Of a stretch of DNA of 64,000 nt, positions 1 through 64,000 are shown in pieces. The stretch is from Natronosalvus vescus. GTDB taxonomy: Archaea; Halobacteriota; Halobacteria; Halobacteriales; Natrialbaceae. The stretch is taken from the NCBI RefSeq assembly GCF_023973145.1, contig NZ_CP099546.1:2170001-2234000 (forward strand), in the 5' to 3' direction. Position 1 is the first letter of the stretch, and the number at the start of each line of letters is the position of its first letter. The translations under genes and the position numbers were made by a program. The notes under the pieces are model-generated. The model saw nothing but the letters and a program-made list of their open reading frames with translations, was not told where the DNA came from and did not search any database.

Positions 1-634
1 CGTAGTGGCTCTTCGTGTAGCTCAGGATGGGGGTGACGCCGACGTCGAACCGGGCGGCGCTTCGGGCGAGCGCCGAAAGGAGCGTCCGGATGCCCATCTC
101 CGTGTGGTACTCGGTGTTTCGGGGGACGGCACCGTACGAGCGCATCCCGCTTTTGAAGTGCGCACCACACAGCGGCGCCGTATCAGTCGCCGTGACGCAG
201 ACGAGGTGGCGACAGCGGGCGAACGCCGCGTCGGCGAACGGCATCGGCGTCCCGTACGGGTCGAGGTCGATCACGTCGAAGACGGCGTCGTGCATCAACG
301 CGTTCGCGTTTCGATGCACGACCTCGGCGTCGTGTCCGAGGTCGAAGCCGGCCCGCTCGAGGTTCGATCGGGCGAGCTCGATCGCGTCAGGCTCGCGGTC
401 ACAGCAGGTGACGTCCCAGCCGTCGACGGCCGCCCGAAGCCCGCGGACGCCGCTGGCGGTCATCGCGTCGAGATAGCGCCTGGCGCTGGGTTCGCGCTCG
501 CGGAACGCCCGCAGGGTTGCGATCGTCAGATCCCGGTTCAGTTCCTGTCGCGGGTTGTAAAACACCGACTCCTCGACGCCTTCGGTCTGCTCGCCGGGCA
601 CCTCGAGTTCGACGCCACCCTCCGTCACGCGCAT
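1..634 (-). CDS. trm1: tRNA (guanine-26 N2)-dimethyltransferase, N-terminal part (runs off the left edge)
   Basis: Trm1 uses S-adenosylmethionine to dimethylate G26 of tRNAs in the cytoplasm. About 211 residues are visible, starting from an ATG at 634; the C-terminal part lies outside the window. The protein opens [16 protein letters not shown] and carries the substrate-side motif [11 protein letters not shown], the SAM-binding segment [13 protein letters not shown] (near residue 75) and the family motif [11 protein letters not shown] (near residue 122). Archaeal Trm1 proteins are usually about 370 residues, so over 40 percent is missing here because of the window edge, not damage. The gene is transcribed leftward, away from the zinc-finger gene at 752, so the space between them should hold both promoters. 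Family assignment is secure. Confidence 0.93.
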
Positions 635-751
635 ATCAGTAACTCGAGGGGCGGGAGGCGAAAAACGGTGTGATCTCGATATCGCCGTCGGTCTCGAGCG
701 ATCGAACCCCACACCCAAACCGATTTGACGGTTCGACCGAGAGTAGCGGAC

Positions 752-1126
752 GTGCCCCGGTCGAACTCCGGCTCCGATCCCGATCCGGTCGAACGCTGGC
801 AGGCCACCCTCGAGGAGGCCGGCAGGCTCACGCCCGAGATCGTCGAGCGGATCTCGCGGCTCCACGGCGACCGCGGGGTGCGCGCCATCGAGGCCGTCGC
901 CGAGGGACGGGTCAAAGTCTATCGGGATTTTACGATCGTCGTCGGGTACGAAGACGAGTACGTCGTCGAGGGCCAGGGCTGTACCTGCAAGGACAGCGAG
1001 TTCAATCTAGATCCCGACGACCCGACCGATCTGTGCTGGCACGTCCTCGCGGTGTCGATCGCCCGCCGGGTCGGTCACCTCGATTATCACGACATGTGGT
1101 ACTCCGAGGTACGGGAGTTTCTGTGA
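752..1126 (+). CDS. SWIM-type zinc-binding protein of unknown function
   Basis: A 124-residue acidic protein. The C-terminal half has a compact C-x-C...C-x-H arrangement (C77, C79, C95, H97) inside GCTCKDSEF and LCWHVLAV, which fits the SWIM zinc-finger pattern. In other proteins SWIM fingers mediate DNA or protein contacts; the role here is unknown. The N-terminal half is mostly helical and has no motif I recognise. I chose the GTG at 752; a TTG at 725 in the same frame would add nine residues and is less likely. It is transcribed divergently from trm1 and stands alone. The function is inferred only from the metal-ligand spacing. Confidence 0.7.
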
Positions 1127-1232
1127 TCCGTGGAACCTAACTCGAGTGATGGTGTTTCCGCCCACTTGTGAGTCCAGACCGCATCGATACGCGGGAGCCG
1201 ACCGCACGACCCTGACCCTACGACAACTCGGA

Positions 1233-2576
1233 TCAGGACTCGAGCGAGTCCAGGAACCGATCGAACGCGCCGCTCTCGGGGTGGACGTGGGCGTACGTGC
1301 CGAGAGCGGCGTACTCGGCCAATCCGTCTCGCTCACCGGTGATCCCCCGTCCGCGAACCGTCTCGAATCGGAAACGGGCGTCGGTGCCGACGTCCGCGCG
1401 AGAATAGTGGAACTCGTGGCCGCGAATTTCCTCGCCGCTTCGCGCCGTCAGCGTCCGCTCGAGCGCCTCGAGTTCGACGTGGTCGAGCGCCTGGTAGCGA
1501 TCGCACATCGTCACTGTCGCGGGGAGTATTCCGGCCATATCGTATCGCTCGCCGTCGACTGTCGTCAGCGACTCGCTCATCGCCATTAGCCCGCCACACT
1601 CGCCGAACACCGGCAGGCCGTCGCTGGCGAGTCGGCCGAGGTGCTCGAGGGTGCCACCGCCCTCGAGGCGTTCCCCGTGCAGTTCCGGATACCCACCGGG
1701 CAGATAGACCCCGTCGCAGTCGGGGACGGGATCACCGGCGACCGGCGAGAACGTCCGGACGGTCGCTCGCTCGCGGAGCCGTTCGATCGTCGCCGGATAC
1801 CGAAAACAGAAGGCCGCGTCGTCCGCAAAGGCGACTGTGAGTTCGCCGGTCTCGTCCTCGCCGCCCCCGGACGCCGCGGAAGCGGACTCGAGCCCCGGCG
1901 GAACCCGTGCAATCGATGCCAGGCGCTCGGCGTCGATCGTTTCGGCGGCCTCGTCGAGCGCATCCCGGGAGATCTGGGTCTCCGATCCCATCTCGAGCCC
2001 GAGGTGTCGATCCGGGATCTCGAGTTCTTCGCTGGGTGGAACGCGACCGAAGTACGCGAGGTCGTCGGGCAAGGCCTCACGAATCCCGTGCTCGTGGCGA
2101 CCGCCGTGGGCCCGCTGGGCGACGATGCCGGCGACCTCGACGTTCCGATCGATCCGTTCGGCGTAGGCGGCGAACCCGAGCGCTGTCGCGGCGACGCTCT
2201 CCATTCCCGCGTTCGCGTCGACCACGAGGACGACGGGAAGGTCGAGGGCCTCGGCGACCATCGCGGTACTCGAGCGGTCGCCGTCGTACAGGCCCATGAG
2301 TCCCTCGACGACGCAGATCTCGCCCTCGCCGCGAGCGTAGTTCCGACGAAGCCCGTCCTCGCCACAGAGCCACCGATCCAGGGTTCGCGAGGGACGTCCC
2401 GTGATCGATTCGTGGTGGCTCGGATCGATGAAGTCGGGGCCGGCCTTCGCGGGCTGGACGGCGTAACCGGCGTCCTCGAGTGCGCAACCGATCGCCAGCG
2501 TGGCGACGGTCTTTCCGACGCCGGAGCTGACCCCGCCGACGACGAACCCGGCCGGGACGGCGCTCGAGTCGTTCAT
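1233..2576 (-). CDS. cbiA: Cobyrinate a,c-diamide synthase (CbiA type)
   Basis: This ATP- and glutamine-dependent enzyme amidates the a and c side chains of cobyrinate in corrinoid synthesis. The 447-residue protein has an N-terminal P-loop/dethiobiotin-synthetase-like domain (GGVSSGVGKTVATLAIG from about residue 13), followed by KAGPDFIDPSHH and EGLMGLYDG. The C-terminal class I glutamine amidotransferase domain has its nucleophile C327 in VFGECGGLMAMSE and a late histidine in YAHVHPESG. Length and domain order are standard. The start is the ATG at 2576 (MNDSSAVPAGF); an upstream in-frame codon at 2591 adds only five residues. No other cobalamin genes are in the window, so any partner enzymes must lie elsewhere. 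Confidence 0.92.
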   Translation of the reverse strand: MNDSSAVPAGFVVGGVSSGVGKTVATLAIGCALEDAGYAVQPAKAGPDFIDPSHHESITGRPSRTLDRWLCGEDGLRRNYARGEGEICVVEGLMGLYDGDRSSTAMVAEALDLPVVLVVDANAGMESVAATALGFAAYAERIDRNVEVAGIVAQRAHGGRHEHGIREALPDDLAYFGRVPPSEELEIPDRHLGLEMGSETQISRDALDEAAETIDAERLASIARVPPGLESASAASGGGEDETGELTVAFADDAAFCFRYPATIERLRERATVRTFSPVAGDPVPDCDGVYLPGGYPELHGERLEGGGTLEHLGRLASDGLPVFGECGGLMAMSESLTTVDGERYDMAGILPATVTMCDRYQALDHVELEALERTLTARSGEEIRGHEFHYSRADVGTDARFRFETVRGRGITGERDGLAEYAALGTYAHVHPESGAFDRFLDSLES

Positions 2577-2802
2577 TCGCGGAGCGGTCACGGTCGATCA
2601 CCGGCCACGCGGGGTGGCGTAGAACGAGTCGGTTGGTGGAGACGGCTCGCGCACGGGCGGGGAGCACGACGGGAACGCGGGCGACGACGCATACTGGCCG
2701 TTCTCGCTCGTCGCTTGTGAATCCTCCCACCGGGTTGCGTTTGGGGCGTACGAAGCTCTCGCTGTTCGGCCTCGAATCGCTGGACGACGGAAAAAGATCG
2801 TC

Positions 2803-5577
2803 TTACGCGTTCAGCACCTGCCGAAGCACGTCGGGAGCGTCCTCGAGCGCGTCCTCTAGCGCGTCGACGTCCGGGCCGCCACCCTGGGCGAAGTCCGGTG
2901 GGCCGCCACCGCCGCCACCGACTCTCGAGGCGAGTTCGCCGACGACCTCGCCGGCGTTGACGTCAGCGCCGTCTGGGACGGCGACGACGAACTGCGCGCC
3001 GTCAGCACCGGAGCCGATGACGGCGATCTGACCCTCGTCGGCGAGGGCGTTGGCCGTCGCCCGCAGTTCGTCCATGTCGGCGTCGATACGCTGGACGACC
3101 GCGGTCGTCTCGCCGATTTCGACTTCTTCGCCGCCACCGCCGCCGCTGGCGCGAGCGGTCGCGAGCTGTTCTTTCAGGGCTTCGATCTCCTTGCCGCGCG
3201 CTTTCCACTCCTCGAAGAAGCGTTCGGCGGTGTCGGGGACGTCCTCGGGGGAGACGTCGAGCGCCTCGGCGGCACCGTAGAGGGCGTCCTCGGTCCGCTG
3301 GGTGGCCTCGATGGCGGCGTCGCCGGCGGCGAAGACCAGCCGTTCGACGCCGTCCTGGACGCGCTCGGCGTTCAGGATCTTGATCGCGCCGACGTCGCCG
3401 GTGCGGGCGACGTGGGTACCACCGCAGGCCTGGACGTCCTCGGCCACGTGGATGAGCCGGATGTTCGTTCCCGGCGGAATCCCGCCCTGATAGAGGTCGA
3501 AGCCGTGTTCTGCTTCTGCCTCGTGGCGGTGGGGCCACTCCTGGGTTACGGAGACGTTGTCCATCACCATCCCGTTGGCGACGCGCTCGATGCGCTTGAC
3601 GTCGTCGCGTGAAATCCGGTCGTAATGACGGAGGTCGACCCGGGAGGAGGAGACGCCCTTCTGGGCACCGGCCTGACGGACGTGTTCGCCGAGCACCTGT
3701 CCGGCCGCGTGCATGACGATGTGGGTCGCCGTGTGGTGGCGCATCAATTGCCGGCGTCGGGGCGCGTTGATCTGGCCGTTCACGAACTCGCCCTTGCCGG
3801 GATCCTCGTCCGTCCGGTGGCGAATAACGCCGTCTTCGATCTGGACGTCGGTCACCTCGACGGTCGCGTCGTCGGTCGACAGCGTTCCCCGGTCAGCGGG
3901 CTGGCCACCGCCCTCGGGGTAGAACATCGTCTGGTCGAGGACGACGTCGTAGCCGTCCTCGCGGTCGAAGACGTCCAGCACCACGGCCTCGAACTGGGTT
4001 CGCTGCTGGTCGTCGTAGTACAGCTTTTCCGTCTCCGGGAGGTCGGCGAAACGTTCGTCGCCCTCGGACTCGGCGGTCTCTTCGGCGACGGCGGTGTCGT
4101 GTCGGTCGGCCACGAGGCTGTAGAAGTCGTCGGGGACGTCCACGTCCGCGCCAACGGTCTCGGCGATCTCCTCGACCATGTCGGGCTGGATGCCGTGGCT
4201 GTCGTAGAGTTCGATGAGCTCGTCGACGGGAATCGCCTCGTCTCGTTCGGCGTACTCCTCGGCGAGCTGCTCGACCCGACGACCGCCGCGCTCGAGCGTC
4301 TCGCGGTACTTTTCGACCTCGGTGCGGACGATATCCCGGATCGTATCCCGGTTCTCGTAGCCCAGCCGATCGGCCTGCATGTCGACGAGTTCGTCGAGCG
4401 GGGCGTCGACGCCGACCGTGTCACAGAGACGCTTCGTCCGCCGGAGCACCATCCGTGCGAGGTACCCGGTGCCGACGTTCGAGGGGACGATCCCGTCGCC
4501 GAACATGTACGCGAGCGTCCGGCAGTGGTCGGCGATGGCGTAGATCCGCTCGAGGGGCTCGACGAGCGTTCTGAGTTCCCTCACGTCGACGCCGAGTTCG
4601 TCCGCAATCTCGCCGCGGGCGGCCTCGACGTCGTCGACGTCGTCGATGTCGAGCTGTCCGGAGAGGCGGGCCGCGCGGGCGACGAGGGCGGTCTCGTCGT
4701 CGGTGTACGCGAGCCCGGCGTTCTCCCTGAGGAAGGCGATCATCTCGGGGTAGATCGCCTCGTACACCGTCGGCGTGCCCTGGCTCATCCAGGTCCAGCG
4801 CTCGAGCCCGTAACCGGTGTCGACGATGTAGGTGTCCATGAACGAGTAGGTGTTCCCGTCCTTGAGTTCGTACTCGCCGTCTGGATCCTGTTCCATGCAC
4901 ATGAAGACGAGCGTGGCCAGTTCGAGGCCGCGGTAGATGACCTCGATGGCGGGGCCGGCGTTGCCGCCGCCGACCCACGGATCCTCGATGTAGGTGACGG
5001 CCTCGATGTCCGCACCCAGCGAGTCGAGCAACTCGTCACAGAGCTCGACGGTGCGATCCTTCCAGTAGACCTCGCCTTCGTAGGCGTACTCCGCCTCGGC
5101 GTCCTCGCGGACGTTGAACGCGTGGTGGGCCATCATCTCGAAGGCCATCGTGTGCCGTCCCGTCTTGCCCACGTTGTCGATGTCCTGCATCCGGATACAG
5201 GGCTGGCTCACGGTGAGGGGGTTCGCCGGCGGCGGCGTCTGCCCGGAGGTCACCAGCGGCTGGAAGTCGTAGATCGACGCCTGGGTGAGGAGGACGTCGT
5301 CACGCCAGCGGTTCGCCGCGACGGGATACGGCTCGATCCGCTCGTGGTCGTGTTCCTCGAAGAAGGAGAGAAACGCCTCTCGCATCTCCTCTAAGGTGTA
5401 CTCCTCGTCGAACCCCGGGTTGTCGATGAAATCGTACTGTGCACAGGGTGGCTCCCCGCAGGTGTCGCGATCGTGATCGCGCGTCCAGAAGTGTGCCCCA
5501 CAGGAGGGACACTCCGTCCGGACGAACCCCTCCTCCTCGAAATACTCGAGTTGATACTCGTCGGCCAGCTCGCTCAT
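2803..5577 (-). CDS. alaS: Alanyl-tRNA synthetase
   Basis: Charges tRNA-Ala with alanine and hydrolyses mischarged Ser/Gly-tRNA. The protein is 924 residues, the usual archaeal length. It begins with the archaeal cysteine-rich extension ([10 protein letters not shown] ... CGEPPC), then the class II catalytic core. The editing domain carries the metal ligands H615 and H619 (HTATH) and C718/H722 (ACGGTH). The C-terminal DHHA1-like domain ends in a glycine-rich stretch ([17 protein letters not shown]). The reading frame stays open to 5868, but [16 protein letters not shown] at 5577 matches the family start, and a TATA-like box lies 30 nt upstream. A T-rich tract just after the stop (leftward) could end transcription. 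Confidence 0.96.
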
Positions 5578-5913
5578 TCGTATGGTGTGTTGGCCCTGCA
5601 GGCGGTAAAACAGTTCCGCAACGCTCATCACCGCTCGTGGCTGATTCGGGCGGTTCGATGGGTTCCCATCGGGTCGATTGACTGGCAGCCGGATGAACGG
5701 TTCACCCACACCCTCGTCGCCGCTGTTCCGCCGGGTCGATTCATCCGCTGGGACGTCCGGTTCGTCCACAGGCCCGACGATTCCGTGCCACATTCGTCCT
5801 GACAGTTCATTCAGAAAATATAAACATATTGGAAAAGTATCGGGTTCGTAGACGGTATTCGATGACACCGACAGTCACAGATCAGGTGCACACACGGGTA
5901 TGGGTGGGTGGTA
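5578..5913. other. Intergenic region between alaS and the 5914 gene
   Basis: 336 bases hold the divergent promoters of alaS and the exported-protein gene. The alaS frame is open through most of it, but the encoded sequence is low in similarity to any AlaRS. The patch 5811-5846 is markedly AT-rich compared with its surroundings and could hold promoter elements for the rightward gene or an upstream alaS promoter. I see no RNA gene or repeat. Confidence 0.5.
5603..5611 (-). promoter_or_regulatory. TATA-like box of alaS
   Basis: Reads GTTTTACCG on the minus strand, centred 30 nt before the ATG at 5577. This spacing fits a leaderless or nearly leaderless transcript and supports the chosen start over the longer open frame. 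Confidence 0.5.
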
Positions 5914-6564
5914 ATGGCTGACCCTACCTCAAGCCGTCGGCGAATCCTGCTCGCCGGCGGGTTGACTGCCGTCGGCATCGCGCTCGTCCCGTCGCCGCCG
6001 GGCGAACCGACCCTCGGACGCGTGGAATCGGCCGATACGACGGTCGACATCGCGGGCGTCGACGACCGACGAATCGAGACGGAATCGCAGTCGTCAGTGG
6101 CCCGGTACCAGTACCGCCGCGGCGAAGCCGGGTTCGAGCCGACGGCTCCGATCAACGTCGTCTTCGCCCTCGAGGATGCCGTCGGGGGTCTCGAGCGCGT
6201 GATGACGGTTCTCGACGATGCTGGCTGGGCGCGCTCGCCAGAGGAGTACACTCGCTACGCCTTTGACGCTGCGCACGATCGATACGTTCGCCAGCAAGCG
6301 ACGGCCGCCGAGACGTACTACGGAACGAGCGGGCGTCGTCACGTTCGGTGCTGGCAGTTCGGCGACGTCGTCTCGATGCAGGCACACGAGGATACGGGTG
6401 CCCGGCCGAAACACGGTATCGAATCGTACGCCGATACACGAGCGTACATCGAACGGCTGTACGCAGGTGCGGACTGGGTAGTTACACCGAACGCGCTCGA
6501 CCTCGCGAACGCGAGGGCACCCGACCACGACGGCTACGCGACGCTCATCACGGAGGGACGATGA
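5914..6564 (+). CDS. Exported protein of unknown function with Tat-like signal
   Basis: A 216-residue protein. Residues 7-30 look like a twin-arginine signal: SSRRRILLAGG followed by a hydrophobic stretch, the common export route in haloarchaea. The mature part contains INVVFALEDAVGGLERVMTVLDDAGW, RRHVRCWQFGDVVSMQAHEDTG and DWVVTPNALDLANARAPDHDGYATL. The pattern of a predicted strand, a DDAGW helix, then RRHVRCW recalls the C-terminal domain of LssY proteins, but this is a weak resemblance. I chose ATG 5914 over GTG 5908. It overlaps the next gene by ATGA, so the two are probably translated together and may act as one membrane-associated unit. Confidence 0.7.
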   Translation: MADPTSSRRRILLAGGLTAVGIALVPSPPGEPTLGRVESADTTVDIAGVDDRRIETESQSSVARYQYRRGEAGFEPTAPINVVFALEDAVGGLERVMTVLDDAGWARSPEEYTRYAFDAAHDRYVRQQATAAETYYGTSGRRHVRCWQFGDVVSMQAHEDTGARPKHGIESYADTRAYIERLYAGADWVVTPNALDLANARAPDHDGYATLITEGR

Positions 6565-7286
6565 GCGACCTGACCGAGCCCGTCGACGAGACGGAGACCG
6601 AGGCGGCGGTCTCGATACCGGGCACGGTGTCGATCGGGACGGCGCTCTGGCAGAACCCGCTCGTCGGTCTCGAGCCACGGCGGACAGCGGCGACCGCAGT
6701 GATCCTCGGCTGTTTTTCCCTGCTGTTCGCGGTGAGCCACGCCGGCGGCGTCGTGACCGTCGGTGGCCAGCCGATCGATACGACGACGACCCTTTTCGAC
6801 AGCCTGAGTGCGTTCGTGATCGTGTTCGCCGTTGCGTTGATCGTCGCTGGCCCCATCGGCTACGCCGTCTGGAACGGCGGCCCCGTCGGTGCCGTCGTCG
6901 TCGCACTCGCTCCAGTCGTCCTTGGAGAGATGGCGACGGGACGATATGCGCTCGGTCTCGACGGCGCGATGGCGATGACGACCGGCGTCGTCGGCTGTGT
7001 GCTCGGCCTGTACGTCGTCGACGTTCGGGAAACGGCAACGCTCCGGCCGTGGCGAGTTCGTACGTGCTCGCGAGAGCAGTTACTCCTGGTGACGGCCATC
7101 GCACTCATCGGCGTCGCCTCGGTCGCCCGCTTCGTCTCGAGTGCGCCCGATCTCCTCTGGGGGATCTATGCGCCGTTTGCGGTGCTCTGGCTCGTTCCCA
7201 TGGGGGTGCTCGGTCGCTACTGGCTCGCCCACGCTCGAGGCACCGACTCGAGTCGATCCACTGGAGCCGGCTCTGATGCCAGCTAG
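6561..7286 (+). CDS. Polytopic membrane protein of unknown function
   Basis: A 241-residue protein with an acidic N-terminal tail of about 40 residues and roughly six hydrophobic segments (for example AAVILGCFSLLFAVSHAG, FVIVFAVALIVAGPIGYAV, AVVVALAPVVLGEM, LLLVTAIALIGVASVA and FAVLWLVPMGVLG). No catalytic motif is visible and I do not recognise the family. The start ATG at 6561 overlaps the stop of the exported protein upstream (ATGA), a strong sign of translational coupling. The longer open frame upstream is a shadow of the preceding gene. Confidence 0.72.
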   Translation: MSDLTEPVDETETEAAVSIPGTVSIGTALWQNPLVGLEPRRTAATAVILGCFSLLFAVSHAGGVVTVGGQPIDTTTTLFDSLSAFVIVFAVALIVAGPIGYAVWNGGPVGAVVVALAPVVLGEMATGRYALGLDGAMAMTTGVVGCVLGLYVVDVRETATLRPWRVRTCSREQLLLVTAIALIGVASVARFVSSAPDLLWGIYAPFAVLWLVPMGVLGRYWLAHARGTDSSRSTGAGSDAS

Positions 7287-7662
7287 CATCCTTCCAAGCG
7301 TCGACTGATGAGTGAAAACGGATGACCGACAGCGATTTGATCCATCAGTTCAGGCTTGGAACGCCACTGGTGGTTTTCACTGGCCTACACTGCTGAGCGA
7401 AACACGGGTGGTAACGTTCGATTTCGTTCAGCAGTCGATACCTGGAAGCGTACGAGGCTGGTGTGGTTCCCTGACGTCTTCTGTCTAGTCGGCTACGTAC
7501 CCGTTCTGGTGGGCCAATAGATTATTAGTGATTGTCGATTCTTCTAGAGGTGAATACGAGCAGGGTCGGGACACCACGGTCGCATTCGACGAACTGTGTG
7601 ACTGCCGTCGCCAGCGATCGTGGACTGACATCACTGCTCGGTGTCGGATCGACGCCGACCAC
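7287..7662. other. 376-base intergenic region with inverted repeats
   Basis: No gene is visible. It contains a 9-bp inverted repeat (AGTGAAAAC at 7311-7319 and GTTTTCACT at 7373-7381) and a second, 12-of-13 inverted repeat (CTGCTGAGCGAAA at 7390-7402 against 7422-7434). The 17 bases at 7351-7367 recur inverted at 29299-29315 after another gene. This looks like a remnant of a small mobile or dispersed repeat. The AT-rich stretch 7512-7530 may hold the promoter of the kinase. Confidence 0.55.
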
Positions 7663-10600
7663 ATGACTGATACCCGCTCTCTACTGTATTTCGCGGCGTC
7701 CGCGCCGACGGCAGCATCGGGTGCCTGTGCTCTCGAGCGGGTGGCTTCGCACTACTCGGTGACGCCTGCAGTGTCTGCCGTCAACGGCGACGAGCCTCGC
7801 GATGGTGACGCTACGGCGGCACGTGTGGACGACCGCGTGCTCGCGGTGGCCGACGCTGCCGATCTGGCTGCGCTCACCGCCGACGTCGATTGTGCCGTCG
7901 TCGCTGATTCCCCAAAGGCGACAGACACTGATTCGCTCCTCGAACTCTTTGGCGCCGCTCTGGCCTCGGTTCCGGCCATCTACTTCGCAGCCGGTGAGGT
8001 CGATCCGGCCGTCGCCAGATCGACCCCCGTGATCGACGGCTTCGTTCGACAGCGGTACGCGGACGATCCGCTCGAGGATACTGCATCCGATGGCGCCAAC
8101 CTCGACGTGCCCGTTCCCGACGATCGGTGCCTCGAGCACCTGGTCGACGAAATCGAGTGGCAGTGTTGTCTGCCCTCGTGCGAGCGCCGGCTGACACGCG
8201 GATCCTCGGCGGCCACGGACACGGTGCCGACACCCGGGGAGTCAACGGACGACCGGCCACGCCCCGCGGTCGCCGATTCCGACACACCGCAGCCTCGAGA
8301 AACCACCATTGAGGAACCACGGTTCGAACGGGGCCACCTCGAGACCGACGCTGCACACACGGCAGTCGCCCAACTCCACGAGATGGCCACCCAGATCGTC
8401 GCCTGTCGATCGGAAGAGCCCCTGTTCGAGCTGGCGCTCGAGACGGCCGACGACGTCCTCGGTTTCGACGCCTCGGCGTTCGTTCTCGCCGCCGATGGCG
8501 GTGATCCTCCGTCGGTCTATACCAGCGGCTACGATGAACAGGATCTCACTGTCGCTGATCCGTCGCTGTCGGCTGGCGTTCTCGGCAAGACCTATCGGGA
8601 GAAACGGTCATTTCTGATCGAAGAGGTTGCGGCCGAACCGGAGGCACGCCCGTACGAGGACAGCTACCGATCGGCGATCAGCGTCCCCGTCGGCGAGTAC
8701 GGCGTCTTTCAGGCGATCTCGACCGAAGCGGCTGCCTATAGCGAGGTCGATCGCAAACTGGCCGAGGTGCTGGCCGCCCACGTCGGCGAGACGATTCGTC
8801 GCATTCGCGTCGAGCACCATCTCCGGGAACGCCAACAGACGGTGACGAGCCTTCACGAGAGCGTCGTCAAACTGGTCAGCGCCGACACCGAGACTGCTCT
8901 CTTCGAACGAACGGTCGCTGCGGCCGAACGGATTCTCGAGCTCGACGTCTGTTACCTCGGCATCGTCGAGGGAGACAGCTTCGTTCCACGGGGTCGCTCT
9001 TCCTGGCCGGTCAGGGACGATCTCGAGCCACTCCCCCTGACCCACGGCGTGATGGGGGAGACCTACCGAACCGGCGAGTCGGTCTACATCTCCGACGCCG
9101 CCGACGACGACCGGACGAACGACCACAACGGCGGGTTTCGTTCGGCGCTCACGGTACCCGTCGGCGAGTTCGGTGTCATACAGGCGGTCTCGACGGCGGT
9201 CGACTGCTACGATGACGTCGACCGCGAGCTGTTAGAACTGCTGGCGACGCACGTCGAACAGGCGCTCAGCCGCTTTCGCGTCGAAGCCGAACTTCGCGAC
9301 CGTCGCGAGCAGCTAACCAGACTCCACCAAGGCGCGGCCCGTATCATCGGCGCACCCGACGAGGGGACGATCTACGAGCGCGCACTCGAGACCACCGAGA
9401 CCGTGCTCGAACTCGACGTCTGCGTGTTCCTGTCGGCGGATCTCGACAACGACGAACTCGTACCCGAAGCGTACTCGTCGGCGATGGACGAGCGCTTCGT
9501 CCGACGGGTGTCCCTCGAGTACGGGGCCGTCGGCTCGGTGTACCAGTCGGGTGAGCCGTCGATCATCGACGATCTCGGCGAGTCTGCGGCCGTCGACGAC
9601 GAGTGGGAGCAGTACCGATCTGCACTCACCGCCCCGATCGGTGAGCAGGGGGTATTTCAGGCCGTCTCCGACACGGTCGCTGCTTTCGATTCGGCGTCGC
9701 TCGAGCTGGTCGAACTGCTCTGTTCGCACGTGTCCGAAGCACTCGCCAGGACGCGTGCGGAGACGAAACTGGTCGAAGAGCGTGACCGGCTTTCGGCACT
9801 GTTCGAGAACGTCCCCGACCCGACCGTCCAGTACGAACTCTCGGGTGGGGAAGCGACCGTTCAGGCGGTCAACGACCGGTTCGAGGCGGTGTTCGGGTTC
9901 GACGCGGAGACGATCATTCACGAGGACGTCGACGAGTTCATCGTTCCGCCGGAGTACGAGGAGGAAGCCCAACGGCTCAACGAGGCGTTGCTCGCGGGGG
10001 AGACGCTTCGAACTGTCACCCGTCGCCAGACCGCGACGGAGGTGCGGGACTTCCTCATCAACGTCGTCCCCCTGACGGCTGGTGAACGGAGCGTCGAGGG
10101 CTACGCGATTTACACGGACATCACCGAACAGAAACGTCACGAACGGGCGCTCACCGCGAAGAACGAACGGCTCGACGAGTTCGCGAGCATCGTCAGCCAC
10201 GACCTTCGAAATCCGTTGAACGTTGCCCAGGGCTACCTCGAGATCGTCACCGACAGCGGCGACCACACCCATTTACGAGAAGTCGAGGATGCACTCGATC
10301 GAATGGACGAACTCATCGATCAACCCCTGACCCTCTCGCGTCACGGCACCCTCATTTCGGAGACCGAACGCCTCACCCTCCACGCCGTCGCTCGCCAGGC
10401 GTGGTCGCTCGTAGACACCGGGGATGCCGTCCTCGAACTCGGCGATGACGTCGCGTTCGAGGCCGACCGGGCGCGGCTGGCCGAACTGTTCGAGAACCTC
10501 TTTCGGAATGCTGTGGAACATGGTTCCACAAGCCATTCGATCGCTGACGCTCCCGACTCGACGGACGACGACGGGACACAAACCGAGCTGACGATAACTG

Positions 10601-10929
10601 TGGCACCCCTCGAGGACGGATTCGCCGTTTCCGACGACGGAATCGGGATTCCGGCGGCAGATCGCGAGTCGGTGTTCGAATCGGGGTACACCACGAGCGA
10701 CGACGGCACTGGCTTCGGATTGAGCATCGTCGAACAGATCGCCGAGGCCCACGGGTGGACGGTCGCCGCGACCGAAAGCGACGCGGGTGGGGCCCAGTTC
10801 GAGTTCCGGGACGTTGTTTCCGATGACACGGACTCGACGGACACGACGGAATCGACAGACACGACGGAATCGACGGACACAACGGACACGACGGACGAAC
10901 ACTTCGAGGACGGCTCGACTATCGAGTAA
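7663..10929 (+). CDS. Multi-GAF/PAS sensor histidine kinase
   Basis: A 1088-residue, apparently soluble sensor kinase. Order: N-terminal domain about 1-170 that looks like a degenerate receiver; a linker; three successive GAF domains (about 242-382, 402-542, 556-696), each with the repeated text YRSALTVPVGEFGVFQAVS or a variant; a PAS domain (about 707-826); HisKA with the phospho-acceptor H846 in FASIVSHDLRNPLN; and a HATPase domain with N-box FENLFRNAVEHG, DDGIGIP and GTGFGLSIVEQ. The three GAFs are near copies and probably arose by internal duplication. The last 30 residues are a Thr/Ser/Asp repeat. No membrane segment and no adjacent response regulator, so it probably senses a cytoplasmic ligand. 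Start ATG 7663 chosen over GTG 7528. Confidence 0.9.
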   Translation: MTDTRSLLYFAASAPTAASGACALERVASHYSVTPAVSAVNGDEPRDGDATAARVDDRVLAVADAADLAALTADVDCAVVADSPKATDTDSLLELFGAALASVPAIYFAAGEVDPAVARSTPVIDGFVRQRYADDPLEDTASDGANLDVPVPDDRCLEHLVDEIEWQCCLPSCERRLTRGSSAATDTVPTPGESTDDRPRPAVADSDTPQPRETTIEEPRFERGHLETDAAHTAVAQLHEMATQIVACRSEEPLFELALETADDVLGFDASAFVLAADGGDPPSVYTSGYDEQDLTVADPSLSAGVLGKTYREKRSFLIEEVAAEPEARPYEDSYRSAISVPVGEYGVFQAISTEAAAYSEVDRKLAEVLAAHVGETIRRIRVEHHLRERQQTVTSLHESVVKLVSADTETALFERTVAAAERILELDVCYLGIVEGDSFVPRGRSSWPVRDDLEPLPLTHGVMGETYRTGESVYISDAADDDRTNDHNGGFRSALTVPVGEFGVIQAVSTAVDCYDDVDRELLELLATHVEQALSRFRVEAELRDRREQLTRLHQGAARIIGAPDEGTIYERALETTETVLELDVCVFLSADLDNDELVPEAYSSAMDERFVRRVSLEYGAVGSVYQSGEPSIIDDLGESAAVDDEWEQYRSALTAPIGEQGVFQAVSDTVAAFDSASLELVELLCSHVSEALARTRAETKLVEERDRLSALFENVPDPTVQYELSGGEATVQAVNDRFEAVFGFDAETIIHEDVDEFIVPPEYEEEAQRLNEALLAGETLRTVTRRQTATEVRDFLINVVPLTAGERSVEGYAIYTDITEQKRHERALTAKNERLDEFASIVSHDLRNPLNVAQGYLEIVTDSGDHTHLREVEDALDRMDELIDQPLTLSRHGTLISETERLTLHAVARQAWSLVDTGDAVLELGDDVAFEADRARLAELFENLFRNAVEHGSTSHSIADAPDSTDDDGTQTELTITVAPLEDGFAVSDDGIGIPAADRESVFESGYTTSDDGTGFGLSIVEQIAEAHGWTVAATESDAGGAQFEFRDVVSDDTDSTDTTESTDTTESTDTTDTTDEHFEDGSTIE
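10826..10900 (+). repeat. Coding tandem repeat at the 3' end of the histidine kinase gene
   Basis: Units based on GACACGACGGAATCGACG and the shorter GACACGACG follow each other, encoding repeated STDTTE/DTTDTT text. The array lies after the ATPase domain and before the stop, so it makes a flexible acidic tail. Its copy number is likely to vary between strains. Confidence 0.7.
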
Positions 10930-10972
10930 TCGTTCGGTGCCGCTAGCGATGTCGATTCTGCCGTCGGGAAAA

Positions 10973-11977
10973 CTACTCCTCGAGGGCCAGCGACGCCAAC
11001 ATCGCCTCGAGCTGGAGGCGCTCGTTCGCCCCCTCGGTGATCCGGTAGTCGACCTCGCCGAGGCGCTCGAGCAGCCTGACCGTCGCCAGTTCCTCCAGGT
11101 CGAACTCCCAGGCCGACCGGTGAAGCTGGTCGATCACGTCGCCGCCGGCGAGTCCCCGGTCGGTCAGTAGCGACTCGAGGGTGGCTCTGGCGGCGGTGAA
11201 ATCGCCCGCGATGGCTTTCTCGACCATCTCCTCGACCTCCTCCGGGCGGGCGGTGGCGGTGATGGCGAACACACCCTCCTCGTCGACCGTTTCGCCCATG
11301 ACGGCGGCCGCCTGGAGGCCGTTGATCGCCTTTCGCATGTCTCCCGCCGCGGCGTAGACGAGCGCGTCGACGCCGTCGGTGGTGACATCGATCTCTTCCG
11401 TGGCCGCGATCTCCCTGACCTGGGCCTCGACGGCCTCATCCGACAGCTCCGTGAAGCGAAACACCGCACATCGGGACTGAATCGGGTCGATGATCTGGCT
11501 CGAGTAGTTACACGAGAGGATAAAGCGGGTGTTGTGCGAGAACTGTTCCATCGTTCGGCGCAGGGCCGACTGGGCGTCCTTCGTCAGCGCGTCGGCCTCG
11601 TCCAGGAAGATGATGCGGTAGTTGTGGCCGCCGAAACTCGAGCGCGCGAAGTTCTTGATTCGGTCGCGAACGACGTCGATGCCGCGCTCGTCGGAGGCGT
11701 TCAGCTCGAGGAAGTTCTCCCGCCAGTCCTCGCCGTAGAGTTCGCGGGCGACGGCCTGTGCGGCGGTCGTCTTCCCGGTTCCCGCCGGCCCCGAAAAGAG
11801 CAGGTTCGGCAGGTCGTTTTGCTCGACGTAGCTCACCAGCCGTGGGACGATGTTCTCGTGGCCTTTGATCTCGTCCAGCGTCTCTGGCCGGTACTTCTCG
11901 ATCCAGACTTCGGTTCGGCCGGCGACCGACTCCTCACGGGGGGCCTCCGGTGACGACTCGGGCTCGTCCTCGCTCAT
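10973..11977 (-). CDS. rfcS: Replication factor C small subunit (clamp loader)
   Basis: The AAA+ small subunit of the archaeal clamp loader, which opens and loads the PCNA ring onto primed DNA. It is 334 residues, typical of the family. Visible motifs: Walker [13 protein letters not shown] (K69), Walker [11 protein letters not shown], sensor 1 [10 protein letters not shown] and the SRC arginine-finger motif [11 protein letters not shown]. The tail is alpha-helical and fits the RFC collar. The ATG at 11977 (MSEDEPESS) is used; the longer open frame would add 30 basic residues unlike the family. It converges on the histidine kinase gene. Confidence 0.95.
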
Positions 11978-12192
11978 ACCCGCGACGAGGGGAGCGCCGA
12001 CAATAAAACGACCGAAGCGGCTGGCGGGGTAACGTTCGAGTCGCCGCCGAATCGTCGCTGGGGTCATCGTGGAATCGGTGCTCGAGTTCGGGAGACGTAC
12101 ATACTCAGGGGTGTACTCGGTGTGCTCGACCTGGACGTTTTCACGTACTCTCGGTGCGGATGATCGTTCCTCTCGGGTGGAACCACCGTCGC

Positions 12193-12201
12193 ATTTTATT
12201 A
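12193..12201 (+). promoter_or_regulatory. TATA-like box of the bactofilin-like gene
   Basis: ATTTTATTA centred 27 nt before the ATG at 12224, the spacing expected for a leaderless haloarchaeal transcript. Confidence 0.6.
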
Positions 12202-12223
12202 CCGAGATAGGTGTCCGTTCAGT

Positions 12224-13315
12224 ATGTCACCTCATTCACACCTCCGCCAGTTCCTCGTCACGCTCGTCATCGTGGCGCTGGTCGGGGTCGCGCTCGCGCC
12301 GGGAACGGCGCTGGCCCAATCCCAAACGGGTACCGGTGGCAACGTCGTCGTCGAAGCCGGCGAGACCGTCGACGAGGTCAACGCCTTCGCCGGAAACGTC
12401 CGTATCGAGGGCACCGTCACCGGGGACGTCAACGCCGTCGCTGGCAACGTCGTCGTCGAAGACGGTGGCGAGGTCGGTGGCGACCTCAACGGCGTGGCCG
12501 GCACCATCGAGATCCATGGCCACGTCAGCGGCGACGTCGCGGTCGCCGCCGGCACCCTCGAGGTCGGCGAAACCGGGACCGTCGACGGCGTCCTCGAGGC
12601 CGGTGCCGGGACGATCGTTCTGGATGGGACGATCGCGGGCGACGTGACCGTCGGTGCCGAGGTCATCACGCTCGGGGAGACGGCGGTGATCGAGGGCGAC
12701 CTCCGGTACGACGGCGACCTCGAGGGGAACACGGACGCCGTCGCCGGCGACATCACGCGCGACTCGACGCTCGGCGTGGATCTCGCCCCGGTGATCGTTC
12801 CCCTCGCGACCTGGGTGGCTGCGGCGTACGCCCTGGCGGCGAATCTGCTTCTGGGGGCCATCCTGCTCGCGCTGTTCCCGCGGTTTTCCGACGGCGTGGC
12901 GGCCAGGGTGGCGACCGATCCGCTTCGAACGGGTGCGATCGGACTGGTGGCGCTCGTCGGCATCCCGATTCTGTTGGTCGCGATCGCGATCACCGTCATC
13001 GGCATTCCGATCGCGCTGGTTGGGATGCTCGCGTTCGCCCTGTTCGTCTGGGTCGGGATCGTCTACGGCCGCTTCGCCGTCGCCGCGTGGGCGCTCTCGC
13101 TGATCGACGTCCGCAACCGCTGGCTGGCCCTCGTCGTGGGATTGGTCGCGGGCGCGTTCCTGACGCTCGTGCCGATCGTCGGCTGGTTCCTGAACCTCCT
13201 GATCACCGTGCTCGGTCTCGGCGCGCTCGCGGGTGGGCTGGTCGCGCACCGCCGCCGTGTCAGTCAACCAGAGTCGGATACAGGTGTCACCGAAGCGGCG
13301 TCAGGGCCACGGTAA
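12224..13315 (+). CDS. Bactofilin-like (polymer-forming) membrane protein
   Basis: A 363-residue protein with three parts. Residues 1-32 form a signal peptide or anchor ending TALAQ. Residues about 36-180 are a right-handed beta-solenoid-like repeat ([66 protein letters not shown]) typical of polymer-forming/bactofilin domains. Residues about 195-340 carry five or six hydrophobic helices. In bacteria bactofilins assemble cytoskeletal filaments inside the cell; here the signal-like start would put the repeats outside, so a cell-surface or membrane-organising role is my inference. It stands alone, with a clear TATA box. Confidence 0.8.
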
Positions 13316-13407
13316 GGTCACGCCGACGCCACGAGATGCCCGACCCTCGATGACGAAGACGGCTGAGCGACGCGCTCAAGTGCACTCGAGGGCAACGACG
13401 CGTAGGA

Positions 13408-13632
13408 ATGTCCACTCGCGTCACCGTCGACGTCAAAGGTGAAGGGGTGCAGGAACTCGCGTTCGAGTCACTCGAGGACGACGGCGAGGTGCCCACCTAC
13501 GCGGACGCGCTGGCCGCCGTCGATCTGAGTCCCCACGAGGTGAGCGTCCTCGTCGACGGCCGTCCGGTGCCCGAGGATCAACCGATCGACACCGAGACGA
13601 TGACCGTGTTGCGGATGATCAAGGGCGGATAG
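13408..13632 (+). CDS. samp2: Ubiquitin-like small archaeal modifier protein, SAMP2 type
   Basis: A 74-residue beta-grasp protein ending in the di-glycine used for adenylation and conjugation (VLRMIKGG). The text YADALAAVDLSPHEVSVLVDGRPVPEDQPI closely follows Haloferax SAMP2 as I remember it. SAMP2 is both a protein modifier (through lysine isopeptide bonds) and a sulfur carrier for tRNA thiolation, activated by UbaA. No E1-like or protease partner is nearby. The start ATG 13408 gives eight more N-terminal residues than the Haloferax protein. Confidence in the family is high; the dual role is known from the family, not seen here. Confidence 0.9.
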   Translation: MSTRVTVDVKGEGVQELAFESLEDDGEVPTYADALAAVDLSPHEVSVLVDGRPVPEDQPIDTETMTVLRMIKGG

Positions 13633-13802
13633 CGACCTGCTCGAGGCTGTTCGCGTTCGTGATTTCCTTCCCTCGAGTCGTCGCTGTCTCTCGTGACTCG
13701 AGTCACAAATTCTGTCGTAAAATGTTACCAAATCTGTAGTGTTTACTTTAGAAACTATAGTATAGACCATACCCAGTGTTTGTCGCCGTTTGAGCCCACT
13801 CC

Positions 13803-14480
13803 TCACCCCTCGAGTCGTGCCTCGAAGAATGTCCAGGGGGCGTCATCGTCGCCATCCTCTCCATTGCCGTTATCGTCGTCCTCGTCAGCCCGATCAGTCG
13901 CCAGCGAGGACGGGCCGCCCCACACGTCGACGATGGAAAACCCGGCGTCCTGCAGGTGTGCTCGCGCCTTCTCGGGGCCGGCGATGTCCCACTGCATGTG
14001 CACGCCGCGCTCGAGCCAGTCCGGGTTCTCGCCGACCCACTCGGTCGTTCCCTCACAGAGCAGGACGCGACCACCGGGGCGCAACACCCGGGCGAACTCC
14101 TCGAGAACCGTCGGGTGGTCGTCCATGGGAACGTGGATCAACGACCAGTAGGCGACGGCCGCGTCGAACGACTCGCTCTGGACGGGGAGCGAGGTCATAT
14201 CACCCTGCGCGAGCGACGCGTTGGGGGCGTTCGCCGCCGCCAGCTCCAGTTGTACCCGAGAGAGGTCGATTCCGACGGCACTCACGTCCGGGTCGTCGCT
14301 CAGCCGGGTGAGAACGGGCCTGCCCGGCCCGCAGCCGGCGTCGAGAACGAGCGCCTGGGCGGGCAGCGACTCGAGAAACGGCTCGAGCAGTTCCATCCCG
14401 AGGTCCGACGTGGATCGTTCCTCGAGGTACCCGTCGGCTAACTCGTCGTACGCCCGGCGAATGTCGTCGATATCGACCAT
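13803..14480 (-). CDS. Class I SAM-dependent methyltransferase
   Basis: A 225-residue Rossmann-fold methyltransferase. Motif I is VLDAGCGPGRPV (about 46-57), the acidic end of strand beta-2 is SAVGIDLSRVQ, motif II region AQGDMTSLPVQSESFDAAVAYWSLIHVP, and motif III RVLRPGGRVLLCEG. It belongs to the broad methyltransferase 11/25 type used on small molecules; the substrate cannot be read from sequence. A short acidic Asp/Gly/Asn insert lies near the C-terminus. The ATG at 14480 is used instead of the GTG one codon earlier. It converges on samp2 across an AT-rich gap. Confidence 0.82.
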   Translation of the reverse strand: MVDIDDIRRAYDELADGYLEERSTSDLGMELLEPFLESLPAQALVLDAGCGPGRPVLTRLSDDPDVSAVGIDLSRVQLELAAANAPNASLAQGDMTSLPVQSESFDAAVAYWSLIHVPMDDHPTVLEEFARVLRPGGRVLLCEGTTEWVGENPDWLERGVHMQWDIAGPEKARAHLQDAGFSIVDVWGGPSSLATDRADEDDDNGNGEDGDDDAPWTFFEARLEG

Positions 14481-14570
14481 CACCGGTGGGTCGGACGCCT
14501 GTTAGTTAACGTTGTGGCCGGTGTGGTATCCGTTGGCAACCTGGGTCTCGAGGCGGAAGACGATGAGCGG

Positions 14571-15485
14571 TCAGTCGTCCATCCGAACACTCGCCGCGTC
14601 CGCTCGACCCGGCGTCGCCGACTTCTCCGTGCGGCCGCCGAGCGTCTCGAAGTCGAAGTTCTCGAAGTCCTCGGGCGTTTCGCCCTCCACGGCGTAGACG
14701 TACAGCGCCGTCTTGGCGATCCCCCAGACGGTCTGGTTGAGCAGGTAGGCGGTGACGAACGCGCCGCCGACGAGGAAGATGCCGAGGACAATCCCCGGCC
14801 CGGGGAACACTGCGGCCACCGGAACGGAGACGACCAGCGCGAGCGCCACCATTCCGATGCCGAGCAGGCCGACGATCAGGGTGATCCCGAAGCCGGCACC
14901 GATGGTCTCACCCCAGGTCTCCTTGAACGCGCTCCCACTCTTTTTGAACATCGAGGTCACCGAGACGTCCTCGAAGACGATCACGGGGACGATCAGGAAC
15001 GTCATGATCGACCAGCCGACGGCGAACAGCGTCCCGAGCAGTGAGGCGATCGGATTGTCGGCCTCCTCGAGCGATTTCAAGATGATACTGACGGTTGCAG
15101 CGATCGCCGACCAGACGATGATCGGCCCCAGTCGATCGTTGATGGCTCCCATGCACTTGCGAATGCCGGGCTCTCGCCCGTGAAACGCCTCGTTCGCGCC
15201 GTAGACTAACGCCGCGGAGAAGTAGGTGCTGAAGAACGTGGTAACGAAATAGAGGCCGAAGAGGACGACGTACTCGAGGCCGCTGCCGACCAGATTCGCG
15301 ACGAGCAGGGGAACGAAAAACAGGACGAAAAAGAAGAGACTCGAGAGTCCGGCGAGCAGCGGGAACACCACGAGCTTCGGATGGTGGCGAATCACACTGA
15401 AGCTGTCCTTCGTGAGCGTCCACCCGGTTTTGAAGCGATCCACGATACCGATCCCACCTGACGTTGATCGTGTCCCCAGTGACAT
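14571..15485 (-). CDS. Polytopic membrane protein, DUF6159-like
   Basis: A 304-residue integral membrane protein. After a short N-terminal tail it has FKTGWTLTKDSFSVIRHHPKL, then six or so hydrophobic segments (LVVFPLLAGLSSLFFFVLFFVPLLVA, VVLFGLYFVTTFFSTYFSAAL, IIVWSAIAATVSIIL, SIMTFLIVPVIVFE and others). The pattern of HPKLVVFPLL, VPVIVFEDVS and KKSGSAFKETWGE fits the DUF6159 family, whose function is unknown. The C-terminal 40 residues are charged and cytoplasmic. It is a single-gene unit, transcribed away from ridA. Confidence 0.78.
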   Translation of the reverse strand: MSLGTRSTSGGIGIVDRFKTGWTLTKDSFSVIRHHPKLVVFPLLAGLSSLFFFVLFFVPLLVANLVGSGLEYVVLFGLYFVTTFFSTYFSAALVYGANEAFHGREPGIRKCMGAINDRLGPIIVWSAIAATVSIILKSLEEADNPIASLLGTLFAVGWSIMTFLIVPVIVFEDVSVTSMFKKSGSAFKETWGETIGAGFGITLIVGLLGIGMVALALVVSVPVAAVFPGPGIVLGIFLVGGAFVTAYLLNQTVWGIAKTALYVYAVEGETPEDFENFDFETLGGRTEKSATPGRADAASVRMDD

Positions 15486-15589
15486 ATGACACTGATAACG
15501 AATAACGGGTAATTAAGTGTTTATCTCGAATAAGATGTCACTCGCTCCGGTGGGATCTGACGCTGACGTAGTCGCTTCCGTTTCGCCGG

Positions 15590-15597
15590 TTTTTAAG
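15590..15597 (+). promoter_or_regulatory. TATA-like box of the RidA gene
   Basis: TTTTTAAG centred 28 nt before the ATG at 15622; it supports that ATG as the start, since the open frame begins over 100 nt earlier. Confidence 0.6.
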
Positions 15598-15621
15598 TCA
15601 CCCTGGCGAATCTCTCCGCGT

Positions 15622-16002
15622 ATGAAGCGCATTATCAGCACTGACGACGCACCCGCCGCCGTCGGCGCGTACAGCCAGGCGACGACCGACGACTCCCTGC
15701 TCTTTACGGCGGGCCAGATCCCGCTCACCCCCGATGGCGACCTGCTCGACGACGAACCGATCGCCACTCAGACCGAACAGTCCCTCGACAACATCGAGGC
15801 CGTCCTCGAGGAAGCCGGAGCGACGATGGACGACGTCCTGAAGGTGACCGTCCTGCTCGCCGACATCGAGGACTTCGAGGCGATGAACGAGGTCTACGCG
15901 GGCTACTTCGGCGACGAACCACCGGCCCGGAGTGCGTTCGAGGTCGCGAACCTCCCCAAAGGCGTCGGCATCGAGATCGAAGCGATCGCCAGCCTCGAGT
16001 AG
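15622..16002 (+). CDS. ridA: RidA-family enamine/imine deaminase
   Basis: RidA proteins hydrolyse reactive enamine/imine intermediates made by PLP enzymes such as threonine dehydratase, protecting the cell. This 126-residue protein has the conserved text GAYSQATTDDSLLFTAGQIP, TEQSLDNIEAVLEEAGATMDD and the active-site arginine in PPARSAFEVANLP. Length and motifs are standard for a trimeric cytoplasmic RidA. A TATA-like box sits 28 nt upstream. It is followed six nucleotides later by a small membrane protein gene, so the two are probably co-transcribed. Confidence 0.92.
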   Translation: MKRIISTDDAPAAVGAYSQATTDDSLLFTAGQIPLTPDGDLLDDEPIATQTEQSLDNIEAVLEEAGATMDDVLKVTVLLADIEDFEAMNEVYAGYFGDEPPARSAFEVANLPKGVGIEIEAIASLE

Positions 16003-16008
16003 TCGTCC

Positions 16009-16275
16009 GTGGACGTTCGCGTGAAGTCGGCCCTCCTTTGGGGGGCCGTCGGGTTCATGGCCTTCCTGGTGCTCGTCCAGGGGTACGCGCTCCTCCGGGA
16101 GCCGCTGGTGTCGATCACCCAGGGGTTCGTGGTCGCGGTGCTCGTCGGGATCGGCGCAGCGGGCGCCGCGTACCTGCTCGAGCACCGGATCGCGGCGTGG
16201 TCTGCCGCCCGTGCTCGCGCTGGGGATCGTAATGGCGATGGCGATGGTGATGGTGGTAGTAAGAGTGCGAAATGA
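16009..16275 (+). CDS. Small haloarchaeal membrane protein
   Basis: An 88-residue protein with two predicted membrane helices (ALLWGAVGFMAFLVLVQGYAL and GFVVAVLVGIGAAGAAYLL) and a charged, Gly/Asp-rich tail. The start is a GTG at 16009; another GTG four codons later is possible. It begins only seven bases after the ridA stop, so it is probably in the same transcript. I do not recognise a function. Confidence 0.65.
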   Translation: MDVRVKSALLWGAVGFMAFLVLVQGYALLREPLVSITQGFVVAVLVGIGAAGAAYLLEHRIAAWSAARARAGDRNGDGDGDGGSKSAK

Positions 16276-16346
16276 GGACACGGCGCTCGGTACCGCCGAC
16301 GCCTATACGTAACAGTTAAACGACCGACCCGGTTATGCTCGAGTGA

Positions 16347-16428
16347 GCCAGGATGGCCGAACGGTAAGGCGCACGCCTGGAAAGCGTGTTCCCTTTCGGG
16401 ATTCAGGGTTCAAATCCCTGTCCTGGCG
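16347..16428 (+). tRNA. tRNA-Ser (anticodon GGA)
   Basis: An 82-base tRNA without intron. The acceptor stem pairs GCCAGGA (16347-16353) with TCCTGGC (16421-16427), with G at 16428 as discriminator and no encoded CCA. The anticodon stem CACGC/GCGTG encloses the loop CTGGAAA, giving anticodon GGA, which reads UCC and UCU serine codons. A long variable arm (TTCCCTTTCGGGAT region) marks it as a class II tRNA. The T-arm reads CAGGGTTCAAATCCCTG. A copy of the last 22 bases occurs 154 bases downstream. Confidence 0.95.
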
Positions 16429-16582
16429 CTATCGTGATTTCACACCCTGGGAGCGGCGCGTAGCGACGCGAGCAATTCGAAATCACGAGGCGCGATACAC
16501 GGGGATTTGAATCAGGGAGGTCGCACGGAGCGAGCAACGCGAGCGAGTACGTCCGACCGTGGTTCAAATCCCTGTCCTGGCG
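16407..16582 (+). mobile_element. Possible attachment-site remnant at tRNA-Ser
   Basis: The last 22 bases of the tRNA gene (16407-16428, T-arm and acceptor 3' strand) are repeated exactly at 16561-16582. A third, inverted and shorter T-arm-like piece (GGGGATTTGAATC, 16501-16513) lies between them. Tyrosine integrases of haloarchaeal viruses and integrative elements typically recombine at tRNA 3' ends and leave such direct repeats. No integrase or cargo gene remains in the 132 bases between, so this would be a scar or an excised element; the inference is moderate. Confidence 0.55.
16434..16486. repeat. Inverted repeat directly after tRNA-Ser
   Basis: GTGATTTC at 16434-16441 pairs with GAAATCAC at 16479-16486. 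It lies between the tRNA and its duplicated 3' end, so it may be part of an integrated and decayed element or a tRNA terminator region. Confidence 0.5.
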
Positions 16583-16662
16583 TCTTCTGCGAAGAATAAT
16601 CGTGTGGATCGCGGAACGTCCAGAAACCATACCATTACAACCCACCGCTCGAGAGCCAGCGT

Positions 16663-17247
16663 ATGCCACTCGGTGCCCACCTCTGGAACCTCCTGACTGC
16701 CCCGGGCGTCGTCGTCCACGAGTTCGCACACAAACTTGCCTGTGACATGACTGGTGTCCCCGTGACGGAGGTCGCGTACTTCAGGCTGGGTGACCCGCCG
16801 GGATACGTCCGACATCACGAACCGTCCCGGTACCTGACGTCGTTTGCTATTAGCGTCGCCCCGTTTTTCGTCAACACCGTGATCGCGAGTGCGCTGTTCG
16901 CCGGCTGCTGGCTCCTCCTGTCGACGCTAACGACTGGGCCGCTCGAGCCCACCCTGGCGCTGCTCGAGACGCTGCTCGCCGCCCCGCGTGAGATCCTGGG
17001 CGGTACGATCGCGCTCGCATGGGTTGGATTTGCCACGGGACTGCACGCCTTCCCGAGCACCGGCGACGCGAACACGCTGTGGACGCGAACGCGCTCGGAG
17101 TGGCGAACCGCGCCGCTCGTCATCGCGGGGATTCCGTTCGTCGTTCTCATCTACCTGGCCAACCTGCTCTCGTGGGCCTACGCCGACGTACTGTACGCGC
17201 TGGGGCTCGCCATCGCCACGTTCGTACTCGTCGGAGCGGTCATCTAA
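16663..17247 (+). CDS. Putative membrane metalloprotease-like protein (HEFAH motif)
   Basis: A 194-residue membrane protein with a zinc-protease-type motif VVVHEFAHKLACDMTGV (HEFAH, residues 19-23) at the end of the first hydrophobic segment, followed by three or four membrane helices (FAISVAPFFVNTVIASALFAGCWLLL, ILGGTIALAWVGFATGLHAF, VIAGIPFVVLIYLANLLSW, ALGLAIATFVLVGAVI). The layout resembles intramembrane M50-like or DUF3267-type proteins; PSTGDANTLW could supply a third metal ligand (Asp). The substrate is unknown. It sits alone just after the tRNA repeat. Confidence 0.72.
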   Translation: MPLGAHLWNLLTAPGVVVHEFAHKLACDMTGVPVTEVAYFRLGDPPGYVRHHEPSRYLTSFAISVAPFFVNTVIASALFAGCWLLLSTLTTGPLEPTLALLETLLAAPREILGGTIALAWVGFATGLHAFPSTGDANTLWTRTRSEWRTAPLVIAGIPFVVLIYLANLLSWAYADVLYALGLAIATFVLVGAVI

Positions 17248-17275
17248 CGCGTCAATACGGAGTCGATAGTCGTCT

Positions 17276-17291
17276 ATCGCGCTAACGCGAT
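17276..17291 (+). terminator. Possible stem-loop after the metalloprotease-like gene
   Basis: ATCGCG-CTAA-CGCGAT forms a perfect 6-bp hairpin with a 4-base loop, 29 bases after the stop. There is no following T tract, so a terminator role is tentative. The flanks 17258-17268 and 17309-17319 share the words CGGAGTCGATA, a small local duplication. Confidence 0.3.
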
Positions 17292-17351
17292 CGTCAGACG
17301 CACCAACGCGGAGTCGATACGTCCATACGGGTGGCCCGCCACGCTTCGCCC

Positions 17352-18218
17352 ATGAACGCAGACGCCGTCGTCCTCGACATCGACGGAGTGGTAGTCGACG
17401 TCGCCGACTCCTATCGCCGGGCCATCGTCGAGTCCGTCGAGCGAGTGTACGACCGGACGATTCGCAAGGAGGACATTCAGCTGTTCAAGGACGCGGGCGG
17501 GTTCAACAACGACTGGGAACTCACCTACGCCGCCGCGCTCTACGTGCTGGCCGCCGGCGAGGGCTACCAGCAGTCGCTCGAGACCTTCACCGATGCCATC
17601 GCCGCCGAAGGCGGGGGGATCGAGGCCGCTGAAATCGTCGTCCGAACGGAGATCGGTGCACGAGCGACTGAGCGCGTCCGTCGCCGCTGGGATCGCGAGA
17701 GCCTCCGGGACGTCTTCCAGCAACTGTACCTCGGGAGCGACCTGTACCGAGCGCTCGAGGGCAGCGATCCCGACATCGAGTGGCGGGGGTTCATCCACGA
17801 CGAACCGCTGTTGCTCGACCCCGACACGCGGGACGTCCTCACTGGCCGCTACGAAGTCGGCGTCCTCACGGGTCGTCCGGCCGCCGAGGCCGACATCGCC
17901 CTCGAACGTGTGGGGCTCGAGGTGTCGGCCGATCACCGGTTTACGATGGACGACTGGGAGGAGGGCAAACCACACCCGCGCGCGCTGCGAACGCTCGCTG
18001 AACGATTCGACGCCGACACGATCGTCTTCGTGGGGGACACCCTCGACGACGTCCGAACGGCGGTCAACGCGAGCGAGGTCGACCCCGACCGAACCTACCA
18101 CGGCGTCGGCGTCCTCACCGGGGGGCTGACCGGCGACACCGGCCGGGGAAAATACGACCGTGAGGGTGCCGCGGCCGTCCTCGAGTCGGTGAACGAGTTG
18201 CCGTCGTTGCTCGAGTGA
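17352..18218 (+). CDS. HAD-superfamily phosphatase (subfamily IA, TIGR01548-like)
   Basis: A 288-residue cytoplasmic HAD hydrolase. Motif I is [11 protein letters not shown] with the nucleophile D9 and D11; motif II is VLTGRPAAE; motif III lysine is in [10 protein letters not shown]; motif IV is [13 protein letters not shown]. The cap between about 15 and 160 is helical. The overall pattern, including [18 protein letters not shown], is that of a family common in haloarchaea and cyanobacteria whose substrate has not been settled. The ATG at 17352 gives the canonical start seven residues into the open frame. Confidence 0.85.
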
Positions 18219-18317
18219 GTTGTTGTGGTGCTGATGGGGGGCCACCACCATCGAACCTGACTGTCCACGCAGGATCGCCCACCTGTTTTTTGCCCGTTGG
18301 CACCGCATTCGTGACCC

Positions 18318-19868
18318 ATGTCCGGTGAGTTCACGCGCCGCGTCGACGAACTACCTGGGGAACCGACCTCGCCGTGGCTGGCGACAACGCCCGATGCGGC
18401 GTATCCCGCGCTCGAGGACGACCTCGAGACCGACGTCTGCGTCGTTGGCGGCGGTATCGCCGGTCTCTCGACGGCGATCGAACTCCGTGACCGGGGGCTG
18501 ACGGTTGCTGTGCTCGAACGCGACCGCGTCGCCTGCGGAACGACGGGGAAGTCGACGGCGAAGGTGACGAGTCAGCACGGCCTGTGCTACGATTCCCTTC
18601 GACAGCAGTTCGGTCGCGACGCGGCCAGCCAGTACGCCACGGTCAACGAAGCCGCGATAGACGCGGTCGAAGCGCGGGTCGACGAGCTCGAGATCGATTG
18701 CGGGTTCGAACGCCAGCCGGCGTACTGTTACGGTGACAATCCCGACGAGTTGCGCCGGGAGACTGACGCCGCTCGGGCGGCCGGCTTACCTGCGTCCCTG
18801 GTTCGGTCCGTCCCCCCGTTCGAACGGGCGATGGCGGCCGTCAAGTTCGACGACCAGGCGTGGTTCCACCCACGGGCGTACCTCCTCGGGATCGCCGAGG
18901 CCCTGCACGAGAACGACGGGGCACGGATCCACGAACGGACGCGCGTCACATCGGTTCACCCGGGGAACCGGCCCCGCGTCGAGACCGAAAGTGCGTCGGT
19001 GACGGCTGATCACGTCGTCCTCGCGACCGGGTTCCCGCTCCTCGACCGGGCGGGCTATTTCACCCGGCTGTATCCAAAACGATCGTACGTCCTCGGCCTA
19101 CGAATCGGCGTCGAGCCACCCGAAGGGATGTACTACCGGGCGGACGACTCCTATCACTCCGTACGATCCCACCGCGATGGGTCGGGGACGCTCCTCCTCG
19201 TCGGCGGCGAACCGCACAAGACAGGACAGGGGGGCTCCACGGCCGAACGATACCGACGCCTGCTTCGGTGGACCCGTGATCGCTTCCCCGTCGAGTCCGT
19301 CGCCTACCGCTGGTCGACCCAGGATTACGTCTCGGTCGATCGGCTCCCGTTGATCGGCCGTGCCGGCCCAGGCGCACGGAGCGTCTCCATCGCGACCGGC
19401 TTCGGTGGCTGGGGGATGACGTCGGGAACCGCCGCGGGTCGTCTCCTCGCCGATTCCATCGCGGGAGATGAGCCACCGGCGCTCGAGCTGTTCGACCCGC
19501 TTCGGTTCACCCCGAAAGCGTCGCTGTCGAAGGCCGTCACCGAAAACGCCGACGCGGCGAGCCAGTTCGTCACGGACTGGGTTCGGACGCTCGTTTCGCC
19601 CGACACGTCGGCGATCCAGCGAGGTGAGGGTCGAGTGCTTCGTGAGGGCCCTAGACCGATCGCCGCGGCACGGGACGACGACGGCGAGTTACACACTCGC
19701 TCGGCGGTTTGCCCCCACACCGGTTGTCTCGTCGACTGGAACGACGCGGAGTGTACCTGGGACTGCCCCTGCCACGGCTCCCGATTCGAGCCCGATGGGA
19801 CGCTGCTCGAGGGGCCGGCAACGTCGGATCTCTCGTCGGCGCGAGAACTGGAATCGGAACGGGATTGA
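18318..19868 (+). CDS. FAD-dependent oxidoreductase with C-terminal Rieske domain
   Basis: A 516-residue two-domain redox protein. The N-terminal DAO-type FAD domain begins with DVCVVGGGIAGLSTAIELRDRGL and has TGKSTAKVTSQHGL and a C-terminal FAD segment SIATGFGGWGMTSGTAAGRLLAD. Residues about 430-516 are a Rieske domain: C465-x-H467 and C483-x-x-H486 bind the 2Fe-2S cluster, and C470 and C485 are placed to form the stabilising disulfide of high-potential Rieske proteins. The fusion resembles bacterial YhfW-type proteins. Electrons would pass between flavin and cluster; the amine or other substrate is unknown. It is probably a single-gene unit. Confidence 0.88.
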   Translation: MSGEFTRRVDELPGEPTSPWLATTPDAAYPALEDDLETDVCVVGGGIAGLSTAIELRDRGLTVAVLERDRVACGTTGKSTAKVTSQHGLCYDSLRQQFGRDAASQYATVNEAAIDAVEARVDELEIDCGFERQPAYCYGDNPDELRRETDAARAAGLPASLVRSVPPFERAMAAVKFDDQAWFHPRAYLLGIAEALHENDGARIHERTRVTSVHPGNRPRVETESASVTADHVVLATGFPLLDRAGYFTRLYPKRSYVLGLRIGVEPPEGMYYRADDSYHSVRSHRDGSGTLLLVGGEPHKTGQGGSTAERYRRLLRWTRDRFPVESVAYRWSTQDYVSVDRLPLIGRAGPGARSVSIATGFGGWGMTSGTAAGRLLADSIAGDEPPALELFDPLRFTPKASLSKAVTENADAASQFVTDWVRTLVSPDTSAIQRGEGRVLREGPRPIAAARDDDGELHTRSAVCPHTGCLVDWNDAECTWDCPCHGSRFEPDGTLLEGPATSDLSSARELESERD

Positions 19869-19954
19869 GCAACACGGGAATCGCGAGCGCCCGGGGATCG
19901 CTCGAGACCAACGCGGTACGTTTTTGCTCCCCACAACCTGACGGTGGTGTACGT

Positions 19955-20539
19955 ATGAGCGATCTCGGGCGAGCGGCCACGGCGATTCGAACCGGCGAGG
20001 CCGTCGTCTATCCGACCGAAACGGTGTACGGCCTCGGTGCAGACGCCCTCGACCCCGACGCGGTCGAACGCGTCTTCGAGATCAAGGGCCGGGATCGATC
20101 GAAGCCGATCTCCCTCGCCGTCCCCTCGGTGCCGTCGGCGCTCGAGTACGTCCGCGCGAGCGACCGCGAACGCCAGTTCATGGCCCGGTTTCTGCCCGGT
20201 CCCGTGACGGTGCTCTGTCGCCGCCGCGAGGTCGTTCCGGACGTCTTGACTGCCGGTGGCGACCGTGTCGGGATTCGGGTGCCGGATCACCCGCTCGCGT
20301 TGCGCCTCTGTGAACGGGCGGCGACGCCGATCACGGCGACGAGCGCGAACGTCAGCGGGAGCGGGAGCGTCCGACACCACGCGGATCTCGATCCGTCGGT
20401 TCGGGAGGCCGTCGCCGTCGTCCTCGAGGCTGGGGAAACCGGGGGTACCGAGAGCACCGTCGTCGACGTTTCTGCCGGGACGATCCATCGACGAGGCGCA
20501 CACGCCGACGAGATCGAGGGCTGGCTGGGGGCTCACTGA
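19955..20539 (+). CDS. sua5: L-threonylcarbamoyladenylate synthase (Sua5/YrdC family)
   Basis: Makes threonylcarbamoyl-AMP from threonine, bicarbonate and ATP, the first step of t6A37 synthesis on ANN-decoding tRNAs. It is 194 residues, so it is the single-domain YrdC form without the Sua5 C-terminal domain. Conserved text: AVVYPTETVYGLGADA, EIKGRDRSKPISLAVP, FLPGPVTVLC, DRVGIRVPDHPLAL and PITATSANVSGSGS. The ATG at 19955 begins MSDLGRAATAIRTGE; the longer open frame is a shadow of the Rieske gene. The KEOPS partners are not in the window. Confidence 0.93.
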   Translation: MSDLGRAATAIRTGEAVVYPTETVYGLGADALDPDAVERVFEIKGRDRSKPISLAVPSVPSALEYVRASDRERQFMARFLPGPVTVLCRRREVVPDVLTAGGDRVGIRVPDHPLALRLCERAATPITATSANVSGSGSVRHHADLDPSVREAVAVVLEAGETGGTESTVVDVSAGTIHRRGAHADEIEGWLGAH

Positions 20540-20592
20540 GGTCTGTATCGATTCTCGAGTACCGTCGGCGTTGTTTGATCATCGATACGGGC

Positions 20593-21336
20593 CTACCCGA
20601 ACCCGAGCAACGAACGGAGACTCCGCGTCCGTACCCCGCAGGTGTCGGCGTACGCACAGGCCGAGCACTTCTCCCGGTTCGAAATACGTGGTGGCGGGCC
20701 ATCGATCTCGGCGACGGTGCGAAGCGCCCGGCGGTACTCGGCCTTCCGACGGGTCGTCATCGGCACGTGGCGAATCTCGCCGTAGGCCGGATACTCGAGC
20801 CACGCGCCGCCGACCGGCCGCTGGTGTTCCCAGGCGAGCGCCTTGGCGGCGGCGACGGCGTGGACGCGCTGTGGCTTCCAGACGCCTTGCTCGGGTGGGC
20901 GTCCGGCCGACACGAGCACCGGTTCGAGGGGGTCGTGAAGGATTTTGTGAACGATGCCGCGACAGTCCCGACCGGTAACCAGCGCGTCGGTTTTGGTCGG
21001 TTCACACAGGTCGTTCCAGCGATTTCGGTCGCTCTGGTCGTCGGTACGCGTGGCCTGATCGGAGGCAGGCGATTTCCCCGGCGTCTCGGTCTCGAGCGAG
21101 GAGAGCCGATCCCGCGTTCGAGACAGCCTGGCTCTGTACACCGGGGCCTCGAGTTCGATCGGTTCGGCCTCGAGAGCGTCGTCGCTCGCGGCGAGCAGGT
21201 CGGGATAGCGCGTGGCGAGGTTGCGGACGGTGGCGACCCGTGCCGGCGGCTCCCGATCGGGATCGCGGCGGGCGTAGTACAGCTTCCGCGGACAGTACGT
21301 GGCCATCCGAAGATCGCTGAACGCGACGAGGGACAT
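20593..21336 (-). CDS. Solitary Cas4-like (Dna2/RecB-fold) iron-sulfur protein
   Basis: A 247-residue protein of the Cas4/DUF83 type. The iron-sulfur ligands are preserved: C15 in MATYCPRKLYYAR and C224, C227, C233 in EKCSACAYADTCG. The central region (GRDCRGIVHKILHDPLEPVLV, GVWKPQRVHAVAAAKALAWEH, EYPAYGEIRHVPM) aligns in layout with Cas4 nucleases, but I cannot find the catalytic E-x-K; its place is taken by VSAGRPPE. So it may bind DNA and a 4Fe-4S cluster without cutting. No CRISPR array or cas gene is in the window. It starts at ATG 21336 and converges on sua5. Confidence 0.78.
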   Translation of the reverse strand: MSLVAFSDLRMATYCPRKLYYARRDPDREPPARVATVRNLATRYPDLLAASDDALEAEPIELEAPVYRARLSRTRDRLSSLETETPGKSPASDQATRTDDQSDRNRWNDLCEPTKTDALVTGRDCRGIVHKILHDPLEPVLVSAGRPPEQGVWKPQRVHAVAAAKALAWEHQRPVGGAWLEYPAYGEIRHVPMTTRRKAEYRRALRTVAEIDGPPPRISNREKCSACAYADTCGVRTRSLRSLLGFG

Positions 21337-21447
21337 GGCCCGTCTGGCCCCGTCTTCATATATAAACCGTCGGCTCGAGTATAGTCCGCCGGCTCGAGGG
21401 CGGTCGAACGGCAGTGGCGGGAACTCGTGGTGTCCCGTCGAGTCGAA

Positions 21448-22038
21448 TTAGAAGGAGACGTCCGTTTCCATGCCCTCGGTCGCATCCTCGAGCCCGTCCT
21501 CGCGAACGTCCGTCGCCATCCGGGAGGCGAGATCGGCGTCAGCCAGCAGGCTGTCGAACTCGTCACGGTAGCGATCGTTCGCCGCTCGCGACTCCTCTTT
21601 GGCGGCGGCGACGAGCCGATACCGGCGGATCGTCTCCGGATCGACGTCGTACTCCGTTGCGATCGTGGCGTCGTCCTCTTCGCGTTCGCGGATCGCGACG
21701 AGGTCGACCTCGTCGGCGTCGCCCTCGTCGACGAGGTGGAGAGCCCGGCGAGCCTCGAAGATCGTTGATTCGGGGACGCCGAGTTCTTCGGCGATAGTGG
21801 CGTCGCTCTCGCGGTCGTAGTACCGTTTGGCGACGGTTCGGAGTTCGTCGTCCGACAGCGGCGTCTCGAATCCGTACCGCTCGCGCATCTGGTGGATGAG
21901 CGTCCCGAGGCGCTCGTCGACGGTTCGCTCGTCTTTCTCGAGCGATCCCCGGGTGTCTTCCTGGGATTCGGTGACCGTGTCTTCGCCGTCGGTGACGCTG
22001 GTGAAGATGTCTCGAAGTTCCTCGGTTTTCTCGTTCAT
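21448..22038 (-). CDS. cmi4: Conditioned-medium-induced protein 4 like (HTH protein)
   Basis: A 196-residue acidic protein. The start MNEKTEELRDIFTSVTDGEDTVTE and the two helix-turn-helix-like segments (DATIAEELGVPESTIFEARRALHL and DATIATEYDVDPETIRRYRLVAAA) match the haloarchaeal protein called conditioned-medium-induced protein 4, as I remember it. It is probably a DNA-binding regulator; the name reflects induction in spent medium, and the targets are unknown. It is transcribed divergently from the membrane iron-sulfur reductase at 22216, across 177 bases, so it might regulate that gene or itself. Confidence 0.7.
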   Translation of the reverse strand: MNEKTEELRDIFTSVTDGEDTVTESQEDTRGSLEKDERTVDERLGTLIHQMRERYGFETPLSDDELRTVAKRYYDRESDATIAEELGVPESTIFEARRALHLVDEGDADEVDLVAIREREEDDATIATEYDVDPETIRRYRLVAAAKEESRAANDRYRDEFDSLLADADLASRMATDVREDGLEDATEGMETDVSF

Positions 22039-22185
22039 GAGTGCACACTGGCGACGGGCGGCTATTTAAGCCTGTTGCCAGATAGCGTCGGTCGCGAACA
22101 CCTCACTTGCCCGAACATAAACTCACAACCAGGTTCTGATTCCCGGAAGAGGGCGACGGGGTCGCTACTGGGGCTTGTGACAAGA

Positions 22186-22194
22186 GTTAAGTAG
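22186..22194 (+). promoter_or_regulatory. TATA-like box of the HdrD-like gene
   Basis: GTTAAGTAG centred 26 nt before the ATG at 22216, fitting a leaderless transcript. Confidence 0.5.
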
Positions 22195-22215
22195 CGTCTC
22201 GCCACGTCATAGTAC

Positions 22216-24363
22216 ATGATAGTTGTAGCGCAGTCGGAGGTGACACGGGAGACCTACTACGGGATCTCCTCGGTGGAGAAAGTCCTGTTTTACTTTCTCG
22301 CCGCCGTCGCAATCCTCGTCTTCCTGTACGGTGTGTACGCGCGCTTCGCACGATACGCCGAGGGGGACGCCGACCCGTTCGCTCGCGTCAACGCCCTCCC
22401 GAGTCGGGTGGTCACCGCGGCGAAGATCGTCCTGACCAACGAGAAACAGTTCAATCGCGACCTCTACGGCGGCTTGATGCACGCATTTATTTTCTGGGGC
22501 TTTCTCTCACTGTTTATCGCGACCTCGATCCTCGCTTTCGACGAGTACGCCTACGGGCTCGTGACCGATACCTCGTTCTGGTACGGCGACTTCTATCTGG
22601 CCTACCAGTTCATGGTCGACGCGATGGGCCTGCTGTTCGTCGTCGGGATCGGGATGGCGATGTACCGACGCTACTGGGTACGCAACCACCGTCTGTGGGG
22701 GCGTCACACATCCTTCGAAGACGATCTGTTCATCTGGCTGCTCTTCATCCTCGGCGTCGGCGGATTCGCCCTCGAGGGCGTTCGGATTTACGCGACGGGG
22801 ATGCCCGAGTTCGAGGTCGTGAGCTTCGTCGGCTGGGGGATCGCCATGTCGCTCGCTGCACTCGAACCGATGGGAATGACCGAATCGCTGGCGGATACGT
22901 TCCACTGGTGGCTCTGGTGGTCTCACTCGATCTTCGCGCTGTTTTTCATCGCGTGGATCCCCTACGCCAAGCCGTTCCACATACTCTCGTCGTTCGCGAA
23001 CGTCGTCACTCGAGACGAGAAAGCGGGTGCGCGTCTCCCCGGCGTTCCTGCCGACCTGGACGCGACGAACGCAGAGTCTATCGACGACTTCACCTGGAAG
23101 GAGATGCTCGACCAGGACGCCTGTACCAAGTGTGGCCGCTGTTCGTCGGTCTGTCCGGCGAAAGCGTCGAATCGGCCGCTCGATCCACGGGACGTCATCC
23201 TCGACCTGAAAACCTACCGTGAGGGCCTCGACGACGGCGCGGAACCGAAGCCGATCATTGCCGACGGCGGCACTTCGGTCATCGACGCAGAGACGATGGA
23301 GTCCTGTATGGCCTGCATGGCCTGTATGGACGCCTGTCCCGTCGAGATCGAACACCTCCAGTCGTTCACCCGACTCAACCGCCAGATGGTCGACCAGGGC
23401 GACGTGAAATCGAGCATGCAGGACGTCTTCCAGAACGTCATGCAAAACGGCAACACGTTCGGCAACTCCCCGCGAAACCGCGGCGACTGGGCAGAGGAGG
23501 TCGACGTCGAGGTAACCGACGCCCGCGAAGAAGACGTCGAGTACCTCTGGTACGTCGGTGACTTCCCGAGTTATGACGAGCGCAACAAGCAGGTCGCCCG
23601 TTCGCTCGCGACGATTCTCGACGCCGCCGACGTCAGCTTCGGTATCCTCTTCGAGGACGAGAAGTACGACGGCAACGACATCCGCCGTGTCGGCGAGGAG
23701 TTCCTCTACCTCGAGCTGGCGGGCCACCACGTCGAGTCGTTCGAGGCCTGCGAGTTCGAGAAGCTGATCTGTACCGACCCGCACAGCTACAACACGTTCA
23801 AAAACGAGTACCCGGAGGTCGACTTCGCGGAGTTCGCGGACGACCCGATGATGCCGTTCGAGTACGACGAGTACTGGAACCAGGACGGCTCGGTCGAGGT
23901 GCTCCACTGGACGCAGGCCGTCGAGGAACTCGTCACCTCGGGGGGCCTCCCGCTGTCGGGCACCGAACTCGACTACACCGTCACCTACCACGACCCGTGT
24001 CACCTGGGACGGTACAACGACGAGTACGAGGCCCCGCGCGAACTCGTGACGGCCACTGGCTGTGAGCTCTACGAGATGCCACGCAACCGCGCGGACTCGT
24101 TCTGTTGTGGTGGCGGTGGCGGCGGCCTCTGGATGGACTTCGAAGAGGAGCCAAAGCCCAGCGAGGAACGCCTCCGGGAGGCGCTCGAGGACACCGACGC
24201 AGGCGCTGCAGTCGAAAAATTTGTCGTCGCATGCCCGATGTGTATGACGATGTACGAAGACGGCCGCAAGACCGGCGACTTCGAGGACGAGATCGAAATC
24301 GTCGACGTCGCCGAACTCATCGTGGAAGCGCTCGGAGAAGCGGAGACGGCGGGCCTCGAGTGA
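22216..24363 (+). CDS. Membrane-bound heterodisulfide-reductase-like iron-sulfur oxidoreductase
   Basis: A 715-residue fusion. Residues 1-270 hold about six membrane helices of the NarI/DsrM type with histidines suited to heme b. Two 4Fe-4S motifs follow: C303, C306, C309, C313 and C364, C367, C370, C374. The C-terminal half resembles HdrD/HdrB with two CCG domains. The second is complete (C595, C630-C631-G, C673-x-x-C676). In the first, the cysteines are replaced (EKYDGND where CCG is expected, DPHSYNTF at the CPHC site), so it probably lacks a cluster. It would pass electrons between quinone and a soluble donor such as an acyl-CoA dehydrogenase system; this is inference from the family. Confidence 0.88.
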   Translation: MIVVAQSEVTRETYYGISSVEKVLFYFLAAVAILVFLYGVYARFARYAEGDADPFARVNALPSRVVTAAKIVLTNEKQFNRDLYGGLMHAFIFWGFLSLFIATSILAFDEYAYGLVTDTSFWYGDFYLAYQFMVDAMGLLFVVGIGMAMYRRYWVRNHRLWGRHTSFEDDLFIWLLFILGVGGFALEGVRIYATGMPEFEVVSFVGWGIAMSLAALEPMGMTESLADTFHWWLWWSHSIFALFFIAWIPYAKPFHILSSFANVVTRDEKAGARLPGVPADLDATNAESIDDFTWKEMLDQDACTKCGRCSSVCPAKASNRPLDPRDVILDLKTYREGLDDGAEPKPIIADGGTSVIDAETMESCMACMACMDACPVEIEHLQSFTRLNRQMVDQGDVKSSMQDVFQNVMQNGNTFGNSPRNRGDWAEEVDVEVTDAREEDVEYLWYVGDFPSYDERNKQVARSLATILDAADVSFGILFEDEKYDGNDIRRVGEEFLYLELAGHHVESFEACEFEKLICTDPHSYNTFKNEYPEVDFAEFADDPMMPFEYDEYWNQDGSVEVLHWTQAVEELVTSGGLPLSGTELDYTVTYHDPCHLGRYNDEYEAPRELVTATGCELYEMPRNRADSFCCGGGGGGLWMDFEEEPKPSEERLREALEDTDAGAAVEKFVVACPMCMTMYEDGRKTGDFEDEIEIVDVAELIVEALGEAETAGLE

Positions 24364-24386
24364 AGGTTCACAGGGGATTCGACTGT

Positions 24387-24818
24387 TTATAAGGTGTCTG
24401 GATCGATTCGATCGACGATACCGTCGAAGTCGTCGTCGAAACTCAACACCGCGTCGATATCGTATTCCCCGAGAAGCGCAATTGTACTCGCGTCCGTGAA
24501 GCTCAGTGCGTGGTCGTTGTACCGTTCGAACGTTCGAACAGACCGATCGAATTCCTCGGCGGAAACGAACAGTAGGTCGATCAGCTCGGGAAACTGCCCC
24601 CGTCCGGCGATCCTGTCACCGACGATTCGAGCCTCGCGGTACGTTCCAGTTCGTTTTCGAACCAGTGTTACCGTTTCGTCGTACACATAATCGCTCGTGT
24701 ATAGCGCACCGAACTCACCATCTATCGCCGTTTTCATCGCATTCGTCGCGCTCTCGTGGTGTTCGTCACGCTCGTTTTGAAGTGCGACGAATACGCCAGT
24801 ATCTATCAGCAGACTCAT
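24387..24818 (-). CDS. PIN-domain ribonuclease toxin (VapC type)
   Basis: A 143-residue PIN-domain protein. All acidic active-site residues are present: D6 in SLLIDTGVFVAL, E48 in YVYDETVTLV, D109 in LSFTDASTIALL, and D128-D130 in VLSFDDDFDG. VapC toxins cut tRNA or rRNA when freed from their antitoxin. Its ATG overlaps the stop of the upstream gene by ATGA (24815-24818), the usual coupling in toxin-antitoxin operons. Some haloarchaeal PIN proteins are housekeeping nucleases, but the paired small gene supports a toxin. Confidence 0.85.
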   Translation of the reverse strand: MSLLIDTGVFVALQNERDEHHESATNAMKTAIDGEFGALYTSDYVYDETVTLVRKRTGTYREARIVGDRIAGRGQFPELIDLLFVSAEEFDRSVRTFERYNDHALSFTDASTIALLGEYDIDAVLSFDDDFDGIVDRIDPDTL

Positions 24819-25093
24819 TCGCCGTAGAGAACGTCGTCAATTTCTTCCTCAGTCGTCTCGATTCCCCAGTCAGAAGTCCCCGACAACCACTGATCGATCT
24901 CCGCTTCTGACGGCGACTCGAACTCGTCACGAAACGAATCGATCAGCGCAGCTTTCGATTCGTACGTCTCCGATACAATTCGCTCGAGCAACGCCTGCTG
25001 TGTGACGTTCTTCCCCGTCTCGAGACGTATTTCGGCCTGTAGTTCCTCGAGGCGGGATTTCGTCCGGTCGGTTACTTTGACCGATGTACTCAT
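24815..25093 (-). CDS. Antitoxin partner of the PIN-domain toxin (VapB-like)
   Basis: A 92-residue acidic protein whose start, MSTSVKVTDRTKSRLEELQAEI, looks like a ribbon-helix-helix DNA-binding segment; the acidic tail (SGTSDWGIETTEEEIDDVLYGE) would wrap the toxin active site. It is the first gene of a two-gene operon and overlaps the toxin by four bases. VapB-type antitoxins usually repress their own promoter, which should lie within 25094-25148. Confidence 0.8.
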   Translation of the reverse strand: MSTSVKVTDRTKSRLEELQAEIRLETGKNVTQQALLERIVSETYESKAALIDSFRDEFESPSEAEIDQWLSGTSDWGIETTEEEIDDVLYGE

Positions 25094-25148
25094 GGTGGCT
25101 AGTAGAACGTGCTACTGAGAAAAGTGTTCTCCCAGATTCTCCGGGCAC

Positions 25149-25865
25149 CTACACTGAGACGTCTCGAGCCCCGTCCGCAACCGCATTCCTCTGCAGTTCG
25201 CGGACGTACTCGGTAAAGTTCTCGAAGACGAGGCTCGCCGGTCGCGTCTTCGCGTGATTCTCGTCGGTGACGTCGGCGAGCAGACGCTCGCGGGTCTCGT
25301 CCTCGAGTTCCTTGTTGTGCAGCAGTTTTCGCATCGTCGCCTGGTCGAACTCGGGGTGGAACTGGACGCCGAACACCCGGCCTGCTCGATAGCCGTGGTT
25401 CGAGTACTCGTTTTCGGCGATGGGCGTCGCCCCCGGTGGCAGCTCGAGGACGGCGTCGGAGTGACTCGTGTAGGCGGTGAATCGACTGTCGATGCCGTCG
25501 AACAGCGAGGAGTCGCCGGTGTGTTCGATCTCGCTGTAGCCGACCTCGTACTCGCCCATGTCGTCGACGGCGCCGCCGAGGACGTCCGCGAGCAGCTGGT
25601 GCCCCCAGCAGACCCCGAGAAACGGAATGTCGCGGTCGATCGCCTCGGCGACCCACTCCTTCGCCGGTTCGATCCACGGTTCGTCCCAGTACACCGAGGC
25701 TCTCGAGCCCGTGATGACGACGCCGTCGTAGGCGAACGTCTCCGGGAGGTCGCCGTCGGTGATGTCGAACTCAGCGAGCGACGCGTCGAGTTCGCGCCGA
25801 AAGTTCCGTCGCGTCTCCTCGCCGTCGTAGGCGGCGTTGAGCAACGCGAGTCGCACCTGTGTCAT
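25149..25865 (-). CDS. Class I glutamine amidotransferase (GMP-synthase-like)
   Basis: A 238-residue stand-alone GATase domain. The catalytic triad is visible: C86 in FLGVCWGHQLL, H170 and E172 in VFGVQFHPEFD. The remaining text (DGVVITGSRASVYWDEPWI, GYRAGRVFGVQ, MRKLLHNKELEDETRERLL) matches the GMP-synthase-like amidotransferases that are common in haloarchaea and not linked to a fixed synthase. The acceptor is unknown; no synthase domain is adjacent. The start is the ATG at 25865 (MTQVRLALLNAAYDG), four residues into the open frame. Confidence 0.87.
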   Translation of the reverse strand: MTQVRLALLNAAYDGEETRRNFRRELDASLAEFDITDGDLPETFAYDGVVITGSRASVYWDEPWIEPAKEWVAEAIDRDIPFLGVCWGHQLLADVLGGAVDDMGEYEVGYSEIEHTGDSSLFDGIDSRFTAYTSHSDAVLELPPGATPIAENEYSNHGYRAGRVFGVQFHPEFDQATMRKLLHNKELEDETRERLLADVTDENHAKTRPASLVFENFTEYVRELQRNAVADGARDVSV

Positions 25866-26169
25866 TGGTGGTTCCAATACGCTCCGGACAGTAAGCCCTT
25901 GTGACCTGCGGGCTATGAACGGACGACCAGGGAGGTGTCTCGAGGCTCAGGGCAGAGGGGACTGTGACGAACGAATGCGAGTACCAGTCCAGTTGAAAAT
26001 GACGCGGGGAATGGTGGTGGTTGGTGGTGATTGTGAGGGCGGAACGGACTGCCAGCCGACGATCAAATCGACAGACGGTTGCCCCCAACCCCGCGCGGCT
26101 GAAGGAAGGTATCGAGTGAGCATGAAGCCACCGGTAAATGTCAAATTCTATGTATACGAATGCCGTCCG
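25866..26169. other. Intergenic region between the amidotransferase and hydrolase genes
   Basis: 304 bases, holding the promoter of the leftward amidotransferase gene and the downstream end of the hydrolase gene. Weak open frames on both strands have no family-like text. The patch near 26138-26160 is AT-rich. I see no RNA gene or repeat. Confidence 0.5.
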
Positions 26170-26976
26170 TCACAACGACTCCCGTTGCGATTCGAGGAAT
26201 CCAAATAACCGATCACTGACGGTTCTCGAGTGTTCGACGTTCGCGAGGTGACCGGCCCCCTCGAGGGGAACGAAGGACCCTCGTGGCAGCCCGCGAGCGA
26301 GGTCGCGACCGGCCGAGTCGGGAACGCGTTCGTCGGCCATCCCGTGGAGCACCTGCGTCGGCTGGGTCACGTCGACCAGCCAGTCGCGGGCGTCGAATCC
26401 CGAGAGTGCCCCGCGTTGAGCGTGAAAGCCCGCAGGCGTGGCGTCACCCTCGAGCCGCCAATCGACGATGCCGTCGACGACGTCGGGGTGGCGGTTCCGA
26501 AAGTCGGGAGAGAGCATGGCTGCGGTGGAACGACGGACGTCGTCTCTATCGTACTGATCACTCGATTCGACATCCTCGAGCGGGGCTCCCATGGGCTCGA
26601 GGTCGTACGCCGATTCGTGGGCCGCCGTCCCGATCAGCGTCAGCGTTTCGACGCGGCTCGTTCGGTGGGCGGCCGCGAGCGCGATCGCCCCACCCAGGCC
26701 GAGGCCGACGACGTTGACCCGTCGAGCACCGACGGCCCGGCAGACGGCCTCGAAGTCGCTCACGAGCGTCTCGAGCGCGTACGGGCCTCCGGGGGCGTCG
26801 GATCGCCCGGTTCCACGCAGATCCCAGATGACCGTTTCGAAGGGGCCGGCGAGAGCGGCGTGTTGCCAGCCCCAGAGCCAGCCGCCGAGTCCCGCGTCGG
26901 CGATAAAAACGATCGGCGGCCCCTCACCGTCGACGCTGTAGTAGAGTGACGCGCCGCGGTTCGTCACGGTTGGCAT
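26170..26976 (-). CDS. Alpha/beta-fold hydrolase lacking the nucleophilic serine
   Basis: A 268-residue alpha/beta hydrolase. The oxyanion/HG region (VFIADAGLGGWLWGW), the strand-beta-6 aspartate region (VLHGMADERVP) and the catalytic histidine (EGAGHLANVEHS) are in place. The nucleophile elbow, normally G-x-S-x-G, reads VVGLGLGGAIAL, with GGC (Gly) where AGC (Ser) is expected. I recall the similar text GAGLGG in other haloarchaeal members, so this may be a family trait and not a mutation. Without serine it cannot act as an esterase by the normal route; it could be a lyase, a dioxygenase-like cofactor-free enzyme or a binding protein. Confidence 0.82.
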   Translation of the reverse strand: MPTVTNRGASLYYSVDGEGPPIVFIADAGLGGWLWGWQHAALAGPFETVIWDLRGTGRSDAPGGPYALETLVSDFEAVCRAVGARRVNVVGLGLGGAIALAAAHRTSRVETLTLIGTAAHESAYDLEPMGAPLEDVESSDQYDRDDVRRSTAAMLSPDFRNRHPDVVDGIVDWRLEGDATPAGFHAQRGALSGFDARDWLVDVTQPTQVLHGMADERVPDSAGRDLARGLPRGSFVPLEGAGHLANVEHSRTVSDRLFGFLESQRESL

Positions 26977-27116
26977 ACGTGACTCGAGGACGGCCGGCCT
27001 GACGGGCCTTTCGGTCTGGGTGAGCGGCTTTTTGCTTTCGTCTCCGCACGGTGGCCCGTCCGGTGGGGTCGTCGCCGTTCCGATTCCATTTTGTCGTGGC
27101 CGCCTCGAGAAGAGAT

Positions 27117-28277
27117 ATGAACGCGATCAAAGACGCCGTCCACGACTACGTCGAAGTCGACGGCGTTGCCCGGGACTTACTCGACACGGCGGCGATGCAG
27201 CGTCTCAGACACGTCAAACAGCTTTCGACGGTGCGCCTCGTCTACCCCTCGGCCAGCCACACGCGCTTCGAACACAGTCTCGGCGTCTACCACCTCGCCC
27301 GGCAAGCGCTCACCCAGCTCGGCATCGACGGCTCGCGCGCGGAGGCCGTCCGCGCGGCAGCACTCCTCCACGACGTCGGCCACGGCCCCTACGGCCACCA
27401 GACCGAACGGATCATCGAGCGTCGCCTCGGTCGACACCACGACGACGTCCACCACCTGTTCGAGTCCTCCGAACTCGCGGCCGTCCTCGAGTCACACGGG
27501 CTCGCCCCGGACGTCGTCGCCGATCTGATCGCCGGGAAGGGAAAACTCGGCCAGCTCGTGTCGGGTGACCTCGACGTGGATCGAATGGACTACCTCGTCC
27601 GGGACGCCCACCACACTGGCGTGCCGTACGGGACGGTCGACCCCGGACGGCTCGTTCGCGTCCTCCAGTTCGTCGACGGCACGCTCGCCCTCGAGGAGGG
27701 GAACGTGCCGACGGCGGAGAGTCTGCTCGTCGCCCGGGCGCTGATGAACGCGACGGTGTATCGTCACCACGTCTCCCGGATCGCCGGCTCGATGCTCGAG
27801 CGTGCCTCCGAAACCTTGCTCGATTCGACCGATCTCGCCCCCGAACGCTTCGCCCGGATGACCGACGCCGAACTCCTGGCGGCCCTGCGGGAGTGCCCGG
27901 AGACGGCGGACGCCGCCAAACGTCTCGTCGAACGGCGCCTCTACAAACGCGCCGTCTGGGCCGAACTCGAGGCCGTTCCCGACTGGCTCCTCGAGACGAA
28001 TGACGCGGATCAGCGCACCCTCGAGTCCGAGATCGCCGACGAGGCAGGCGTCGAGCCGGGGTCGGTGATCCTCGATTGCCCCGGTCGCCCGAGTATGCCC
28101 GAGACCGACACCCAGGTCGTCGTCGCTGGCTCCGTCCGACGCTTACACGAACAGTCGCCGCTCGTTCAGGGTCTTCAGGCCGCCCAGCAGGCCCAGTGGC
28201 GACTGGGCGTGTATGGGCCCGAGCCAATGCTCGAGGCCGTCGAGTCGGCCGCTGAGTCGGTGCTCGAGATCGCGTAA
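27117..28277 (+). CDS. HD-domain phosphohydrolase (dNTPase/SAMHD1-like)
   Basis: A 386-residue cytoplasmic protein of the HD superfamily. Metal-binding residues are clear: FEHSLGVYHLA (H53), the HD pair H85-D86 in AALLHDVGHGPYGHQTE, and the distal aspartate in SGDLDVDRMDYLVRDAHHTG. This order matches the dGTPase/SAMHD1/YdhJ group, which hydrolyses dNTPs or other nucleotides. The C-terminal 150 residues are helical and less conserved. The ATG at 27117 (MNAIKDAVHDYVEV) is the family-like start, 22 residues into the open frame. It diverges from the hydrolase at 26976. Confidence 0.88.
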   Translation: MNAIKDAVHDYVEVDGVARDLLDTAAMQRLRHVKQLSTVRLVYPSASHTRFEHSLGVYHLARQALTQLGIDGSRAEAVRAAALLHDVGHGPYGHQTERIIERRLGRHHDDVHHLFESSELAAVLESHGLAPDVVADLIAGKGKLGQLVSGDLDVDRMDYLVRDAHHTGVPYGTVDPGRLVRVLQFVDGTLALEEGNVPTAESLLVARALMNATVYRHHVSRIAGSMLERASETLLDSTDLAPERFARMTDAELLAALRECPETADAAKRLVERRLYKRAVWAELEAVPDWLLETNDADQRTLESEIADEAGVEPGSVILDCPGRPSMPETDTQVVVAGSVRRLHEQSPLVQGLQAAQQAQWRLGVYGPEPMLEAVESAAESVLEIA

Positions 28278-28602
28278 TGCCATACTGATCGCTCGCTGAA
28301 AACGAACTGTGTACTGCTCACTCGCTGAGAGTGTTGTGTGGTGCCCGTTCCCATTTCCACAACAAGGGGAACCGGCCGACCCTGCGCGCGATCGGCCGAA
28401 TTCGATGGTGGTTGGCGGATTCGATTCGTCTTCGCCCGTCCTCGGTACCCCTACCCAGTGACAGGCTATGTGGTGTATGCTGGCGTGGCACATGACTGTG
28501 TCGACCTCTTTCGATCCGTGCAACGCCCGCGGACGGTCGCCTCTCGAGGCGTCGACGGCCGTCTGACACACGTTTTTTACCGTTCGACACGGACGGCCTG
28601 CT
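28278..28602. other. Intergenic region upstream of the zinc-ribbon gene
   Basis: 325 bases with no convincing gene. The 3' end carries the TATA-like box of the next gene. The words CTCGCTGA recur at about 28292 and 28321. Open frames on both strands lack family-like text. Confidence 0.5.
28572..28580 (+). promoter_or_regulatory. TATA-like box of the 28603 gene
   Basis: GTTTTTTAC centred 27 nt before the ATG at 28603, supporting a leaderless transcript and this start. Confidence 0.6.
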
Positions 28603-29298
28603 ATGCGCGCAATCCAGACCTGTGACTTCTGTGAGCGGACGGCCACTGGCACGTTCGAGGTCGTCCCACAGCCGCTCGAGCCAACCGAGGCAGAACAGCG
28701 CCGAGTCGTCCTCTGTGAGGCCTGTCAGACTCGCCTCGAGTCGTTGCTCGAACCGCTATTCGACCGCCTGCTCGACGGGAACCGAACCGAGGGTGAGGAG
28801 AGCGACGCGACCACGGACGCCAGCCACAGGGAGCGAACGGCTACCGAGGGGATCACGCTCGGTGCGCCCACGTCGTCGGTCGAGACGAACGCCGACACGC
28901 ACGCACCCGACGACCCTGCCGAGGCGACCGCGGAGACCACCAACGTCGAGCCGGCCGATCAATCCGACGACTCGAGTGCCGGTGGAGAGGGAGATGCCGA
29001 GGACGATTCGGTCGACGCCGACGAAACTGTATCGGCTGGGTCGGTTGCCGGTGACTCGAGCGACGGAACGGACTCGAGTGAACCTGCGACTACAGACGAT
29101 CGAAACCGACCACCAGCGGCCTACGGGAAAGTACTTCGCCTCCTCAGTAACCGCGAGTTCCCGATGGCGCGATCGGACGTCGAGGGCCTCGCCGCAGGGG
29201 CCTACGAGCTCGAGGGGCACGAAGTGGAGGCGATCATCGACCACGCGATCGAGACTGGCGAGTTCGTCGAAGACGGAAGCCAGCTTCGACGAACCTAG
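28603..29298 (+). CDS. Zinc-finger protein with acidic linker and C-terminal helical domain
   Basis: A 231-residue protein of unknown function. Residues 1-50 hold two CxxC pairs (CDFCERTATG and LCEACQTRL) that should bind one zinc. Residues about 60-170 are a disordered Asp/Glu/Thr/Ser linker typical of halophiles. The last 60 residues (YGKVLRLLSNREFPMARSDVEGLAAGAYELEGHEVEAIIDHAIETGEFVEDG) are predicted helical and could be a winged-helix-like DNA-binding domain. The layout suggests a nucleic-acid-binding regulator. A TATA-like box is 27 nt upstream. It is followed by the repeat at 29299. Confidence 0.72.
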   Translation: MRAIQTCDFCERTATGTFEVVPQPLEPTEAEQRRVVLCEACQTRLESLLEPLFDRLLDGNRTEGEESDATTDASHRERTATEGITLGAPTSSVETNADTHAPDDPAEATAETTNVEPADQSDDSSAGGEGDAEDDSVDADETVSAGSVAGDSSDGTDSSEPATTDDRNRPPAAYGKVLRLLSNREFPMARSDVEGLAAGAYELEGHEVEAIIDHAIETGEFVEDGSQLRRT

Positions 29299-29329
29299 TG
29301 GCGTTCCAAGCCTGATCTGCTGAGCGAAA
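29299..29329 (+). repeat. Copy of a repeat shared with 7351-7402
   Basis: GTGGCGTTCCAAGCCTG (29299-29315) is the exact reverse complement of 7351-7367, and CTGCTGAGCGAAA (29317-29329) is identical to 7390-7402. Both sites follow a stop codon closely. It is probably a remnant of a dispersed or mobile element. Confidence 0.6.
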
Positions 29330-29421
29330 TTAGCCGGATGCGTTCTACTTCACGCAGTGATCAACGAGTGAAAGCGTCCTGAACGACTCGAGGGATCTTG
29401 CTCAGGGTGTCCCCTTCGTGC

Positions 29422-30009
29422 TTAGAGCGTTCCCTTCGTACTCGGCGTTCCATCCCGTCGCTCGTCGAGTCGGGTCGCGTCGTCGAGCGTTCGAGCGAGC
29501 GCCTTGAACAGGGCTTCGACCTCGTGGTGGGCGTTTTCCCCTTCTATAGCGAGGTGCAGCGTCAGTCCCGCGTGCATCGCCAGGGACTCCCCGAAGTGCC
29601 GGGCCATGTCGCTCGTGAACTCACCAATCTGTTCCTGTGAGAACGTCCCGTCGAAGTAAAACCGAGGGCGGCCACTGACGTCGACGACCGCACCCGCAAC
29701 CGCCTCGTCGAGCGGCACGCGCCGGTCGGCGTAGCGAACGATCCCGTCACGGTCACCGAGGGCTTCGTCGAACGCGGTGCCCAGCGTGATCGCGACGTCC
29801 TCGACCGTGTGGTGGTCGTCGACGTGCAGATCACCGTCGCAGGTCACCTCGAGGTCGAACAGGCCGTGTTTCGCGAACGCGGTACACATGTGATCGAAAA
29901 AGCCGATGCCGGTGTCCACTGTCGCCGTTCCCGTCCCGTCGATGTCGAGCGTACACTCGATCGAGGTCTCGGCGGTTTCCCGGGAGACCGTCGACGTTCG
30001 CTGACTCAT
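29422..30009 (-). CDS. hisB: Imidazoleglycerol-phosphate dehydratase
   Basis: Catalyses the dehydration step of histidine synthesis, using two Mn ions. It is 195 residues, the usual monofunctional length. Metal-binding motifs: [46 protein letters not shown] and [17 protein letters not shown]. The ATG at 30009 begins [18 protein letters not shown], which matches the family start; the 52-codon upstream extension does not. hisA lies about 0.6 kb away on the same strand but is separated by an opposite-strand gene, so the two are not in one operon. Confidence 0.95.
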
Positions 30010-30274
30010 ACCCGAACATCGCGGCTGATCGTACAAGGCGATTGTGTTCGTGGCGATACGTCGGTTCGAACACCTTCCGCCCGTCAGCGCCCACTCTCTG
30101 ACCGAATCGGAAACGAGCGGTTCTAGAGCGGTTTTAAAACGTCTACTGGATTTTAAAAACGCCAAAAAATGAATTTCGCGATTGTTAACGTGATGAAACG
30201 AGTCGAATTCACGCCAATATTCTGGCGGCTATATGCTGTGTGCAGTGAATGTCTGTTTTAGCCAGAGGTGCCTG
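30010..30274. promoter_or_regulatory. AT-rich divergent promoter region of hisB and the 30275 gene
   Basis: 265 bases, clearly AT-rich from 30128 to 30240 against a GC-rich background. It contains two related words, GGTTTTAAAAC (30130-30140) and ATTTTAAAAAC (30150-30160), and the inverted repeat CGCCA-ATATTC-TGGCG (about 30211-30226). These could be TATA elements and a regulator site for either gene. Confidence 0.45.
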
Positions 30275-30541
30275 ATGACCATGCCCAACCCCTCCCCGCC
30301 CACAACCGAATCGTCCACGCCGTCAGCCGGTGAGTACGCCACCCACCTTCGCCGACTTGGTCGTACAGTTAAACCCTCAGCACAGTTCCTGAGCTTCTGG
30401 CTGGCAATCGGCCTGCCGTTCGTGTACCTCCCCCTCCTCGCGAACGGACTCGGTGATCCGACGGTTGCCCTGACGTTCGTGACGCTGTTGTTCGTGAACG
30501 TCCTCGCTCTGTACGCTGGTCACGGCTACAACCGCACCTGA
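30275..30541 (+). CDS. Small membrane protein of unknown function
   Basis: An 88-residue protein with a Pro/Ser/Thr-rich N-terminus and two hydrophobic helices (FLSFWLAIGLPFVYLPLLANGL and VALTFVTLLFVNVLALYAGHG). Start ATG 30275; ATG 30281 is a close alternative. It lies between hisB and hisA but on the other strand, so it is unlikely to be part of histidine synthesis. I do not recognise the family. Confidence 0.62.
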   Translation: MTMPNPSPPTTESSTPSAGEYATHLRRLGRTVKPSAQFLSFWLAIGLPFVYLPLLANGLGDPTVALTFVTLLFVNVLALYAGHGYNRT

Positions 30542-30657
30542 TACTGGCGGATACCCCGGTTTACACACCGATCGTACTCGAGACGTGATCTCGTGTTGAC
30601 GAACGGGTGTCACACCGACTGCCCCTCTGGCGCTCCCCGTCCGCTACGACAATCGAC

Positions 30658-31398
30658 TCACTCACTGCGAGCGACGGCCGTGGCTTCCTCGAGCGTAAAC
30701 GCACCTTCGTACAGCGCGCTCCCGACGACGACGGCACTCGCGCCAGCCTCACGGATCGCCGTAATATCCTCGAGCGTCGCGACGCCGCCACTGGCGATTA
30801 TTGGAATATCCGTCGCTGATGTCAGTTCGTGGACGGGGGCGGTCTCGACGCCCTCGAGTTGTCCTTCGACGTCGACGTTCGTGAAGAGAATCGCGGCGGC
30901 TCCGAGTTCCTCGTAACGTGTGGCGGCCTCGACGGGGCTGATGCCGGTTCCTTCCGTCCAGCCCTCTACGACCACTTCCCCGTCTCTTGCATCGAGGCTG
31001 ACGACGACGGACGCCGGATGGCTCTCGCTGATGTCGGCGACGATCTTGGGGTTCTCGACGGCGGCCGTCCCGAGAATCACCCGATCGAGCCCGCGCTCGA
31101 GCAGGTCGATCGCTCCGTCGGCCGTTCGGATCCCGCCGCCGAGCTGGGTCGGGACGTCCACGGCCTCGAGCACTGCGTCGATCGCCTCGGCGTTCCGGCG
31201 CTCGCCCTCGAACGCACCGTCGAGGTCGACCAGGTGGAGGCTTTCCGCACCCGCCTCGATCCAGCGTCTCGCCGCGTCGACTGGATCGCCGTAGCGTTTC
31301 TCGGTGCCGCGTTCGCCCTGGACGAGCTGGACGACCTCACCGCCCTGTACGTCGACGGCGGGGATCACCTCGAACTCGGTGACCTGCTGTGTGGTCAT
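30658..31398 (-). CDS. hisA: ProFAR isomerase (phosphoribosylformimino AICAR ribotide isomerase)
   Basis: A TIM-barrel enzyme of histidine synthesis that isomerises ProFAR to PRFAR. The 246-residue protein has the two catalytic aspartates in FEVIPAVDVQGGEVV and SGISP/FTNVDVEGQ-type positions, and the phosphate-binding loops QLGGGIRTADGAID and IIASGGVATLEDI. Length and half-barrel repeat are normal. The ATG at 31398 (MTTQQVTEFEVIP) has a TATA-like box 27 nt upstream. Confidence 0.95.
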   Translation of the reverse strand: MTTQQVTEFEVIPAVDVQGGEVVQLVQGERGTEKRYGDPVDAARRWIEAGAESLHLVDLDGAFEGERRNAEAIDAVLEAVDVPTQLGGGIRTADGAIDLLERGLDRVILGTAAVENPKIVADISESHPASVVVSLDARDGEVVVEGWTEGTGISPVEAATRYEELGAAAILFTNVDVEGQLEGVETAPVHELTSATDIPIIASGGVATLEDITAIREAGASAVVVGSALYEGAFTLEEATAVARSE

Positions 31399-31420
31399 AC
31401 TCGAGAGAGCGGGGGCCCGC

Positions 31421-31428
31421 GAGTAAAG
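31421..31428 (-). promoter_or_regulatory. TATA-like box of hisA
   Basis: CTTTACTC on the minus strand, centred 27 nt before the ATG at 31398. Confidence 0.45.
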
Positions 31429-31566
31429 TCCCTCGTTTCGAGCAACTGATTACTGACGATCGTTCCGGGCAACTGACTACCGACGAGGTACACCAGGCGT
31501 CTCGAGGTGGTGGAGGATCATCGAGCCGACCTGGGGGTGGAAATCACGTCGGTGTCAAAAACAGAC

Positions 31567-31575
31567 GTATTTTTA
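31567..31575 (+). promoter_or_regulatory. TATA-like box of the phosphate transporter
   Basis: GTATTTTTA centred 28 nt before a GTG at 31599. It decides the start: the open frame reaches back to 31389, but transcription from this box would begin at about the GTG. Confidence 0.65.
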
Positions 31576-31598
31576 GCCTCCACCGCATACAGTCGTTC

Positions 31599-32780
31599 GT
31601 GTCGGACATACTGTTATACGCCGGTATCGTCGTCGCGATTTTCGTCGGCTACAACATCGGCGGCGCGACGACCGGGCCAGCGTTCGGTCCCGCTGTCGGG
31701 GCGAACGTCATCACAAAAGTCGCCGCCGCCGCGTTGATGTCCGTGTTCTTCTTCATCGGCGCATGGACGATCGGTCCAGCGGTCGTCGACACGCTCGGAA
31801 ACGACCTGATCACCGACAGCGATATTTTCACCCTCGAGGCCAACGTCGCCGTCCTCTTCTTCATCGGCGGTGCGCTGTTTATCGGAAACTACGCTGGCGT
31901 CCCCGCCTCGACGTCGATGACGGCCGTCGGTGCGATTGCGGCTCTCGGTCTCGCGACAGGCGAGTTGGACACGGCCGTCGCCGGTGAAATCGCCCTCTGG
32001 TGGGTCGTCGCCCCAGTCATCGGCTTCTGGGTCTCGGGTGTCGTCGGTCGGTACTTCTACCCGCAGATCAACGCCTGGGTCGCCATCGAACCCAACCGGG
32101 ACGGCGATCCCATGATCGCGATGGATCGCAGCGGCCTTCTACCCACGATTCGCTTCAGCGAGGGAGCGAGCCGACGGAAATCGAGTGGTGCACTCATCGT
32201 CGTCGCCATCGGCTGTCTCATGGCTTTCAGTTCGGGAACGAGCAACATCGCTAACGCGATCGCCCCCATCTACGGGGCTGGCGGCCTCGAGCTCGGCCCG
32301 CTCATCATCATCGGGTCGATCGCCGTCGCCGTCGGCGCGTTTACGATCGCTCGCCGCACCCTCGATACGCTCGGCAACGACATCACGAACCTGCCGTTAA
32401 CGGCGGCGATCATCGTCGCCGTCATCTCCTCGACGATCGTCATCCTCCTCTCAGCGATGGGGATTCCCGCGAGTTTCGTCGTCGTCGCCACGATGTCCAT
32501 CGTCGGTTTGGGCTGGGGGCGGGCAACCCGCACGACGACGCTCCCGGACGCTGCCAAGGGCGAGGAGACGGCCGTCTCGATCGGAGCGCTCACGGCGGAT
32601 GAAGAGGGCGAACAGCTCCCGGAAATTGGGGAAGAAGATACCACCGACATCCCTCGAGCATCCGACCTGTTCGACCCGTCGACGACGGCACGGGTCATCC
32701 TCATGCAAAACGTCGTACCACTCATCTCGACGGCGGCGGCGTTTCTCACGTTTCGCTTCGTGCCGTTCTTCGGCTTCTAA
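31599..32780 (+). CDS. pit: Inorganic phosphate transporter, PiT family
   Basis: A 393-residue membrane transporter with about ten hydrophobic segments in two homologous halves. The PiT signatures are GANVITK...FFFIGAWTIGPAV, NYAGVPASTSMTAVGAIAALGLA in the first half and GTSNIANAIAPIYGAGG, LTAAIIVAVISSTIVILLSAMGIPASFVVVATMSIVGLGWGRA in the second. It moves phosphate with Na+ or H+. A charged loop with Glu/Asp lies near residue 330. The GTG at 31599 (VSDILLYAGIVVAIFVGYNIG) is supported by the TATA box 28 nt upstream. A T-rich tract follows the stop. No PhoU-like DUF47 partner is adjacent. Confidence 0.92.
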   Translation: MSDILLYAGIVVAIFVGYNIGGATTGPAFGPAVGANVITKVAAAALMSVFFFIGAWTIGPAVVDTLGNDLITDSDIFTLEANVAVLFFIGGALFIGNYAGVPASTSMTAVGAIAALGLATGELDTAVAGEIALWWVVAPVIGFWVSGVVGRYFYPQINAWVAIEPNRDGDPMIAMDRSGLLPTIRFSEGASRRKSSGALIVVAIGCLMAFSSGTSNIANAIAPIYGAGGLELGPLIIIGSIAVAVGAFTIARRTLDTLGNDITNLPLTAAIIVAVISSTIVILLSAMGIPASFVVVATMSIVGLGWGRATRTTTLPDAAKGEETAVSIGALTADEEGEQLPEIGEEDTTDIPRASDLFDPSTTARVILMQNVVPLISTAAAFLTFRFVPFFGF

Positions 32781-32789
32781 GAGCGGTCG

Positions 32790-32800
32790 TTTCTCTTTTT
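32790..32800 (+). terminator. T-rich tract after the phosphate transporter
   Basis: TTTCTCTTTTT begins ten bases after the stop codon. Archaeal transcription often ends at such oligo-T runs. Confidence 0.45.
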
Positions 32801-32840
32801 CGGAGTGTCAGGTCTGATAAACCGTTGCAAATGAACAGCA

Positions 32841-32849
32841 AGCTATACC
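32841..32849 (+). promoter_or_regulatory. TATA-like box of the ferredoxin gene
   Basis: AGCTATACC centred 30 nt before the ATG at 32875; expected for the strong, leaderless ferredoxin transcript. Confidence 0.5.
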
Positions 32850-32874
32850 AGTACGGGCCTCGAAGCGCCACCTG

Positions 32875-33264
32875 ATGCCCACGGTAGAATACCTCAACTA
32901 CGAAGTGCTGGACGATCAGGGATGGGACATGGACGACGACGACCTCTTCGAGAAGGCGGCTGACGCCGGGTTCGACGACGAGGACTACGGCACTCTCGAG
33001 GTCAACGAAGGCGAGTACATCCTCGAGTCTGCCGAGGCCCAGGGCTACGACTGGCCCTTCTCGTGCCGTGCTGGCGCGTGTGCGAACTGTGCGGCCATCA
33101 TCAAAGAGGGCGAGATCCAGATGGACATGCAGCAGATCCTCTCGGACGAGGAAGTCGAGGACAAGAACGTTCGCCTGACCTGCATCGGTACCGCCGAATC
33201 CGAAGAGGTCAAAATCGTCTACAACGCGAAACACCTCGACTACCTGCAGAACCGCGTCATTTAA
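32875..33264 (+). CDS. fer: Haloarchaeal 2Fe-2S ferredoxin
   Basis: The abundant plant-type ferredoxin that accepts electrons from 2-oxoacid:ferredoxin oxidoreductases. It is 129 residues. The cluster ligands are C64, C69, C72 and C103 ([10 protein letters not shown] and LTCIGT). It has the halophile-specific N-terminal acidic insertion ([20 protein letters not shown]) that binds hydration water in high salt. The gene has its own promoter and stands alone. Confidence 0.96.
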
Positions 33265-33435
33265 ACGCGCGTTCTCTGGATTCAGGATCGTGTCGGTCAC
33301 GTTCCGACACCCCGTTTTGAGATTGTTTCGAGCGGCATCGCTTGTGCCGTCGATGACAACGTATTCGTAGAGCGGGCTCAGGCCATCCTTCCTCGAGCCG
33401 TAACACTGACGACCCGTCGGCCCGCCGTAGCGCAC

Positions 33436-34470
33436 GTGTACGACGCTGTCCCGATCGCTTCGACACCCGACCTCCTCCGGCTCGTCGTCGTTCCCGTCTT
33501 CGCCTGGGCGGCCGTCCGCGACGTCAAGACCCGGCGGATCTCGAGCACGGTCTGGATCCCGCTGTCGGCGCTGGCGGCGATCCTCTTTCTGTGGGACGGC
33601 TGGGTCGCCTCTCGAACGGGCGGGTACGTCTGGACGCACGAGTTCCTGATTCCGGCGGCGATGAGCCTGGGACTCGTCGTGCCGCTCGCGTACCTCTTCT
33701 GGTGGTTCGGCGGCTTTGGCGGAGCTGACGCGAAGGCGCTGCTGGTACTCGCGCTGTTGGTACCCACGTATCCGGCCTACGTAATCGGCTCGTTGACGTT
33801 CCCGGCCGTCGCCCCGCAGACCGCGATGCCGTTCTCCCTGACGATTCTGACGAACGCCGTCCTGATCGGCGCGTTGATCCCGGTCGCACTCGCCGTTCGA
33901 AACGCTGTCGCCGGTCGGATTTCCCTCGTGATGTTCGTCGGCTGGCCGACAGCCTGGGACGCGATCCCGACGACGCACGGACGTCTGCTCGAGACGCCCG
34001 AGGGTCGCACTCGCCACGGCCTCGACCTGGACGCCCTCCGGATGTACCTGCGCTGGCGGGGACTCTCCCTCGAGGAACTCCGGGCTGACCCCGAGGGCTA
34101 TCGCGACCCGGTGAGCCTCCCCGCAGAACCGAACCCACCGACGGATGGGGCCGTCACCGCGACGGTCACGGAAGCCACCGCGGATGGCGGCTCGAGTGCG
34201 GCCGCCGATGGCGACGGGGCGGATGGAGTGGCGTCCACGACCCGACCAGACCCAGTCGGTGACGACCCCTGGGGTGTCGCGACGTTCCTCGAGGACATCG
34301 ACGGGACGGCCTACGGCACCGACCCGGAGACGCTTCGGGACGGGCTCGAGGTGCTGGCGACTGAGGACGTCGTCTGGGTGTCCCCCGGGACGCCGTTTCT
34401 GGTGCCCGTCTTCGGTGGGCTGCTCGTCGCGCTCGTCTACGGGGATCTGTTGCTCGGCCTGGTGTTCTGA
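33436..34470 (+). CDS. pibD: Prepilin peptidase (archaeal PibD-like, A24 family)
   Basis: An aspartic membrane protease that cleaves class III signal peptides of archaellins and type IV pilins. Catalytic aspartates are D29 in FAWAAVRDVKTRRIS and D98 in GGFGGADAKALL (the GxGD-like motif, here GAD). Six or so membrane helices fill residues 12-180. The C-terminal part has an extra acidic, low-complexity loop of about 60 residues and a final hydrophobic helix, giving 344 residues in total, as in other haloarchaeal PibD proteins. The start is a GTG at 33436. No pilin genes are adjacent. Confidence 0.9.
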   Translation: MYDAVPIASTPDLLRLVVVPVFAWAAVRDVKTRRISSTVWIPLSALAAILFLWDGWVASRTGGYVWTHEFLIPAAMSLGLVVPLAYLFWWFGGFGGADAKALLVLALLVPTYPAYVIGSLTFPAVAPQTAMPFSLTILTNAVLIGALIPVALAVRNAVAGRISLVMFVGWPTAWDAIPTTHGRLLETPEGRTRHGLDLDALRMYLRWRGLSLEELRADPEGYRDPVSLPAEPNPPTDGAVTATVTEATADGGSSAAADGDGADGVASTTRPDPVGDDPWGVATFLEDIDGTAYGTDPETLRDGLEVLATEDVVWVSPGTPFLVPVFGGLLVALVYGDLLLGLVF

Positions 34471-34514
34471 CTCTCGATAGCACTCGAGTGGCGGAGTGAT
34501 CGCCAAAATGGGCT

Positions 34515-34577
34515 ACCGGTCACCGGCCACCGGCTACCGATTACCGATTATTGATTATCGATTTCCGATTACTGATC
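34515..34577. repeat. 7-bp tandem repeat array (nine units)
   Basis: Nine consecutive heptamers drift in sequence: ACCGGTC, ACCGGCC, ACCGGCT, ACCGATT, ACCGATT, ATTGATT, ATCGATT, TCCGATT, ACTGATC. The array lies between two converging genes and its last unit contains the stop codon of the leftward small membrane protein. It is much more AT-rich at its right end. Confidence 0.75.
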
Positions 34578-34815
34578 ACAGTGTGCGCTCGTACAGCGGC
34601 ACGACCAGCGTCCAGAACACGACGAACAGACCGCCGCCAGCGATCACGAACAGCCACGGCAGATCGCTCGAGAGCTGGCCGGTCGGCGGCCCGCCGGCGA
34701 TCGCACCCACGGTGGCGACGACCAGCACGAAACAGCCGAGAAAACTCCCGAGTTCGATCGTCGCCGCAACCGGATGCGCGCGAAAGCGGGCCACGAAGCC
34801 GGTGAGTCCGAGCAT
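34576..34815 (-). CDS. Small haloarchaeal membrane protein
   Basis: A 79-residue protein with two hydrophobic helices (ELGSFLGCFVLVVATVGAIAG and LPWLFVIAGGGLFVVFWTLVVPL) and a basic N-terminus (LTGFVARFRAHP). It converges on pibD and ends within the 7-bp repeat array. I do not recognise the family. Confidence 0.65.
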   Translation of the reverse strand: MLGLTGFVARFRAHPVAATIELGSFLGCFVLVVATVGAIAGGPPTGQLSSDLPWLFVIAGGGLFVVFWTLVVPLYERTL

Positions 34816-34874
34816 ACCTCGAGGTGTCCCTCGAGGGTGATAACTCTCCCGGCAGCCAGTTTCAGGGTGGGCTC

Positions 34875-34952
34875 ATACGGTTTGCTGTAGTCTCTAACCG
34901 GTGATTGTCGACCCGGTGGGCAATCACCGGAAAAAGGCACAGCAAACCGTAT
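34875..34952. repeat. 78-bp nested inverted-repeat element
   Basis: Outer arms ATACGGTTTGCTGT (34875-34888) and ACAGCAAACCGTAT (34939-34952) are a perfect 14-bp inverted repeat. Inside them, CCGGTGATTG (34898-34907) pairs with CAATCACCGG (34921-34930). The right outer arm ends on the first base of the HIT gene stop codon. It could fold into a long RNA hairpin (a terminator or stability element) or be a MITE-like element. I recall similar sequences elsewhere in haloarchaeal genomes but cannot check. Confidence 0.8.
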
Positions 34953-35371
34953 CAGGCGCGCTCGTCGATCGCCGCCGCGATCTCGTCGAGTTCGTCGTCC
35001 TCGAGCGTCGGTGTCTCGCCCGCGATGGCGTGGATGGGGCCGCCGCCGTCGCCCTCGAACCGCGGCACGATGTGACAGTGGACGTGGGGAACCTCCTGGC
35101 CCGCTTCCTCGCCGTTGTTGAACGCGACGGTGGTCGCATCGGCGTCGACGCTCTCCTCGACGGCCGGTACCAGGCGGTGGATCGTCGCGTACAGATCCGC
35201 CGCGACGTCGTCGGGAACGTCGTTCAAGCGCTCGTACTCGTCCTTTGGAATGACGAGCGTGTGACCGGGCGCGAGCGGATTGGCGTCCAGGAACGCGAAC
35301 GTCGTCTCGTCCTCGTACACGACTCGAGCGGGGATGTCACCCGCGACGATCTGGCTGAATATCGTCGACAT
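34952..35371 (-). CDS. HIT-family nucleotide hydrolase
   Basis: A 139-residue histidine-triad protein that hydrolyses or transfers nucleotidyl groups (HINT/FHIT-like). The triad H96-x-H98-x-H100 is in EVPHVHCHIVPRF. Other conserved text is MSTIFSQIVAGDIPARVVYEDE, FLDANPLAPGHTLVIPKDEY and VAFNNGEEAGQ. The ATG at 35371 is the family start; the much longer open frame upstream is low-complexity Arg/Gly text. The nested inverted repeat abuts its stop codon. Confidence 0.92.
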   Translation of the reverse strand: MSTIFSQIVAGDIPARVVYEDETTFAFLDANPLAPGHTLVIPKDEYERLNDVPDDVAADLYATIHRLVPAVEESVDADATTVAFNNGEEAGQEVPHVHCHIVPRFEGDGGGPIHAIAGETPTLEDDELDEIAAAIDERA

Positions 35372-35496
35372 GGTCGAACGTGTGATGGCCCGAGCCAAGA
35401 ACGTTACTCCCGTTCGCGTTCGCATTCGCGCTCGCGTTCCTGCTCGAGACAGCCCCCGATCGCTCCGTCGAAACAGCCCTCGTGTCAGCTCTCGAG

Positions 35497-36141
35497 TCAC
35501 CCCTCGAGACAATCCTCGAGCACCCCCGCGAGCGCCTCGCGGTACTCGACAGGTTCGTAACCCAGTCGACCGATCCAGACGTCCTGATACGACGGGTGCA
35601 GGATCGGAACCAGCCACACGCCCAGCCGTTCGCATGGGCGGGGCTCGAGCACCGTCTCGAGAAACCCCTCGAGCGTCTGTCCCTCGGCTGCGAGTACCGA
35701 CTTCGTGGCGTGTTTCCCCGTCGCGAGGACGACCGTCGGCTCGACGGTCTCGAGTTCGGTCAGGAGGTGGTCTCGGCAGGCCGCCCGCTCTTCCTCGGTC
35801 GGTTCGCGATTGGTCGTCGGGTCGTCCGGGTCGGCGGGGAAGCACTTGACGGCGTTGGTGTAGTAGGCGTCGTCGTAGCCCAACTCCTCGAGCAGTCGAC
35901 GGATGCGCCGGCCGGAGTGCCTCGAGGTGTAGGCCTTCCCCGTCCAGTTACCGCCTCGCCATCGGTCGGCGTCAGGAGTGCCGTAACCGGGTGCTTCGCC
36001 GATGACGAACACTGAAGCATCCAGCGGGCCGGTACCCCACGAGATGCACTCCCGATCTTCGACGAGACGGGGACAGCGCCGGCAGTCGGGCTGGAGGACG
36101 TGGCGGTCGGTCGGAAACGACGGTGATGGCGTATCCGTCAC
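35497..36141 (-). CDS. udg: Uracil-DNA glycosylase, family 4 like
   Basis: Removes uracil from DNA. The protein is 214 residues from the GTG at 36141 (VTDTPSPSFPTDRHVL). The iron-sulfur cysteines include CRRCPRLV near the start, a later cysteine in NAVKCFPAD and one in RPCERLG; the active-site text is VFVIGEAPGYG, and the final motif is ILHPSYQ. The usual GxPFVGxAG after motif 1 is replaced by NWTGKAYTSRHSGRRI, a variant. A TTG at 36243 in frame would add 34 residues and overlap the next gene; I think it less likely. Confidence 0.85.
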   Translation of the reverse strand: MTDTPSPSFPTDRHVLQPDCRRCPRLVEDRECISWGTGPLDASVFVIGEAPGYGTPDADRWRGGNWTGKAYTSRHSGRRIRRLLEELGYDDAYYTNAVKCFPADPDDPTTNREPTEEERAACRDHLLTELETVEPTVVLATGKHATKSVLAAEGQTLEGFLETVLEPRPCERLGVWLVPILHPSYQDVWIGRLGYEPVEYREALAGVLEDCLEG

Positions 36142-36235
36142 GGGCGCTACTCGGTACGAACGGGATTTAGCGAGCACGGTTTCGACTCGAGTCCAGTCAC
36201 GGTCAGCGATCAGTTGGCCGGGCGACAATACCGCC

Positions 36236-37270
36236 TCAGTCAACGGGGCGGGGATCGACGATCGTCAGCGCCACGGAGGTTGTCCCGCCGACGGCGACGG
36301 TGAGCCAGTAGGTCGCGAACCGGTACAGAATCGCGATCGCCGTCGCGGTCGCGACCGTCATCCCGACGTCACTCGGGGCGAGCAGGTAGACGACGGTCGC
36401 GAGCGTGGCCTCCACGCCGCCGAGCCCGCCCGGCGTGGGGACGATAAATCCGAGTTTACTGAGGGCGACGCTGAGCAGGACGATCCCGACCGGGAGCGGC
36501 GTGCCCACCGCCGCCGCCGACGCGTACAGCGCCAGCGCCAGCCCGAGCCAGGCCATGTGGGCGTACACCAGCGCGAGTGTCATCGAGCGCCGGTTTCGAG
36601 AGACGAGCTCGAGCGTCAGCGTAAAGTCCTGCAGTCGACGTTCGACGTTCTCGCGGGTGAGGAGGCCGGCACGCCGTGGCGAGATACGGGCGACCACCCC
36701 GCGAAAGCCCACCAGGGCTCTGACGATCGCTGTCTTCAGCCGTGATCGTTGCGTCCAGAGGAACAGGGCGAGAAACGCGAAGATAGCCACCATCCCAACA
36801 GCCGGAAAGAGGTACGGTCTGGGATCGATCGGCGGGGACACCCGGGAAAACAGGTACACGACGCCGACGAACCCGAACGTGTAGTAGGGGACGTACGTCA
36901 TCACGTCGGCGCTGACGACCGCGGCGAGGCTCTCCTCGTAGGCGGCATCGGTGTACCGCGAGACGATCGCGGCGTTGCCGACGCCGGAGGCAACCTGTCC
37001 GTAGGGGGTCACGTACTTGATGAACGTCGCCGTGGTGAACACGCTGGCGACCAGCCAGTACGGTCGCGGCTGGTCGACGACCGAGAGGACGCGCCGCCAG
37101 ACCTCGCTCCGGAACGCCAGCGTGATGAGCGAGCCGACGATTGCGATGGCGTACACCGATAGCGACGCCCGTTCGATCGAATCGAGGACGTCGTCCCAGC
37201 CGACCAGGCTGATGAATATTCCGAGCAACAGCACGGAGAGGCCGAGTGCAACGGCAGCACGTCGTCTCAT
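36236..37270 (-). CDS. Flippase-like membrane protein (lysylphosphatidylglycerol synthase TM/UPF0104 family)
   Basis: A 344-residue protein with about eight membrane helices. Family text: SLVGWDDVLDSIERASLSVYAIAIV, FRSEVWRRVL, VTPYGQVASGVGNAAIVSRYTD, and the conserved LGFIVPTPGGLGGVEATLATVVYLL near residue 285. Bacterial relatives (MprF N-terminal, YbhN, AglD-associated proteins) flip or sort lipids; the haloarchaeal AglD partner domain is not fused here. It lies just upstream of udg on the same strand, about 95 bases away from the chosen udg start. Confidence 0.87.
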   Translation of the reverse strand: MRRRAAVALGLSVLLLGIFISLVGWDDVLDSIERASLSVYAIAIVGSLITLAFRSEVWRRVLSVVDQPRPYWLVASVFTTATFIKYVTPYGQVASGVGNAAIVSRYTDAAYEESLAAVVSADVMTYVPYYTFGFVGVVYLFSRVSPPIDPRPYLFPAVGMVAIFAFLALFLWTQRSRLKTAIVRALVGFRGVVARISPRRAGLLTRENVERRLQDFTLTLELVSRNRRSMTLALVYAHMAWLGLALALYASAAAVGTPLPVGIVLLSVALSKLGFIVPTPGGLGGVEATLATVVYLLAPSDVGMTVATATAIAILYRFATYWLTVAVGGTTSVALTIVDPRPVD

Positions 37271-37497
37271 TGGCGATGTTCGCGACGGGTGTCGTCCACT
37301 CGAGTCGCTCGAGTCGCTCGCCCCTCTGGTTCCGGTTGTTCACTCACGAGTGCTGTCACGTCGTTGATCTCTACGAACGTCCGACTCACCACGTGCAGTT
37401 AATTGTTGATACTTTTTGATGCTCGAGTGACGGCTTGCAAGCGAGAGAGGACGCAGGTCAGAACGGAGTAGCGCAGACTGGAGCCGGTCAGTCAGAA

Positions 37498-37794
37498 TCA
37501 GAACGGAAGCCGATCGCGCAGCCAGTCGGCGAGCGACTCGTCCGGATCGAGTTCGTCTTCGTCGGGGATCACGCATGGGTCGGGCTTGATGACGGTTCGG
37601 CTGCCGCCTGCCTCGACGACGATCAGATCGTCGTCTTTCAGGGTCGCGAGCGCTGCCTCGAGGTCGTCGATGTCGACGGCGACCGCTGCCCGGAGTTCGA
37701 AGACGGTCATGCCGTCGTCGTTTCGATTGACGAGCGCATCGAGTACCTCGACCTCCGTCGAGGGGCGGTTTCGGTACTCCTGTTTGGCTCTCAT
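37498..37794 (-). CDS. Small winged-helix-like protein (possibly DUF6432)
   Basis: A 98-residue protein: MRAKQEYRNRPSTEVEVLDALVNRNDDGMTVFELRAAVAVDIDDLEAALATLKDD is a compact helical segment followed by a beta-wing, the look of a winged-helix DNA-binding protein. The tail is acidic and ends DWLRDRLPF. The ATG at 37794 is used; the longer open frame is unlike the family. I associate this text with a haloarchaeal family (DUF6432, from memory). It diverges from the gene at 37903. Confidence 0.72.
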   Translation of the reverse strand: MRAKQEYRNRPSTEVEVLDALVNRNDDGMTVFELRAAVAVDIDDLEAALATLKDDDLIVVEAGGSRTVIKPDPCVIPDEDELDPDESLADWLRDRLPF

Positions 37795-37870
37795 CCACGT
37801 CTCCCTTCGTGACGGCGGGATTTGACGTTTGCCGTTTACCCACTCTCTGGAGGGTTCGATTTGCGGTACG

Positions 37871-37879
37871 TTTTTTATG
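37871..37879 (+). promoter_or_regulatory. TATA-like box of the 37903 gene
   Basis: TTTTTTATG centred 28 nt before the ATG at 37903, supporting that start against the longer open frame. Confidence 0.55.
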
Positions 37880-37902
37880 TCCTGACTCGGAACGATTGGA
37901 CA

Positions 37903-38910
37903 ATGGCCCTTCGATGTTCGTTGCTCGGACACGATTTCGGCGAGACCGAGGTCGATCGTGAGCGCGAAGAACGGGGAAGTGAGGTCGTCGTAACCGTCAC
38001 GGAGTACGAAAAGTGTCTCCGATGTGGCAAGAAGACGGTCACCAGTGAGAACACCGAGGTGACCGCGCTCGACGCCGGTTTCGATGCAGACCCCACGCCC
38101 CCAGACGAGTCCGTGCCAGCCCCCGAATCAACCCCCGACACTCCCAGCGACGCCGCCAGCGATGACTCGCTCGAGGCCGATGCCGACGTCGACGTCGACG
38201 CCACTGTTGACGCTCACGACACCGGCAAAATCCTCGATGCTGAGGCGGGCGATACCGACGCCCCGCCTAGCGAGCCGACGGAGGTGCCGTCGGATGGCGA
38301 GGAACAGTCCACCGTCCCACCTGCCGACGCAGTCGACGACGACATCGACGTTCCGACGGACGAACACGGCGAACCGATCACCGACGACGCCGAGATTCTC
38401 TCCTCGGACGACGCCGAGCGCGACGACCGCGATCGCGGGCACGGCGAGTGGCCCGACAACGACGACGTCGGCCCACCGGTCGGGGCCAGAAACGAGCCGG
38501 CGGCGTGGCCGGAGGACGAGCCGGCGGCGTGGCCGGAGGACGAGCCGGAAGCACAAGCAGACCTCGCAGCGGACGCGACCGGCACCGAGACGACGTTCGC
38601 AGAGGACGACGTCGAGCAGGCAGCTGTCGACGACGGTGACGACACCGACGCGGACGAACCCGTCACCGACGACGCCGTCTTCGTCGACGCCGATCCGGAT
38701 CCGACCCCGGAACAGTCCGGCTCCTACACCGGGATTGCGAGCGCCCAGCGCGCTCCGAACCCCAGCGAGAGCACGACCTCGAGCGGCACCTTTACCGAGT
38801 TCTTCTGCCCACAGTGTTCGTTCGTCGCTCCCGGCGACCGTGGCTCGCTTCGCCAGGGCGACATCTGTCCGGAGTGTCGGAAGGGGTATCTGGGCGAGCG
38901 CGACCGCTGA
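37903..38910 (+). CDS. Two-zinc-site protein with a long acidic linker
   Basis: A 335-residue haloarchaeal protein of unknown function. The N-terminal 50 residues (MALRCSLLGHDFGETEVDRERE ... YEKCLRCGKKTV) carry a zinc site; the C-terminal 45 residues are a zinc ribbon (FFCPQCSFVAPGDRGSLRQGD ICPECRKGYLG, with CxxC pairs). Between them lies a disordered Asp/Glu-rich stretch of more than 200 residues that includes an imperfect eight-residue repeat (EPAAWPED). Such ends-only conservation suggests a tether holding two small nucleic-acid- or protein-binding domains apart. Own promoter. Confidence 0.72.
   Translation: MALRCSLLGHDFGETEVDREREERGSEVVVTVTEYEKCLRCGKKTVTSENTEVTALDAGFDADPTPPDESVPAPESTPDTPSDAASDDSLEADADVDVDATVDAHDTGKILDAEAGDTDAPPSEPTEVPSDGEEQSTVPPADAVDDDIDVPTDEHGEPITDDAEILSSDDAERDDRDRGHGEWPDNDDVGPPVGARNEPAAWPEDEPAAWPEDEPEAQADLAADATGTETTFAEDDVEQAAVDDGDDTDADEPVTDDAVFVDADPDPTPEQSGSYTGIASAQRAPNPSESTTSSGTFTEFFCPQCSFVAPGDRGSLRQGDICPECRKGYLGERDR
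38496..38552 (+). repeat. 24-bp coding repeat in the linker of the 37903 gene
   Basis: GAGCCGGCGGCGTGGCCGG plus GAGGAC occurs twice in tandem, then a partial third copy, encoding EPAAWPED repeats. Probably expanded by slippage. Confidence 0.65.
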
Positions 38911-38923
38911 GTGCGTTCGCTCC

Positions 38924-38929
38924 TTTTTT
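38924..38929 (+). terminator. Oligo-T run after the 37903 gene
   Basis: Six T residues 14 bases after the stop codon; a plausible archaeal terminator. Confidence 0.4.
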
Positions 38930-39144
38930 CGACCTGCCTTCGGCCCCGCCGTAGACCCGTTACCGACTCGTTGTAGACCCGTTGGCAGCTCGTTGGTCAC
39001 CCGTACTCGGCAAGGAACCGATCCGTTTTGCCCATTCGGCACGGTGTCGACTCACCGTCACACACCTCAGCTATCTGTCACGGTGTTCACACCCACCGAC
39101 GGTGATGAAAAGAGGTAAACACTCCCCCCGTATACTCCACAGCC

Positions 39145-39528
39145 ATGAAGGAGTACAAGATGCGCCGTGGTGAGCACCTCGAGGATCGAATCCCCGATAT
39201 GAAAGCCACCGTCGAAGACTACTTCGGCTCGATCACCGGCACCGAGGAGTTCAAGGGCAGTGACCTGTACGTCGTCGGCGAACCGAAAAACCCAGTCTTC
39301 GAACGCATCGTCGTCGGTGCCGTCCAGTACTCCGGCAAGAAGGACAAACTCGCCGTCGACTTCGTCGAGCGCGACCCCACCGAACTCGGCCCGGACGAAC
39401 TCGAGGCCGCCGGTGAGGCCGTCTCCGCGAAGAACGACTTCCTGCTCGAGGCGACCGCACGCGACGCCAAATCGCGCCGCGAGTCGCTCAAGCGCTCGGT
39501 CGAGGACGACCCGGATCACGATTTCTAA
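39145..39528 (+). CDS. DUF5611 family protein
   Basis: A 127-residue haloarchaeal protein. The text MKEYKMRRGEHLEDRIPDMKATVEDYFGSITGTEEFKG, LYVVGEPKNPVFERIVVGAV and KLAVDFVERDPTEL matches DUF5611 as I remember it. It is a small, soluble alpha/beta protein with no catalytic motif; its high conservation in haloarchaea suggests a core role that is not known. It stands alone and is followed by a repeat-rich gap. Confidence 0.82.
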   Translation: MKEYKMRRGEHLEDRIPDMKATVEDYFGSITGTEEFKGSDLYVVGEPKNPVFERIVVGAVQYSGKKDKLAVDFVERDPTELGPDELEAAGEAVSAKNDFLLEATARDAKSRRESLKRSVEDDPDHDF

Positions 39529-39851
39529 GACCCACCTTTTGCGCTACGGTCTGCTGCGCTGACGGCTTCGCCGCACAGCGCAGCGTCCCTCGGCAAAAGC
39601 TGGACCAAAAGCACTCCTCACTCCCGATGGTCGTTCGTCGGCCCGCTCGCTCGGCGTCGCCTCGCTCGCGGTGTGACTGCTGGCCCGCAGCACCGCTCAG
39701 CGGCCTACCCTCCCCCGGCGCTCGAGCATCGCCGATTCGACGACGCTCGATTACGGCCACTCTTCGGTCAGATACGGAACCGAATCAGATCCGGGGACGA
39801 CCCGGTGGCGATCCGAGCACGCGTCGATCGTGACTGACTGCAGAATTTGAC
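39529..39851. other. Repeat-rich intergenic region after DUF5611
   Basis: 323 bases without a convincing gene. GCTGCGCT (39553-39560) pairs with AGCGCAGC (39577-39584), a stem-loop 24 bases after the stop. The downstream stretch has runs such as CTCGCTCGG and CTCGCTCGC of the kind often seen between haloarchaeal genes. It separates two converging genes, so the hairpin may be a shared terminator or a dispersed repeat. Confidence 0.5.
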
Positions 39852-40331
39852 TTATCGATCCTCGCGACGCCGATGCACCTCGAGCAGCCCGATCCCGTCG
39901 TTGCTCTCCCGGACGTCGATCGCGTCACCGACACGGATCTCGTTGAAGTCCTCGGAGACGATCGCGACGGATCGACAGCCGGTCGCGTTATCGGGATCGC
40001 CAACCGGCGCTGTGTCGCATATCTGGGCGCGAAGCCGCACCTCGTAGTACGCGTTCTCGAGATCCTGTCGAAAGTCGCCCTCGAATCGCAGTGGCTGGTC
40101 GTCCTCGAACGCGCCCTCGAGATCCTCGTGGACGTCGTGATACACCGGCCCGTTCTCGTCGTCTCGTCGCAAAAGCAGGGTAAACGTCCGCTCCTCGCCG
40201 CTGTCGAGGTCGATCTCGGTCGCCTCGATCGACTTCTCGAGGACGATCACGCGCTCGGTCAACCCGAGTCGACGCAAACAGCCCGCGAGGGCGATCGTCG
40301 GCAGCGTCGCGAGGAACGCGCGTCGATGCAC
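39852..40331 (-). CDS. Predicted lipoprotein of unknown function
   Basis: A 159-residue exported protein. The start VHRRAFLATLPTIALAGCLRR is a signal with a lipobox (LAGC), and the RR pair fits the Tat route used for haloarchaeal lipoproteins. The mature part is mostly beta (VIVLEKSIEATEIDLDSGEERTFTLLLRR, YYEVRLRAQICDTAPVG) and contains two cysteines (ICDTAP, TGCRSV) that may form a disulfide. It resembles in layout the lipoprotein at 46427. GTG 40331 is the start. Confidence 0.7.
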   Translation of the reverse strand: MHRRAFLATLPTIALAGCLRRLGLTERVIVLEKSIEATEIDLDSGEERTFTLLLRRDDENGPVYHDVHEDLEGAFEDDQPLRFEGDFRQDLENAYYEVRLRAQICDTAPVGDPDNATGCRSVAIVSEDFNEIRVGDAIDVRESNDGIGLLEVHRRREDR

Positions 40332-40425
40332 GTTCGCTGATCTGGGGTGGAGACAGGAGTACTTTTCCACCGACGATCGAGGATCCGTCGCTCGTCCTCC
40401 TTTGAGCCCCACGCTGCCCGAAGAA

Positions 40426-40905
40426 CTACTCCGGAGCCGACTCCTGAAAGGCCCGTATCTGGGCCATCGACTCGTCAGCGAAGTTTCGCTCCATCAGCGG
40501 AATGTCGTCCTCGTAAAACCAGTAGTTGACCAGCGACGCGTGAACGCCGTACAGCAGTCCGATCCACCACAACGTGTGCCGGTGTTCCCAGAAGTGTTCC
40601 TCGAGCCGTTGTCGATCCGGCCGCCGGTCGATGAGCGAACGGTACTCGTCCGCGGCACCCTCCTCCGGCGTGATGACGCCCTCTTTCTCGAGCAGATACG
40701 CCGTGATGAACGGTTCGCCGAGACTGGGTACAGTTCGTTCTACCGTCTCGTCGTACAACGCGTCGTGGACGATTTTCACCGCGTCGTAGGGGGTTTCGTC
40801 GTACAGTTCCCCCTTCATCCGTTCGACGTGTTCGGTTACCTCCGGGGCGGGAGATCCGAAAACGGTCTCGATCGTCTCCCATGTCACTGGGTCGAAGTCG
40901 CTCAT
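40426..40905 (-). CDS. Haloarchaeal hypothetical protein
   Basis: A 159-residue soluble protein with no motif that I recognise. Text such as ERMKGELYDETPYDAVKIVHDALYDETVERTVPSLGEPFITAYLLEKEGVITPEEGAADEYRSLIDRR is helical and acidic. The aromatic stretch HTLWWIGLLYGVHASLVNYWFYED might associate with a membrane or a hydrophobic ligand. It is in tandem with the lipoprotein gene downstream (94 bases apart), possibly one transcript. Confidence 0.65.
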   Translation of the reverse strand: MSDFDPVTWETIETVFGSPAPEVTEHVERMKGELYDETPYDAVKIVHDALYDETVERTVPSLGEPFITAYLLEKEGVITPEEGAADEYRSLIDRRPDRQRLEEHFWEHRHTLWWIGLLYGVHASLVNYWFYEDDIPLMERNFADESMAQIRAFQESAPE

Positions 40906-41021
40906 TCGAAGATCTGTTGTGAACGAAGCGCCCCGTCTACCTAAGCGTACGCCATGTCCCCCGGATACCGGAATCGAGGCGGTTCGAAATCACTAAACGC
41001 TCGCCCTCGAACCCTCGAGTA

Positions 41022-41210
41022 ATGGATTTACAGACGTTCCTCGCGGCGACGCTCACCGCCCACATCGGCTTTGCGATCTTCGTGACGGCACACGCCAGGA
41101 TGACCGACCGGGAACTGGGGAAGTGGCCGTTGATCACCCTCGTGTTCGGCCTCGCTGGCGTCGCTGGCTACTTCTTCTACGACGAGTCGGCGAAGTCGGG
41201 TCGGATCTGA
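41022..41210 (+). CDS. Small membrane protein (62 residues)
   Basis: MDLQTFLAATLTAHIGFAIFVTAHARMTDRELGKWPLITLVFGLAGVAGYFFYDE has two hydrophobic helices separated by a short charged loop. The layout recalls the haloarchaeal PLDc_N-like/DUF small membrane proteins, without certainty. It converges on pitA across the short 10-bp repeat. Confidence 0.62.
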   Translation: MDLQTFLAATLTAHIGFAIFVTAHARMTDRELGKWPLITLVFGLAGVAGYFFYDESAKSGRI

Positions 41211-41235
41211 GTCGACCGGTTCGATCCCCATTTTG

Positions 41236-41268
41236 GCCAGACCAAGCCAGACCAGGCCAGATCAGGCC
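41236..41268. repeat. 10-bp tandem repeat at the end of pitA
   Basis: GCCAGACCAA, GCCAGACCAG, GCCAGATCAG and a partial GCC follow each other. The stop codon of pitA lies in the third unit. Confidence 0.65.
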
Positions 41269-42797
41269 AAAAAGACGTGTCGCGGTCGATCGGCCAAAAC
41301 GTCGCGTCCCCACTCCACCGTCTCGGCGAACGCGTCGCTGCGGAAGAACGCCATCGCGTCCTCGCGGGCGTCCCAGCGACTGGCGATGAACATGTCGTTC
41401 TCGTCCTCGAGATTCGCCAGTAAGGCGGTCTTTCGGTGGCCGTCCATCTCCTCGAGCAGGCCGCCGACGTCGGCGAAGGTGCCGACGAAGTCCTCGCGGT
41501 GGTCGGGCTTGACGGTGTAGAACATCCCCATCGTGCCCCAGGAGTCCTCGTCGTCGTCGCCCGCCTGGCGAACGATGTCGGGGAGGTCGGCCAGGAAGCC
41601 CGCGGCGGTGCTCGCGGCGCGGTCGGTCTCCCAGAGGCTCACGACGGCCGACTCCTCGTCACCTTCGGCGTCGTAGACGGCCGTTTTGACGTGGCTGTCG
41701 TAGTGATCGAAGTTCGTCCGCAGGCCGTCGACCTCTTCGAACAGCTCGTCGACGTCGGCTTCGGAGTAGAGGACGACCGCGTGGACGTCCTCGCCGTGGG
41801 GTTGGCCGGCGTAGACGCCGACGTCCTCGAGTTCGCTGCGGACGCGTTCGTCTTCAGCGGTGTCGTCCCCGTGGGCTCCGCCAGAGCCATGACCATGGCC
41901 ATGGCCATGTCCGCTCGAGTCGTCGTGGCCGTGTCCGTGCCCGTTCCCGTGTCCGTGCCCGTGATCGTGTCCGTGGTGGCCCCCGTGACCCCCGGCCTCC
42001 GACGGTTCCTGTGAGACGTGCTCCCCGGCGAAGTACGCACCGAGTTTCTCGGGTGCGATACGCCGACCGAAGCGGAACCGGCCGAACTCCCCGAAGCGCG
42101 AACTCGAGGGATCGAAGCGCATCTCGTAGAGCAGATCCTTGATGTCGGCCGGATCGTCCGCGAAGAGGGTCACGCCCCACTCGTGGTCGTCCAGGCCGAC
42201 GCTGCCGGAGATGATCTGGGTCACCTTGCCGGCGTAGTCCCGGCCGATGTCGCCGTGGGCGGACATGTACTCCTTGCGCTCGTCGAACGGCAGGTCGTAC
42301 CAGTTCCACTCGGCGTCGCGGCGCTTGTCCATCGGGTAGAAGTTCACGTACTCGGCGTCGGGAATCGAGGGTTTCAGCCGTGTGTCGATGTAGCGGGCGA
42401 TGCCCGACTCGGCCTCGCCGTCCTCCTCGAAGTACGCCTCGGACATGTACCCCGAGACCTCCGTCACCGAGAGGTAGGAGTCGGTGTGTTCGGTGAACCC
42501 GGCGAGGGGCGTCTGTTCGAACCGACGCTCGAGCACCTCGAGGTCGGCGATCGTCGGCCGCAGGTGCAAGAAGAGCAGGTCGGCCTCGTGGCCGACCAGC
42601 GCGAAGGTGGCCGACCCACCCTCGTCGCTCTCGACGTCCGCGAGGGATTCGGCGCTCGAGAGGTAGTGGATCCCTTCCTCGAGGGCGCGTTCGCGCTCGT
42701 GGTCGGGGGCGCTTCGCCAGGCGTCCCAGTCGACCGACCGGAAGTCGTGCAGGACGTACCAGCCTTCCGCCGTCTGTGGCGGTCTCCGTCGTTCCAT
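41262..42797 (-). CDS. pitA: PitA: chlorite-dismutase-like heme protein fused to an ABM monooxygenase-like domain
   Basis: A 511-residue haloarchaeal hallmark protein. Residues 1-260 form the chlorite-dismutase/HemQ-like domain (GWYVLHDFRSVDWDAWR, LFLHLRPTIADLEVLERRF, DSYLSVTEVSGYMSE, YVNFYPMDKRRDAEWNWYDLPFDERKEYM, GSVGLDDHEWGVTLFADD). A flexible His/Gly-rich linker (about 285-330, many HGHGHG repeats) probably binds metal ions. The C-terminal domain (VHAVVLYSEADVDELFEEVDG ... GMFYTVKPDHREDFVGTF) is of the antibiotic-biosynthesis-monooxygenase type. HemQ proteins decarboxylate coproheme; whether PitA does so is not settled. ATG 42797 is the start; upstream extension is a shadow. Confidence 0.9.
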   Translation of the reverse strand: MERRRPPQTAEGWYVLHDFRSVDWDAWRSAPDHERERALEEGIHYLSSAESLADVESDEGGSATFALVGHEADLLFLHLRPTIADLEVLERRFEQTPLAGFTEHTDSYLSVTEVSGYMSEAYFEEDGEAESGIARYIDTRLKPSIPDAEYVNFYPMDKRRDAEWNWYDLPFDERKEYMSAHGDIGRDYAGKVTQIISGSVGLDDHEWGVTLFADDPADIKDLLYEMRFDPSSSRFGEFGRFRFGRRIAPEKLGAYFAGEHVSQEPSEAGGHGGHHGHDHGHGHGNGHGHGHDDSSGHGHGHGHGSGGAHGDDTAEDERVRSELEDVGVYAGQPHGEDVHAVVLYSEADVDELFEEVDGLRTNFDHYDSHVKTAVYDAEGDEESAVVSLWETDRAASTAAGFLADLPDIVRQAGDDDEDSWGTMGMFYTVKPDHREDFVGTFADVGGLLEEMDGHRKTALLANLEDENDMFIASRWDAREDAMAFFRSDAFAETVEWGRDVLADRPRHVFLA

Positions 42798-43038
42798 ACG
42801 CGAGGGTGTGTGCCCAGGGGTGAATAACGAACGGTTTTCCGCTCGTGGTTGGATTGGTACTGCATTCACTATACAATCAATAGTTTAACACTACAGAATT
42901 TAGAGTGGATGCGATCTCGAGCCTCCGTTCTCCGTGGGCGACGACGACCGGAGACGCTTTGGGGATGCTCCCGCCTAGAGCCGATATGGTCGCCGACGAA
43001 CACACACCGGGCGTGGCCGCCGTCTCGCGAGCCACCGG

Positions 43039-43512
43039 GTGGGGGTGTCGCTCGTGATCGAGGAGGCCGAATCGGTGCTCGAGGAGGTCGGCTTCGACCC
43101 CGCCTCGAGCGTCCTCACTCACCGCCAGGCACAGGTGCTGGCCCTCCGAGAGCGGGGCTTCTCCCAGGCAGCCATCGCCGAGGCGCTCGGTACCTCGCGG
43201 GCGAACGTGTCCTCGGTCGAGGGGAGCGCCAGGGACAATCTCGAGCGGGCGCGCGAGACGGTCGCGTTCGCGGACGCGTTACGCGCCCCCGTCCGGGTGC
43301 AGATCGAGGCGGGAACGGATCTCTACGACGTTCCCGATCAGGTGTACGCCGCCTGCGACGCGGAGGGGGTGAAGGTCGAGTACAGCGCCCCGGATCTGAT
43401 GAAAGTGGTCTCCGACGCTGCCGGTGACGCGATCAGCGGCCGGCAGGTCGCCGAGTCGCTGGTCGTCGGCGTCACCACCGACGGCTCGATTCAGGTTCGG
43501 GTGAGCGAGTGA
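43039..43512 (+). CDS. Tfx-family DNA-binding transcriptional regulator
   Basis: A 157-residue regulator. The N-terminal helix-turn-helix (SSVLTHRQAQVLALRERGFSQAAIAEALGTSRANVSSVEGSARDNLERARET) is the Tfx type, related to sigma-70 region 4. The C-terminal domain (DLYDVPDQVYAACDAEGVKVEYSAPDLMKVV ... SLVVGVTTDGSIQVRV) is typical of the archaeal Tfx proteins, of which the Methanothermobacter member regulates molybdoenzyme genes. The start is uncertain: GTG codons at 43039, 43045 and 43054 are in frame, and the last would give VIEEAESVLEEVGFD. Confidence 0.82.
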   Translation: MGVSLVIEEAESVLEEVGFDPASSVLTHRQAQVLALRERGFSQAAIAEALGTSRANVSSVEGSARDNLERARETVAFADALRAPVRVQIEAGTDLYDVPDQVYAACDAEGVKVEYSAPDLMKVVSDAAGDAISGRQVAESLVVGVTTDGSIQVRVSE

Positions 43513-43895
43513 CGGACTCGTCGGGTGTTCCGCTTGTGCTCGAGCCGCGCGGTTTTCCGTTCGTGCGACCCGCTAAGCTTCTTGTGACGGTTTCGTTCAG
43601 CGTACACGCTGACTGATTTGCAACCGTATCGAACCAGCAGAAAGCCCCTGCCCCGCTCGACTCAGGGGTTCCATGCGCGCGCTCGCTCCGCTCGCGTGCT
43701 TCGTCACCCGAGCGGTCGACCGTGCCAGCCCATTTTATTCCCACCCGCTTTGCTTGCTCGGCCAGCCGACACGAGTGGGAATGAAAGGGGGCTTTCACGG
43801 TGTTCGAACCGCGTTCCGACTATTCGCGGTAGTTTCTGGAACGACTCCTTGCCCCAGCCCCGAGAGATATGTCCGTCGCTGCCGTACCGTCAGCC
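43513..43895. other. 383-base intergenic region with an imperfect inverted repeat
   Basis: No gene is convincing. GCCCATTTTATTCCCAC (43728-43744) pairs imperfectly with GTGGGAATGAAAGGGGGC (43775-43792), giving a long hairpin. AT-poor runs such as CGCGCGCTCGCTCCGCTCGCG precede it. It might be a decayed mobile element or hold a structured RNA. The promoter of the SDR gene should be in its last 50 bases. Confidence 0.5.
43728..43792. repeat. Long imperfect inverted repeat
   Basis: Arms of about 17 bases (43728-43744 and 43775-43792) match at most positions, around a loop of 30 bases. The arms contain ATTCCCAC/GTGGGAAT, which by chance or descent resembles the oxidase-locus palindrome half-sites but with a much wider spacing. 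Confidence 0.55.
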
Positions 43896-44693
43896 ATGGA
43901 TCTCGACGTCGACGGCAACGCGGCACTGGTAACGGCTTCCTCGAGCGGCCTCGGCCTGGCGAGTGCGACGACGCTCGCCAGCCAGGGCGCCAACGTCGCC
44001 ATCTGCGGGCGCGACGAGGAACGACTCGAGGCGGCGCGCGAACGCGTCCTCGAGGCGGCACCGGACGACGGGGACGTGGAGGTGCTCGCCAGGCGGACGG
44101 ATCTGACCGACCCGGACGAGGTATCGGAGCTCGTCGAGACGACCGCCGAGGCCTTCGGCGGCATCGACCACCTGGTCACCTCCGCTGGCGGCCCGCCGAG
44201 TACGACCTTCCTCGAGACGACCGAACGCCAGTGGTACCAGGCCTACGATCTCCTGGTGATGAGCGTCGTCTGGACGATCGAGGAGGCCCACCCGCACCTG
44301 CTCGAGTCCGACGAGGGATCGATCGTCTGTATCACCTCCCGCACCGTCCAGGAGGTCGCCGACGGCCTCCTGCTCTCGAACGCCGTCCGTCGCGGGGTGA
44401 TCGGCCTCGTCAAGACCATCGCGCGCGAGTTCGCTCCAGAAATTCGAGCCAACGCCGTCCTCCCGGGAACGATCGAGACACCGCGCATCGAGGAGCTAAT
44501 CGAGGCCCGAATCGAGAACGGCACCTACGAGAGCTACGAGGCAGGGCTCGAGGCGCTCGCCGCCGACATCCCGATGGGTCGGATCGGCGATCCCGGGGAA
44601 CTGGGCGACGTCGTCGCGTTCCTCTCGAGTCCACACGCGAGCTTCGTCAACGGGGTCGAGGTACCGATCGACGGCGGGCTGATGCGAAGTTAA
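43896..44693 (+). CDS. Atypical short-chain dehydrogenase/reductase
   Basis: A 265-residue Rossmann-fold SDR. The cofactor site is ALVTASSSGLGLASA (TGxxxGxG replaced by TASSSGLG), followed by NVAICGRDEERLEAARERV and TSAGGPPSTTFLE. The catalytic Y-x-x-x-K is missing: the position reads LLLSNAVRRGVIGLVK, with Ser for Tyr and Arg for Lys. I recall a subgroup of BKR-like SDRs with this pattern, so it is probably a stable variant and not a damaged gene. The catalytic role is therefore uncertain. ATG 43896 is chosen; ATG 43869 adds nine residues. Confidence 0.83.
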   Translation: MDLDVDGNAALVTASSSGLGLASATTLASQGANVAICGRDEERLEAARERVLEAAPDDGDVEVLARRTDLTDPDEVSELVETTAEAFGGIDHLVTSAGGPPSTTFLETTERQWYQAYDLLVMSVVWTIEEAHPHLLESDEGSIVCITSRTVQEVADGLLLSNAVRRGVIGLVKTIAREFAPEIRANAVLPGTIETPRIEELIEARIENGTYESYEAGLEALAADIPMGRIGDPGELGDVVAFLSSPHASFVNGVEVPIDGGLMRS

Positions 44694-44839
44694 GTGATCG
44701 ATGGGGGGAACTGATGCGGAGTTAGGGGCCTGGCGACGGCGATCATCGATCGTCGATCGCCGTCAGTTGCTCACCGGCTCTCGCGAGTTCGGCGGCTTTT
44801 GTTCCCCCTCAAGTTCCTTATTTCGACGATCGCCATCCC

Positions 44840-45979
44840 TCACTCCCCCTCGCGAAGCCGGTCGGCAACGGTTCCGATACGGTCGGCGTCCGATCGTGGT
44901 GCCACGAGCACTCGATCGTCGACCACGGCGACCACGAGGTCGTCGACGCCCACTAACGAGACCTGTTTGCCCGGTGCGGCGACGACGTTTCCGGCCGCCT
45001 CGAGCGCATCCACGTGCGTCTCCCCGATCGACGCGTTCGCTTCGCCATCGGTGCTCGAGATGTGACCGAGCGCATCCCACGTGCCGAGATCGTCCCAGCC
45101 GACCGAAAGCGGGAGGACGTAGGCGTCGTCAGTTCGCTCGAGGATCGCTTCGTCAACGCTGATTGGGTCGACCGTGGCGAACGCGTCGCCGGGATCGACG
45201 CCCGTCTCGAGTGCGTCGACCAGCGGCGCGAGCGGAGAGTCGCGCGCAGCCTCGAGCAGTGCTTCGGGCGTCCAGGCGAAGATCCCGGCGTTCCAGGAAG
45301 CACCCGCCTCGATGAGCGAGGCGGCGGTCTTTCCGTCGGGTTTCTCGCGGAAGTCGGCAACTGGTGCGAACGCTTCGGCGGCGAGGTCGCCCTCGGGGAG
45401 AACGTACCCGAAACCAGTCGCCGGCCGCGTCGGTTCGACACCCAGTGTGACCAGCCCCTCCGTCTCGAGGGCGATCGCGGCCGCCCGCTCCAGCGCGTCG
45501 GCGAATGCCACGTCGTCGTCGACGTGGTGATCGCTCGGCAGCGTCACCAGCACGGGCGGCTCCTCGCCCACATCGGCGAGTCGCCAGGCGGCGTACACCA
45601 GCGCGGGGCCGGTGCCTGCGGGCTCGGGTTCGATCAGGAGCGGGACGTCGGGCGCGCGCTCGTGAACCCCCGACGCGAGGGGTTCGGTCGTCAGGACGTA
45701 CTGCTCGTCGCTCGCCCGGCGCGCTCGCTCGAGGGTGCGCTCGAGTAGTGACGTGTTGCCGTCGCCGTCGTCGCAGTCATCGTCGCCGCCGTCGCAGTCG
45801 CCATCGGCCTCGAGCTCGAACTCGAACGCGAGGAACTGTTTCGGCCGATCGGGCCGGCTCAACGGGTACAGACGGCTGCCGGAACCCCCAGCGAGGACGC
45901 AGGCGATAATCGGCCGATCGCAGGGCCGATCGTGGGAGCGAGCACGAGCGCGAGCGTGACCGCGAGAGTCGTTCCCCAT
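44840..45979 (-). CDS. manC: Mannose-1-phosphate guanylyltransferase (ManC/NTP-transferase type)
   Basis: A 379-residue nucleotidyltransferase that makes GDP-mannose from mannose-1-phosphate and GTP, for glycans or mannosyl compounds. Signature: IACVLAGGSGSRLYPLSRPDRPKQFL near residue 25, then LIEPEPAGTGPALVYAAW, VTLPSDHHV, GFGYVLPEG, ASWNAGIFAWTPE and SVGWDDLGTWDAL. An acidic insert (DGDCDGGDDDCDDGDG) after residue 57 is a halophilic addition. There is no fused isomerase domain. It stands alone; no glycosyltransferase genes are adjacent. Confidence 0.88.
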   Translation of the reverse strand: MGNDSRGHARARARSHDRPCDRPIIACVLAGGSGSRLYPLSRPDRPKQFLAFEFELEADGDCDGGDDDCDDGDGNTSLLERTLERARRASDEQYVLTTEPLASGVHERAPDVPLLIEPEPAGTGPALVYAAWRLADVGEEPPVLVTLPSDHHVDDDVAFADALERAAAIALETEGLVTLGVEPTRPATGFGYVLPEGDLAAEAFAPVADFREKPDGKTAASLIEAGASWNAGIFAWTPEALLEAARDSPLAPLVDALETGVDPGDAFATVDPISVDEAILERTDDAYVLPLSVGWDDLGTWDALGHISSTDGEANASIGETHVDALEAAGNVVAAPGKQVSLVGVDDLVVAVVDDRVLVAPRSDADRIGTVADRLREGE

Positions 45980-45985
45980 CCGTCG

Positions 45986-46297
45986 TCACCAGGTCTCGAT
46001 CCGCCCCTCGTGGACGTCCTCCACGCAGCCCTCGCAGTCGGGGTGGTCGGCCTCGTAACACGCCGGGCGGTACTCCTCGTCGAGTTTTGCCGCCCGTCGT
46101 TCGGCGAATCGTCGGCAGACGATCTTCGCGCGCCCGGCGTCGTCCGTGGGGAGGCTCTTGGCGTTTCGGGCGGCACGATAGGCCTCGCGAGCCTCATCGA
46201 GCTGGCCGTCCGCCGATCGGCGAACCTCCTCGTACTGCGTTCCCGCCTGCTGGAGCTTTGTGCGGAGAAAACGCTCGATCCGACGCCGATCTGCCAT
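45986..46297 (-). CDS. Small haloarchaeal protein with cysteine cluster
   Basis: A 103-residue protein: MADRRRIERFLRTKLQQAGTQYEEVRRSADGQLDEAREAYRAARNAKSL is a long helix, and the C-terminal part (RRFAERRAAKLDEEYRPACYEADHPDCEGCVEDVHEGRIETW) has three cysteines and two histidines that could bind zinc. It ends six bases before the start of the guanylyltransferase gene downstream, so the two are probably co-transcribed. I cannot assign a function. ATG 46297 is chosen 10 residues into the open frame. Confidence 0.7.
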   Translation of the reverse strand: MADRRRIERFLRTKLQQAGTQYEEVRRSADGQLDEAREAYRAARNAKSLPTDDAGRAKIVCRRFAERRAAKLDEEYRPACYEADHPDCEGCVEDVHEGRIETW

Positions 46298-46393
46298 TCT
46301 CGATGGGTGTTCGTGGGCGGGACACATAGGCCCGTCGCCAGGCTTCCGGTGTTGTGACTACCGTCTCCCGTTCGACGTGTCCCATCGACCAGA

Positions 46394-46402
46394 CATTTTA
46401 TC
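46394..46402 (+). promoter_or_regulatory. TATA-like box of the 46427 lipoprotein gene
   Basis: CATTTTATC centred 29 nt before the ATG at 46427. Confidence 0.55.
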
Positions 46403-46426
46403 ACGACCCTGCGTATTGTACAGAAT

Positions 46427-46840
46427 ATGGAACGCCGTGCTTTACTCGGGACACTTGGTCTCGTCACGACGAGCGGCTGTCTCTCGGTATTACGGGATTC
46501 TGCTTCCGTTACGTTTGAGATCGTCAATTTCAGAGCGGAGCGGTTCACCGCAGACGTCACGCTTCGCCGCGACGGTGCCGTCGTACTGGACGGGTTCGTC
46601 GATATACCTGCGCGAGAACCCGATGAAGACGCCTCCGGGTTGTCGCTTCAGACGCTCGAGAGCGTATCCAACGGGGACGCCATCGACGCCCGGGTCGAGA
46701 TCGACGGTCGGGAGTACGAGTCCCGGTACGAAATCACGTGCTCTGGCAGTGATCGAGCGGCGAACACGTTCCAGTTCACCATCTGGTCGAGTGAAGACCG
46801 TGGAGACGATGGTATGGCGTTCGAGGGAAGCACGTGCTGA
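46427..46840 (+). CDS. Predicted small lipoprotein
   Basis: A 137-residue exported protein with a signal and lipobox in MERRALLGTLGLVTTSGCLSV (RR pair, cysteine at 18). The mature part is a beta-rich domain (ASVTFEIVNFRAERFTADVTLRRDGAVVLDGFVDIPA, ARVEIDGREYESRYEITC) that looks immunoglobulin-like. It resembles in size and layout the lipoprotein at 39852. Its function is unknown. It lies upstream of rpa3 but with a separate promoter between them. Confidence 0.68.
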   Translation: MERRALLGTLGLVTTSGCLSVLRDSASVTFEIVNFRAERFTADVTLRRDGAVVLDGFVDIPAREPDEDASGLSLQTLESVSNGDAIDARVEIDGREYESRYEITCSGSDRAANTFQFTIWSSEDRGDDGMAFEGSTC

Positions 46841-46941
46841 TCGGAGATGACCGCGACGGACTGGTTTGCCGCAACGCGTGCTATCGCTCCCCTCGAGCGA
46901 TTTCGCCTCTCGCCACGTCCACTTTCACTCCGGTGGCGGCA

Positions 46942-46950
46942 GTTTAAATA
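46942..46950 (+). promoter_or_regulatory. TATA-like box of the rpa3 operon
   Basis: GTTTAAATA centred 26 nt before the ATG of a short leader ORF at 46972 and 63 nt before rpa3, so the transcript should start at or just before the leader ORF. Confidence 0.65.
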
Positions 46951-46971
46951 CGATCGGGCGCGAACGTCGGT

Positions 46972-47004
46972 ATGCCTCCCATGGATACACAAGAGGAGGC
47001 GTGA
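46972..47004 (+). promoter_or_regulatory. 10-codon leader ORF carrying the rpa3 ribosome binding site
   Basis: ATG at 46972 opens a frame that reads MPPMDTQEEA and stops at 47002-47004, four bases before the rpa3 ATG. Its codons GAG-GAG-GCG contain GGAGG at 46995-46999, a Shine-Dalgarno sequence 9 bases before rpa3. The TATA box places the transcription start at about this ATG, so the leader could be translated without a leader sequence and then feed ribosomes to rpa3. Confidence 0.45.
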
Positions 47005-47008
47005 TCCG

Positions 47009-47938
47009 ATGAGCGACGTACGCCAACACGCAGAAGACATACACGCGCAGTTTTCAGACCACATCGACGTCGACGTCGACGACGTCGCGGAACGACTCAG
47101 CACCCTCGTCGACGAGTACAAAGTGCCGATGGACGAGGCGCGCCGTTCCGTCACGACGCACTACCTCGACGCGGCCGGCCTCGAGCGCGAGGACATCTCG
47201 AGCGGCTCGAGCGAACGCGCCCAGATCGAGGACGTCGACGAACCCGAGGAGTGGATCGACCTCCGCGCCAAGGTCATCGAACTCTGGGAGCCCCGCAGCG
47301 ACTCCGTTGCACAGGTCGGCCTCCTGGGAGATCCGACGGGGACGATCAAGTTCACCAAGTGGGCCAAATCCGACCTCCCGAGCCTCGAGGAGGGCGGCGT
47401 TTACGACCTCCGGAACGTCGTCACCGACGAGTACCAGGGCCGGTACTCGGTGAAACTCAACTCGACGACGGTCGTCGAGGAACTGGACGAAGACATCGAA
47501 GTCGGCGACGACACCTCCGAGATCGAGGGAGCACTCGTCGACATGCAGAGCGGGAGCGGCCTGATCAAACGCTGCCCCGAGGAGGGCTGTACCTACGTCC
47601 TCCAGAACGGCCGCTGTCCCGACCACGGCGAGGTCGAAGGCGAGTTCGACCTCCGCATCAAGGGCGTCGTCGACGACGGGATCGACGCCCACGAGGTCAT
47701 CTTCGACGCCGAGGCCACCGAGGGGCTGACCGGGATCAGCCTCGAGGAGGCAAAGGAGATGGCGATGGACGCCCTCGATACGACCATCGTCGCCGACGAG
47801 ATCCGCGACCGGATCGTCGGCACCTACTACCGCATCGAAGGGCCGACGTTCGGCCGCTACGTCCTCGCGGACGAGGTCGAGGAACTCGACGGGCCGGTCG
47901 ATGGCGAGGAACTGCTGATCAAAGCGAGGTCGATGTAA
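47009..47938 (+). CDS. rpa3: Replication protein A (RPA3-type, OB fold with zinc finger)
   Basis: Single-strand-DNA-binding protein for replication and repair. At 309 residues with one central OB fold and a zinc finger it matches haloarchaeal RPA3, not the longer three-OB RPA1. An N-terminal helical segment (1-65) is followed by the OB region (about 82-165: WIDLRAKVIELWEP, VAQVGLLGDPTGTIKFTKW, YDLRNVVTDEYQGRYSVKL). The zinc site is C189, C194, C203 and H206 (CPEEGC ... CPDHG). The C-terminal part is alpha/beta. The gene is followed with no gap by its partner. In Haloferax the rpa3 operon is important for DNA repair. Confidence 0.92.
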   Translation: MSDVRQHAEDIHAQFSDHIDVDVDDVAERLSTLVDEYKVPMDEARRSVTTHYLDAAGLEREDISSGSSERAQIEDVDEPEEWIDLRAKVIELWEPRSDSVAQVGLLGDPTGTIKFTKWAKSDLPSLEEGGVYDLRNVVTDEYQGRYSVKLNSTTVVEELDEDIEVGDDTSEIEGALVDMQSGSGLIKRCPEEGCTYVLQNGRCPDHGEVEGEFDLRIKGVVDDGIDAHEVIFDAEATEGLTGISLEEAKEMAMDALDTTIVADEIRDRIVGTYYRIEGPTFGRYVLADEVEELDGPVDGEELLIKARSM

Positions 47939-48565
47939 ATGTCTCAGACGCAACTCACCCGCGAAGTCGCAAAGCGCGTCTTCGCCTCGGAATTCAACGA
48001 TTCGACGTACGCGTTCAAGGAGTCGGACGACGAGCGCGCACCGAACTACGCCCTGTTGCCGACCGGCGACCGCGCCAACCGCGTGTTCTTCGTCGGCACC
48101 CTCACCGAAACCGAAGACGTCGGCGAGGAGAGCGAGTACTGGCGCGGCCGCGTCGTCGACCCGACGGGGACGTTCTTCGTCTACGCCGGCCAGTACCAGC
48201 CCGAAGCCGCCGCCGTGCTCCGGGACACCGAACCGCCGGCGTACGTCGCCATCGTCGGCAAACCGCGCACCTACGAGACCGACGACGGCACCGTCAACGT
48301 CTCCGTGCGACCCGAATCGATCGCCGTGGTCGACGAGGCCACCCGCGACCGCTGGGTCGTCGAGTGCGCCGACCGCACCCTCGAGCGCATCGAGGCGTTC
48401 ACGGAGTGGGAAGCCGAGCAGGAGGCCCCCGAAAGCGGCTCCGTCGCGCCGACCAACGAGTACGCCCAGATGGCTCACGAGCGGTACGATTTGCCCGTCG
48501 AAAATTACCGCCGTGACGTGATTCAGGCCTTAGAGAGCCTCGAGGAGCTCGAGGCCTCGGCCTGA
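47939..48565 (+). CDS. rpap3: RPA-associated protein (RPAP3-like)
   Basis: A 208-residue OB-fold protein (COG3390-type) that partners with RPA. Text: REVAKRVFASEFNDSTYAFKESDDERAPNYALLPTGDRANRVFFVGTLTE, YWRGRVVDPTGTFFVYAGQYQPEAAAVL, PPAYVAIVGKPRTYETDDGTVNVSVRPESI. Its ATG begins on the base right after the rpa3 stop codon, so the two are surely co-translated. In Haloferax the matching pair acts together in single-strand DNA binding and repair. Confidence 0.92.
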   Translation: MSQTQLTREVAKRVFASEFNDSTYAFKESDDERAPNYALLPTGDRANRVFFVGTLTETEDVGEESEYWRGRVVDPTGTFFVYAGQYQPEAAAVLRDTEPPAYVAIVGKPRTYETDDGTVNVSVRPESIAVVDEATRDRWVVECADRTLERIEAFTEWEAEQEAPESGSVAPTNEYAQMAHERYDLPVENYRRDVIQALESLEELEASA

Positions 48566-48679
48566 CGACCGTTCGGGCGCTCTGTCATCTCGCACCACAC
48601 CGTTTTTGACCCATTGTCAAGGATGTCGGCTCGTGTAATCGCGCGTTGCCGATCGTGACCGATGAGCGCTGTGCGAGCC

Positions 48680-48688
48680 CTTTATGTA
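48680..48688 (+). promoter_or_regulatory. TATA-like box of the 48712 gene
   Basis: CTTTATGTA centred 28 nt before the ATG at 48712; it supports the short start. Confidence 0.5.
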
Positions 48689-48711
48689 GACCGGGTTTGA
48701 AAACTCCACCA

Positions 48712-48876
48712 ATGAGCACCGACGAAACGCTATTCAGCGGTGAAAACGAGGACGCGATTCGGAAAGCCATGTACATCATGCTCGCCTGGATTCTGGTGGT
48801 CGTCGCTGCCGGCATCGCCCTGGTCGTCTTTCGCGATGCGTTCAGCGGCGTGTTCACCCTCCTTGGCCTGTTTTAA
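48712..48876 (+). CDS. Small single-helix membrane protein (54 residues)
   Basis: MSTDETLFSGENEDAIRKAMYIMLAWILVVVAAGIALVVFRDAFSGVF has an acidic soluble N-terminus and one long membrane helix, then a second short hydrophobic end. A TATA box 28 nt upstream and halophile-type acidic start support a real gene. The function is unknown; it could be a small subunit of a membrane complex. Confidence 0.65.
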   Translation: MSTDETLFSGENEDAIRKAMYIMLAWILVVVAAGIALVVFRDAFSGVFTLLGLF

Positions 48877-49115
48877 CGGCGTCTACTGACACGGATCGAC
48901 GAAGGTGGTGGGTCGTGCGAGTGTAATCGACCGAGCGGCTCGATTGTGCCGACATTTCAATCCGCGTTCGGACGTCCCCGGGGTGGATCGAACCGTGTAC
49001 GACGAATCCACCCACAGCCCACGCGGTGTCGTCGACCCGCCCGGCGACACACCGTTCTCGATGAACCGTCGGGTCGACGTCTCGCTACGTGTGACTCGAG
49101 CGTCTGTCGAGCCCG

Positions 49116-49268
49116 TCACAGCGTCCGGTATCGGACGAACAGATAGATGATGACGAAGACGAATGCGCTGGCGAAGAGGTACTCGCCCAGCGAGAGTGCA
49201 TAGACCAGCGCGCCCGCATTGAGCGCGATGCCGAACAGATAGATTGGGGCCAGTCGCTCCGTGTTCAC
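49116..49268 (-). CDS. Small membrane protein (50 residues, GTG start)
   Basis: Reading leftward from a GTG at 49268: VNTERLAPIYLFGIALNAGALVYALSLGEYLF followed by a second helix and ending RYRTL. It has two hydrophobic helices with a short loop, the layout of haloarchaeal small membrane proteins. A TGA lies two codons upstream, so GTG is the only reasonable start. The start overlaps the stop of a 19-residue ORF upstream (GTGA), which argues for coupled translation. The function is unknown. Confidence 0.62.
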   Translation of the reverse strand: MNTERLAPIYLFGIALNAGALVYALSLGEYLFASAFVFVIIYLFVRYRTL

Positions 49269-49324
49269 GCGTCATCACCGCCGCGTCGCTTCCATCGAGT
49301 GAGTGATTCCATCTCTGGATTCAT
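49265..49324 (-). CDS. Possible 19-residue peptide upstream of the 49268 gene
   Basis: ATG 49324 opens MNPEMESLTRWKRRGGDDA, whose TGA overlaps the GTG of the following membrane protein gene (GTGA). It may be a leader peptide or just a chance frame; only the overlap supports it. Confidence 0.3.
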   Translation of the reverse strand: MNPEMESLTRWKRRGGDDA

Positions 49325-49415
49325 TGATCGATATCGGTGCGGAACCACCGTGAATCCGTCGCTCTCGGCTGTCGACTCGGTACGTTCGTGGGTACGTCTG
49401 GCACCATTATATCGC

Positions 49416-49426
49416 CTATAAATTTA
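49416..49426 (+). promoter_or_regulatory. TATA-like box of the 49451 gene
   Basis: CTATAAATTTA centred 30 nt before the ATG at 49451, in a locally AT-rich patch. Confidence 0.65.
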
Positions 49427-49450
49427 CCCGAACGTCCGAAACACGAGGCT

Positions 49451-50041
49451 ATGTCCGAACGCACACACTCGAGAACGTCGTCGACGGCGCTCCCGCTGAA
49501 AGAAGGTGCACTCGGGGGTGTCGGCGCGTTCGTCGCCGGCTACGTCCTCACCTACCTGCTCGTCATGGTGGATTCGGAACTAGAGTACACCGACGAGTCC
49601 TCGGCGTTCGAGCTGATCGGCACCGTGTTCTACAACGCGCATTTCGTCGACGCGGAGTTCGTCTTCGCCTCGGGAACGGTGTTCGAGGGGACGCGGCGAC
49701 TCAACATCATCGCCGAAGAGAGTACCCAGTTCCCCGAACCGGTGTTTTACCTCGTGCCGGTCGCCATCCTGTTCGGCGTCGGGGCACTGATCGCGCACCG
49801 ATCGCTTCCGGCGGCGGCGACCGGCGTCGAAGGGGCGAAAGCGGGTGCCTCGGTGGTCGTCGGCTACCTTCCACTCGCCGTCGTCGGCAGCGTCCTCTTC
49901 GAGGCGACCGCCGAGTTCGAGATTCTGGGCGAAACGATCAGGTCGACGTTCGGCCCCGACATGTTGATGTCCATCATCTTCGTCGGGCTCGTGTTCCCGC
50001 TGGTTCTGGGCGCTGCCGGCGGCTTCCTGGCTCGTCGGTAG
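49451..50041 (+). CDS. Haloarchaeal four-helix membrane protein
   Basis: A 196-residue membrane protein. Hydrophobic segments: LGGVGAFVAGYVLTYLLVMV, VFYLVPVAILFGVGALIAHRSL, GASVVVGYLPLAVVGSVLF and LMSIIFVGLVFPLVLGAAGGFLARR. Between helices 1 and 2 a loop of about 70 residues (DSELEYTDESSAFELIGTVFYNAHFVDAEFVF) is acidic and probably outside the cell. The family is common in haloarchaea and its function is unknown to me. The TATA box fixes the ATG at 49451. Confidence 0.7.
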   Translation: MSERTHSRTSSTALPLKEGALGGVGAFVAGYVLTYLLVMVDSELEYTDESSAFELIGTVFYNAHFVDAEFVFASGTVFEGTRRLNIIAEESTQFPEPVFYLVPVAILFGVGALIAHRSLPAAATGVEGAKAGASVVVGYLPLAVVGSVLFEATAEFEILGETIRSTFGPDMLMSIIFVGLVFPLVLGAAGGFLARR

Positions 50042-50179
50042 TCGCCGGATCTCGTCTGTGCCTCGAGTATCGGATACTCGTCGGTGCCTGGGACTTGGTC
50101 GAAGTGAGGCCGGCGGATTCACAACGATTCGGAGCGAAACGACGATGTCCACTGCGAACGCAGGTACGGACACCAGACC

Positions 50180-50665
50180 ATGACGTCCGGCCGTATCCGC
50201 GCGATCCACATCGCCCCCGAACAGGGCGCGCCACCCGAGTCACGTGCGCGCGTCAAGGCGGTCGCCGACGCCGGGCTCGAGGGCGACCGCTACTTTCACT
50301 CCTCGGGTACGTTCGCCGATCGGGAGGGGAGCGACCTCACGCTGATCGAATCAGAAGTCCTCGAGGCGGTCGAACGCGACTGCGACCTCGCGCTCGAACC
50401 CGGCGTCCACCGCCGAAACGTGACGACCCAGGGGGTCGCGTTGAACCACCTCGTCGATCGTCGCTTCCGCATCGGCGAGGCGGTCTGTGTCGGCACGGAA
50501 CGCTGTGAACCGTGTTCGTACCTCGAGTCTCACCTCGAGCAACGTGGCGTCCGCGAGGCGCTGGTTCACCGGGGTGGGCTCAGAGCCCGGATCCTCGAGG
50601 GTGGCGTGATCGAGATGGGTGATCCGATCGACGTGCTCGAGCCATCAGGCCAACAGGACGAGTAG
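50180..50665 (+). CDS. MOSC-domain protein
   Basis: A 161-residue MOSC (molybdenum cofactor sulfurase C-terminal) domain protein. Family text: KAVADAGLEGDRYFHSSGTF, GSDLTLIESEVLEAVERD, LEPGVHRRNVTTQGVALNHLVDRRFRIGEAVCVGTERCEPCSYLE. The conserved cysteine is in the ERCEPC motif. Stand-alone MOSC proteins carry sulfur or bind Mo-cofactor for molybdoenzymes such as YiiM-type hydroxylamine-reducing proteins. No other Mo gene is near, and the next gene starts 65 bases downstream with its own likely promoter. Confidence 0.87.
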   Translation: MTSGRIRAIHIAPEQGAPPESRARVKAVADAGLEGDRYFHSSGTFADREGSDLTLIESEVLEAVERDCDLALEPGVHRRNVTTQGVALNHLVDRRFRIGEAVCVGTERCEPCSYLESHLEQRGVREALVHRGGLRARILEGGVIEMGDPIDVLEPSGQQDE

Positions 50666-50730
50666 TACGAACGCCGAACGACGATTCCGAAGTAGAAACG
50701 CATAGATTCGGCCAGTCCTTTCTCTCGCGT

Positions 50731-51525
50731 ATGAACGAGCCAGGCGTGCAGGTGCTCATGGATCAGTCGACGCTCGAGGCTCGCGTCGAGGCGAGCGAGG
50801 TACCCGACTGGGTTCGGGCGCACTACGAAAGCTTCACCGAGGGGTTGCTCGGGACGCGAAACGACAGTCCATTTCCCTGTCACTTTGGCGTCGAGTCAGT
50901 TCGAAAGGGGTGGCCGCTGTACACCGCCGTCGAGTCGATGACCGACAAGGATGCGTTGTTCGCCCTCGGTGAAACCTTACTCGAGTACCTCGAGGTGTAC
51001 GACGACCACAGCGAGCAGGCCTCCCTCGTCACCTTTTTCAAACCGCCCGAGCGCGAGCTTCGCGAGCGCGAGTATCACGAGGCGCTGTGGCACATTCTCC
51101 AGGTGCTCCACGCTCACGACCCCGAACCCTGGCCAGATGACATCCCGACCGATCCAGACACCAGTACGTGGGAGTTCTGTTTCGGCGGTGAAGCGCTCTT
51201 TCCCACCTGCCGGGCACCATTTTACGACACGCGGAAGAGTCGATACTGCCCGATCGGTCTCGAGATCACCTTCCAGCCGCGGACGCTGTTCGACGGGATC
51301 ACCGCCGACACCGACGCCGGGCAACGCGCCCGCGAGATTATCCAGGGACGCCTCGAGGAGTACGACGGCGTCTGTCCTCACGCTGACCTCGGGGACTGGG
51401 GCGTCGAGGGCGACCGCGAGTGGCCGCAGTACATGCTCTCTTCGGACGAGTCACAGGCACCTTCGGAGTGCCCGATGCGAGTGACTCGTACGCACCCGAA
51501 GGGATCGGTCGTCATCGGCGACTGA
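50731..51525 (+). CDS. YqcI/YcgG family protein
   Basis: A 264-residue protein of the YqcI/YcgG family. Characteristic text: DSPFPCHFGVESVRKGWPLYTAVES, FFKPPERELREREYHEALWHILQVLHAHDPEPWP, WEFCFGGEALFPTCRAPFYDTRKSRYCPIGLEITFQPR and the C-terminal PQYMLSSDES. Bacterial members are of uncertain function, with some linked to heme or N-oxygenation chemistry (related to the FrbG/HO-like proteins, from memory). Several conserved His/Cys residues suggest a metal site. ATG 50731 is used; ATG 50758 is possible. Confidence 0.82.
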   Translation: MNEPGVQVLMDQSTLEARVEASEVPDWVRAHYESFTEGLLGTRNDSPFPCHFGVESVRKGWPLYTAVESMTDKDALFALGETLLEYLEVYDDHSEQASLVTFFKPPERELREREYHEALWHILQVLHAHDPEPWPDDIPTDPDTSTWEFCFGGEALFPTCRAPFYDTRKSRYCPIGLEITFQPRTLFDGITADTDAGQRAREIIQGRLEEYDGVCPHADLGDWGVEGDREWPQYMLSSDESQAPSECPMRVTRTHPKGSVVIGD

Positions 51526-51574
51526 TCTCGCTCGACGGTTCGGGGCATCGCCACGGCAGGTGTATTCTGGACTC

Positions 51575-51961
51575 ATGGTGGGTGTCTATCGGCCTCGAGA
51601 CGGGCAGCATATCAGCGTTGAAGCTGTACAGGACGAGCTATTCATCCCCTTACTCGAGAGTGGGGATATGCCCTTCACGACATCTACGTCGGCTTCGCTC
51701 CCAACGCAAACGATCCACGAACCAAACGTGGGGCGATTCCTCGTCGTCGTCGACACCCTCCCGGCGACCCTCGATGACGTGTCCGTCGCCGTCGGCTCGC
51801 GAACGGTTCGCGTCGAGGTCGGCGGTTCGATAGGATGCGTACACGAAGTCGAACCGCCCTCACCCAAGATGATTTTCGGGGACGAGCGTCGGGCCTGGTA
51901 TCATAACGGCGTCCTCACGGTAGCCGTCGAAACGGTGCACTGCGGACGAGCGCTCGAGTAG
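51575..51961 (+). CDS. HSP20-like fold protein of unknown function
   Basis: A 128-residue protein. The C-terminal 90 residues (VGRFLVVVDTLPATLDDVSVAVGSRTVRVEVGG ... YHNGVLTVAVET) have the order of an alpha-crystallin/HSP20 fold: a strand pair, an acidic loop and the closing NGVLTV motif. This is close to haloarchaeal DUF7127-type proteins. The IXI-like tail of true small heat-shock proteins is absent. Start ATG 51575 (GTG 51560 adds five residues). It converges on the copper ATPase gene. Confidence 0.65.
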   Translation: MVGVYRPRDGQHISVEAVQDELFIPLLESGDMPFTTSTSASLPTQTIHEPNVGRFLVVVDTLPATLDDVSVAVGSRTVRVEVGGSIGCVHEVEPPSPKMIFGDERRAWYHNGVLTVAVETVHCGRALE

Positions 51962-52003
51962 CGCGAAAGGCGAGCATCGGTCACCCGCTGACGTTCAACT
52001 CCG

Positions 52004-54466
52004 TTACAGCGACCGCGAAGAGTTGAGCACCACGAGCGTGCTGCTCGTCGCCATAGCAACCGCCGCGAGTAACGGGTTGAGGAACCCGGCGACGGCCAGC
52101 GGGATGGCGATCGCGTTGTAGACGAACGCCCAGGCGAGGTTCTGTCTGATCCGCCGGTGAGTGGCGCTCGCGACGGCGAACGTCTCGGCAACCGACTCGA
52201 GGTCGTCGGAGACGATCACCGCGTCGGCGGCGTCGGTGGCCAGTTGCGTCCCGCTCCCCATGGCGATCCCGACGTCGGCAGCCGCCAGGGCGGGGGCGTC
52301 GTTGCTGCCGTCGCCGACCATCGCCACCGTCCCGCGCGAGCGAAGTCGTCGGACGGTTTCGGCTTTGGCTTCCGGCGGGACGCCAGCAAACACCCGGTCG
52401 ACGCCATCGACAGCCCTGAACCGATCGGCAGCGGCGCCCTCGTCGCCCGTGATGACGATGACCTCCCGGCCCGCCGACAGCGTTTCGACGGCCGACTCCC
52501 ACTCCGCTCGCGGTGCGTCTCCGACGACGATCACGCCGCGAGCAGCCCCCTCCCAGCCGACGACGACCGGGACGTCGCCGTCAGCTCTGGCCCGTTCTAT
52601 CGTCTTCTCGAAGTCCTCCGGGATCTCCCACTCGTTCTCGTCGAAGTGGTCGGGATGGCCGACGAGTACGCGGGTTCCATCGGGGAACTCGTCGTCGACG
52701 ACCATGCCAGCGACGCTTCGGGCCGTCCGCTCGAAGGTCTCGGTCGCCGCTGCCGTTGTGCCCGGCATCGTGTCGCTGTGCGTGTCTCCTTCGAGCCCCT
52801 GTTTGCTCGCCTTGGCGATTGCCGCCGCGATCGGGTGCTCGGAGAGCCGTTCGACCGCGGCCGCGCGCTCGAGCACGGCGTCGGGATCGTCGCCGACGAC
52901 CGCCTCGACCGACATCGAGCCTTCCGTGAGCGTGCCGGTTTTGTCGAAGGCGACGACATCGACGCCGGGGGCGTCTTCGAAGATGCTCTCGGCAGCGACG
53001 ACGATGTTGCGCGCGGCCGCCGACTGCACACCTGACGCGATTGCCAGCGGCGTCGCCAGACCCAGTGCGCAGGGACAGGAGACGATCAACACGGTGAGGC
53101 CGACGAGGAGGGCTGCCGTCGGGCTCGAGCCGGTCGCGAGCATGACCGCCGTGGCGATGGCGGCGACCGCGATCACCAGCGGGACGAAGATCGTCGCGAG
53201 TTTGTCGGCGAGTCGCTGCACACCGGGGCGAGCACTCTGAATCCGCCAGAGCAGGTCGACGAGACGATCGAGGGTGCTCTCGGCGTCCGGCCCGACCTCG
53301 ATTACGAGCGGGGCGTCCGTGACGACGGTTCCGCCGCGAACGGCGTCGTCGACGGCTTTCTCGACGGGGAGCGATTCTCCAGTCATCAGCGACTCGTCGA
53401 CGGCGGCTTCCCCCTCGAGGACGGTGCCATCGAGCGGGACGCGCTCGCCGGGTTTGACGAGGAGCGACTCGCCAGATTCGACGTCGGAGACCGGGACGCG
53501 CTCGCCGGTGTCGTGGCGGCGCGCCTCCGCGACCTGTTGTTCGGTTAGGTCGGCGAGCAGGCCCGCTGCTCGGCGTTTGACCACGCCTTCGTAGTAGGTG
53601 CCGCCGGTGACGACGAGGATGATCGCCACGGAGACGTCGAAGTAGAGATCCGTCCGCCCCTCGAGCATCGCCAGGGTACTGTAGGCGTAGGCGGCCAGCG
53701 CAGCCAGGGAGACGAGCAGATCCATGTTCGGCATCCCCGCCCGCAGGCTCACGTACGCCCCCCGGAGTATCGGGAACCCGGTGTAAAACAGGACGAACGA
53801 CGTCATCAGCCAGATGTTCGCGAAGATGTAGAGCTGGTCGAACCGACCGAACTCGACGACGGGATCGTAGCCGAAGTAGGTGGGGTACAGAAAGAGCACG
53901 TACCACATCATCACCATCATGCCGAACAGGCCGCCGCCGGCGAGGAACTTCGCGAGCGCCTGCTCCTCGCCGTCGCTGCCCCGCCCGACGCCGCGTTCGC
54001 GGGCGTTGTAGCCGGCACCGGTCAGCGTCTCACGGAGGTCGTCCTCCTCCAGCCGGTCGGGGTCGTAGACGAGCCTGACGGTGTCGCTCGCGTAGCTGGC
54101 CTCGGCGGCGTGGACACCCTCGACGCTGATCGCTCGCCCCTCGAGAAACGCCTCGCAGGTGGCGCAGTGCATCCCGTCGACGGTGAAGAAAGCGTCCTCG
54201 CCGTCAACAGTCTCGAGGTCGTCGCCCTCGGTCTCGCCGTCGATCGTCGCTCGGACGTCGCGCGCCGTCGACTCCTCGAGGTCGCCGAGTGCGTGATGTA
54301 CCTGCAGGCAGCCCTGACAGCAAAATTGCCCGCTAACGTCGTCGCCGGTGACCGGGTCGGCCGGAAGCGGGAGGCCACAGAGGGAACAACCGTCCTCGTT
54401 CGTACTCGTGGAGTCGCCGCTGGAGGTCACGCTCGAACCGGCGTCCGCGGATGGTGGCGACGTCAT
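52004..54466 (-). CDS. Copper-transporting P1B-type ATPase (CcoI/FixI-like)
   Basis: An 820-residue heavy-metal ATPase. Order: an N-terminal metal-binding segment with C27, C30, C49, C50 and C53 (the treble-clef-like type seen in FixI/CcoI and CopA2), an HMA domain with C101-x-x-C104 in GMHCATCEAF, eight membrane helices with the CPC motif (C464, C466), phosphorylation site D508 in DKTGT, the SEHPIA motif and GDGSNDAPAL hinge. The N-terminal pattern and the adjacent oxidase point to copper export for oxidase assembly, not detoxification. It is the third gene of the operon that starts at 55527, 21 bases after the SafE-like gene. Confidence 0.9.
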   Translation of the reverse strand: MTSPPSADAGSSVTSSGDSTSTNEDGCSLCGLPLPADPVTGDDVSGQFCCQGCLQVHHALGDLEESTARDVRATIDGETEGDDLETVDGEDAFFTVDGMHCATCEAFLEGRAISVEGVHAAEASYASDTVRLVYDPDRLEEDDLRETLTGAGYNARERGVGRGSDGEEQALAKFLAGGGLFGMMVMMWYVLFLYPTYFGYDPVVEFGRFDQLYIFANIWLMTSFVLFYTGFPILRGAYVSLRAGMPNMDLLVSLAALAAYAYSTLAMLEGRTDLYFDVSVAIILVVTGGTYYEGVVKRRAAGLLADLTEQQVAEARRHDTGERVPVSDVESGESLLVKPGERVPLDGTVLEGEAAVDESLMTGESLPVEKAVDDAVRGGTVVTDAPLVIEVGPDAESTLDRLVDLLWRIQSARPGVQRLADKLATIFVPLVIAVAAIATAVMLATGSSPTAALLVGLTVLIVSCPCALGLATPLAIASGVQSAAARNIVVAAESIFEDAPGVDVVAFDKTGTLTEGSMSVEAVVGDDPDAVLERAAAVERLSEHPIAAAIAKASKQGLEGDTHSDTMPGTTAAATETFERTARSVAGMVVDDEFPDGTRVLVGHPDHFDENEWEIPEDFEKTIERARADGDVPVVVGWEGAARGVIVVGDAPRAEWESAVETLSAGREVIVITGDEGAAADRFRAVDGVDRVFAGVPPEAKAETVRRLRSRGTVAMVGDGSNDAPALAAADVGIAMGSGTQLATDAADAVIVSDDLESVAETFAVASATHRRIRQNLAWAFVYNAIAIPLAVAGFLNPLLAAVAMATSSTLVVLNSSRSL

Positions 54467-54487
54467 GGGTCGATTACGGGGAGGCGG

Positions 54488-55306
54488 TTACAGCGGTTGA
54501 TAGAACGGAATGTGCGGGTGGGGAAGATGGATCCCCAGAAGCATCAGTCCGTGCTGGAGCGGGACGTACCCGAGAACGAGAAAGCCGGCACCGAGTGCGC
54601 GATGAAGTCGAACGCGGGTCGTCATCGACAGCGAGCCCAGCAGTGTCCCGTAGGCGAACAACGTCGGAATCGTGCCGAGGCCGAGGGCCCCGAGCGAGAA
54701 CGCTCCCCGGATCGGATCGCCGAGCGCGAAGGCGTACAGGTAGGCGGGATAGATGATGGGGCACGGGAGCAGGCCGTGAATCGCCCCAAGTCCGACGATT
54801 CCGGGGGAGTTCGCCAGCCGGTCGACGCGACTCACGAGGACGCTCGAGAGCCGGGCGAACAGCGGGCCGACGAGGGGGAGTCCGTGCGGGATTCCGGGTT
54901 GTCCGCGGAGGTAGTAGGCGCCGCTGGCGATAATCGCGATGCCGACGAGGATCCCGGCCACGCCCCGGATCGGGTCGCCGACGGTCGAGACGGCATCGGC
55001 AGAGGTGTACGCGAGCGCTCCGACGAGGCCGAACAGGCCACCGATCGCGGTGTAACTCGCCGCACGCCCCACGTTGAACAGCGCGTGCTGGCGCACCTCG
55101 GTCAGCGAGAGGGTGTCGGGTCTCGAGGTACTCGATTTGGTGATTCGGTCGGCGTAGGTAGTCACGAGCGGGCCACACATCCCCAGACAGTGTGCCCCGG
55201 CGAGAATGCCGACCAGGAAGAAGACCAGCAGGTCGACGTGGCCGCTCGCCACGGTGGTTCCATGATCGTGTGCTAGAACGACTGGTGGGAGCCAGAGACC
55301 ACCCAT
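54488..55306 (-). CDS. SafE/DsbD-like membrane transporter
   Basis: A 272-residue membrane protein of the sulfite exporter TauE/SafE or DsbD_2 family. Text: VFFLVGILAGAHCLGMCGPLVTTYADRI (residues about 28-55, with the conserved cysteine pair), FNVGRAASYTAIGGLFGLVGAL, IHGLLPCPIIYPAYLYAFALGD and HRALGAGFLVLGYVPLQHGL. Such proteins often neighbour ccoI in bacterial cbb3 loci, where they are thought to help copper or thiol delivery. The start is ATG 55306, two bases after the upstream stop, and the ATPase follows 21 bases downstream. A His-rich N-terminus (AHDHGTT) and C-terminus (HLPHPHIPF) may bind copper. Confidence 0.85.
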   Translation of the reverse strand: MGGLWLPPVVLAHDHGTTVASGHVDLLVFFLVGILAGAHCLGMCGPLVTTYADRITKSSTSRPDTLSLTEVRQHALFNVGRAASYTAIGGLFGLVGALAYTSADAVSTVGDPIRGVAGILVGIAIIASGAYYLRGQPGIPHGLPLVGPLFARLSSVLVSRVDRLANSPGIVGLGAIHGLLPCPIIYPAYLYAFALGDPIRGAFSLGALGLGTIPTLFAYGTLLGSLSMTTRVRLHRALGAGFLVLGYVPLQHGLMLLGIHLPHPHIPFYQPL

Positions 55307-55308
55307 CC

Positions 55309-55527
55309 CTACCGGGCACCGGAACCGTCATCGGTTGTCTGGTGACCGTGCTCATCACCTGCAATCGGTCCAGTTGCGACGTACAGCGCAGCGACGATAA
55401 TAACGACGTTGATGACCGTCACGACACCGGCCAGACTCGCACCACCGAACCCGTACCAGAGGGCGGGAGCGATCGCCAGCAGTCCGAGTGCAGCTACCCA
55501 GCGAACCGGCAGTCCGTCGATACTCAT
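55309..55527 (-). CDS. Small membrane protein, first gene of the copper-delivery operon
   Basis: A 72-residue protein: MSIDGLPVRWVAALGLLAIAPALWYG, then a second helix (GVVTVINVVIIVAALYVATGPI) and a His-containing soluble end (DEHGHQTTDDG). It begins an operon with the SafE-like and ATPase genes (two-base gap to the next). The TATA box at 55551 supports the ATG at 55527. Its role is unknown; it could be a small assembly factor or subunit. Confidence 0.72.
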   Translation of the reverse strand: MSIDGLPVRWVAALGLLAIAPALWYGFGGASLAGVVTVINVVIIVAALYVATGPIAGDEHGHQTTDDGSGAR

Positions 55528-55550
55528 GGCACAGTGTCGGTGCCTCGAGT

Positions 55551-55559
55551 GCATAAAGG
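55551..55559 (-). promoter_or_regulatory. TATA-like box of the copper-delivery operon
   Basis: On the minus strand it reads CCTTTATGC, centred 28 nt before the ATG at 55527. It lies nine bases from the palindrome at 55568-55586. Confidence 0.6.
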
Positions 55560-55567
55560 TCGATCCA

Positions 55568-55586
55568 GTTCCCAGGTCGTGGGAAC
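55568..55586. promoter_or_regulatory. Palindromic operator, copy 1
   Basis: GTTCCCA-GGTCG-TGGGAAC, perfect 7-bp arms with a 5-base centre, between the divergent copper-delivery operon and the oxidase operon. It ends 41 bases before the oxidase ATG at 55627 and starts 41 bases after 55527, so it could control both. Copies 2 and 3 are at 58518 and 58912. Confidence 0.75.
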
Positions 55587-55626
55587 GGGTAGAATGTTGA
55601 GTAGGCAACCGTCGCTAGCACCAGGT

Positions 55627-55827
55627 ATGTCATCGGACGCTGTGGAACTAGAGCCCCAGATTAGTCACGACGACGAACTGGAACGCCAGATTGGTCACGA
55701 CGAGTTCGATCCCGTCGGAACGCTCGCGTTAATCGGACTGTACTTTCTGATTCTGGTCTTAATGTGGTTGTTCATGTACTTCGTCGAATTCCTCGGTAAC
55801 GATCCGACAGTGGTGGGGATGGTATGA
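55627..55827 (+). CDS. cbaD: Small subunit of the ba3-type oxidase (CbaD-like)
   Basis: A 66-residue single-helix protein: an acidic N-terminus (SSDAVELEPQISHDDELERQIGHDEFDP) and one membrane helix (TLALIGLYFLILVLMWLFMYFVEFLG). It is the first gene of the oxidase operon and overlaps subunit II by ATGA. In Natronomonas the ba3 oxidase has two such small subunits; the name is assigned by position. Palindrome copy 1 lies just upstream of the weak promoter. Confidence 0.78.
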   Translation: MSSDAVELEPQISHDDELERQIGHDEFDPVGTLALIGLYFLILVLMWLFMYFVEFLGNDPTVVGMV

Positions 55828-56708
55828 ACATTCACGCCTACGAGAAACTCTGGTTGATCGCGGCGTTGCTCTTGATCGTGGGCTTCGTCGCGACGATCAC
55901 GTACGGGGCCGTCGGGTTGGGCATCGCGATGGTGGACGACTCCGAAGAGACGCTCGATCCGAACGCGCTCGACGAACACGAACGCTTCGGTGACCTCGGC
56001 GTCCACCAGACGGGTGAAAACCAGTACGACGTCAACGTTCGAGCCTACCAGTTCAACTACGACCCCGGGACGACGGCCGTCCACGACCCGATCGTCCTTC
56101 CCGAAAATAGCGAAGTGACCTTCTACGTCACCAGCTCCGACGTCATTCACAGCTTCAGCCTCGTCGGAACGAACGTGAACTCGATGGTCATCCCCGGTGA
56201 GGTATCCGCGATGACCGTCGAGTTCGGTGACCCCGACGAGTACGGGATCCTCTGTAACGAGTACTGTGGCTCCGGCCACCACGCCATGGAGGGAATCGTT
56301 CAGGTCGTCCCCGAAGAAGACTTCCACCTCTTCTCGATCGAGTCCGTCGACGCTCACGAATCCGTCGAACCCGGAGACGACCTCGAGCTGACGGCCACCG
56401 TGGCCAACGATGCGCTCGCGGAAGAGACGGCGGCGGTCGACCTCGAGATCGGCGACGAGACCTACGAGAACGAGGTCACGGTCGACGCCGAGTCGACGGG
56501 CACGGTCACGTTCACCGTCGACACGGGCAGCCTCGACACCGACGATCTGGAGGCACTCGACTGGACGGTTACCGTCGAATCGGGTTCGCCGGCAACGTTC
56601 GATGACGGCACCGAAAGCGGCAGCGTCGACCTCGAGGGACAGGGCGAGGATGAGACTGGAACGGACGATGATGGAACCGCAACCGAAGACGAGGAGGGAG
56701 ACGAATGA
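55824..56708 (+). CDS. cbaB: Heme-copper oxidase subunit II (CuA, ba3 type)
   Basis: A 294-residue subunit that holds the CuA centre. An N-terminal helix (KLWLIAALLLIVGFVATITYGAV) is followed by the cupredoxin domain. The ligands H109, C144, E146, C148, H152 and M155 (DVIHSF and CNEYCGSGHHAM) match the Thermus ba3 spacing exactly. After residue 165 there is an extra 130-residue region that looks like an external beta-sandwich (LFSIESVDAHESVEPGDDLELTATV ...) ending in an acidic tail; this is not in the Thermus protein. It overlaps cbaD and cbaA by four bases each. Confidence 0.92.
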   Translation: MNIHAYEKLWLIAALLLIVGFVATITYGAVGLGIAMVDDSEETLDPNALDEHERFGDLGVHQTGENQYDVNVRAYQFNYDPGTTAVHDPIVLPENSEVTFYVTSSDVIHSFSLVGTNVNSMVIPGEVSAMTVEFGDPDEYGILCNEYCGSGHHAMEGIVQVVPEEDFHLFSIESVDAHESVEPGDDLELTATVANDALAEETAAVDLEIGDETYENEVTVDAESTGTVTFTVDTGSLDTDDLEALDWTVTVESGSPATFDDGTESGSVDLEGQGEDETGTDDDGTATEDEEGDE

Positions 56709-58435
56709 GTGCCTACATCGATAGATTCCCGGCAGAAGCAAAAGTAATTAGATCGGCGTTTTACGCTTCGTTCATCGCGCTCGCATTGGGGGCGGCGTTC
56801 GGGCTGATCCAGACGCTCCACCGGACGGACTTCGTCCGGATCATTCCGTCGGATATGTACTACACCGTGCTGACAGCCCACGGGGTGTTCATGGTCGTGA
56901 CGTTCACGATCTTCTTCCTCGTCGCCGTGTTCACCTGGGCGGTGACGACCAGCCTCGATCGAGAGGTCGAGGACATTCGATTTACCTGGTCGTGGTACGG
57001 CCTGATGTCACTCGGGACGCTGTTCGCCGGCGTCGCGATCCTGGCCGGGTTCACCGACGCCGTCGACATGAGTGCGGACGTTCTGTTTACGTTCTACGCA
57101 CCCCTGCAGGCCCATCCGCTGTTTTACATCGGACTGGTACTATTCGTCATCGGGACGTGGCTCGCCGGGGCCGACTGGTTCCGCTCGTGGTGGGCCTGGA
57201 AACAGGAGAACCCCGACGAACGAATTCCGCTGCCGACGTTCATGGTCTTGACGACGATGATCATGTGGTACCTCGCGACCATCGGCGTCGCGATTTCGAT
57301 CATCGTCTTCCTGCTGCCGTGGTCGCTCGGCCTCATCGACACGGTCAACCCGACGCTCACGCGGACGCTCTTCTGGTTCTGGGGCCACCCAGTCGTCTAC
57401 TTCTGGCTGATGCCTGCGTACATGATGTGGTACCTGTTGTTACCGACGGTGTCCGGCGGTCGCCTGTTCAGCGACCCGCTCGCCCGCGTCGTGTTCGTCC
57501 TCTTCTTGCTGCTGTCGACGCCCGTCGGCATCCACCACCAGTACCTCGATCCCGGGATCGCTGAAGGGTTCAAGTTCATCGCGATGACGAACACCATGTT
57601 CCTGCTCTTGCCAAGCCTGCTGACGGCGTTTACCGTCGTCGCGAGCATGGAACACGGAGCTCGCCAGCGCGGCGGCGAAGGGTATTTCGGCTGGCTCGGC
57701 GCACTGCCGTGGCGTGACCCGGTCTTTACGGGCATGGCGCTCGCCGGGCTGATGTTCGCCGCCGGCGGGTTCTCCGGGATGATCAACGCCGGGATGAACA
57801 TCAACTACCTCGTCCACAACTCGCTGTGGGTGCCCGGCCACTTCCACCTCACCGTCGGCACCGCCGTCGCCCTGACGTTCATGGCCGTCTCCTACTGGTT
57901 CATCCCGCAGGTGACCGGCCGGGAACTCGTGAGCAAACCGATCGCACTCGTCCAGGTCGTCCTGTGGTTCGTCGGGATGACCTTCATGTCGAACGCAATG
58001 CACCGGGGCGGCCTCCTCGGCATTCCGCGACGGACTGCTGAACCGGAGTACACCGGCTTCGAGTTCGAAACTGCCGTCGGCACCATCGGCGAACTCAACG
58101 CTCAGATCGCTCTCGGTGGCGTCTTGCTCACCCTCTCGACCGTGTTGTTCCTCGGGAACATGCTGATCACCGCGTTCAACGACGAGGCGGTCACCCTCGA
58201 GGACAACACCATCCCGAAACCGCTCTCGGGGCCGGAGGATGCACCGCTCGTCCTCGACAACATCAAGCTCTGGACGGCGATCGCTGTCGTACTCGTTATC
58301 CTCGCGTACACGCTGCCCCTCGCAGCCATCGTCGAACGAGGCGGTCTGTTCGGGCCCGGTGGTGACGCCTTCCCGATGATGATCGACCTCGTTCGAACGG
58401 GGCTGCTCGAGAGCCTGTCCGCGGTGACCGGCTGA
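56705..58435 (+). CDS. cbaA: Heme-copper oxidase subunit I (ba3 type, B family)
   Basis: The catalytic subunit that reduces oxygen to water and pumps protons. It is 576 residues with about 13 membrane helices. The active-site pattern matches B-family ba3 oxidases: H228 and Y232 (WGHPVVYFW, the cross-linked His-Tyr pair), H277 and H278 (GIHHQY) and H379/H381 (GHFHLTVG) for heme and CuB, with the same spacing as Thermus ba3. Overlaps cbaB by ATGA, so the first three genes form one operon. The donor is probably a halocyanin. Confidence 0.94.
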   Translation: MSAYIDRFPAEAKVIRSAFYASFIALALGAAFGLIQTLHRTDFVRIIPSDMYYTVLTAHGVFMVVTFTIFFLVAVFTWAVTTSLDREVEDIRFTWSWYGLMSLGTLFAGVAILAGFTDAVDMSADVLFTFYAPLQAHPLFYIGLVLFVIGTWLAGADWFRSWWAWKQENPDERIPLPTFMVLTTMIMWYLATIGVAISIIVFLLPWSLGLIDTVNPTLTRTLFWFWGHPVVYFWLMPAYMMWYLLLPTVSGGRLFSDPLARVVFVLFLLLSTPVGIHHQYLDPGIAEGFKFIAMTNTMFLLLPSLLTAFTVVASMEHGARQRGGEGYFGWLGALPWRDPVFTGMALAGLMFAAGGFSGMINAGMNINYLVHNSLWVPGHFHLTVGTAVALTFMAVSYWFIPQVTGRELVSKPIALVQVVLWFVGMTFMSNAMHRGGLLGIPRRTAEPEYTGFEFETAVGTIGELNAQIALGGVLLTLSTVLFLGNMLITAFNDEAVTLEDNTIPKPLSGPEDAPLVLDNIKLWTAIAVVLVILAYTLPLAAIVERGGLFGPGGDAFPMMIDLVRTGLLESLSAVTG

Positions 58436-58517
58436 TCGTCTCCTTTCGCGTCTTTCCTGTCGCTTCGCCTCTTTGTCGGCCGGACTCGTCCCTCGAGTGT
58501 CGATTTTCCAACCCCGG

Positions 58518-58536
58518 ATTCCCACGGCGTGGGAAT
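58518..58536. promoter_or_regulatory. Palindromic operator, copy 2
   Basis: ATTCCCA-CGGCG-TGGGAAT, perfect 7-bp arms (8 with the outer G/C pair). It lies 42 bases before the ATG of the leader ORF at 58578, almost the same distance as copy 1 to cbaD, so it should serve a promoter starting there. Confidence 0.75.
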
Positions 58537-58577
58537 CGGCGCGAGCGTACTTGGTCGGCCGCCTCGTCTCTGTCACC

Positions 58578-58643
58578 ATGAACCGACAGTCGTCATCCGG
58601 CGTTGGCATTTCCACGGCCGCTCGAACGGAGGTGAGCGGCTGA
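58578..58643 (+). CDS. Possible 21-residue leader peptide before the cbaE-like gene
   Basis: ATG 58578 opens MNRQSSSGVGISTAARTEVSG, ending at a TGA whose last base is the first base of the next ATG (TGATG). It contains GGAGGTG (58628-58634), a ribosome binding site eight bases before that ATG. The operator spacing suggests the transcript starts near 58578. It may be a translated leader that couples the small oxidase gene; the peptide has no recognisable family. Confidence 0.4.
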   Translation: MNRQSSSGVGISTAARTEVSG

Positions 58644-58840
58644 TGCGGATCTCGAGGGGAGCCCTGCTCGTGTTGTTGGCGTTCACCGTTCCAGTTCTCG
58701 TCGAACTCAGAACAGTACTCGGCTTCTTCGACATCGAGCTCTCGCTTACGGGCGTGCTGATCATCGGTGTCCTCGTCGTCGGTGGCATCCTCTTCTGGGC
58801 GACGTTCCCGGAGCGTGACCAGAGCACCGCCACGGCGTAA
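58643..58840 (+). CDS. cbaE: Small membrane subunit near the ba3 oxidase (CbaE-like)
   Basis: A 65-residue protein with two hydrophobic helices (ALLVLLAFTVPVLVELRTVLGFF and LTGVLIIGVLVVGGILFWATFP). It follows cbaA by 207 bases and is preceded by palindrome copy 2 and by a leader ORF that overlaps its start by one base. Position and size fit the small CbaE subunit of haloarchaeal ba3 oxidases; the name is by context only. Confidence 0.65.
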   Translation: MRISRGALLVLLAFTVPVLVELRTVLGFFDIELSLTGVLIIGVLVVGGILFWATFPERDQSTATA

Positions 58841-58911
58841 ACTGTCTCGGAGGTGCCTGGTACCTCGAGATTCTGTGTCTTCATCAGGTAACAGTCGTTT
58901 TTCGCGTCCTC

Positions 58912-58930
58912 GTTCCCACCGACTGGGAAC
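58912..58930. promoter_or_regulatory. Palindromic operator, copy 3
   Basis: GTTCCCA-CCGAC-TGGGAAC, perfect 7-bp arms. It lies 50 bases before the ATG at 58980, upstream of the third unit of the locus. Confidence 0.75.
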
Positions 58931-58979
58931 CGGGTTCCGTCCTTTTTGAGACCAACTGCGTACGAATATTCGAGACACC

Positions 58980-59243
58980 ATGCCAGAGAACACACACGAC
59001 ATCGGGAACACCCGCTGGTTCCGTGCGATAACGGGGACGCTCTGGGCGCTGGTCGTCGCGCTCACCGCAGTCGGACTCTACACGGTTGCCCCGGAGCAAA
59101 TTGCGATGCTGTACACCTCCGAATACGTCATCAGTACGGCGCTGTTCGGAACCTTCATGCTCGGTGTCGCCTTCTTCGTCTTCAGGCACTACCCAATTCG
59201 AACGCCGAGCGGGCGACGCGACCGACGGGTACACTCGCGGTAG
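58980..59243 (+). CDS. Small membrane protein of the oxidase locus
   Basis: An 87-residue protein with two hydrophobic helices (ITGTLWALVVALTAVGLYTV and YVISTALFGTFMLGVAFFVF) and a basic tail. It is preceded by palindrome copy 3, so it should be co-regulated with the oxidase. It may be another assembly or structural subunit; I do not recognise a family. Confidence 0.68.
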   Translation: MPENTHDIGNTRWFRAITGTLWALVVALTAVGLYTVAPEQIAMLYTSEYVISTALFGTFMLGVAFFVFRHYPIRTPSGRRDRRVHSR

Positions 59244-59325
59244 TGCGGTTCTCGTCTGCTGATGACCGTTCGCCATAGCTCACTGCACCGCCCGGTCTGA
59301 CAGCTGCGTTTGCGCAACCGATTCC

Positions 59326-59334
59326 TCTTTACAG
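59326..59334 (+). promoter_or_regulatory. TATA-like box of ileS
   Basis: CTCTTTACA centred 26 nt before the ATG at 59356. Confidence 0.5.
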
Positions 59335-59355
59335 CCGGAGTGATTCACCACGGGT

Positions 59356-62300
59356 ATGAGCAGGTTCGACGAGGTCGACGACCAGTACGATCCACACGCC
59401 CTTGAGGAGCGCGTGTTCGCCTACTGGGACGAGGTCGACGCCTACGAACGGACGAAGCAGCATCGCGCCGACGGCGAGTCGTTTTTCTTCGTCGACGGCC
59501 CGCCGTACACCTCCGGGGCGGCCCACATGGGGACGACCTGGAACAAGAGCCTGAAGGATCTTTACATTCGCTACAAGCGAATGTGCGGTTACGACGTCAC
59601 CGATCGACCCGGCTACGACATGCACGGCCTGCCGATCGAGACCAAAGTCGAGGAACAACTCGGCTTCGAGAACAAGAAGGACATCGAGGAGTTCGGCGAG
59701 GAGAACTTCATCGAGGCCTGCAAGGAGTACGCCGACGAGCAACTCGAGGGCCTCCAGTCGGACTTCAAGTCCTTCGGCGTCTGGATGGACTGGGACGACC
59801 CCTACAAGACGGTGAATCCGGAGTACATGGAAGCCGCCTGGTGGGGCTTCTCGAAGGCCGCCGAACGCGGCCTCGTCGAGCAGGGACAGCGCTCGATCAG
59901 CCAGTGTCCCCGGTGTGAGACCGGCCTGGCGAACAACGAAGTGGAGTACGAGGACGTCGAGGATCCCTCAATCTACGTAAAATTCGACCTCGCCGATCGG
60001 GACGGGAGCCTCGTCATCTGGACGACGACCCCCTGGACGATCCCCGCGAATACCTTTACGGCGGTCGACGAGGACGGCGACTACGTCGGCGTTCGCGCCG
60101 AGAAAGACGGCACCGAAGAACTGCTCTACGTCGCCGAGGCGAAACACGAAGACGTCCTGAAAGCCGGCCGCTACGAGGAGTACGAGGTCGTCGAAGAACT
60201 CACCGGGGCCGGTCTGATCGGCTGGCGGTACGAACACCCACTGGCCGAGGAGGTGCCCGACCACGCGAGCCACGACGGTGCCCTCGAGGTGTACGCGGCG
60301 GACTACGTCGAGACGGATGGCGACGGGACGGGCCTGGTTCACTCCGCGCCCGGCCACGGTGAGGAGGACTTCCTCCGCGGCCGCGAACTCGGCTTCCCCA
60401 TCTTCTGTCCCGTCGGCGGCGACGGCGTCTACACCGAGGCCGGCGGCAAGTACGAGGGCCAGTTCGTCAAGGAAGCCGACGCGGAGATCACCGCCGACCT
60501 CGAGGAACGCGGCGCGCTCCTCGCGTCGGAAACCATCACCCACAGCTACGGTCATTGCTGGCGGTGTGACACGGGGGTCATCCAGATCGTCACCGACCAG
60601 TGGTTCATCACGATCACGGACGTCAAAGACGAACTGCTCGCGAACATCGAGGACAGCGAGTGGTACCCCGGCTGGGCCCGGGACAGCCGCTTCCGGGATT
60701 TCGTCGAGGACGCCCCCGACTGGAACGTCTCCCGCCAGCGCTACTGGGGCATCCCGATCCCGATCTGGACGCCCGAGGATCGCGACGACAACGAGCAGAT
60801 GATCGTCATCAGCACTCGCGAGGAACTCGCCAAGCGAGTCGATCAGGACGTCGATCCCGAGACGGTCGACATCCACAAGGACGTCGTCGACGACCTCACG
60901 ATCACCGAAGACGGGACGACCTACACCCGCGTCCCGGACGTCTTCGACGTCTGGCTCGACTCCTCGGTGGCGTCGTGGGGAACCCTCAACTTCCCCGCCG
61001 AGAACGACCAGTTCGACGAACGCTGGCCCGCGGACTTCATCCTTGAGGCCCACGACCAGACCCGCGGCTGGTTCTGGTCGCAACTGGGTATGGGAACGGC
61101 CGCGATGGGCGAAGTGCCCTACGACACGGTGCTGATGCACGGGCACGCACTGGACGAGGACGGTCGTAAGATGTCGAAGTCGGTCGGCAACGTCGTCGAA
61201 CCCCACGAGGCCATCGAGCGCCACGGGTCGGACGCCATGCGAATGTTCCTGCTCTCGGCGAACCCCCAGGGCGACGACATGCGCTTCTCGTGGGACGGGA
61301 TGCGGACGATGGAGAACCACCTTCGCACCCTCTGGAACGTGTTCCGGTTCCCGCTGCCGTACATGCGTCTCGACGGGTTCGATCCGAGCGAGACGACTCT
61401 TAAGGACGTCGACGACGACCTCGAGTTGGTCGACGAGTGGGTACTCGCCCGTCTCCAGTCGACGAAAGCCGAGATGACCGAGCACCTCGAGGAATTCCGC
61501 CAGGATCGCGCGCTCGAGGCGCTCGTCGAGTTCCTCGTCGAGGACGTCTCGCGGTTTTACGTTCAGGCGGTTCGCGAGCGGATGTGGGACGAATCCGACA
61601 GCCCCTCGAAGTCGGCCGCGTACGCGACGATCTACCACGTCCTCCACGAGACCGTGGTACTGCTCGCACCCTACGCACCGTTCGTCACCGAGGAGATCTA
61701 CGGTACGCTCACCGACGAGGACGGCCACCCGACGGTGCACATGCACGACTGGCCCGAACCCGACGAGTACTGGGCCGATCCCGAACTCGAGATCGACGTC
61801 GCCTACGTTCGCGCCATCGAGGAGGCCGGGGCGAACGCCCGCCAGCAGGCCGGTCGGAAGCTCCGCTGGCCCGTCCAGCGGGTCGTCGTCGCCGCTGACG
61901 ACGACCGCGTCGTCGAGGCGGTTTCCCGTCACGAGTCGCTGGTCGCCGACCGACTGAACGCTCGCGAGATCGAACTGATCGCGCCCGACCAGCAGTGGGG
62001 CGAACTCGCCTACAGCGCCGAGGCCGACATGAGCGAACTCGGCCCCGCCTTCGGCGGCCGCGCTGGCGAGGTCATGAACGCGCTCAACGAGGCCCGCATC
62101 GAGGAGCCGACCCTCGAGTCGCTCGAGGCCGCCGTTGTGGACGTGCTCGAGGACGACGACGAACTCACCACTGAGATGGTCTCCTTCGTCACCCAGACGC
62201 CGGACACCATCGCGGGGACGGCCTTCGGCCTCGACGGCAACGACAAAGGCGTCGTCTACGTCGACGCCTCGCTCACCGACGACATCGAGAGCGAGGGCTA

Positions 62301-62568
62301 CGCTCGGGAGGTCATCCGCCGCGTCCAGGAGATGCGCAAGGAACTCGACCTGAACGTCGAGGAGCGCATCGCCCTCGAACTCGAGATCGAGGACGATCGC
62401 GTCACTGACCTCGTCGCCCAGCGAGAGGACTTGATCCGCGAGGAGGTTCGCGCCGACGAACTTCGATCGGTCGACGTCGAGCACGGCCAGCGGAAAGCGT
62501 GGGACGTCGAAGGCGTAACGATGGAACTGGCGCTCGAGCCCCTGGCTGCTGCGGAAGCGTCGGATTGA
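59356..62568 (+). CDS. ileS: Isoleucyl-tRNA synthetase
   Basis: Charges tRNA-Ile and edits misactivated valine. It is 1070 residues, the archaeal/eukaryal-type length. The class I signatures are HMGT at residues 57-60 (GAAHMGTTWNKS) and KMSKS at 605-609 (DGRKMSKSVGN). The CP1 editing domain includes WTTTPWTIPANT and the aspartate region GLVHSAPGHGEEDF. The C-terminal anticodon-binding helical domain is followed by zinc-less tail text (ELDLNVEERIALELEI). It has its own promoter and stands between the oxidase locus and a membrane protein gene. Confidence 0.96.
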   Translation: MSRFDEVDDQYDPHALEERVFAYWDEVDAYERTKQHRADGESFFFVDGPPYTSGAAHMGTTWNKSLKDLYIRYKRMCGYDVTDRPGYDMHGLPIETKVEEQLGFENKKDIEEFGEENFIEACKEYADEQLEGLQSDFKSFGVWMDWDDPYKTVNPEYMEAAWWGFSKAAERGLVEQGQRSISQCPRCETGLANNEVEYEDVEDPSIYVKFDLADRDGSLVIWTTTPWTIPANTFTAVDEDGDYVGVRAEKDGTEELLYVAEAKHEDVLKAGRYEEYEVVEELTGAGLIGWRYEHPLAEEVPDHASHDGALEVYAADYVETDGDGTGLVHSAPGHGEEDFLRGRELGFPIFCPVGGDGVYTEAGGKYEGQFVKEADAEITADLEERGALLASETITHSYGHCWRCDTGVIQIVTDQWFITITDVKDELLANIEDSEWYPGWARDSRFRDFVEDAPDWNVSRQRYWGIPIPIWTPEDRDDNEQMIVISTREELAKRVDQDVDPETVDIHKDVVDDLTITEDGTTYTRVPDVFDVWLDSSVASWGTLNFPAENDQFDERWPADFILEAHDQTRGWFWSQLGMGTAAMGEVPYDTVLMHGHALDEDGRKMSKSVGNVVEPHEAIERHGSDAMRMFLLSANPQGDDMRFSWDGMRTMENHLRTLWNVFRFPLPYMRLDGFDPSETTLKDVDDDLELVDEWVLARLQSTKAEMTEHLEEFRQDRALEALVEFLVEDVSRFYVQAVRERMWDESDSPSKSAAYATIYHVLHETVVLLAPYAPFVTEEIYGTLTDEDGHPTVHMHDWPEPDEYWADPELEIDVAYVRAIEEAGANARQQAGRKLRWPVQRVVVAADDDRVVEAVSRHESLVADRLNAREIELIAPDQQWGELAYSAEADMSELGPAFGGRAGEVMNALNEARIEEPTLESLEAAVVDVLEDDDELTTEMVSFVTQTPDTIAGTAFGLDGNDKGVVYVDASLTDDIESEGYAREVIRRVQEMRKELDLNVEERIALELEIEDDRVTDLVAQREDLIREEVRADELRSVDVEHGQRKAWDVEGVTMELALEPLAAAEASD

Positions 62569-62697
62569 CGGCGACGTCGGTGCCACAACGGCTCGTGGAG
62601 GGCGGATTTCTCGAGTGATCGGCAGCCGACCGTCTCACTCGAGCCAGCACGCCGATCACACGAACCCTTTTCATTTTGACCGTCCAACAGGTCGGCT

Positions 62698-63102
62698 ATG
62701 GTCTCTCGCGATACGGTCGTTCACGTGTTCGTCGCCAGCCTCGCAATCGTCCTCCTGGTGCTCGCCGACGTAGCGGGACTCGGTCTCCTCGAGGGGGCGA
62801 CGGCAGCCGTCGTCTTCATCGCCTTCTACGGCGTGATCCTTGGCGGGGCCCACCTCGTGCTCGCCATCCTCGGCGAGGACGGCATGATCCCCGTCGAGGC
62901 GCGCTGGCGCTACGTCGCCGCACTCGCCGTCGTCCTCGTCGGCACGGCGATGGTCGCCTACGGCGGCTCGTCCTCGATCGGCCCGCTCGAGATCAGCACG
63001 CTCGGTTACGCGCTCGTGGGGATCACGGCTGTCGCGTACGTCGTCGTCGAAGGCCTCGCGGGCTATCGTGATACGCGTCCGCAGGCTGAAAACAGGTCGT
63101 AG
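62698..63102 (+). CDS. Four-helix membrane protein of unknown function
   Basis: A 134-residue protein with four hydrophobic helices (VVHVFVASLAIVLLVLADVAGL, AAVVFIAFYGVILGGAHLVLAIL, WRYVAALAVVLVGTAMVAYGG, LGYALVGITAVAYVVVEGLAG). The loop GEDGMIPVEARWR is charged. I do not recognise the family. It is a single gene converging on the citrate synthase gene. Confidence 0.68.
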   Translation: MVSRDTVVHVFVASLAIVLLVLADVAGLGLLEGATAAVVFIAFYGVILGGAHLVLAILGEDGMIPVEARWRYVAALAVVLVGTAMVAYGGSSSIGPLEISTLGYALVGITAVAYVVVEGLAGYRDTRPQAENRS

Positions 63103-63150
63103 TCGTCGTAGTCGGTGTCGTTGGAATCGTCGGAGCCGTCGTTATCGTCG

Positions 63151-64000
63151 TTATCGCTCCTCGAGCGGAACGAACTCCTGATCCTCAGGGCCGGTGTAGC
63201 GGGCTCGCGGACGGATCAGGCGGTTGTCGCGCTGGTACTCGAGGACGTGCGCGATCCAGCCGCCGGCGCGGCTCATCGCGAAGATAGGGGTGTAGGTGTC
63301 GATCGGGATGCCGAGCTGGTAGTACACCGAGCCGGAGTAGAAGTCGACGTTGGGGGCGATTCCCTTCTCGGGGAGTTTCTTCTCGTCGGTGAGATAGGCC
63401 TCGAGGGTGGTGGTGATGTCGTACCACTTGCTGTCGCCGGTTTCGGCGAGTTCGGCGCTGCGCTGTTGTAGGATCTTCGCGCGCGGATCCTTGACGTTGT
63501 AGACGCGGTGGCCGAAGCCGGGGATGCGTCGCCCTTCGTCGGTCGCTTGCTCGACCCAGTCACGCGGGTCGAGGTCGCTATCGTCGATTTCGAACAGGAC
63601 TTCCATGACGTCCTGGTTGGCGCCACCGTGCAGCGAACCCGAGAGCGCACCGATGCCGCCGGTGAGCGCGCTGTAGACGTCCGCCATCGTCGATCCGATT
63701 ACCATCGACGTGAACGTCGAGGCGTTCAGACCGTGATCGGCGTGGAGGATGAGCGCCTGATCGAACGTCTCGGCGGCCACCTCGTCGGGCTCCTCGCCCG
63801 TGAACATGTAGAGGAAATTGGCGGCGAGCCCGAGCTCTGGATTCGGGTCGAGTGGCTCTTCGCCCTGGCGGAATCGCTCGAATGCGGCGAGGACGGTCGG
63901 CATTTTGGCGGTGATCCGTCGACCCTTGCGGAGGGATGCCTCGAAGTCGGCGGGATCGGAGTCACCCTCTGGCTCGGTCGCCGACAACATCGAGGTCGCG
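63151..64000 (-). CDS. citZ: Citrate synthase, C-terminal part (runs off the right edge)
   Basis: Condenses oxaloacetate and acetyl-CoA in the citric acid cycle. About 283 residues of an expected 380 are visible, and the frame is still open at the right edge, so the start lies beyond. Active-site text: LHADHGLNASTFT, GSLHGGANQDVMEVL (catalytic His in SLHGGA), RIPGFGHRVYNVKDPRA (second His) and VDFYSGSVYYQLGIP (catalytic Asp), plus AMSRAGGWIAHVLEYQRDNRLIRPRARY for CoA and oxaloacetate binding. This is the usual archaeal/bacterial type I form. Confidence 0.95.
   Translation of the reverse strand, partial: ATSMLSATEPEGDSDPADFEASLRKGRRITAKMPTVLAAFERFRQGEEPLDPNPELGLAANFLYMFTGEEPDEVAAETFDQALILHADHGLNASTFTSMVIGSTMADVYSALTGGIGALSGSLHGGANQDVMEVLFEIDDSDLDPRDWVEQATDEGRRIPGFGHRVYNVKDPRAKILQQRSAELAETGDSKWYDITTTLEAYLTDEKKLPEKGIAPNVDFYSGSVYYQLGIPIDTYTPIFAMSRAGGWIAHVLEYQRDNRLIRPRARYTGPEDQEFVPLEER

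Follow-up and report, generated by a model that had tools for sequence, protein, structure and literature searches.

Among haloarchaea we found a conserved hairpin, GYCTCC-loop-GGAGRC, in the leader of rpa3. A comparison of leaders indicates that this hairpin, not an open reading frame (ORF), is what is conserved at the first of three sites previously described as leaderless mini-ORFs carrying the ribosome binding site of the next gene. The sites lie in a 64,000 nt stretch of the Natronosalvus vescus genome (contig NZ_CP099546.1, positions 2,170,001 to 2,234,000, forward strand; hereafter the window, in which all coordinates are given). They are two different things, namely a hairpin at site 1 and ordinary-looking translation starters at sites 2 and 3. 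Rather than a mini-gene, site 1 is probably an RNA hairpin at the 5' end of the rpa3 message that controls this gene, and sites 2 and 3 are probably coupling fore-cistrons.

The hairpin in the rpa3 leader

The following features were located at site 1:

46918..46933, + strand: TCCACTTTCACTCCGG, a match, upstream of TATA, to the UV motif TTTCACTTTCA described for haloarchaea (genome pattern match)
46943..46950, + strand: rpa3 TATA box TTTAAATA, first T 29 nt ahead of the ORF ATG
46972..47004, + strand: 10-codon ORF, peptide MPPMDTQEEA; start kept within Natrialbaceae, stop and frame not
46974..46979, + strand: hairpin 5' arm GCCTCC (leader comparison)
46980..46994, + strand: hairpin loop, order-wide consensus C-A-N-Y-G-A-A-A... 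(leader comparison)
46995..47000, + strand: hairpin 3' arm GGAGGC, holding the GGAGG that had been called Shine-Dalgarno (leader comparison)
47009..47938, + strand: rpa3, replication factor A (NCBIfam NF005553)
47939..48565, + strand: second gene of the rpa3 operon, no family match; from its position and from general knowledge we take it to encode the RPA3-associated protein

Re-reading of the sequence confirmed the ORF at 46972-47004 and GGAGG at 46995-46999, 9 nt ahead of the rpa3 ATG (47009). The GCCTCC/GGAGGC inverted repeat around this supposed Shine-Dalgarno (SD) motif had been overlooked in the preliminary description and proved to be the conserved feature.

Across Halobacteriales the hairpin was present in 113 of 116 rpa3 leaders (the exceptions being L067, L076 and L155) and at 80 of 80 named rpa3 loci. 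A covariance model matched 181 of 195 genomes, and 167 of these 181 held exactly one match. Compensatory changes of the kind found in structured leader RNAs were present: among 121 unique elements the second stem pair was TA in 62, CG in 54, TG in 5 and CA in none. In the rpa3 alignment A1 98.2% of cells were paired versus 39.7-60.6% in slid versions, figures that are partly built in because the regular expression used to pick the arms fixed the varying places as Y only in the 5' arm and R only in the 3' arm. Four of the eight A1 pairs were invariant, and the outer T-G pair showed no covariation (8 CA observed, about 8 expected from column make-up). The loop varied in length from 14 to 17 nt, with the reading frame drifting too, and the hairpin ended 7-13 nt ahead of the rpa3 start. 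These alignments make a conserved base-paired leader element highly probable.

In 109 of 113 hairpin leaders the stem follows the first T of the TATA box by 29-32 nt; of the others, three had no box at the threshold and one was unscored. This spacing fits the leaderless start proposed earlier at site 1, and at sites 2 and 3 the fit was partial. Upstream of its TATA box rpa3 has a sequence close to TTTCACTTTCA, the UV motif reported for Halobacterium radA1, top6B, vng17 and vng280 (Boubriak et al. 2008, PMC2556686). The gene list for the motif in the available text of that paper does not include rpa3/rfa3, nor is a hairpin mentioned in that text. Where the sequence CACTTYC was found in hairpin leaders, it lay 54 nt ahead of the stem in 83 of 103.

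The hairpin occurs in most haloarchaea sampled, and we found neither an Rfam entry for it nor a description in the papers retrieved; it would be among few structured cis-regulators in archaea. At E<=1, Rfam gave no match on the hairpin in the window stretch or in the loci of six other leaders. A Guanidine-III match inside rpa3 (18.2 of 36 bits) and a weak match to Afu_254 in the six other loci were dismissed as chance. Two pattern scans of IMG/VR returned 14 stretches, none of which was established as a leader (best R1 E-value 9e-5, L355). Additional weak R1 matches (E 0.013-0.049; L346-L350 and L352) were judged from their context to be probable chance, and one further weak match in the same range was seen in G076:C76.

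The same leader before unrelated gene families

Hairpin leaders with the same TATA spacing were also found in front of two unrelated families, a gene called 'TGT' by PADLOC and a gene of 341 aa, both situated in defence-type islands. Partners of the TGT gene were DsbA-like or ThsB-TIR/8xMP, and the 341-aa gene adjoins GmrSD/HNH. Family searches with the 341-aa protein against Pfam, PADLOC, NCBIfam and PHROGs gave nothing useful.

A stem score of at least 15 was reached by 22 of 34 leaders of these other families versus 5.8% of shuffles under the same scoring, and in 20 of the 22 the distance from TATA to stem was 29-32 nt. Loops measured 13-18 nt. Both sides of the stem had changed at four of six pairs, and some stems read GTTCCC/GGGAAC or GACTCC/GGAGTC. 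The occurrence of the 3' arms GGGAAC and GGAGTC indicates that pairing, not a Shine-Dalgarno sequence, is kept, and SD sequestration as the conserved function was rejected in view of such arms. The closing C-G pair and 1-nt bulge of rpa3 were not generally retained in the other families, and the UV box was unseen in most TGT leaders.

Because the TGT leaders were selected for pairing, their high share of paired cells is in part a product of that selection. The hairpin of L388, L389 and L392 falls within the coding sequence of the TGT-like gene; these three were kept in alignment A5 and omitted from A6, the second covariation count. Left out before both were L379, L380, L391, L393, L395, L396 and L399 (weak, misplaced or 5-bp stems) as well as L390 and L394 (no hairpin found), and L386 was added by hand.

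Possible roles of the hairpin

From these comparisons the leader element probably works as RNA, not as DNA, and it is rather likely that translation, rather than RNA stability, is what it controls. Transcription of rpa3 would, judging from the TATA spacing, begin at the stem or within a few bases of it. Some 27 nt at the 5' end of the mRNA would, as the covariation shows, fold into a 6-bp hairpin that would cover the ribosome landing site. A trans-acting factor that recognises both this hairpin and the loop bases C-A-N-Y-G-A-A-A would set how frequently rpa3 is translated. The simplest candidate for this reader would be RPA3, or an RPA3 complex, acting on its own message when free of single-stranded DNA, although we put forward such reading by RPA3 only tentatively.

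Autogenous translational repression is known from single-strand binding proteins such as T4 gp32, and in both cases the gene for such a protein has a structured leader close to its start. The rpa3 leader differs in that its hairpin is small and archaeal and in that RPA3 binding is a candidate only. The element, mostly single per genome at rpa3 yet also found before TGT-like and 341-aa genes, lacks the specificity to one gene that would be expected if a single-strand binding protein regulated only itself, and any reader would have to serve the non-rpa3 genes too. The element is portable, with two other families, both in defence-type islands, carrying it at equal TATA distance. We propose that it is a 5'-terminal operator of translation, transferable between genes, which a trans factor recognises; in the simplest case this factor would be RPA3.

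Control of a reporter by masking the SD and AUG within a 5' hairpin has been reported in Haloferax, using a synthetic theophylline riboswitch (PMC8241225). Like the rpa3 leader it is a 5' hairpin, and it controls translation; unlike the rpa3 leader, it is designed and ligand-driven, with the AUG within the structure. A Haloferax study (PMC3986360) reported that SD motifs do not bring about de novo initiation at 5'-UTRs, so hiding an SD may do little.

Raised expression of the rpa3 repair operon has been reported alongside radiation resistance in Halobacterium (PMC5924565), and the hairpin could explain control of this operon. That putative defence genes carry it too points to a common damage or infection signal, and the hairpin may let cells control rpa3 and likely antiviral genes jointly in response to DNA damage. 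A more speculative version, to which we give little weight, is that the hairpin is a sensor of single-stranded DNA: free RPA3 would bind it and hold translation down, and damage or a replicating virus would titrate RPA3, turning on rpa3 and the defence genes with the borrowed leader together.

The 5'-terminal position of the element in all three families and the common occurrence of ATG or GTG at the stem would also suit a role without any specific reader, either as a stability cap against a 5'-to-3' nuclease or as a block on wasteful leaderless starts at chance AUGs. We regard this as unlikely, given that the loop is strongly conserved and that the element, with its one match in most matching genomes, is restricted to few gene families and linked to damage and defence genes. 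Somewhat less probable still is a DNA operator, in which a repressor dimer on GYCTCC...GGAGRC over the transcription start would block rpa3 and the defence genes. The palindrome does lie at a fixed distance after TATA, in a place often bound by archaeal repressors, and palindromes covary too. RNA is nevertheless favoured over a protein-bound DNA palindrome because TG mismatches (G-U in RNA) occur without CA intermediates, the spacing of the half-sites varies with the loop lengths given above, and half-site sequence differs among gene families; the loop itself is also conserved. The coupling first proposed for site 1 would mean, once the hairpin is considered, that ribosomes start leaderless at 46972, open the hairpin as they translate the 10 codons, stop at 47004 and re-initiate at rpa3 via GGAGG. 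This is improbable. The TATA spacing suits it, all 36 Natrialbaceae leaders have ATG or GTG at the start position, and in 24 of the 36 the frame ends ahead of rpa3. Against it, the frame reads through into rpa3 in 9 of 36, an indel changes it in three (L039-L041), and outside Natrialbaceae 31 of 77 leaders have no ATG, GTG or TTG at this position and still have the hairpin.

The coupling by an internal SD suggested for site 1 was therefore contradicted by the many Natrialbaceae that lack the stop and by the frame-shifting indels; a stop/start linkage conserved without the peptide was not found at rpa3. The 10-codon ORF is probably incidental to the hairpin, with a possible role for leaderless initiation in Natrialbaceae suggested by the invariably kept start codon.

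Putative coupled mini-ORFs at sites 2 and 3

The features at the other two sites are:

56705..58435, + strand: cytochrome oxidase subunit I, a gene whose stop codon itself overlaps the small gene in most relatives
58578..58643, + strand: site-2 mini-ORF of 21 codons, fore-cistron candidate, with SD GGAGGTG at 58628-58634 and a TGATG overlap
58643..58840, + strand: gene for a 65-aa small membrane protein, 'cbaE-like', candidate coupling target
49265..49324, - strand: site-3 mini-ORF of 19 codons, ending in a GTGA overlap
49116..49268, - strand: 50-aa membrane protein ORF, candidate coupling target

Re-reading again bore out the sequence facts, with GGAGGTG 8 nt ahead of the ATG at 58643 and the TGATG overlap at site 2, and 19 codons at 49324-49265 (minus strand) with a GTGA overlap with the 50-aa ORF at site 3. 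TATA-like sequences at both sites were weak in this genome (score 3/6).

At site 2, 11 of the 14 loci without an adjacent Cox1 kept an ATG ORF of 14-21 codons ending in TGATG, 10 with an SD-like motif. Such an ORF was found at site 3 in 10 of 23 loci, 9 of these 10 with an SD-like motif and 6 with a TATA score of at least 4 at 25-29 nt. Retention of frame and overlap was thus shown in part: stop/start overlap and SD were kept in part of the relatives while peptides diverged. From this pattern and from work in Haloferax we infer short leaderless fore-cistrons, from which ribosomes would re-initiate at the overlapping small gene via the internal SD. Coupling by an internal SD, contradicted at site 1, is thus supported at sites 2 and 3, where it also has a precedent in termination-reinitiation reported for Haloferax overlapping gene pairs (Huber et al. 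2019, PMC6728339).

The competing explanation, that both are chance ORFs with overlaps left from a former upstream gene or arising from ATGA/GTGA starts, is the less likely one, though it has a real share of the probability. The site-3 stop is inherent in the ATGAA/GTGAA start, and short overlapping ORFs occur genome-wide at about the shuffled rate; the retention counts at both sites argue against it. In 464 kb of this genome, with crude gene calls, a short ATG ORF overlapped 25 of 274 isolated gene starts, compared with 116 of 1370 (8.5%) when the upstream DNA was shuffled, and overlap, SD-like motif and a TATA score of at least 4/6 coincided at 0 of 274. The idea that such mini-ORFs are a general device in this genome was rejected on this frequency. 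Attenuation, which had been suggested, found no support in a peptide-based form at any of the three sites: peptides diverged, and no conserved peptide with runs of a regulated amino acid, as in amino-acid attenuators, was found.

Sites 2 and 3 resemble the Haloferax pairs of PMC6728339 in the TGATG/ATGA overlap and in the SD within the upstream frame, and differ in that this frame has 12-32 codons and is not a gene. They also resemble a leaderless bicistronic design from Corynebacterium (PMC10367133), which combines a leaderless fore-cistron with an SD that serves the second cistron; that design is synthetic and these would be natural cases. With the 'coupled' leaderless small ORFs reported from mycobacteria (Shell et al. 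2015, PMC4633059) they share a putative leaderless start, a stop sharing bases with the next start, and a linkage that is conserved where the peptide is not, which suggests that leaderless fore-cistrons are used by archaea and mycobacteria alike. Unlike the mycobacterial cases they are haloarchaeal and carry the SD internally. In addition, the site-2 mini-ORF takes the place of an overlap which the oxidase gene itself forms in relatives.

A conserved hairpin in the leader of rpa3

The gene rpa3 encodes a replication factor A (NF005553 match, 4e-147) and was found at E<=1e-70 in 188 of 195 genomes. Its leader and two further sites with short ORFs comprised the following features:

46918-46933, UV-type box TTCACTTTCACNNCGG upstream of rpa3
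46972-47004, 10-codon ORF (site 1), overlapping the hairpin GCCTCC/GGAGGC at 46974-47000
47009..47938, rpa3
49324-49265, minus strand, 19-codon ORF (site 3) before an ORF for a 50-aa membrane protein
58578-58643, 21-codon ORF (site 2) before the gene for a 65-aa small membrane protein

We sampled 116 rpa3 leaders, 36 from Natrialbaceae and 80 others, with at least one for most genera outside this family. The pattern G[CT]CT[CT][CT] - C-loop - [AG][AG]AG[AG]C occurred closely upstream of rpa3 in 113 leaders and was absent from three (L067 and L155 of genus g25, L076 of family f15). It was also present in 80 of 80 named GTDB loci, including Halobacterium, Haloarcula, Haladaptatus, Halorussus and Natronomonas. 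A covariance model of the hairpin (R1) matched 181 of 195 genomes, 167 of them once. A permissive search of 13 genomes gave 12 matches at E<=1e-3, ten adjoining rpa3 hits and the other two in genomes G010 and G011. Rfam gave no match to the hairpin in the window, and in the literature seen (titles, abstracts and some passages) we found no description of it.

Covariation shows that the stem is base paired. In an alignment of 91 distinct leaders 98.2% of cells were paired, compared with 39.7-60.6% in slid controls; four of eight pairs were invariant and two varied on both sides. Pooling the set of 113 pattern-positive leaders, the named loci and 20 further ones gave 121 unique elements, in which pair 2 was TA in 62, CG in 54, TG in 5 and CA in none, and pair 6 was CG in 120 and TA in one. 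More than one type of pair 2 occurred inside each of four families (f1, f4, f5, f6). The outer T-G position had no covariation support, CA occurring in 8/113, roughly the chance level from column make-up. A C-G pair closing over a 1-nt bulge was retained in 87 of the 91 leaders. Loops were 14-17 nt long in rpa3 leaders, with a consensus of C (121/121) and A (108) and, at positions 5-8, G (118), A (116), A (114) and A (114). Single-sequence folding of the window leader gave -15.0 kcal/mol (z -3.56). In genome G076, contigs C36 (L351), C116 and C70 carried leader hairpins in pairs with a spacing of about 90 nt. One such pair at least precedes an rpa3 copy, in a stretch that contains an N, so that the doubling may be an assembly effect.

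The preliminary description had proposed a coupling or attenuation role for the ORF at site 1. Its start was conserved in Natrialbaceae (ATG in 33 leaders, GTG in 3), and every base of its 33 nt was identical in all eight genomes of the host genus, but its end was not kept: the stop lay ahead of rpa3 in only 24 of 36 leaders, three terminated over the rpa3 ATG, nine read on, and L039-L041 had an indel. The stem arms were fixed in place across these 36 leaders, with pair 2 being C-G in 35 and T-G (G-U in RNA) in L035. Outside the family the frame varied, and 31 of 77 leaders had no ATG, GTG or TTG at the start position; in 18 a start there was in frame with that of rpa3, and 14 of these 18 were open through the rpa3 start.

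Promoter, UV box and other genes with this leader

The first base of a TATA box lay 29-32 nt upstream of the stem in 109 of 113 leaders (29 nt in 24, 30 in 37, 31 in 47, 32 in one); of the exceptions three had no box scoring 5 and one was unscored. Because of this spacing the rpa3 message should begin at the stem. The motif CACTTYC, core of a published haloarchaeal UV motif (PMC2556686), was located 54 nt upstream of the stem in 83 rpa3 leaders, and rfa3 has been described as UV-induced (PMC1224876) and as raised in radiation-resistant mutants (PMC5924565). In genome G000 the UV motif lay 55-61 nt upstream of the leaderless-looking starts of five ORFs. From the sequences we take one to encode a helicase of the Lhr/DEAD type and another a Hef-like helicase; the remaining three are other ORFs. 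Genes with this box are candidates for a haloarchaeal damage regulon. The TTCACTTTCACNNCGG box stood at a near-constant distance before rpa3 and before leaderless-looking helicase and zinc-finger-like starts at L164, L165, L167, L176 and L177.

Re-searching the 14 genomes with more than one R1 match revealed additional rpa3 copies and five non-rpa3 leaders (E 2e-6 to 2e-4), two before a 341-aa protein (L341, L344) and three before proteins of about 290 aa (L342, L343, L345). The latter matched the PADLOC family 'TGT' (L345 3.5e-51, L342 5.1e-30). TGT-like homologues occurred in 56 of 392 genomes and on nine plasmid records, annotated as hypothetical in all. R1 matched at the gene start in 16 of the 30 loci listed, including all 12 of the closest among them (L367-L378, E 1.4e-7 to 0.47). 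The 341-aa gene had homologues in 21 of 392 genomes, with R1 matches in three of four close loci (L397, L398, L400; not L399) and in none of 18 distant ones. Its neighbourhood in L426 and L427 includes GmrSD/HNH or HNH genes. The distant homologues L402 and L404 had a UV box and no R1 match.

A model-free stem search (score at least 15 plus a GA[AG] loop) of 34 leaders, 30 TGT-like and four of the 341-aa gene, was positive in 22, versus 5.8% of shuffles. Their stem arms differed (GTCTCC, GTTCCC, GACTCC, GCCTCT and others), each with a matching partner. Leaving out three leaders with the hairpin in coding sequence, 20 distinct rows showed double-sided changes at four of six stem pairs, and slid versions paired at 26.7-54.6%; since rows were selected for pairing, their 100% pairing is not evidence in itself, and the shuffle control is. 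Among the 22 high-scoring leaders, all but L392 and L400 (20 in total) had TATA 29-32 nt upstream of the stem, and L397 and L398 had the UV box 54 nt from it, as in rpa3. These sequence comparisons indicate that the rpa3-type leader is portable between gene families. In three diverged TGT-like genes (L388, L389, L392) a hairpin GATCCC/GGGATY lay inside the N-terminal coding sequence (IPNENHQG-like).

In nine of ten TGT neighbourhoods the next gene encoded an acidic protein of 377-413 aa, DsbA-like by Pfam in the single one run (L420). In the tenth (L421, the neighbourhood of L345) the TGT-like gene with its hairpin leader was followed by a ThsB-type TIR protein (PF08937, 1.4e-17) and an 8xMP membrane protein. 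The module of TGT-like and acidic DsbA-like protein is a candidate defence system. The conserved two-gene arrangement with a long acidic Gly/Ala-rich protein was seen in L419, L420, L422-L425 and L430-L432, where TTG starts and rpa3-type leaders were frequent.

Possible action of the hairpin

Action as RNA rather than DNA is favoured, because loop length varies, G-U intermediates occur and the stem sequence differs between families. Provision of an SD motif is an unlikely purpose, since several stems lack one and SD reportedly goes unused at 5'-UTRs in Haloferax (PMC3986360). Ending 7-13 nt before the start codon, the hairpin should hinder the ribosome. A designed hairpin that covers SD and AUG acts in this way in Haloferax (PMC8241225). 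The conservation of the loop, together with the reuse of the leader by unrelated damage or defence genes, suggests that a reader acting in trans recognises the hairpin. The single-strand binder RPA3, encoded downstream, would be the simplest candidate; any common reader would, however, fit the leader sharing.

Mini-ORFs overlapping the next start

All three ORFs of the preliminary description were confirmed by sequence reading, with their coordinates, SD-like motifs and overlaps. Mini-ORF plus SD proved to be no general device in 464 kb of the 3.84-Mb host genome (the window plus 20 stretches; 337 genes by a crude gene caller). Short ATG ORFs overlapped 25 of 274 isolated starts (no same-strand gene within 60 nt upstream) versus 116 of 1370 shuffled upstreams; with an SD-like motif the counts were 6/274 versus 4/1370, and with a TATA score of at least 4 in addition, 0/274. 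Conservation must therefore decide for each site.

For site 2 we examined 54 loci (34 + 20) of the 65-aa gene, in most of which the Cox1 stop overlaps or just precedes its start. Cox1 was not adjacent in 14, one of them (L085) clipped by a contig end. Eleven of these 14 had an ATG ORF of 14-21 codons ending TGATG, ten with an SD-like motif; such an ORF was missing in L113, L181 and L184. TATA scores were at least 4 in five of the 11 and only 3 in the host genome. At site 3, an ATG ORF of 12-32 codons ended over the start of the 50-aa gene in ten of 23 distinct loci (SD-like motif in nine, TATA at least 4 in six).

Both mini-ORFs end over the next start like the overlapping Haloferax genes for which coupling has been demonstrated (PMC6728339), and the site-2 peptides differ between loci, as in coupled leaderless mycobacterial sORFs whose linkage is conserved and sequence is not (PMC4633059). 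By analogy, sites 2 and 3 are probably an already known type of element in a new lineage, and coupling would be expected there. Among the 50-aa loci, L234 and L236 had in-frame N-terminal extensions and L225 a long upstream frame. At L224 the sequence upstream of the gene, GACGGATTGAGG, resembles that of site 3 but holds no mini-ORF, and this locus offers a natural contrast to site 3.

Follow-up and report, generated by a model that had tools for sequence, protein, structure and literature searches.

To our knowledge, it has not been worked out by what means haloarchaea select one or another of their many terminal oxidases and adjust them to the supply of copper and heme. Among described promoter elements, the UAS of Halobacterium bop has arms too, of the ACC...GGT type. 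NarO is described as the sole known transcriptional regulator of haloarchaeal denitrification (PMC11218638). HVO_0163 of Haloferax volcanii is named by a single paper in the literature searched, as raised by hypochlorite, under which it rises together with Tfb1/Tfb2 and a universal stress protein (PMC10294847); no function, site or regulon was found for it there. The literature searched on TTCCCA/TGGGAA in archaea contained nothing relevant, and no description of the motif was found there. Here we compare TTCCCA-N5-TGGGAA palindromes in a 64-kb stretch of DNA (the window) with those of related genomes.

Three palindromes at a cba oxidase locus

The initial annotation had reported three perfect palindromes in the window, all of which were re-found at identical positions (Table 1). 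Distances to start codons were counted from the 17-mer core, not from the 19-bp palindrome. Site 1 lies 41 nt from the ATG of cbaD and 41 nt from the divergent ATG, the exact midpoint between the two start codons. Site 2 is 42 nt from the ATG at 58578 of a short leader ORF, and site 3 is 50 nt from the ATG at 58980 of the gene for the 87-aa membrane protein. The spacing of 41-42 bases annotated for the first two copies thus agrees with our measurements. An exact count revealed no further TTCCCA-N5-TGGGAA in the 64 kb, and re-inspection agreed that no regulator gene adjoins the sites.

Table 1 Palindromes, promoter element and genes in the window
Feature	Position	Strand	Remarks
Site 1, GTTCCCAggtcgTGGGAAC	55568-55586		GTTCCCA-N5-TGGGAAC, perfect 19-bp palindrome
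Site 2, ATTCCCAcggcgTGGGAAT	58518-58536		ATTCCCA-N5-TGGGAAT, perfect 19-bp palindrome
Site 3, GTTCCCAccgacTGGGAAC	58912-58930		GTTCCCA-N5-TGGGAAC, perfect 19-bp palindrome
TATA-like element TTTATG, divergent copper-side promoter	55552-55557	-	about 11 nt from site 1
P-type ATPase carrying an HMA domain, candidate for copper transport	52004-54466	-	domain match
Membrane protein of DsbD_2 (SafE-like) type, candidate for copper delivery	54488-55306	-	domain match
72-aa membrane protein, first gene of divergent operon	55309-55527	-	site 1 upstream
cbaD, small oxidase subunit, first cba operon gene	55627-55827	+	no Pfam domain matched; named from position and Haloferax cba gene order
cbaB, oxidase subunit II, copper-site domain	55824-56708	+	COX2
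cbaA, oxidase subunit I	56705-58435	+	COX1
21-codon leader ORF	58578-58643	+	stop overlaps next start codon (TGATG)
65-aa membrane protein	58643-58840	+	conserved 3' of cbaA
87-aa membrane protein	58980-59243	+	site 3 upstream

The three exact 17-mers in the window compare with 0.0023 expected, and the seven in the 3.84-Mb host genome with 0.14 expected, both computed from the base composition of the window. Two controls, a reversed-arm palindrome and the composition-matched palindrome CTTCCA-N5-TGGAAG, gave 0 matches each in the host genome. Across 61 family genomes, the N5 spacing accounts for 74 sites, compared with 51 for the remaining eight spacings in the N2-N10 range combined; the reversed control gave 0 at N5 and 21 summed over nine spacings. 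CTTCCA-N5-TGGAAG matched 36 times in the same genomes, with the same centers recurring between genera. Raw counts are therefore not our main argument, and position and gene content are the stronger evidence. A credible gene start lies within 110 nt of 59 of the 72 distinct exact sites in family genomes, which, together with the excess in the host genome, contradicts random occurrence at the rate set by composition. In these 72 sites, whose arms were fixed by the search, the center positions are near background and the outer base is weakly biased; the five central bases are GC-rich. This pattern agrees with the annotated view that arms are kept and centers are free, as for the site of a dimeric regulator.

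Conservation of the motif and its predicted targets

The degenerate motif TTCYYR-N5-YRRGAA is found in 37 of 78 named cbaD upstream regions, compared with 0.05 in shuffles. The motif is thus conserved before cba loci in relatives, the point on which the initial annotation had made its proposal depend. A site placed symmetrically (41/41-42) between cbaD and its divergent neighbor on the copper side recurs in L030, L031, L154, L316, and L322, and the arrangement of the 21-codon leader ORF in L042, L043, L060, and L063. In the cba loci of Haloferax and Halobellus, a palindrome stands 45-48 nt 5' of genes for small membrane proteins. The cba loci of Haloarcula have no cba site, though relatives of R3, the candidate regulator described below, are present in that genus, an observation that counts against R3.

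Across family genomes, matches precede cba, halocyanin, and copper genes. Targets identified by Pfam comprise cba and bd oxidases, halocyanins, multicopper oxidases, DoxX, ETF, the Mrp Fe-S carrier, TFB, HemAT, and heme-type radical SAM genes, with UspA in Haloferax; some single targets may be due to chance. As judged from these sequence comparisons, a real shared site and regulon are very probable. The initial annotation had suggested that one regulator ties the oxidase to copper delivery. As architecture, this coupling is well supported because the 41/41 layout recurs and the cba upstream regions are conserved; as a description of the regulon it is too narrow, since the targets extend beyond oxidase plus copper.

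Promoter geometry and candidate regulators

Counted from where the site starts, family-averaged AT content is 0.64 at 28-33 nt, compared with 0.39 nearby. This AT-rich TATA peak, derived from 30 gene families, falls 11-16 nt past the site, and 0 of 5000 permutations were as high; the TTTATG element of the copper-side promoter fits this general peak. We propose that TTCYYR-N5-YRRGAA is the predicted binding site of a dimeric regulator. The site would lie directly 5' of BRE/TATA, with its center some 50 bp ahead of the inferred start site, and the protein bound to it would most likely aid recruitment of TBP/TFB and switch the gene on. The fixed TATA spacing suggests that the element is probably of the activator type; winged-helix proteins are often repressors, which counts against this mode. 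At site 1, a single bound dimer would serve both divergent, presumably leaderless promoters, and oxidase and copper delivery would therefore rise together. The regulon would coordinate haloarchaeal respiration by joining the cba/bd oxidases and copper delivery to halocyanins, multicopper oxidases, the supply of heme and Fe-S, ETF, and secondary regulators. Its signal may be oxygen or redox state rather than copper alone, a reading that we hold tentatively.

For the initial annotation, no regulator was known for the site. None adjoins the sites in the window, but a plausible candidate can now be proposed: R3, a double winged-helix protein of the HVO_0163 family (PF24266, HTH_HVO_0163_N). We regard R3 as the best candidate for the reader of the palindrome, with an even chance of being the protein that binds it. 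The palindrome is present in 32 of 61 R3 upstream regions (0.01 by shuffle), compared with none in the window's own genus, where the R3 upstream region lacks a site. The R3 gene of the host genome lies at G000:C1:1412194-1412703. In Halohasta, R3 is found inside the cba locus, where its neighbors are NosD/NosL genes together with ABC-2 membrane and ABC ATPase genes; Natribaculum and its relative have R3 next to a membrane gene that carries a site; and in G064 and G150, from another genus, it lies near a DsbD_2 copper gene in the same direction. Independent protein data also count in favor of R3: HVO_0163 rises under hypochlorite together with Tfb1/Tfb2 and a universal stress protein (PMC10294847), and sites are carried here by both TFB and Usp genes. 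Comparison of R3 with solved structures gave only a weak match to the MarR family (E 0.025). An AlphaFold model of R3 (L085), made with no alignment, had a mean pLDDT of 54 and was set aside.

R3 is paired with DUF7471, a small His-rich membrane protein with conserved RRR and HHxxEHxxD motifs, and the DUF7471-R3 genes of Haloferax have TTCCCGAAAATCGAGAA or TTCTCGAGATTCGAGAA upstream. R3 would be autoregulatory, and this neighbor may gate it. That DUF7471 is the sensor is a rather doubtful possibility. More speculative still is a membrane-coupled switch, in which DUF7471 would bind heme, copper, or quinone, sense the respiratory chain, and gate R3 as it activates the oxidase, copper, heme, and Fe-S regulon through TTCYYR-N5-YRRGAA. 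If true, R3-DUF7471 would be the first global regulator of haloarchaeal terminal oxidase supply and an example of membrane-linked redox sensing of a new archaeal type.

Another universal regulator, such as the R3 paralogue R4, might instead read the site and leave R3 merely a conserved target. The N-terminal HTH domains of R3 and R4 belong to one Pfam family, and sites are not lost with R3. Genomes G080, G100, G114, G062, and G038, in which R3 was called absent at E<=1e-15, keep plausible sites at DoxX and a small membrane gene (G080), etfB (G100), DoxX (G114), a radical SAM pair (G062), and Mrp (G038). Only R4-type family members are left in these genomes, and such members occur in every genome checked there; at least one HVO_0163-family member is present in 26 of 26 genomes checked. 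However, none of 17 R4 promoters carries the site, on which ground R4 was rejected as an autoregulated reader, and it is R3 whose neighborhoods repeatedly hold cba and copper genes. We therefore consider a reader of this kind somewhat unlikely.

An activator of the HTH_10 family (Bat/DmsR/NarO-type), such as R1 (BAT+HTH_10) or the DmsR-like R2, is an unlikely reader. HTH_10 proteins are known oxygen-linked activators in haloarchaea (PMC11218638), 24 of 35 R1 upstream regions contain the palindrome (0.03 by shuffle), and a site with one mismatch stands 42 nt 5' of the host R2 gene, which adjoins the etf operon. R1 was the reader favored at first. Its promoters, however, hold boxes of their own, CGAACATATTCG and CGAACGTGTTCG, similar to CGAAYATDKTYG, the denitrification/NarO motif of the literature, and R1 therefore resembles a target that has another kind of box. 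R1 is also missing from G005, a genome of the same genus that still has four sites. R1 was dropped on these grounds, and the NarO-like HTH_10 protein is likely a target, not the reader. Elsewhere, the surroundings of sites yielded no full-length orthologue of R2.

A copper-sensing Lrp/TRASH regulator of the VNG1179C/CopR kind is improbable. Copper proteins make up many of the targets, and the Halobacterium regulator VNG1179C is linked to copper (PMC4236453). The targets nevertheless include bd oxidase, ETF, Mrp, TFB, HemAT, and DoxX and are not restricted to copper handling, and the GC-rich site centers differ from the AT-rich motifs found in FFRP ChIP data (PMC4177876). Mobile-element ends or chance repeats are a most improbable source of the palindromes: TTCCCACCGTGTGGGAA lies among transposase-type genes in L008 and turns up again in L147 and in many genomes, but only its center is mobile-like, other sites vary in center, flanks, and target while keeping a fixed TATA distance and recurring before orthologous genes, and the reading, contradicted for the three window sites, accounts for L008 and L147 only.

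Taken as a whole, the best explanation, a dimeric regulator site that serves a respiratory regulon, acts as an activator element, and is read by R3, appears reasonably likely.

Relation to described regulatory systems

The palindrome offers a handle on how haloarchaea retune the respiratory chain through respiration, copper, and heme genes. The question of oxidase supply becomes directly testable with a concrete site, targets listed from several genera, and a candidate regulator, and HVO_0163 in Haloferax volcanii provides a genetically tractable R3 orthologue.

The NarO motif of Haloferax, recognized by an HTH_10 regulator, is likewise a palindromic haloarchaeal promoter element of respiratory genes linked to oxygen. 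Its regulon includes halocyanins and NirK, and halocyanins are common to both regulons. The NarO motif differs in its CGAA...TTCG arms, short center, and other core genes; TTCCCA-N5-TGGGAA in the window does not match the box of the NarO regulon, and in R1 promoters the NarO-like box and the palindrome stand side by side as separate elements. The Bat/UAS system of Halobacterium bop also uses an activating-type element just 5' of the core promoter at low oxygen, but serves the purple membrane regulon and is set apart from the present site by that regulon. VNG1179C (Lrp-type, TRASH domain) and CopR likewise control archaeal copper handling genes. They answer copper stress, whereas the present regulon is respiratory and includes copper-free enzymes. 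R3 belongs to the same family as the ArsR-type HVO_0163 of Haloferax volcanii, and the palindrome is present at R3 promoters of many genera.

The TTCCCA-N5-TGGGAA palindrome and its spacing

The three palindromes that the initial annotation placed in the oxidase locus lie exactly where it located them, and a re-check of the sequence found all of them perfect over 19 bp. The window (G000:C1:2170001-2234000) belongs to a 3.84-Mb genome that contains seven exact matches to TTCCCA-N5-TGGGAA, in which N5 is the 5-base spacing between the arms, compared with 0.14 expected from base composition. A control with reversed arms had no exact match in this genome; when one mismatch was allowed, 15 palindromes were found versus 3 for the control. 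In a survey of 61 family genomes, sites with N5 spacing number 74, and those with the other eight spacings from N2 to N10 number 51 in sum. A composition-matched palindrome was absent from the window's genome and occurred 36 times over the 61 genomes, mostly as identical centres recurring across genera. The case for the site therefore leans on position and targets rather than on raw counts.

Sites in the genome of N. vescus and features with coordinates
Feature	Position	Match	Placement
Site 1	window 55568-55586	exact	between cbaD and divergent copper-side gene
Site 2	window 58518-58536	exact	upstream of leader ORF
Site 3	window 58912-58930	exact	50 nt before 87-aa membrane protein gene
Leader ORF (21 codons)	window 58578-58643		begins 42 nt past site 2
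Site		exact	47 nt before multicopper oxidase
Site		exact	58 nt before DoxX protein
Site		exact	51 nt before etfB, electron-transfer flavoprotein operon
Site		one mismatch	53 nt before halocyanin
Site		one mismatch	41 nt before cupredoxin
Site		one mismatch	42 nt before DmsR-like HTH_10 regulator (R2)
Seventh exact site, TTCCCACCGTGTGGGAA	L008 4767	exact	among transposase-type genes
TTCCCACCGTGTGGGAA, second locus	L147 4045
R1 (BAT+HTH_10) and the genes after it	L194 7179-10412 (G000:C1 about 3560178-3563411)		R1, then halocyanin, 4Fe-4S and NrfD genes
Halohasta salina cba locus to NosD+NosL	L085 7737-13425

The seventh exact site was dropped from the regulon as a false positive because of its transposase-type neighbors and because the identical sequence recurs in many haloarchaeal genomes; TTCCCACCGTGTGGGAA is probably a mobile-element end that misleads scans for the TTCCCA motif. 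Several genera (G017, G036, G041, G050, G054, G058, G021) also share longer palindromes whose arms are N7 apart, for example TTCCCACATCTAGTGGGAA; these are an element distinct from the N5 site.

Conservation, targets and promoter architecture

We compared 80 named cba loci; the closest cba relatives, from Natronosalvus hydrolyticus and a Natrialbaceae MAG, show 89-90% identity. Conservation before cba in relatives is borne out: TTCYYR-N5-YRRGAA was present in 37 of the 78 cbaD upstream regions scored versus 0.05 in shuffles. With up to two mismatches, the palindrome occupies a similar position upstream of the cba operon in many Natrialbaceae, Haloferax, Halobellus, Halorientalis and Halohasta, and was absent upstream of Haloarcula cba loci. 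The Haloferax site, TTCCCACCGCGTTGGAA, falls narrowly outside the TTCYYR-N5-YRRGAA form. Counterparts of site 3 lie 45-48 nt before small membrane genes 3' of cbaA in Haloferax and Halobellus, and the symmetric layout of site 1 (41/41 or 41/42) recurs in five loci (L030, L031, L154, L316, L322). As architecture, the proposed coupling of oxidase synthesis to copper delivery is supported.

Neighbors of exact sites in family genomes, identified by Pfam, form a coherent set, with sites typically 41-62 nt from the start codon. They include cbaD and its divergent partner, small cba-locus membrane genes and, in L135, subunit I of cytochrome bd. Halocyanins, multicopper oxidases and a NirK-like protein also belong to the set, as do DoxX, ETF, TFB, DUF2249, an Mrp/NUBPL-type Fe-S carrier and a HemAT-like protoglobin-MCP transducer. 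The regulators R1 and R3, the latter a double winged-helix protein, are in it too. Outside this family, the TTCCCR-N5-YGGGAA form is found in Haloferax before UspA and a small cba-locus membrane gene, and in Natrinema before a radical SAM gene that resembles AhbC/D of heme synthesis; in genome G062, an exact site lies between two AhbC/D-like radical SAM genes.

When contexts were aligned towards genes, a single sharp AT peak appeared 11-16 nt past the site (best column 0.79 AT; n=77 contexts). As a mean of 30 gene families, its height was 0.64 versus 0.39 around it, and none of 5000 permutations was as high. The peak is most simply a TATA box, which places the site directly upstream of BRE/TATA. 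Activators need a fixed promoter distance and repressors do not; because the distance from site to TATA is fixed, we infer that the site probably acts in activator mode. Taken together, comparative sequence analysis indicates that TTCCCA-N5-TGGGAA is a genuine regulatory site, conserved between genomes and belonging to a predicted respiratory regulon. No description of it was found in the literature searched, where few subscription papers were covered.

Three further arrangements were observed. The stop of the leader ORF overlaps the start of a 65-aa membrane gene (TGATG), which suggests stop-start coupled translation; this layout is kept, with a diverged peptide, in L042, L043, L060 and L063. 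In Halohasta salina, the cba locus runs on into R3, ABC-2 membrane, ABC ATPase and NosD+NosL genes, a putative copper-maturation set next to the oxidase. The halocyanin gene that follows R1 in the window's genome is preceded by a one-mismatch site, and these genes possibly provide a route for electrons from quinol to halocyanin in a clade described as having no complex III.

Candidate readers of the site

Three regulators, R1, R2 and R3, carry the palindrome in their own promoters. R3 belongs to the HVO_0163 family (PF24266) and was found in 125 of 145 genomes of the class. The palindrome lies within 150 nt upstream of R3 in 32 of 61 regions (shuffle mean, 0.01), including two from the Haloarcula group, and a variant precedes the DUF7471-R3 genes of Haloferax. 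Gene neighborhood likewise links R3 to the regulon: in Halohasta it has cba on one side and NosD/NosL-type copper genes on the other, in Natribaculum it adjoins a small membrane gene bearing an exact site, and in G064 and G150 it is close to DsbD_2. Hypochlorite raises HVO_0163 protein together with Tfb1, Tfb2 and a universal stress protein (PMC10294847); TFB and Usp genes are both among the site-bearing genes here. DUF7471, a small, His-rich protein that is predicted to lie in the membrane and in which RRR and HHxxEHxxD residues are conserved, adjoins R3 in most genomes examined (e.g. L267, L272, L014, L144), and it is attractive to consider it a putative membrane sensor gating R3.

Some genomes without R3 keep plausible sites, and the R3 upstream region in the window's genus is without the palindrome. 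R3 is therefore the best single candidate reader, not an established one. The R3-less genomes have an R4-type paralogue, and R3's role may be shared or taken over by R4 or by some other regulator; scanned R4 upstream regions were without the palindrome. With R3, the respiratory regulon site now has a testable candidate regulator.

R2 (DmsR_N+HTH_10) was seen in the window's genome only. G005, a genome of the window's genus, is without R1, yet has four sites. R1 promoters (L197-L225) contain CGAACATATTCG and CGAACGTGTTCG boxes beside the TTCCCA site, and the R1 gene may thus be subject to two regulatory layers. Because these boxes resemble the published denitrification/NarO motif, R1 appears to be a target that has its own box.
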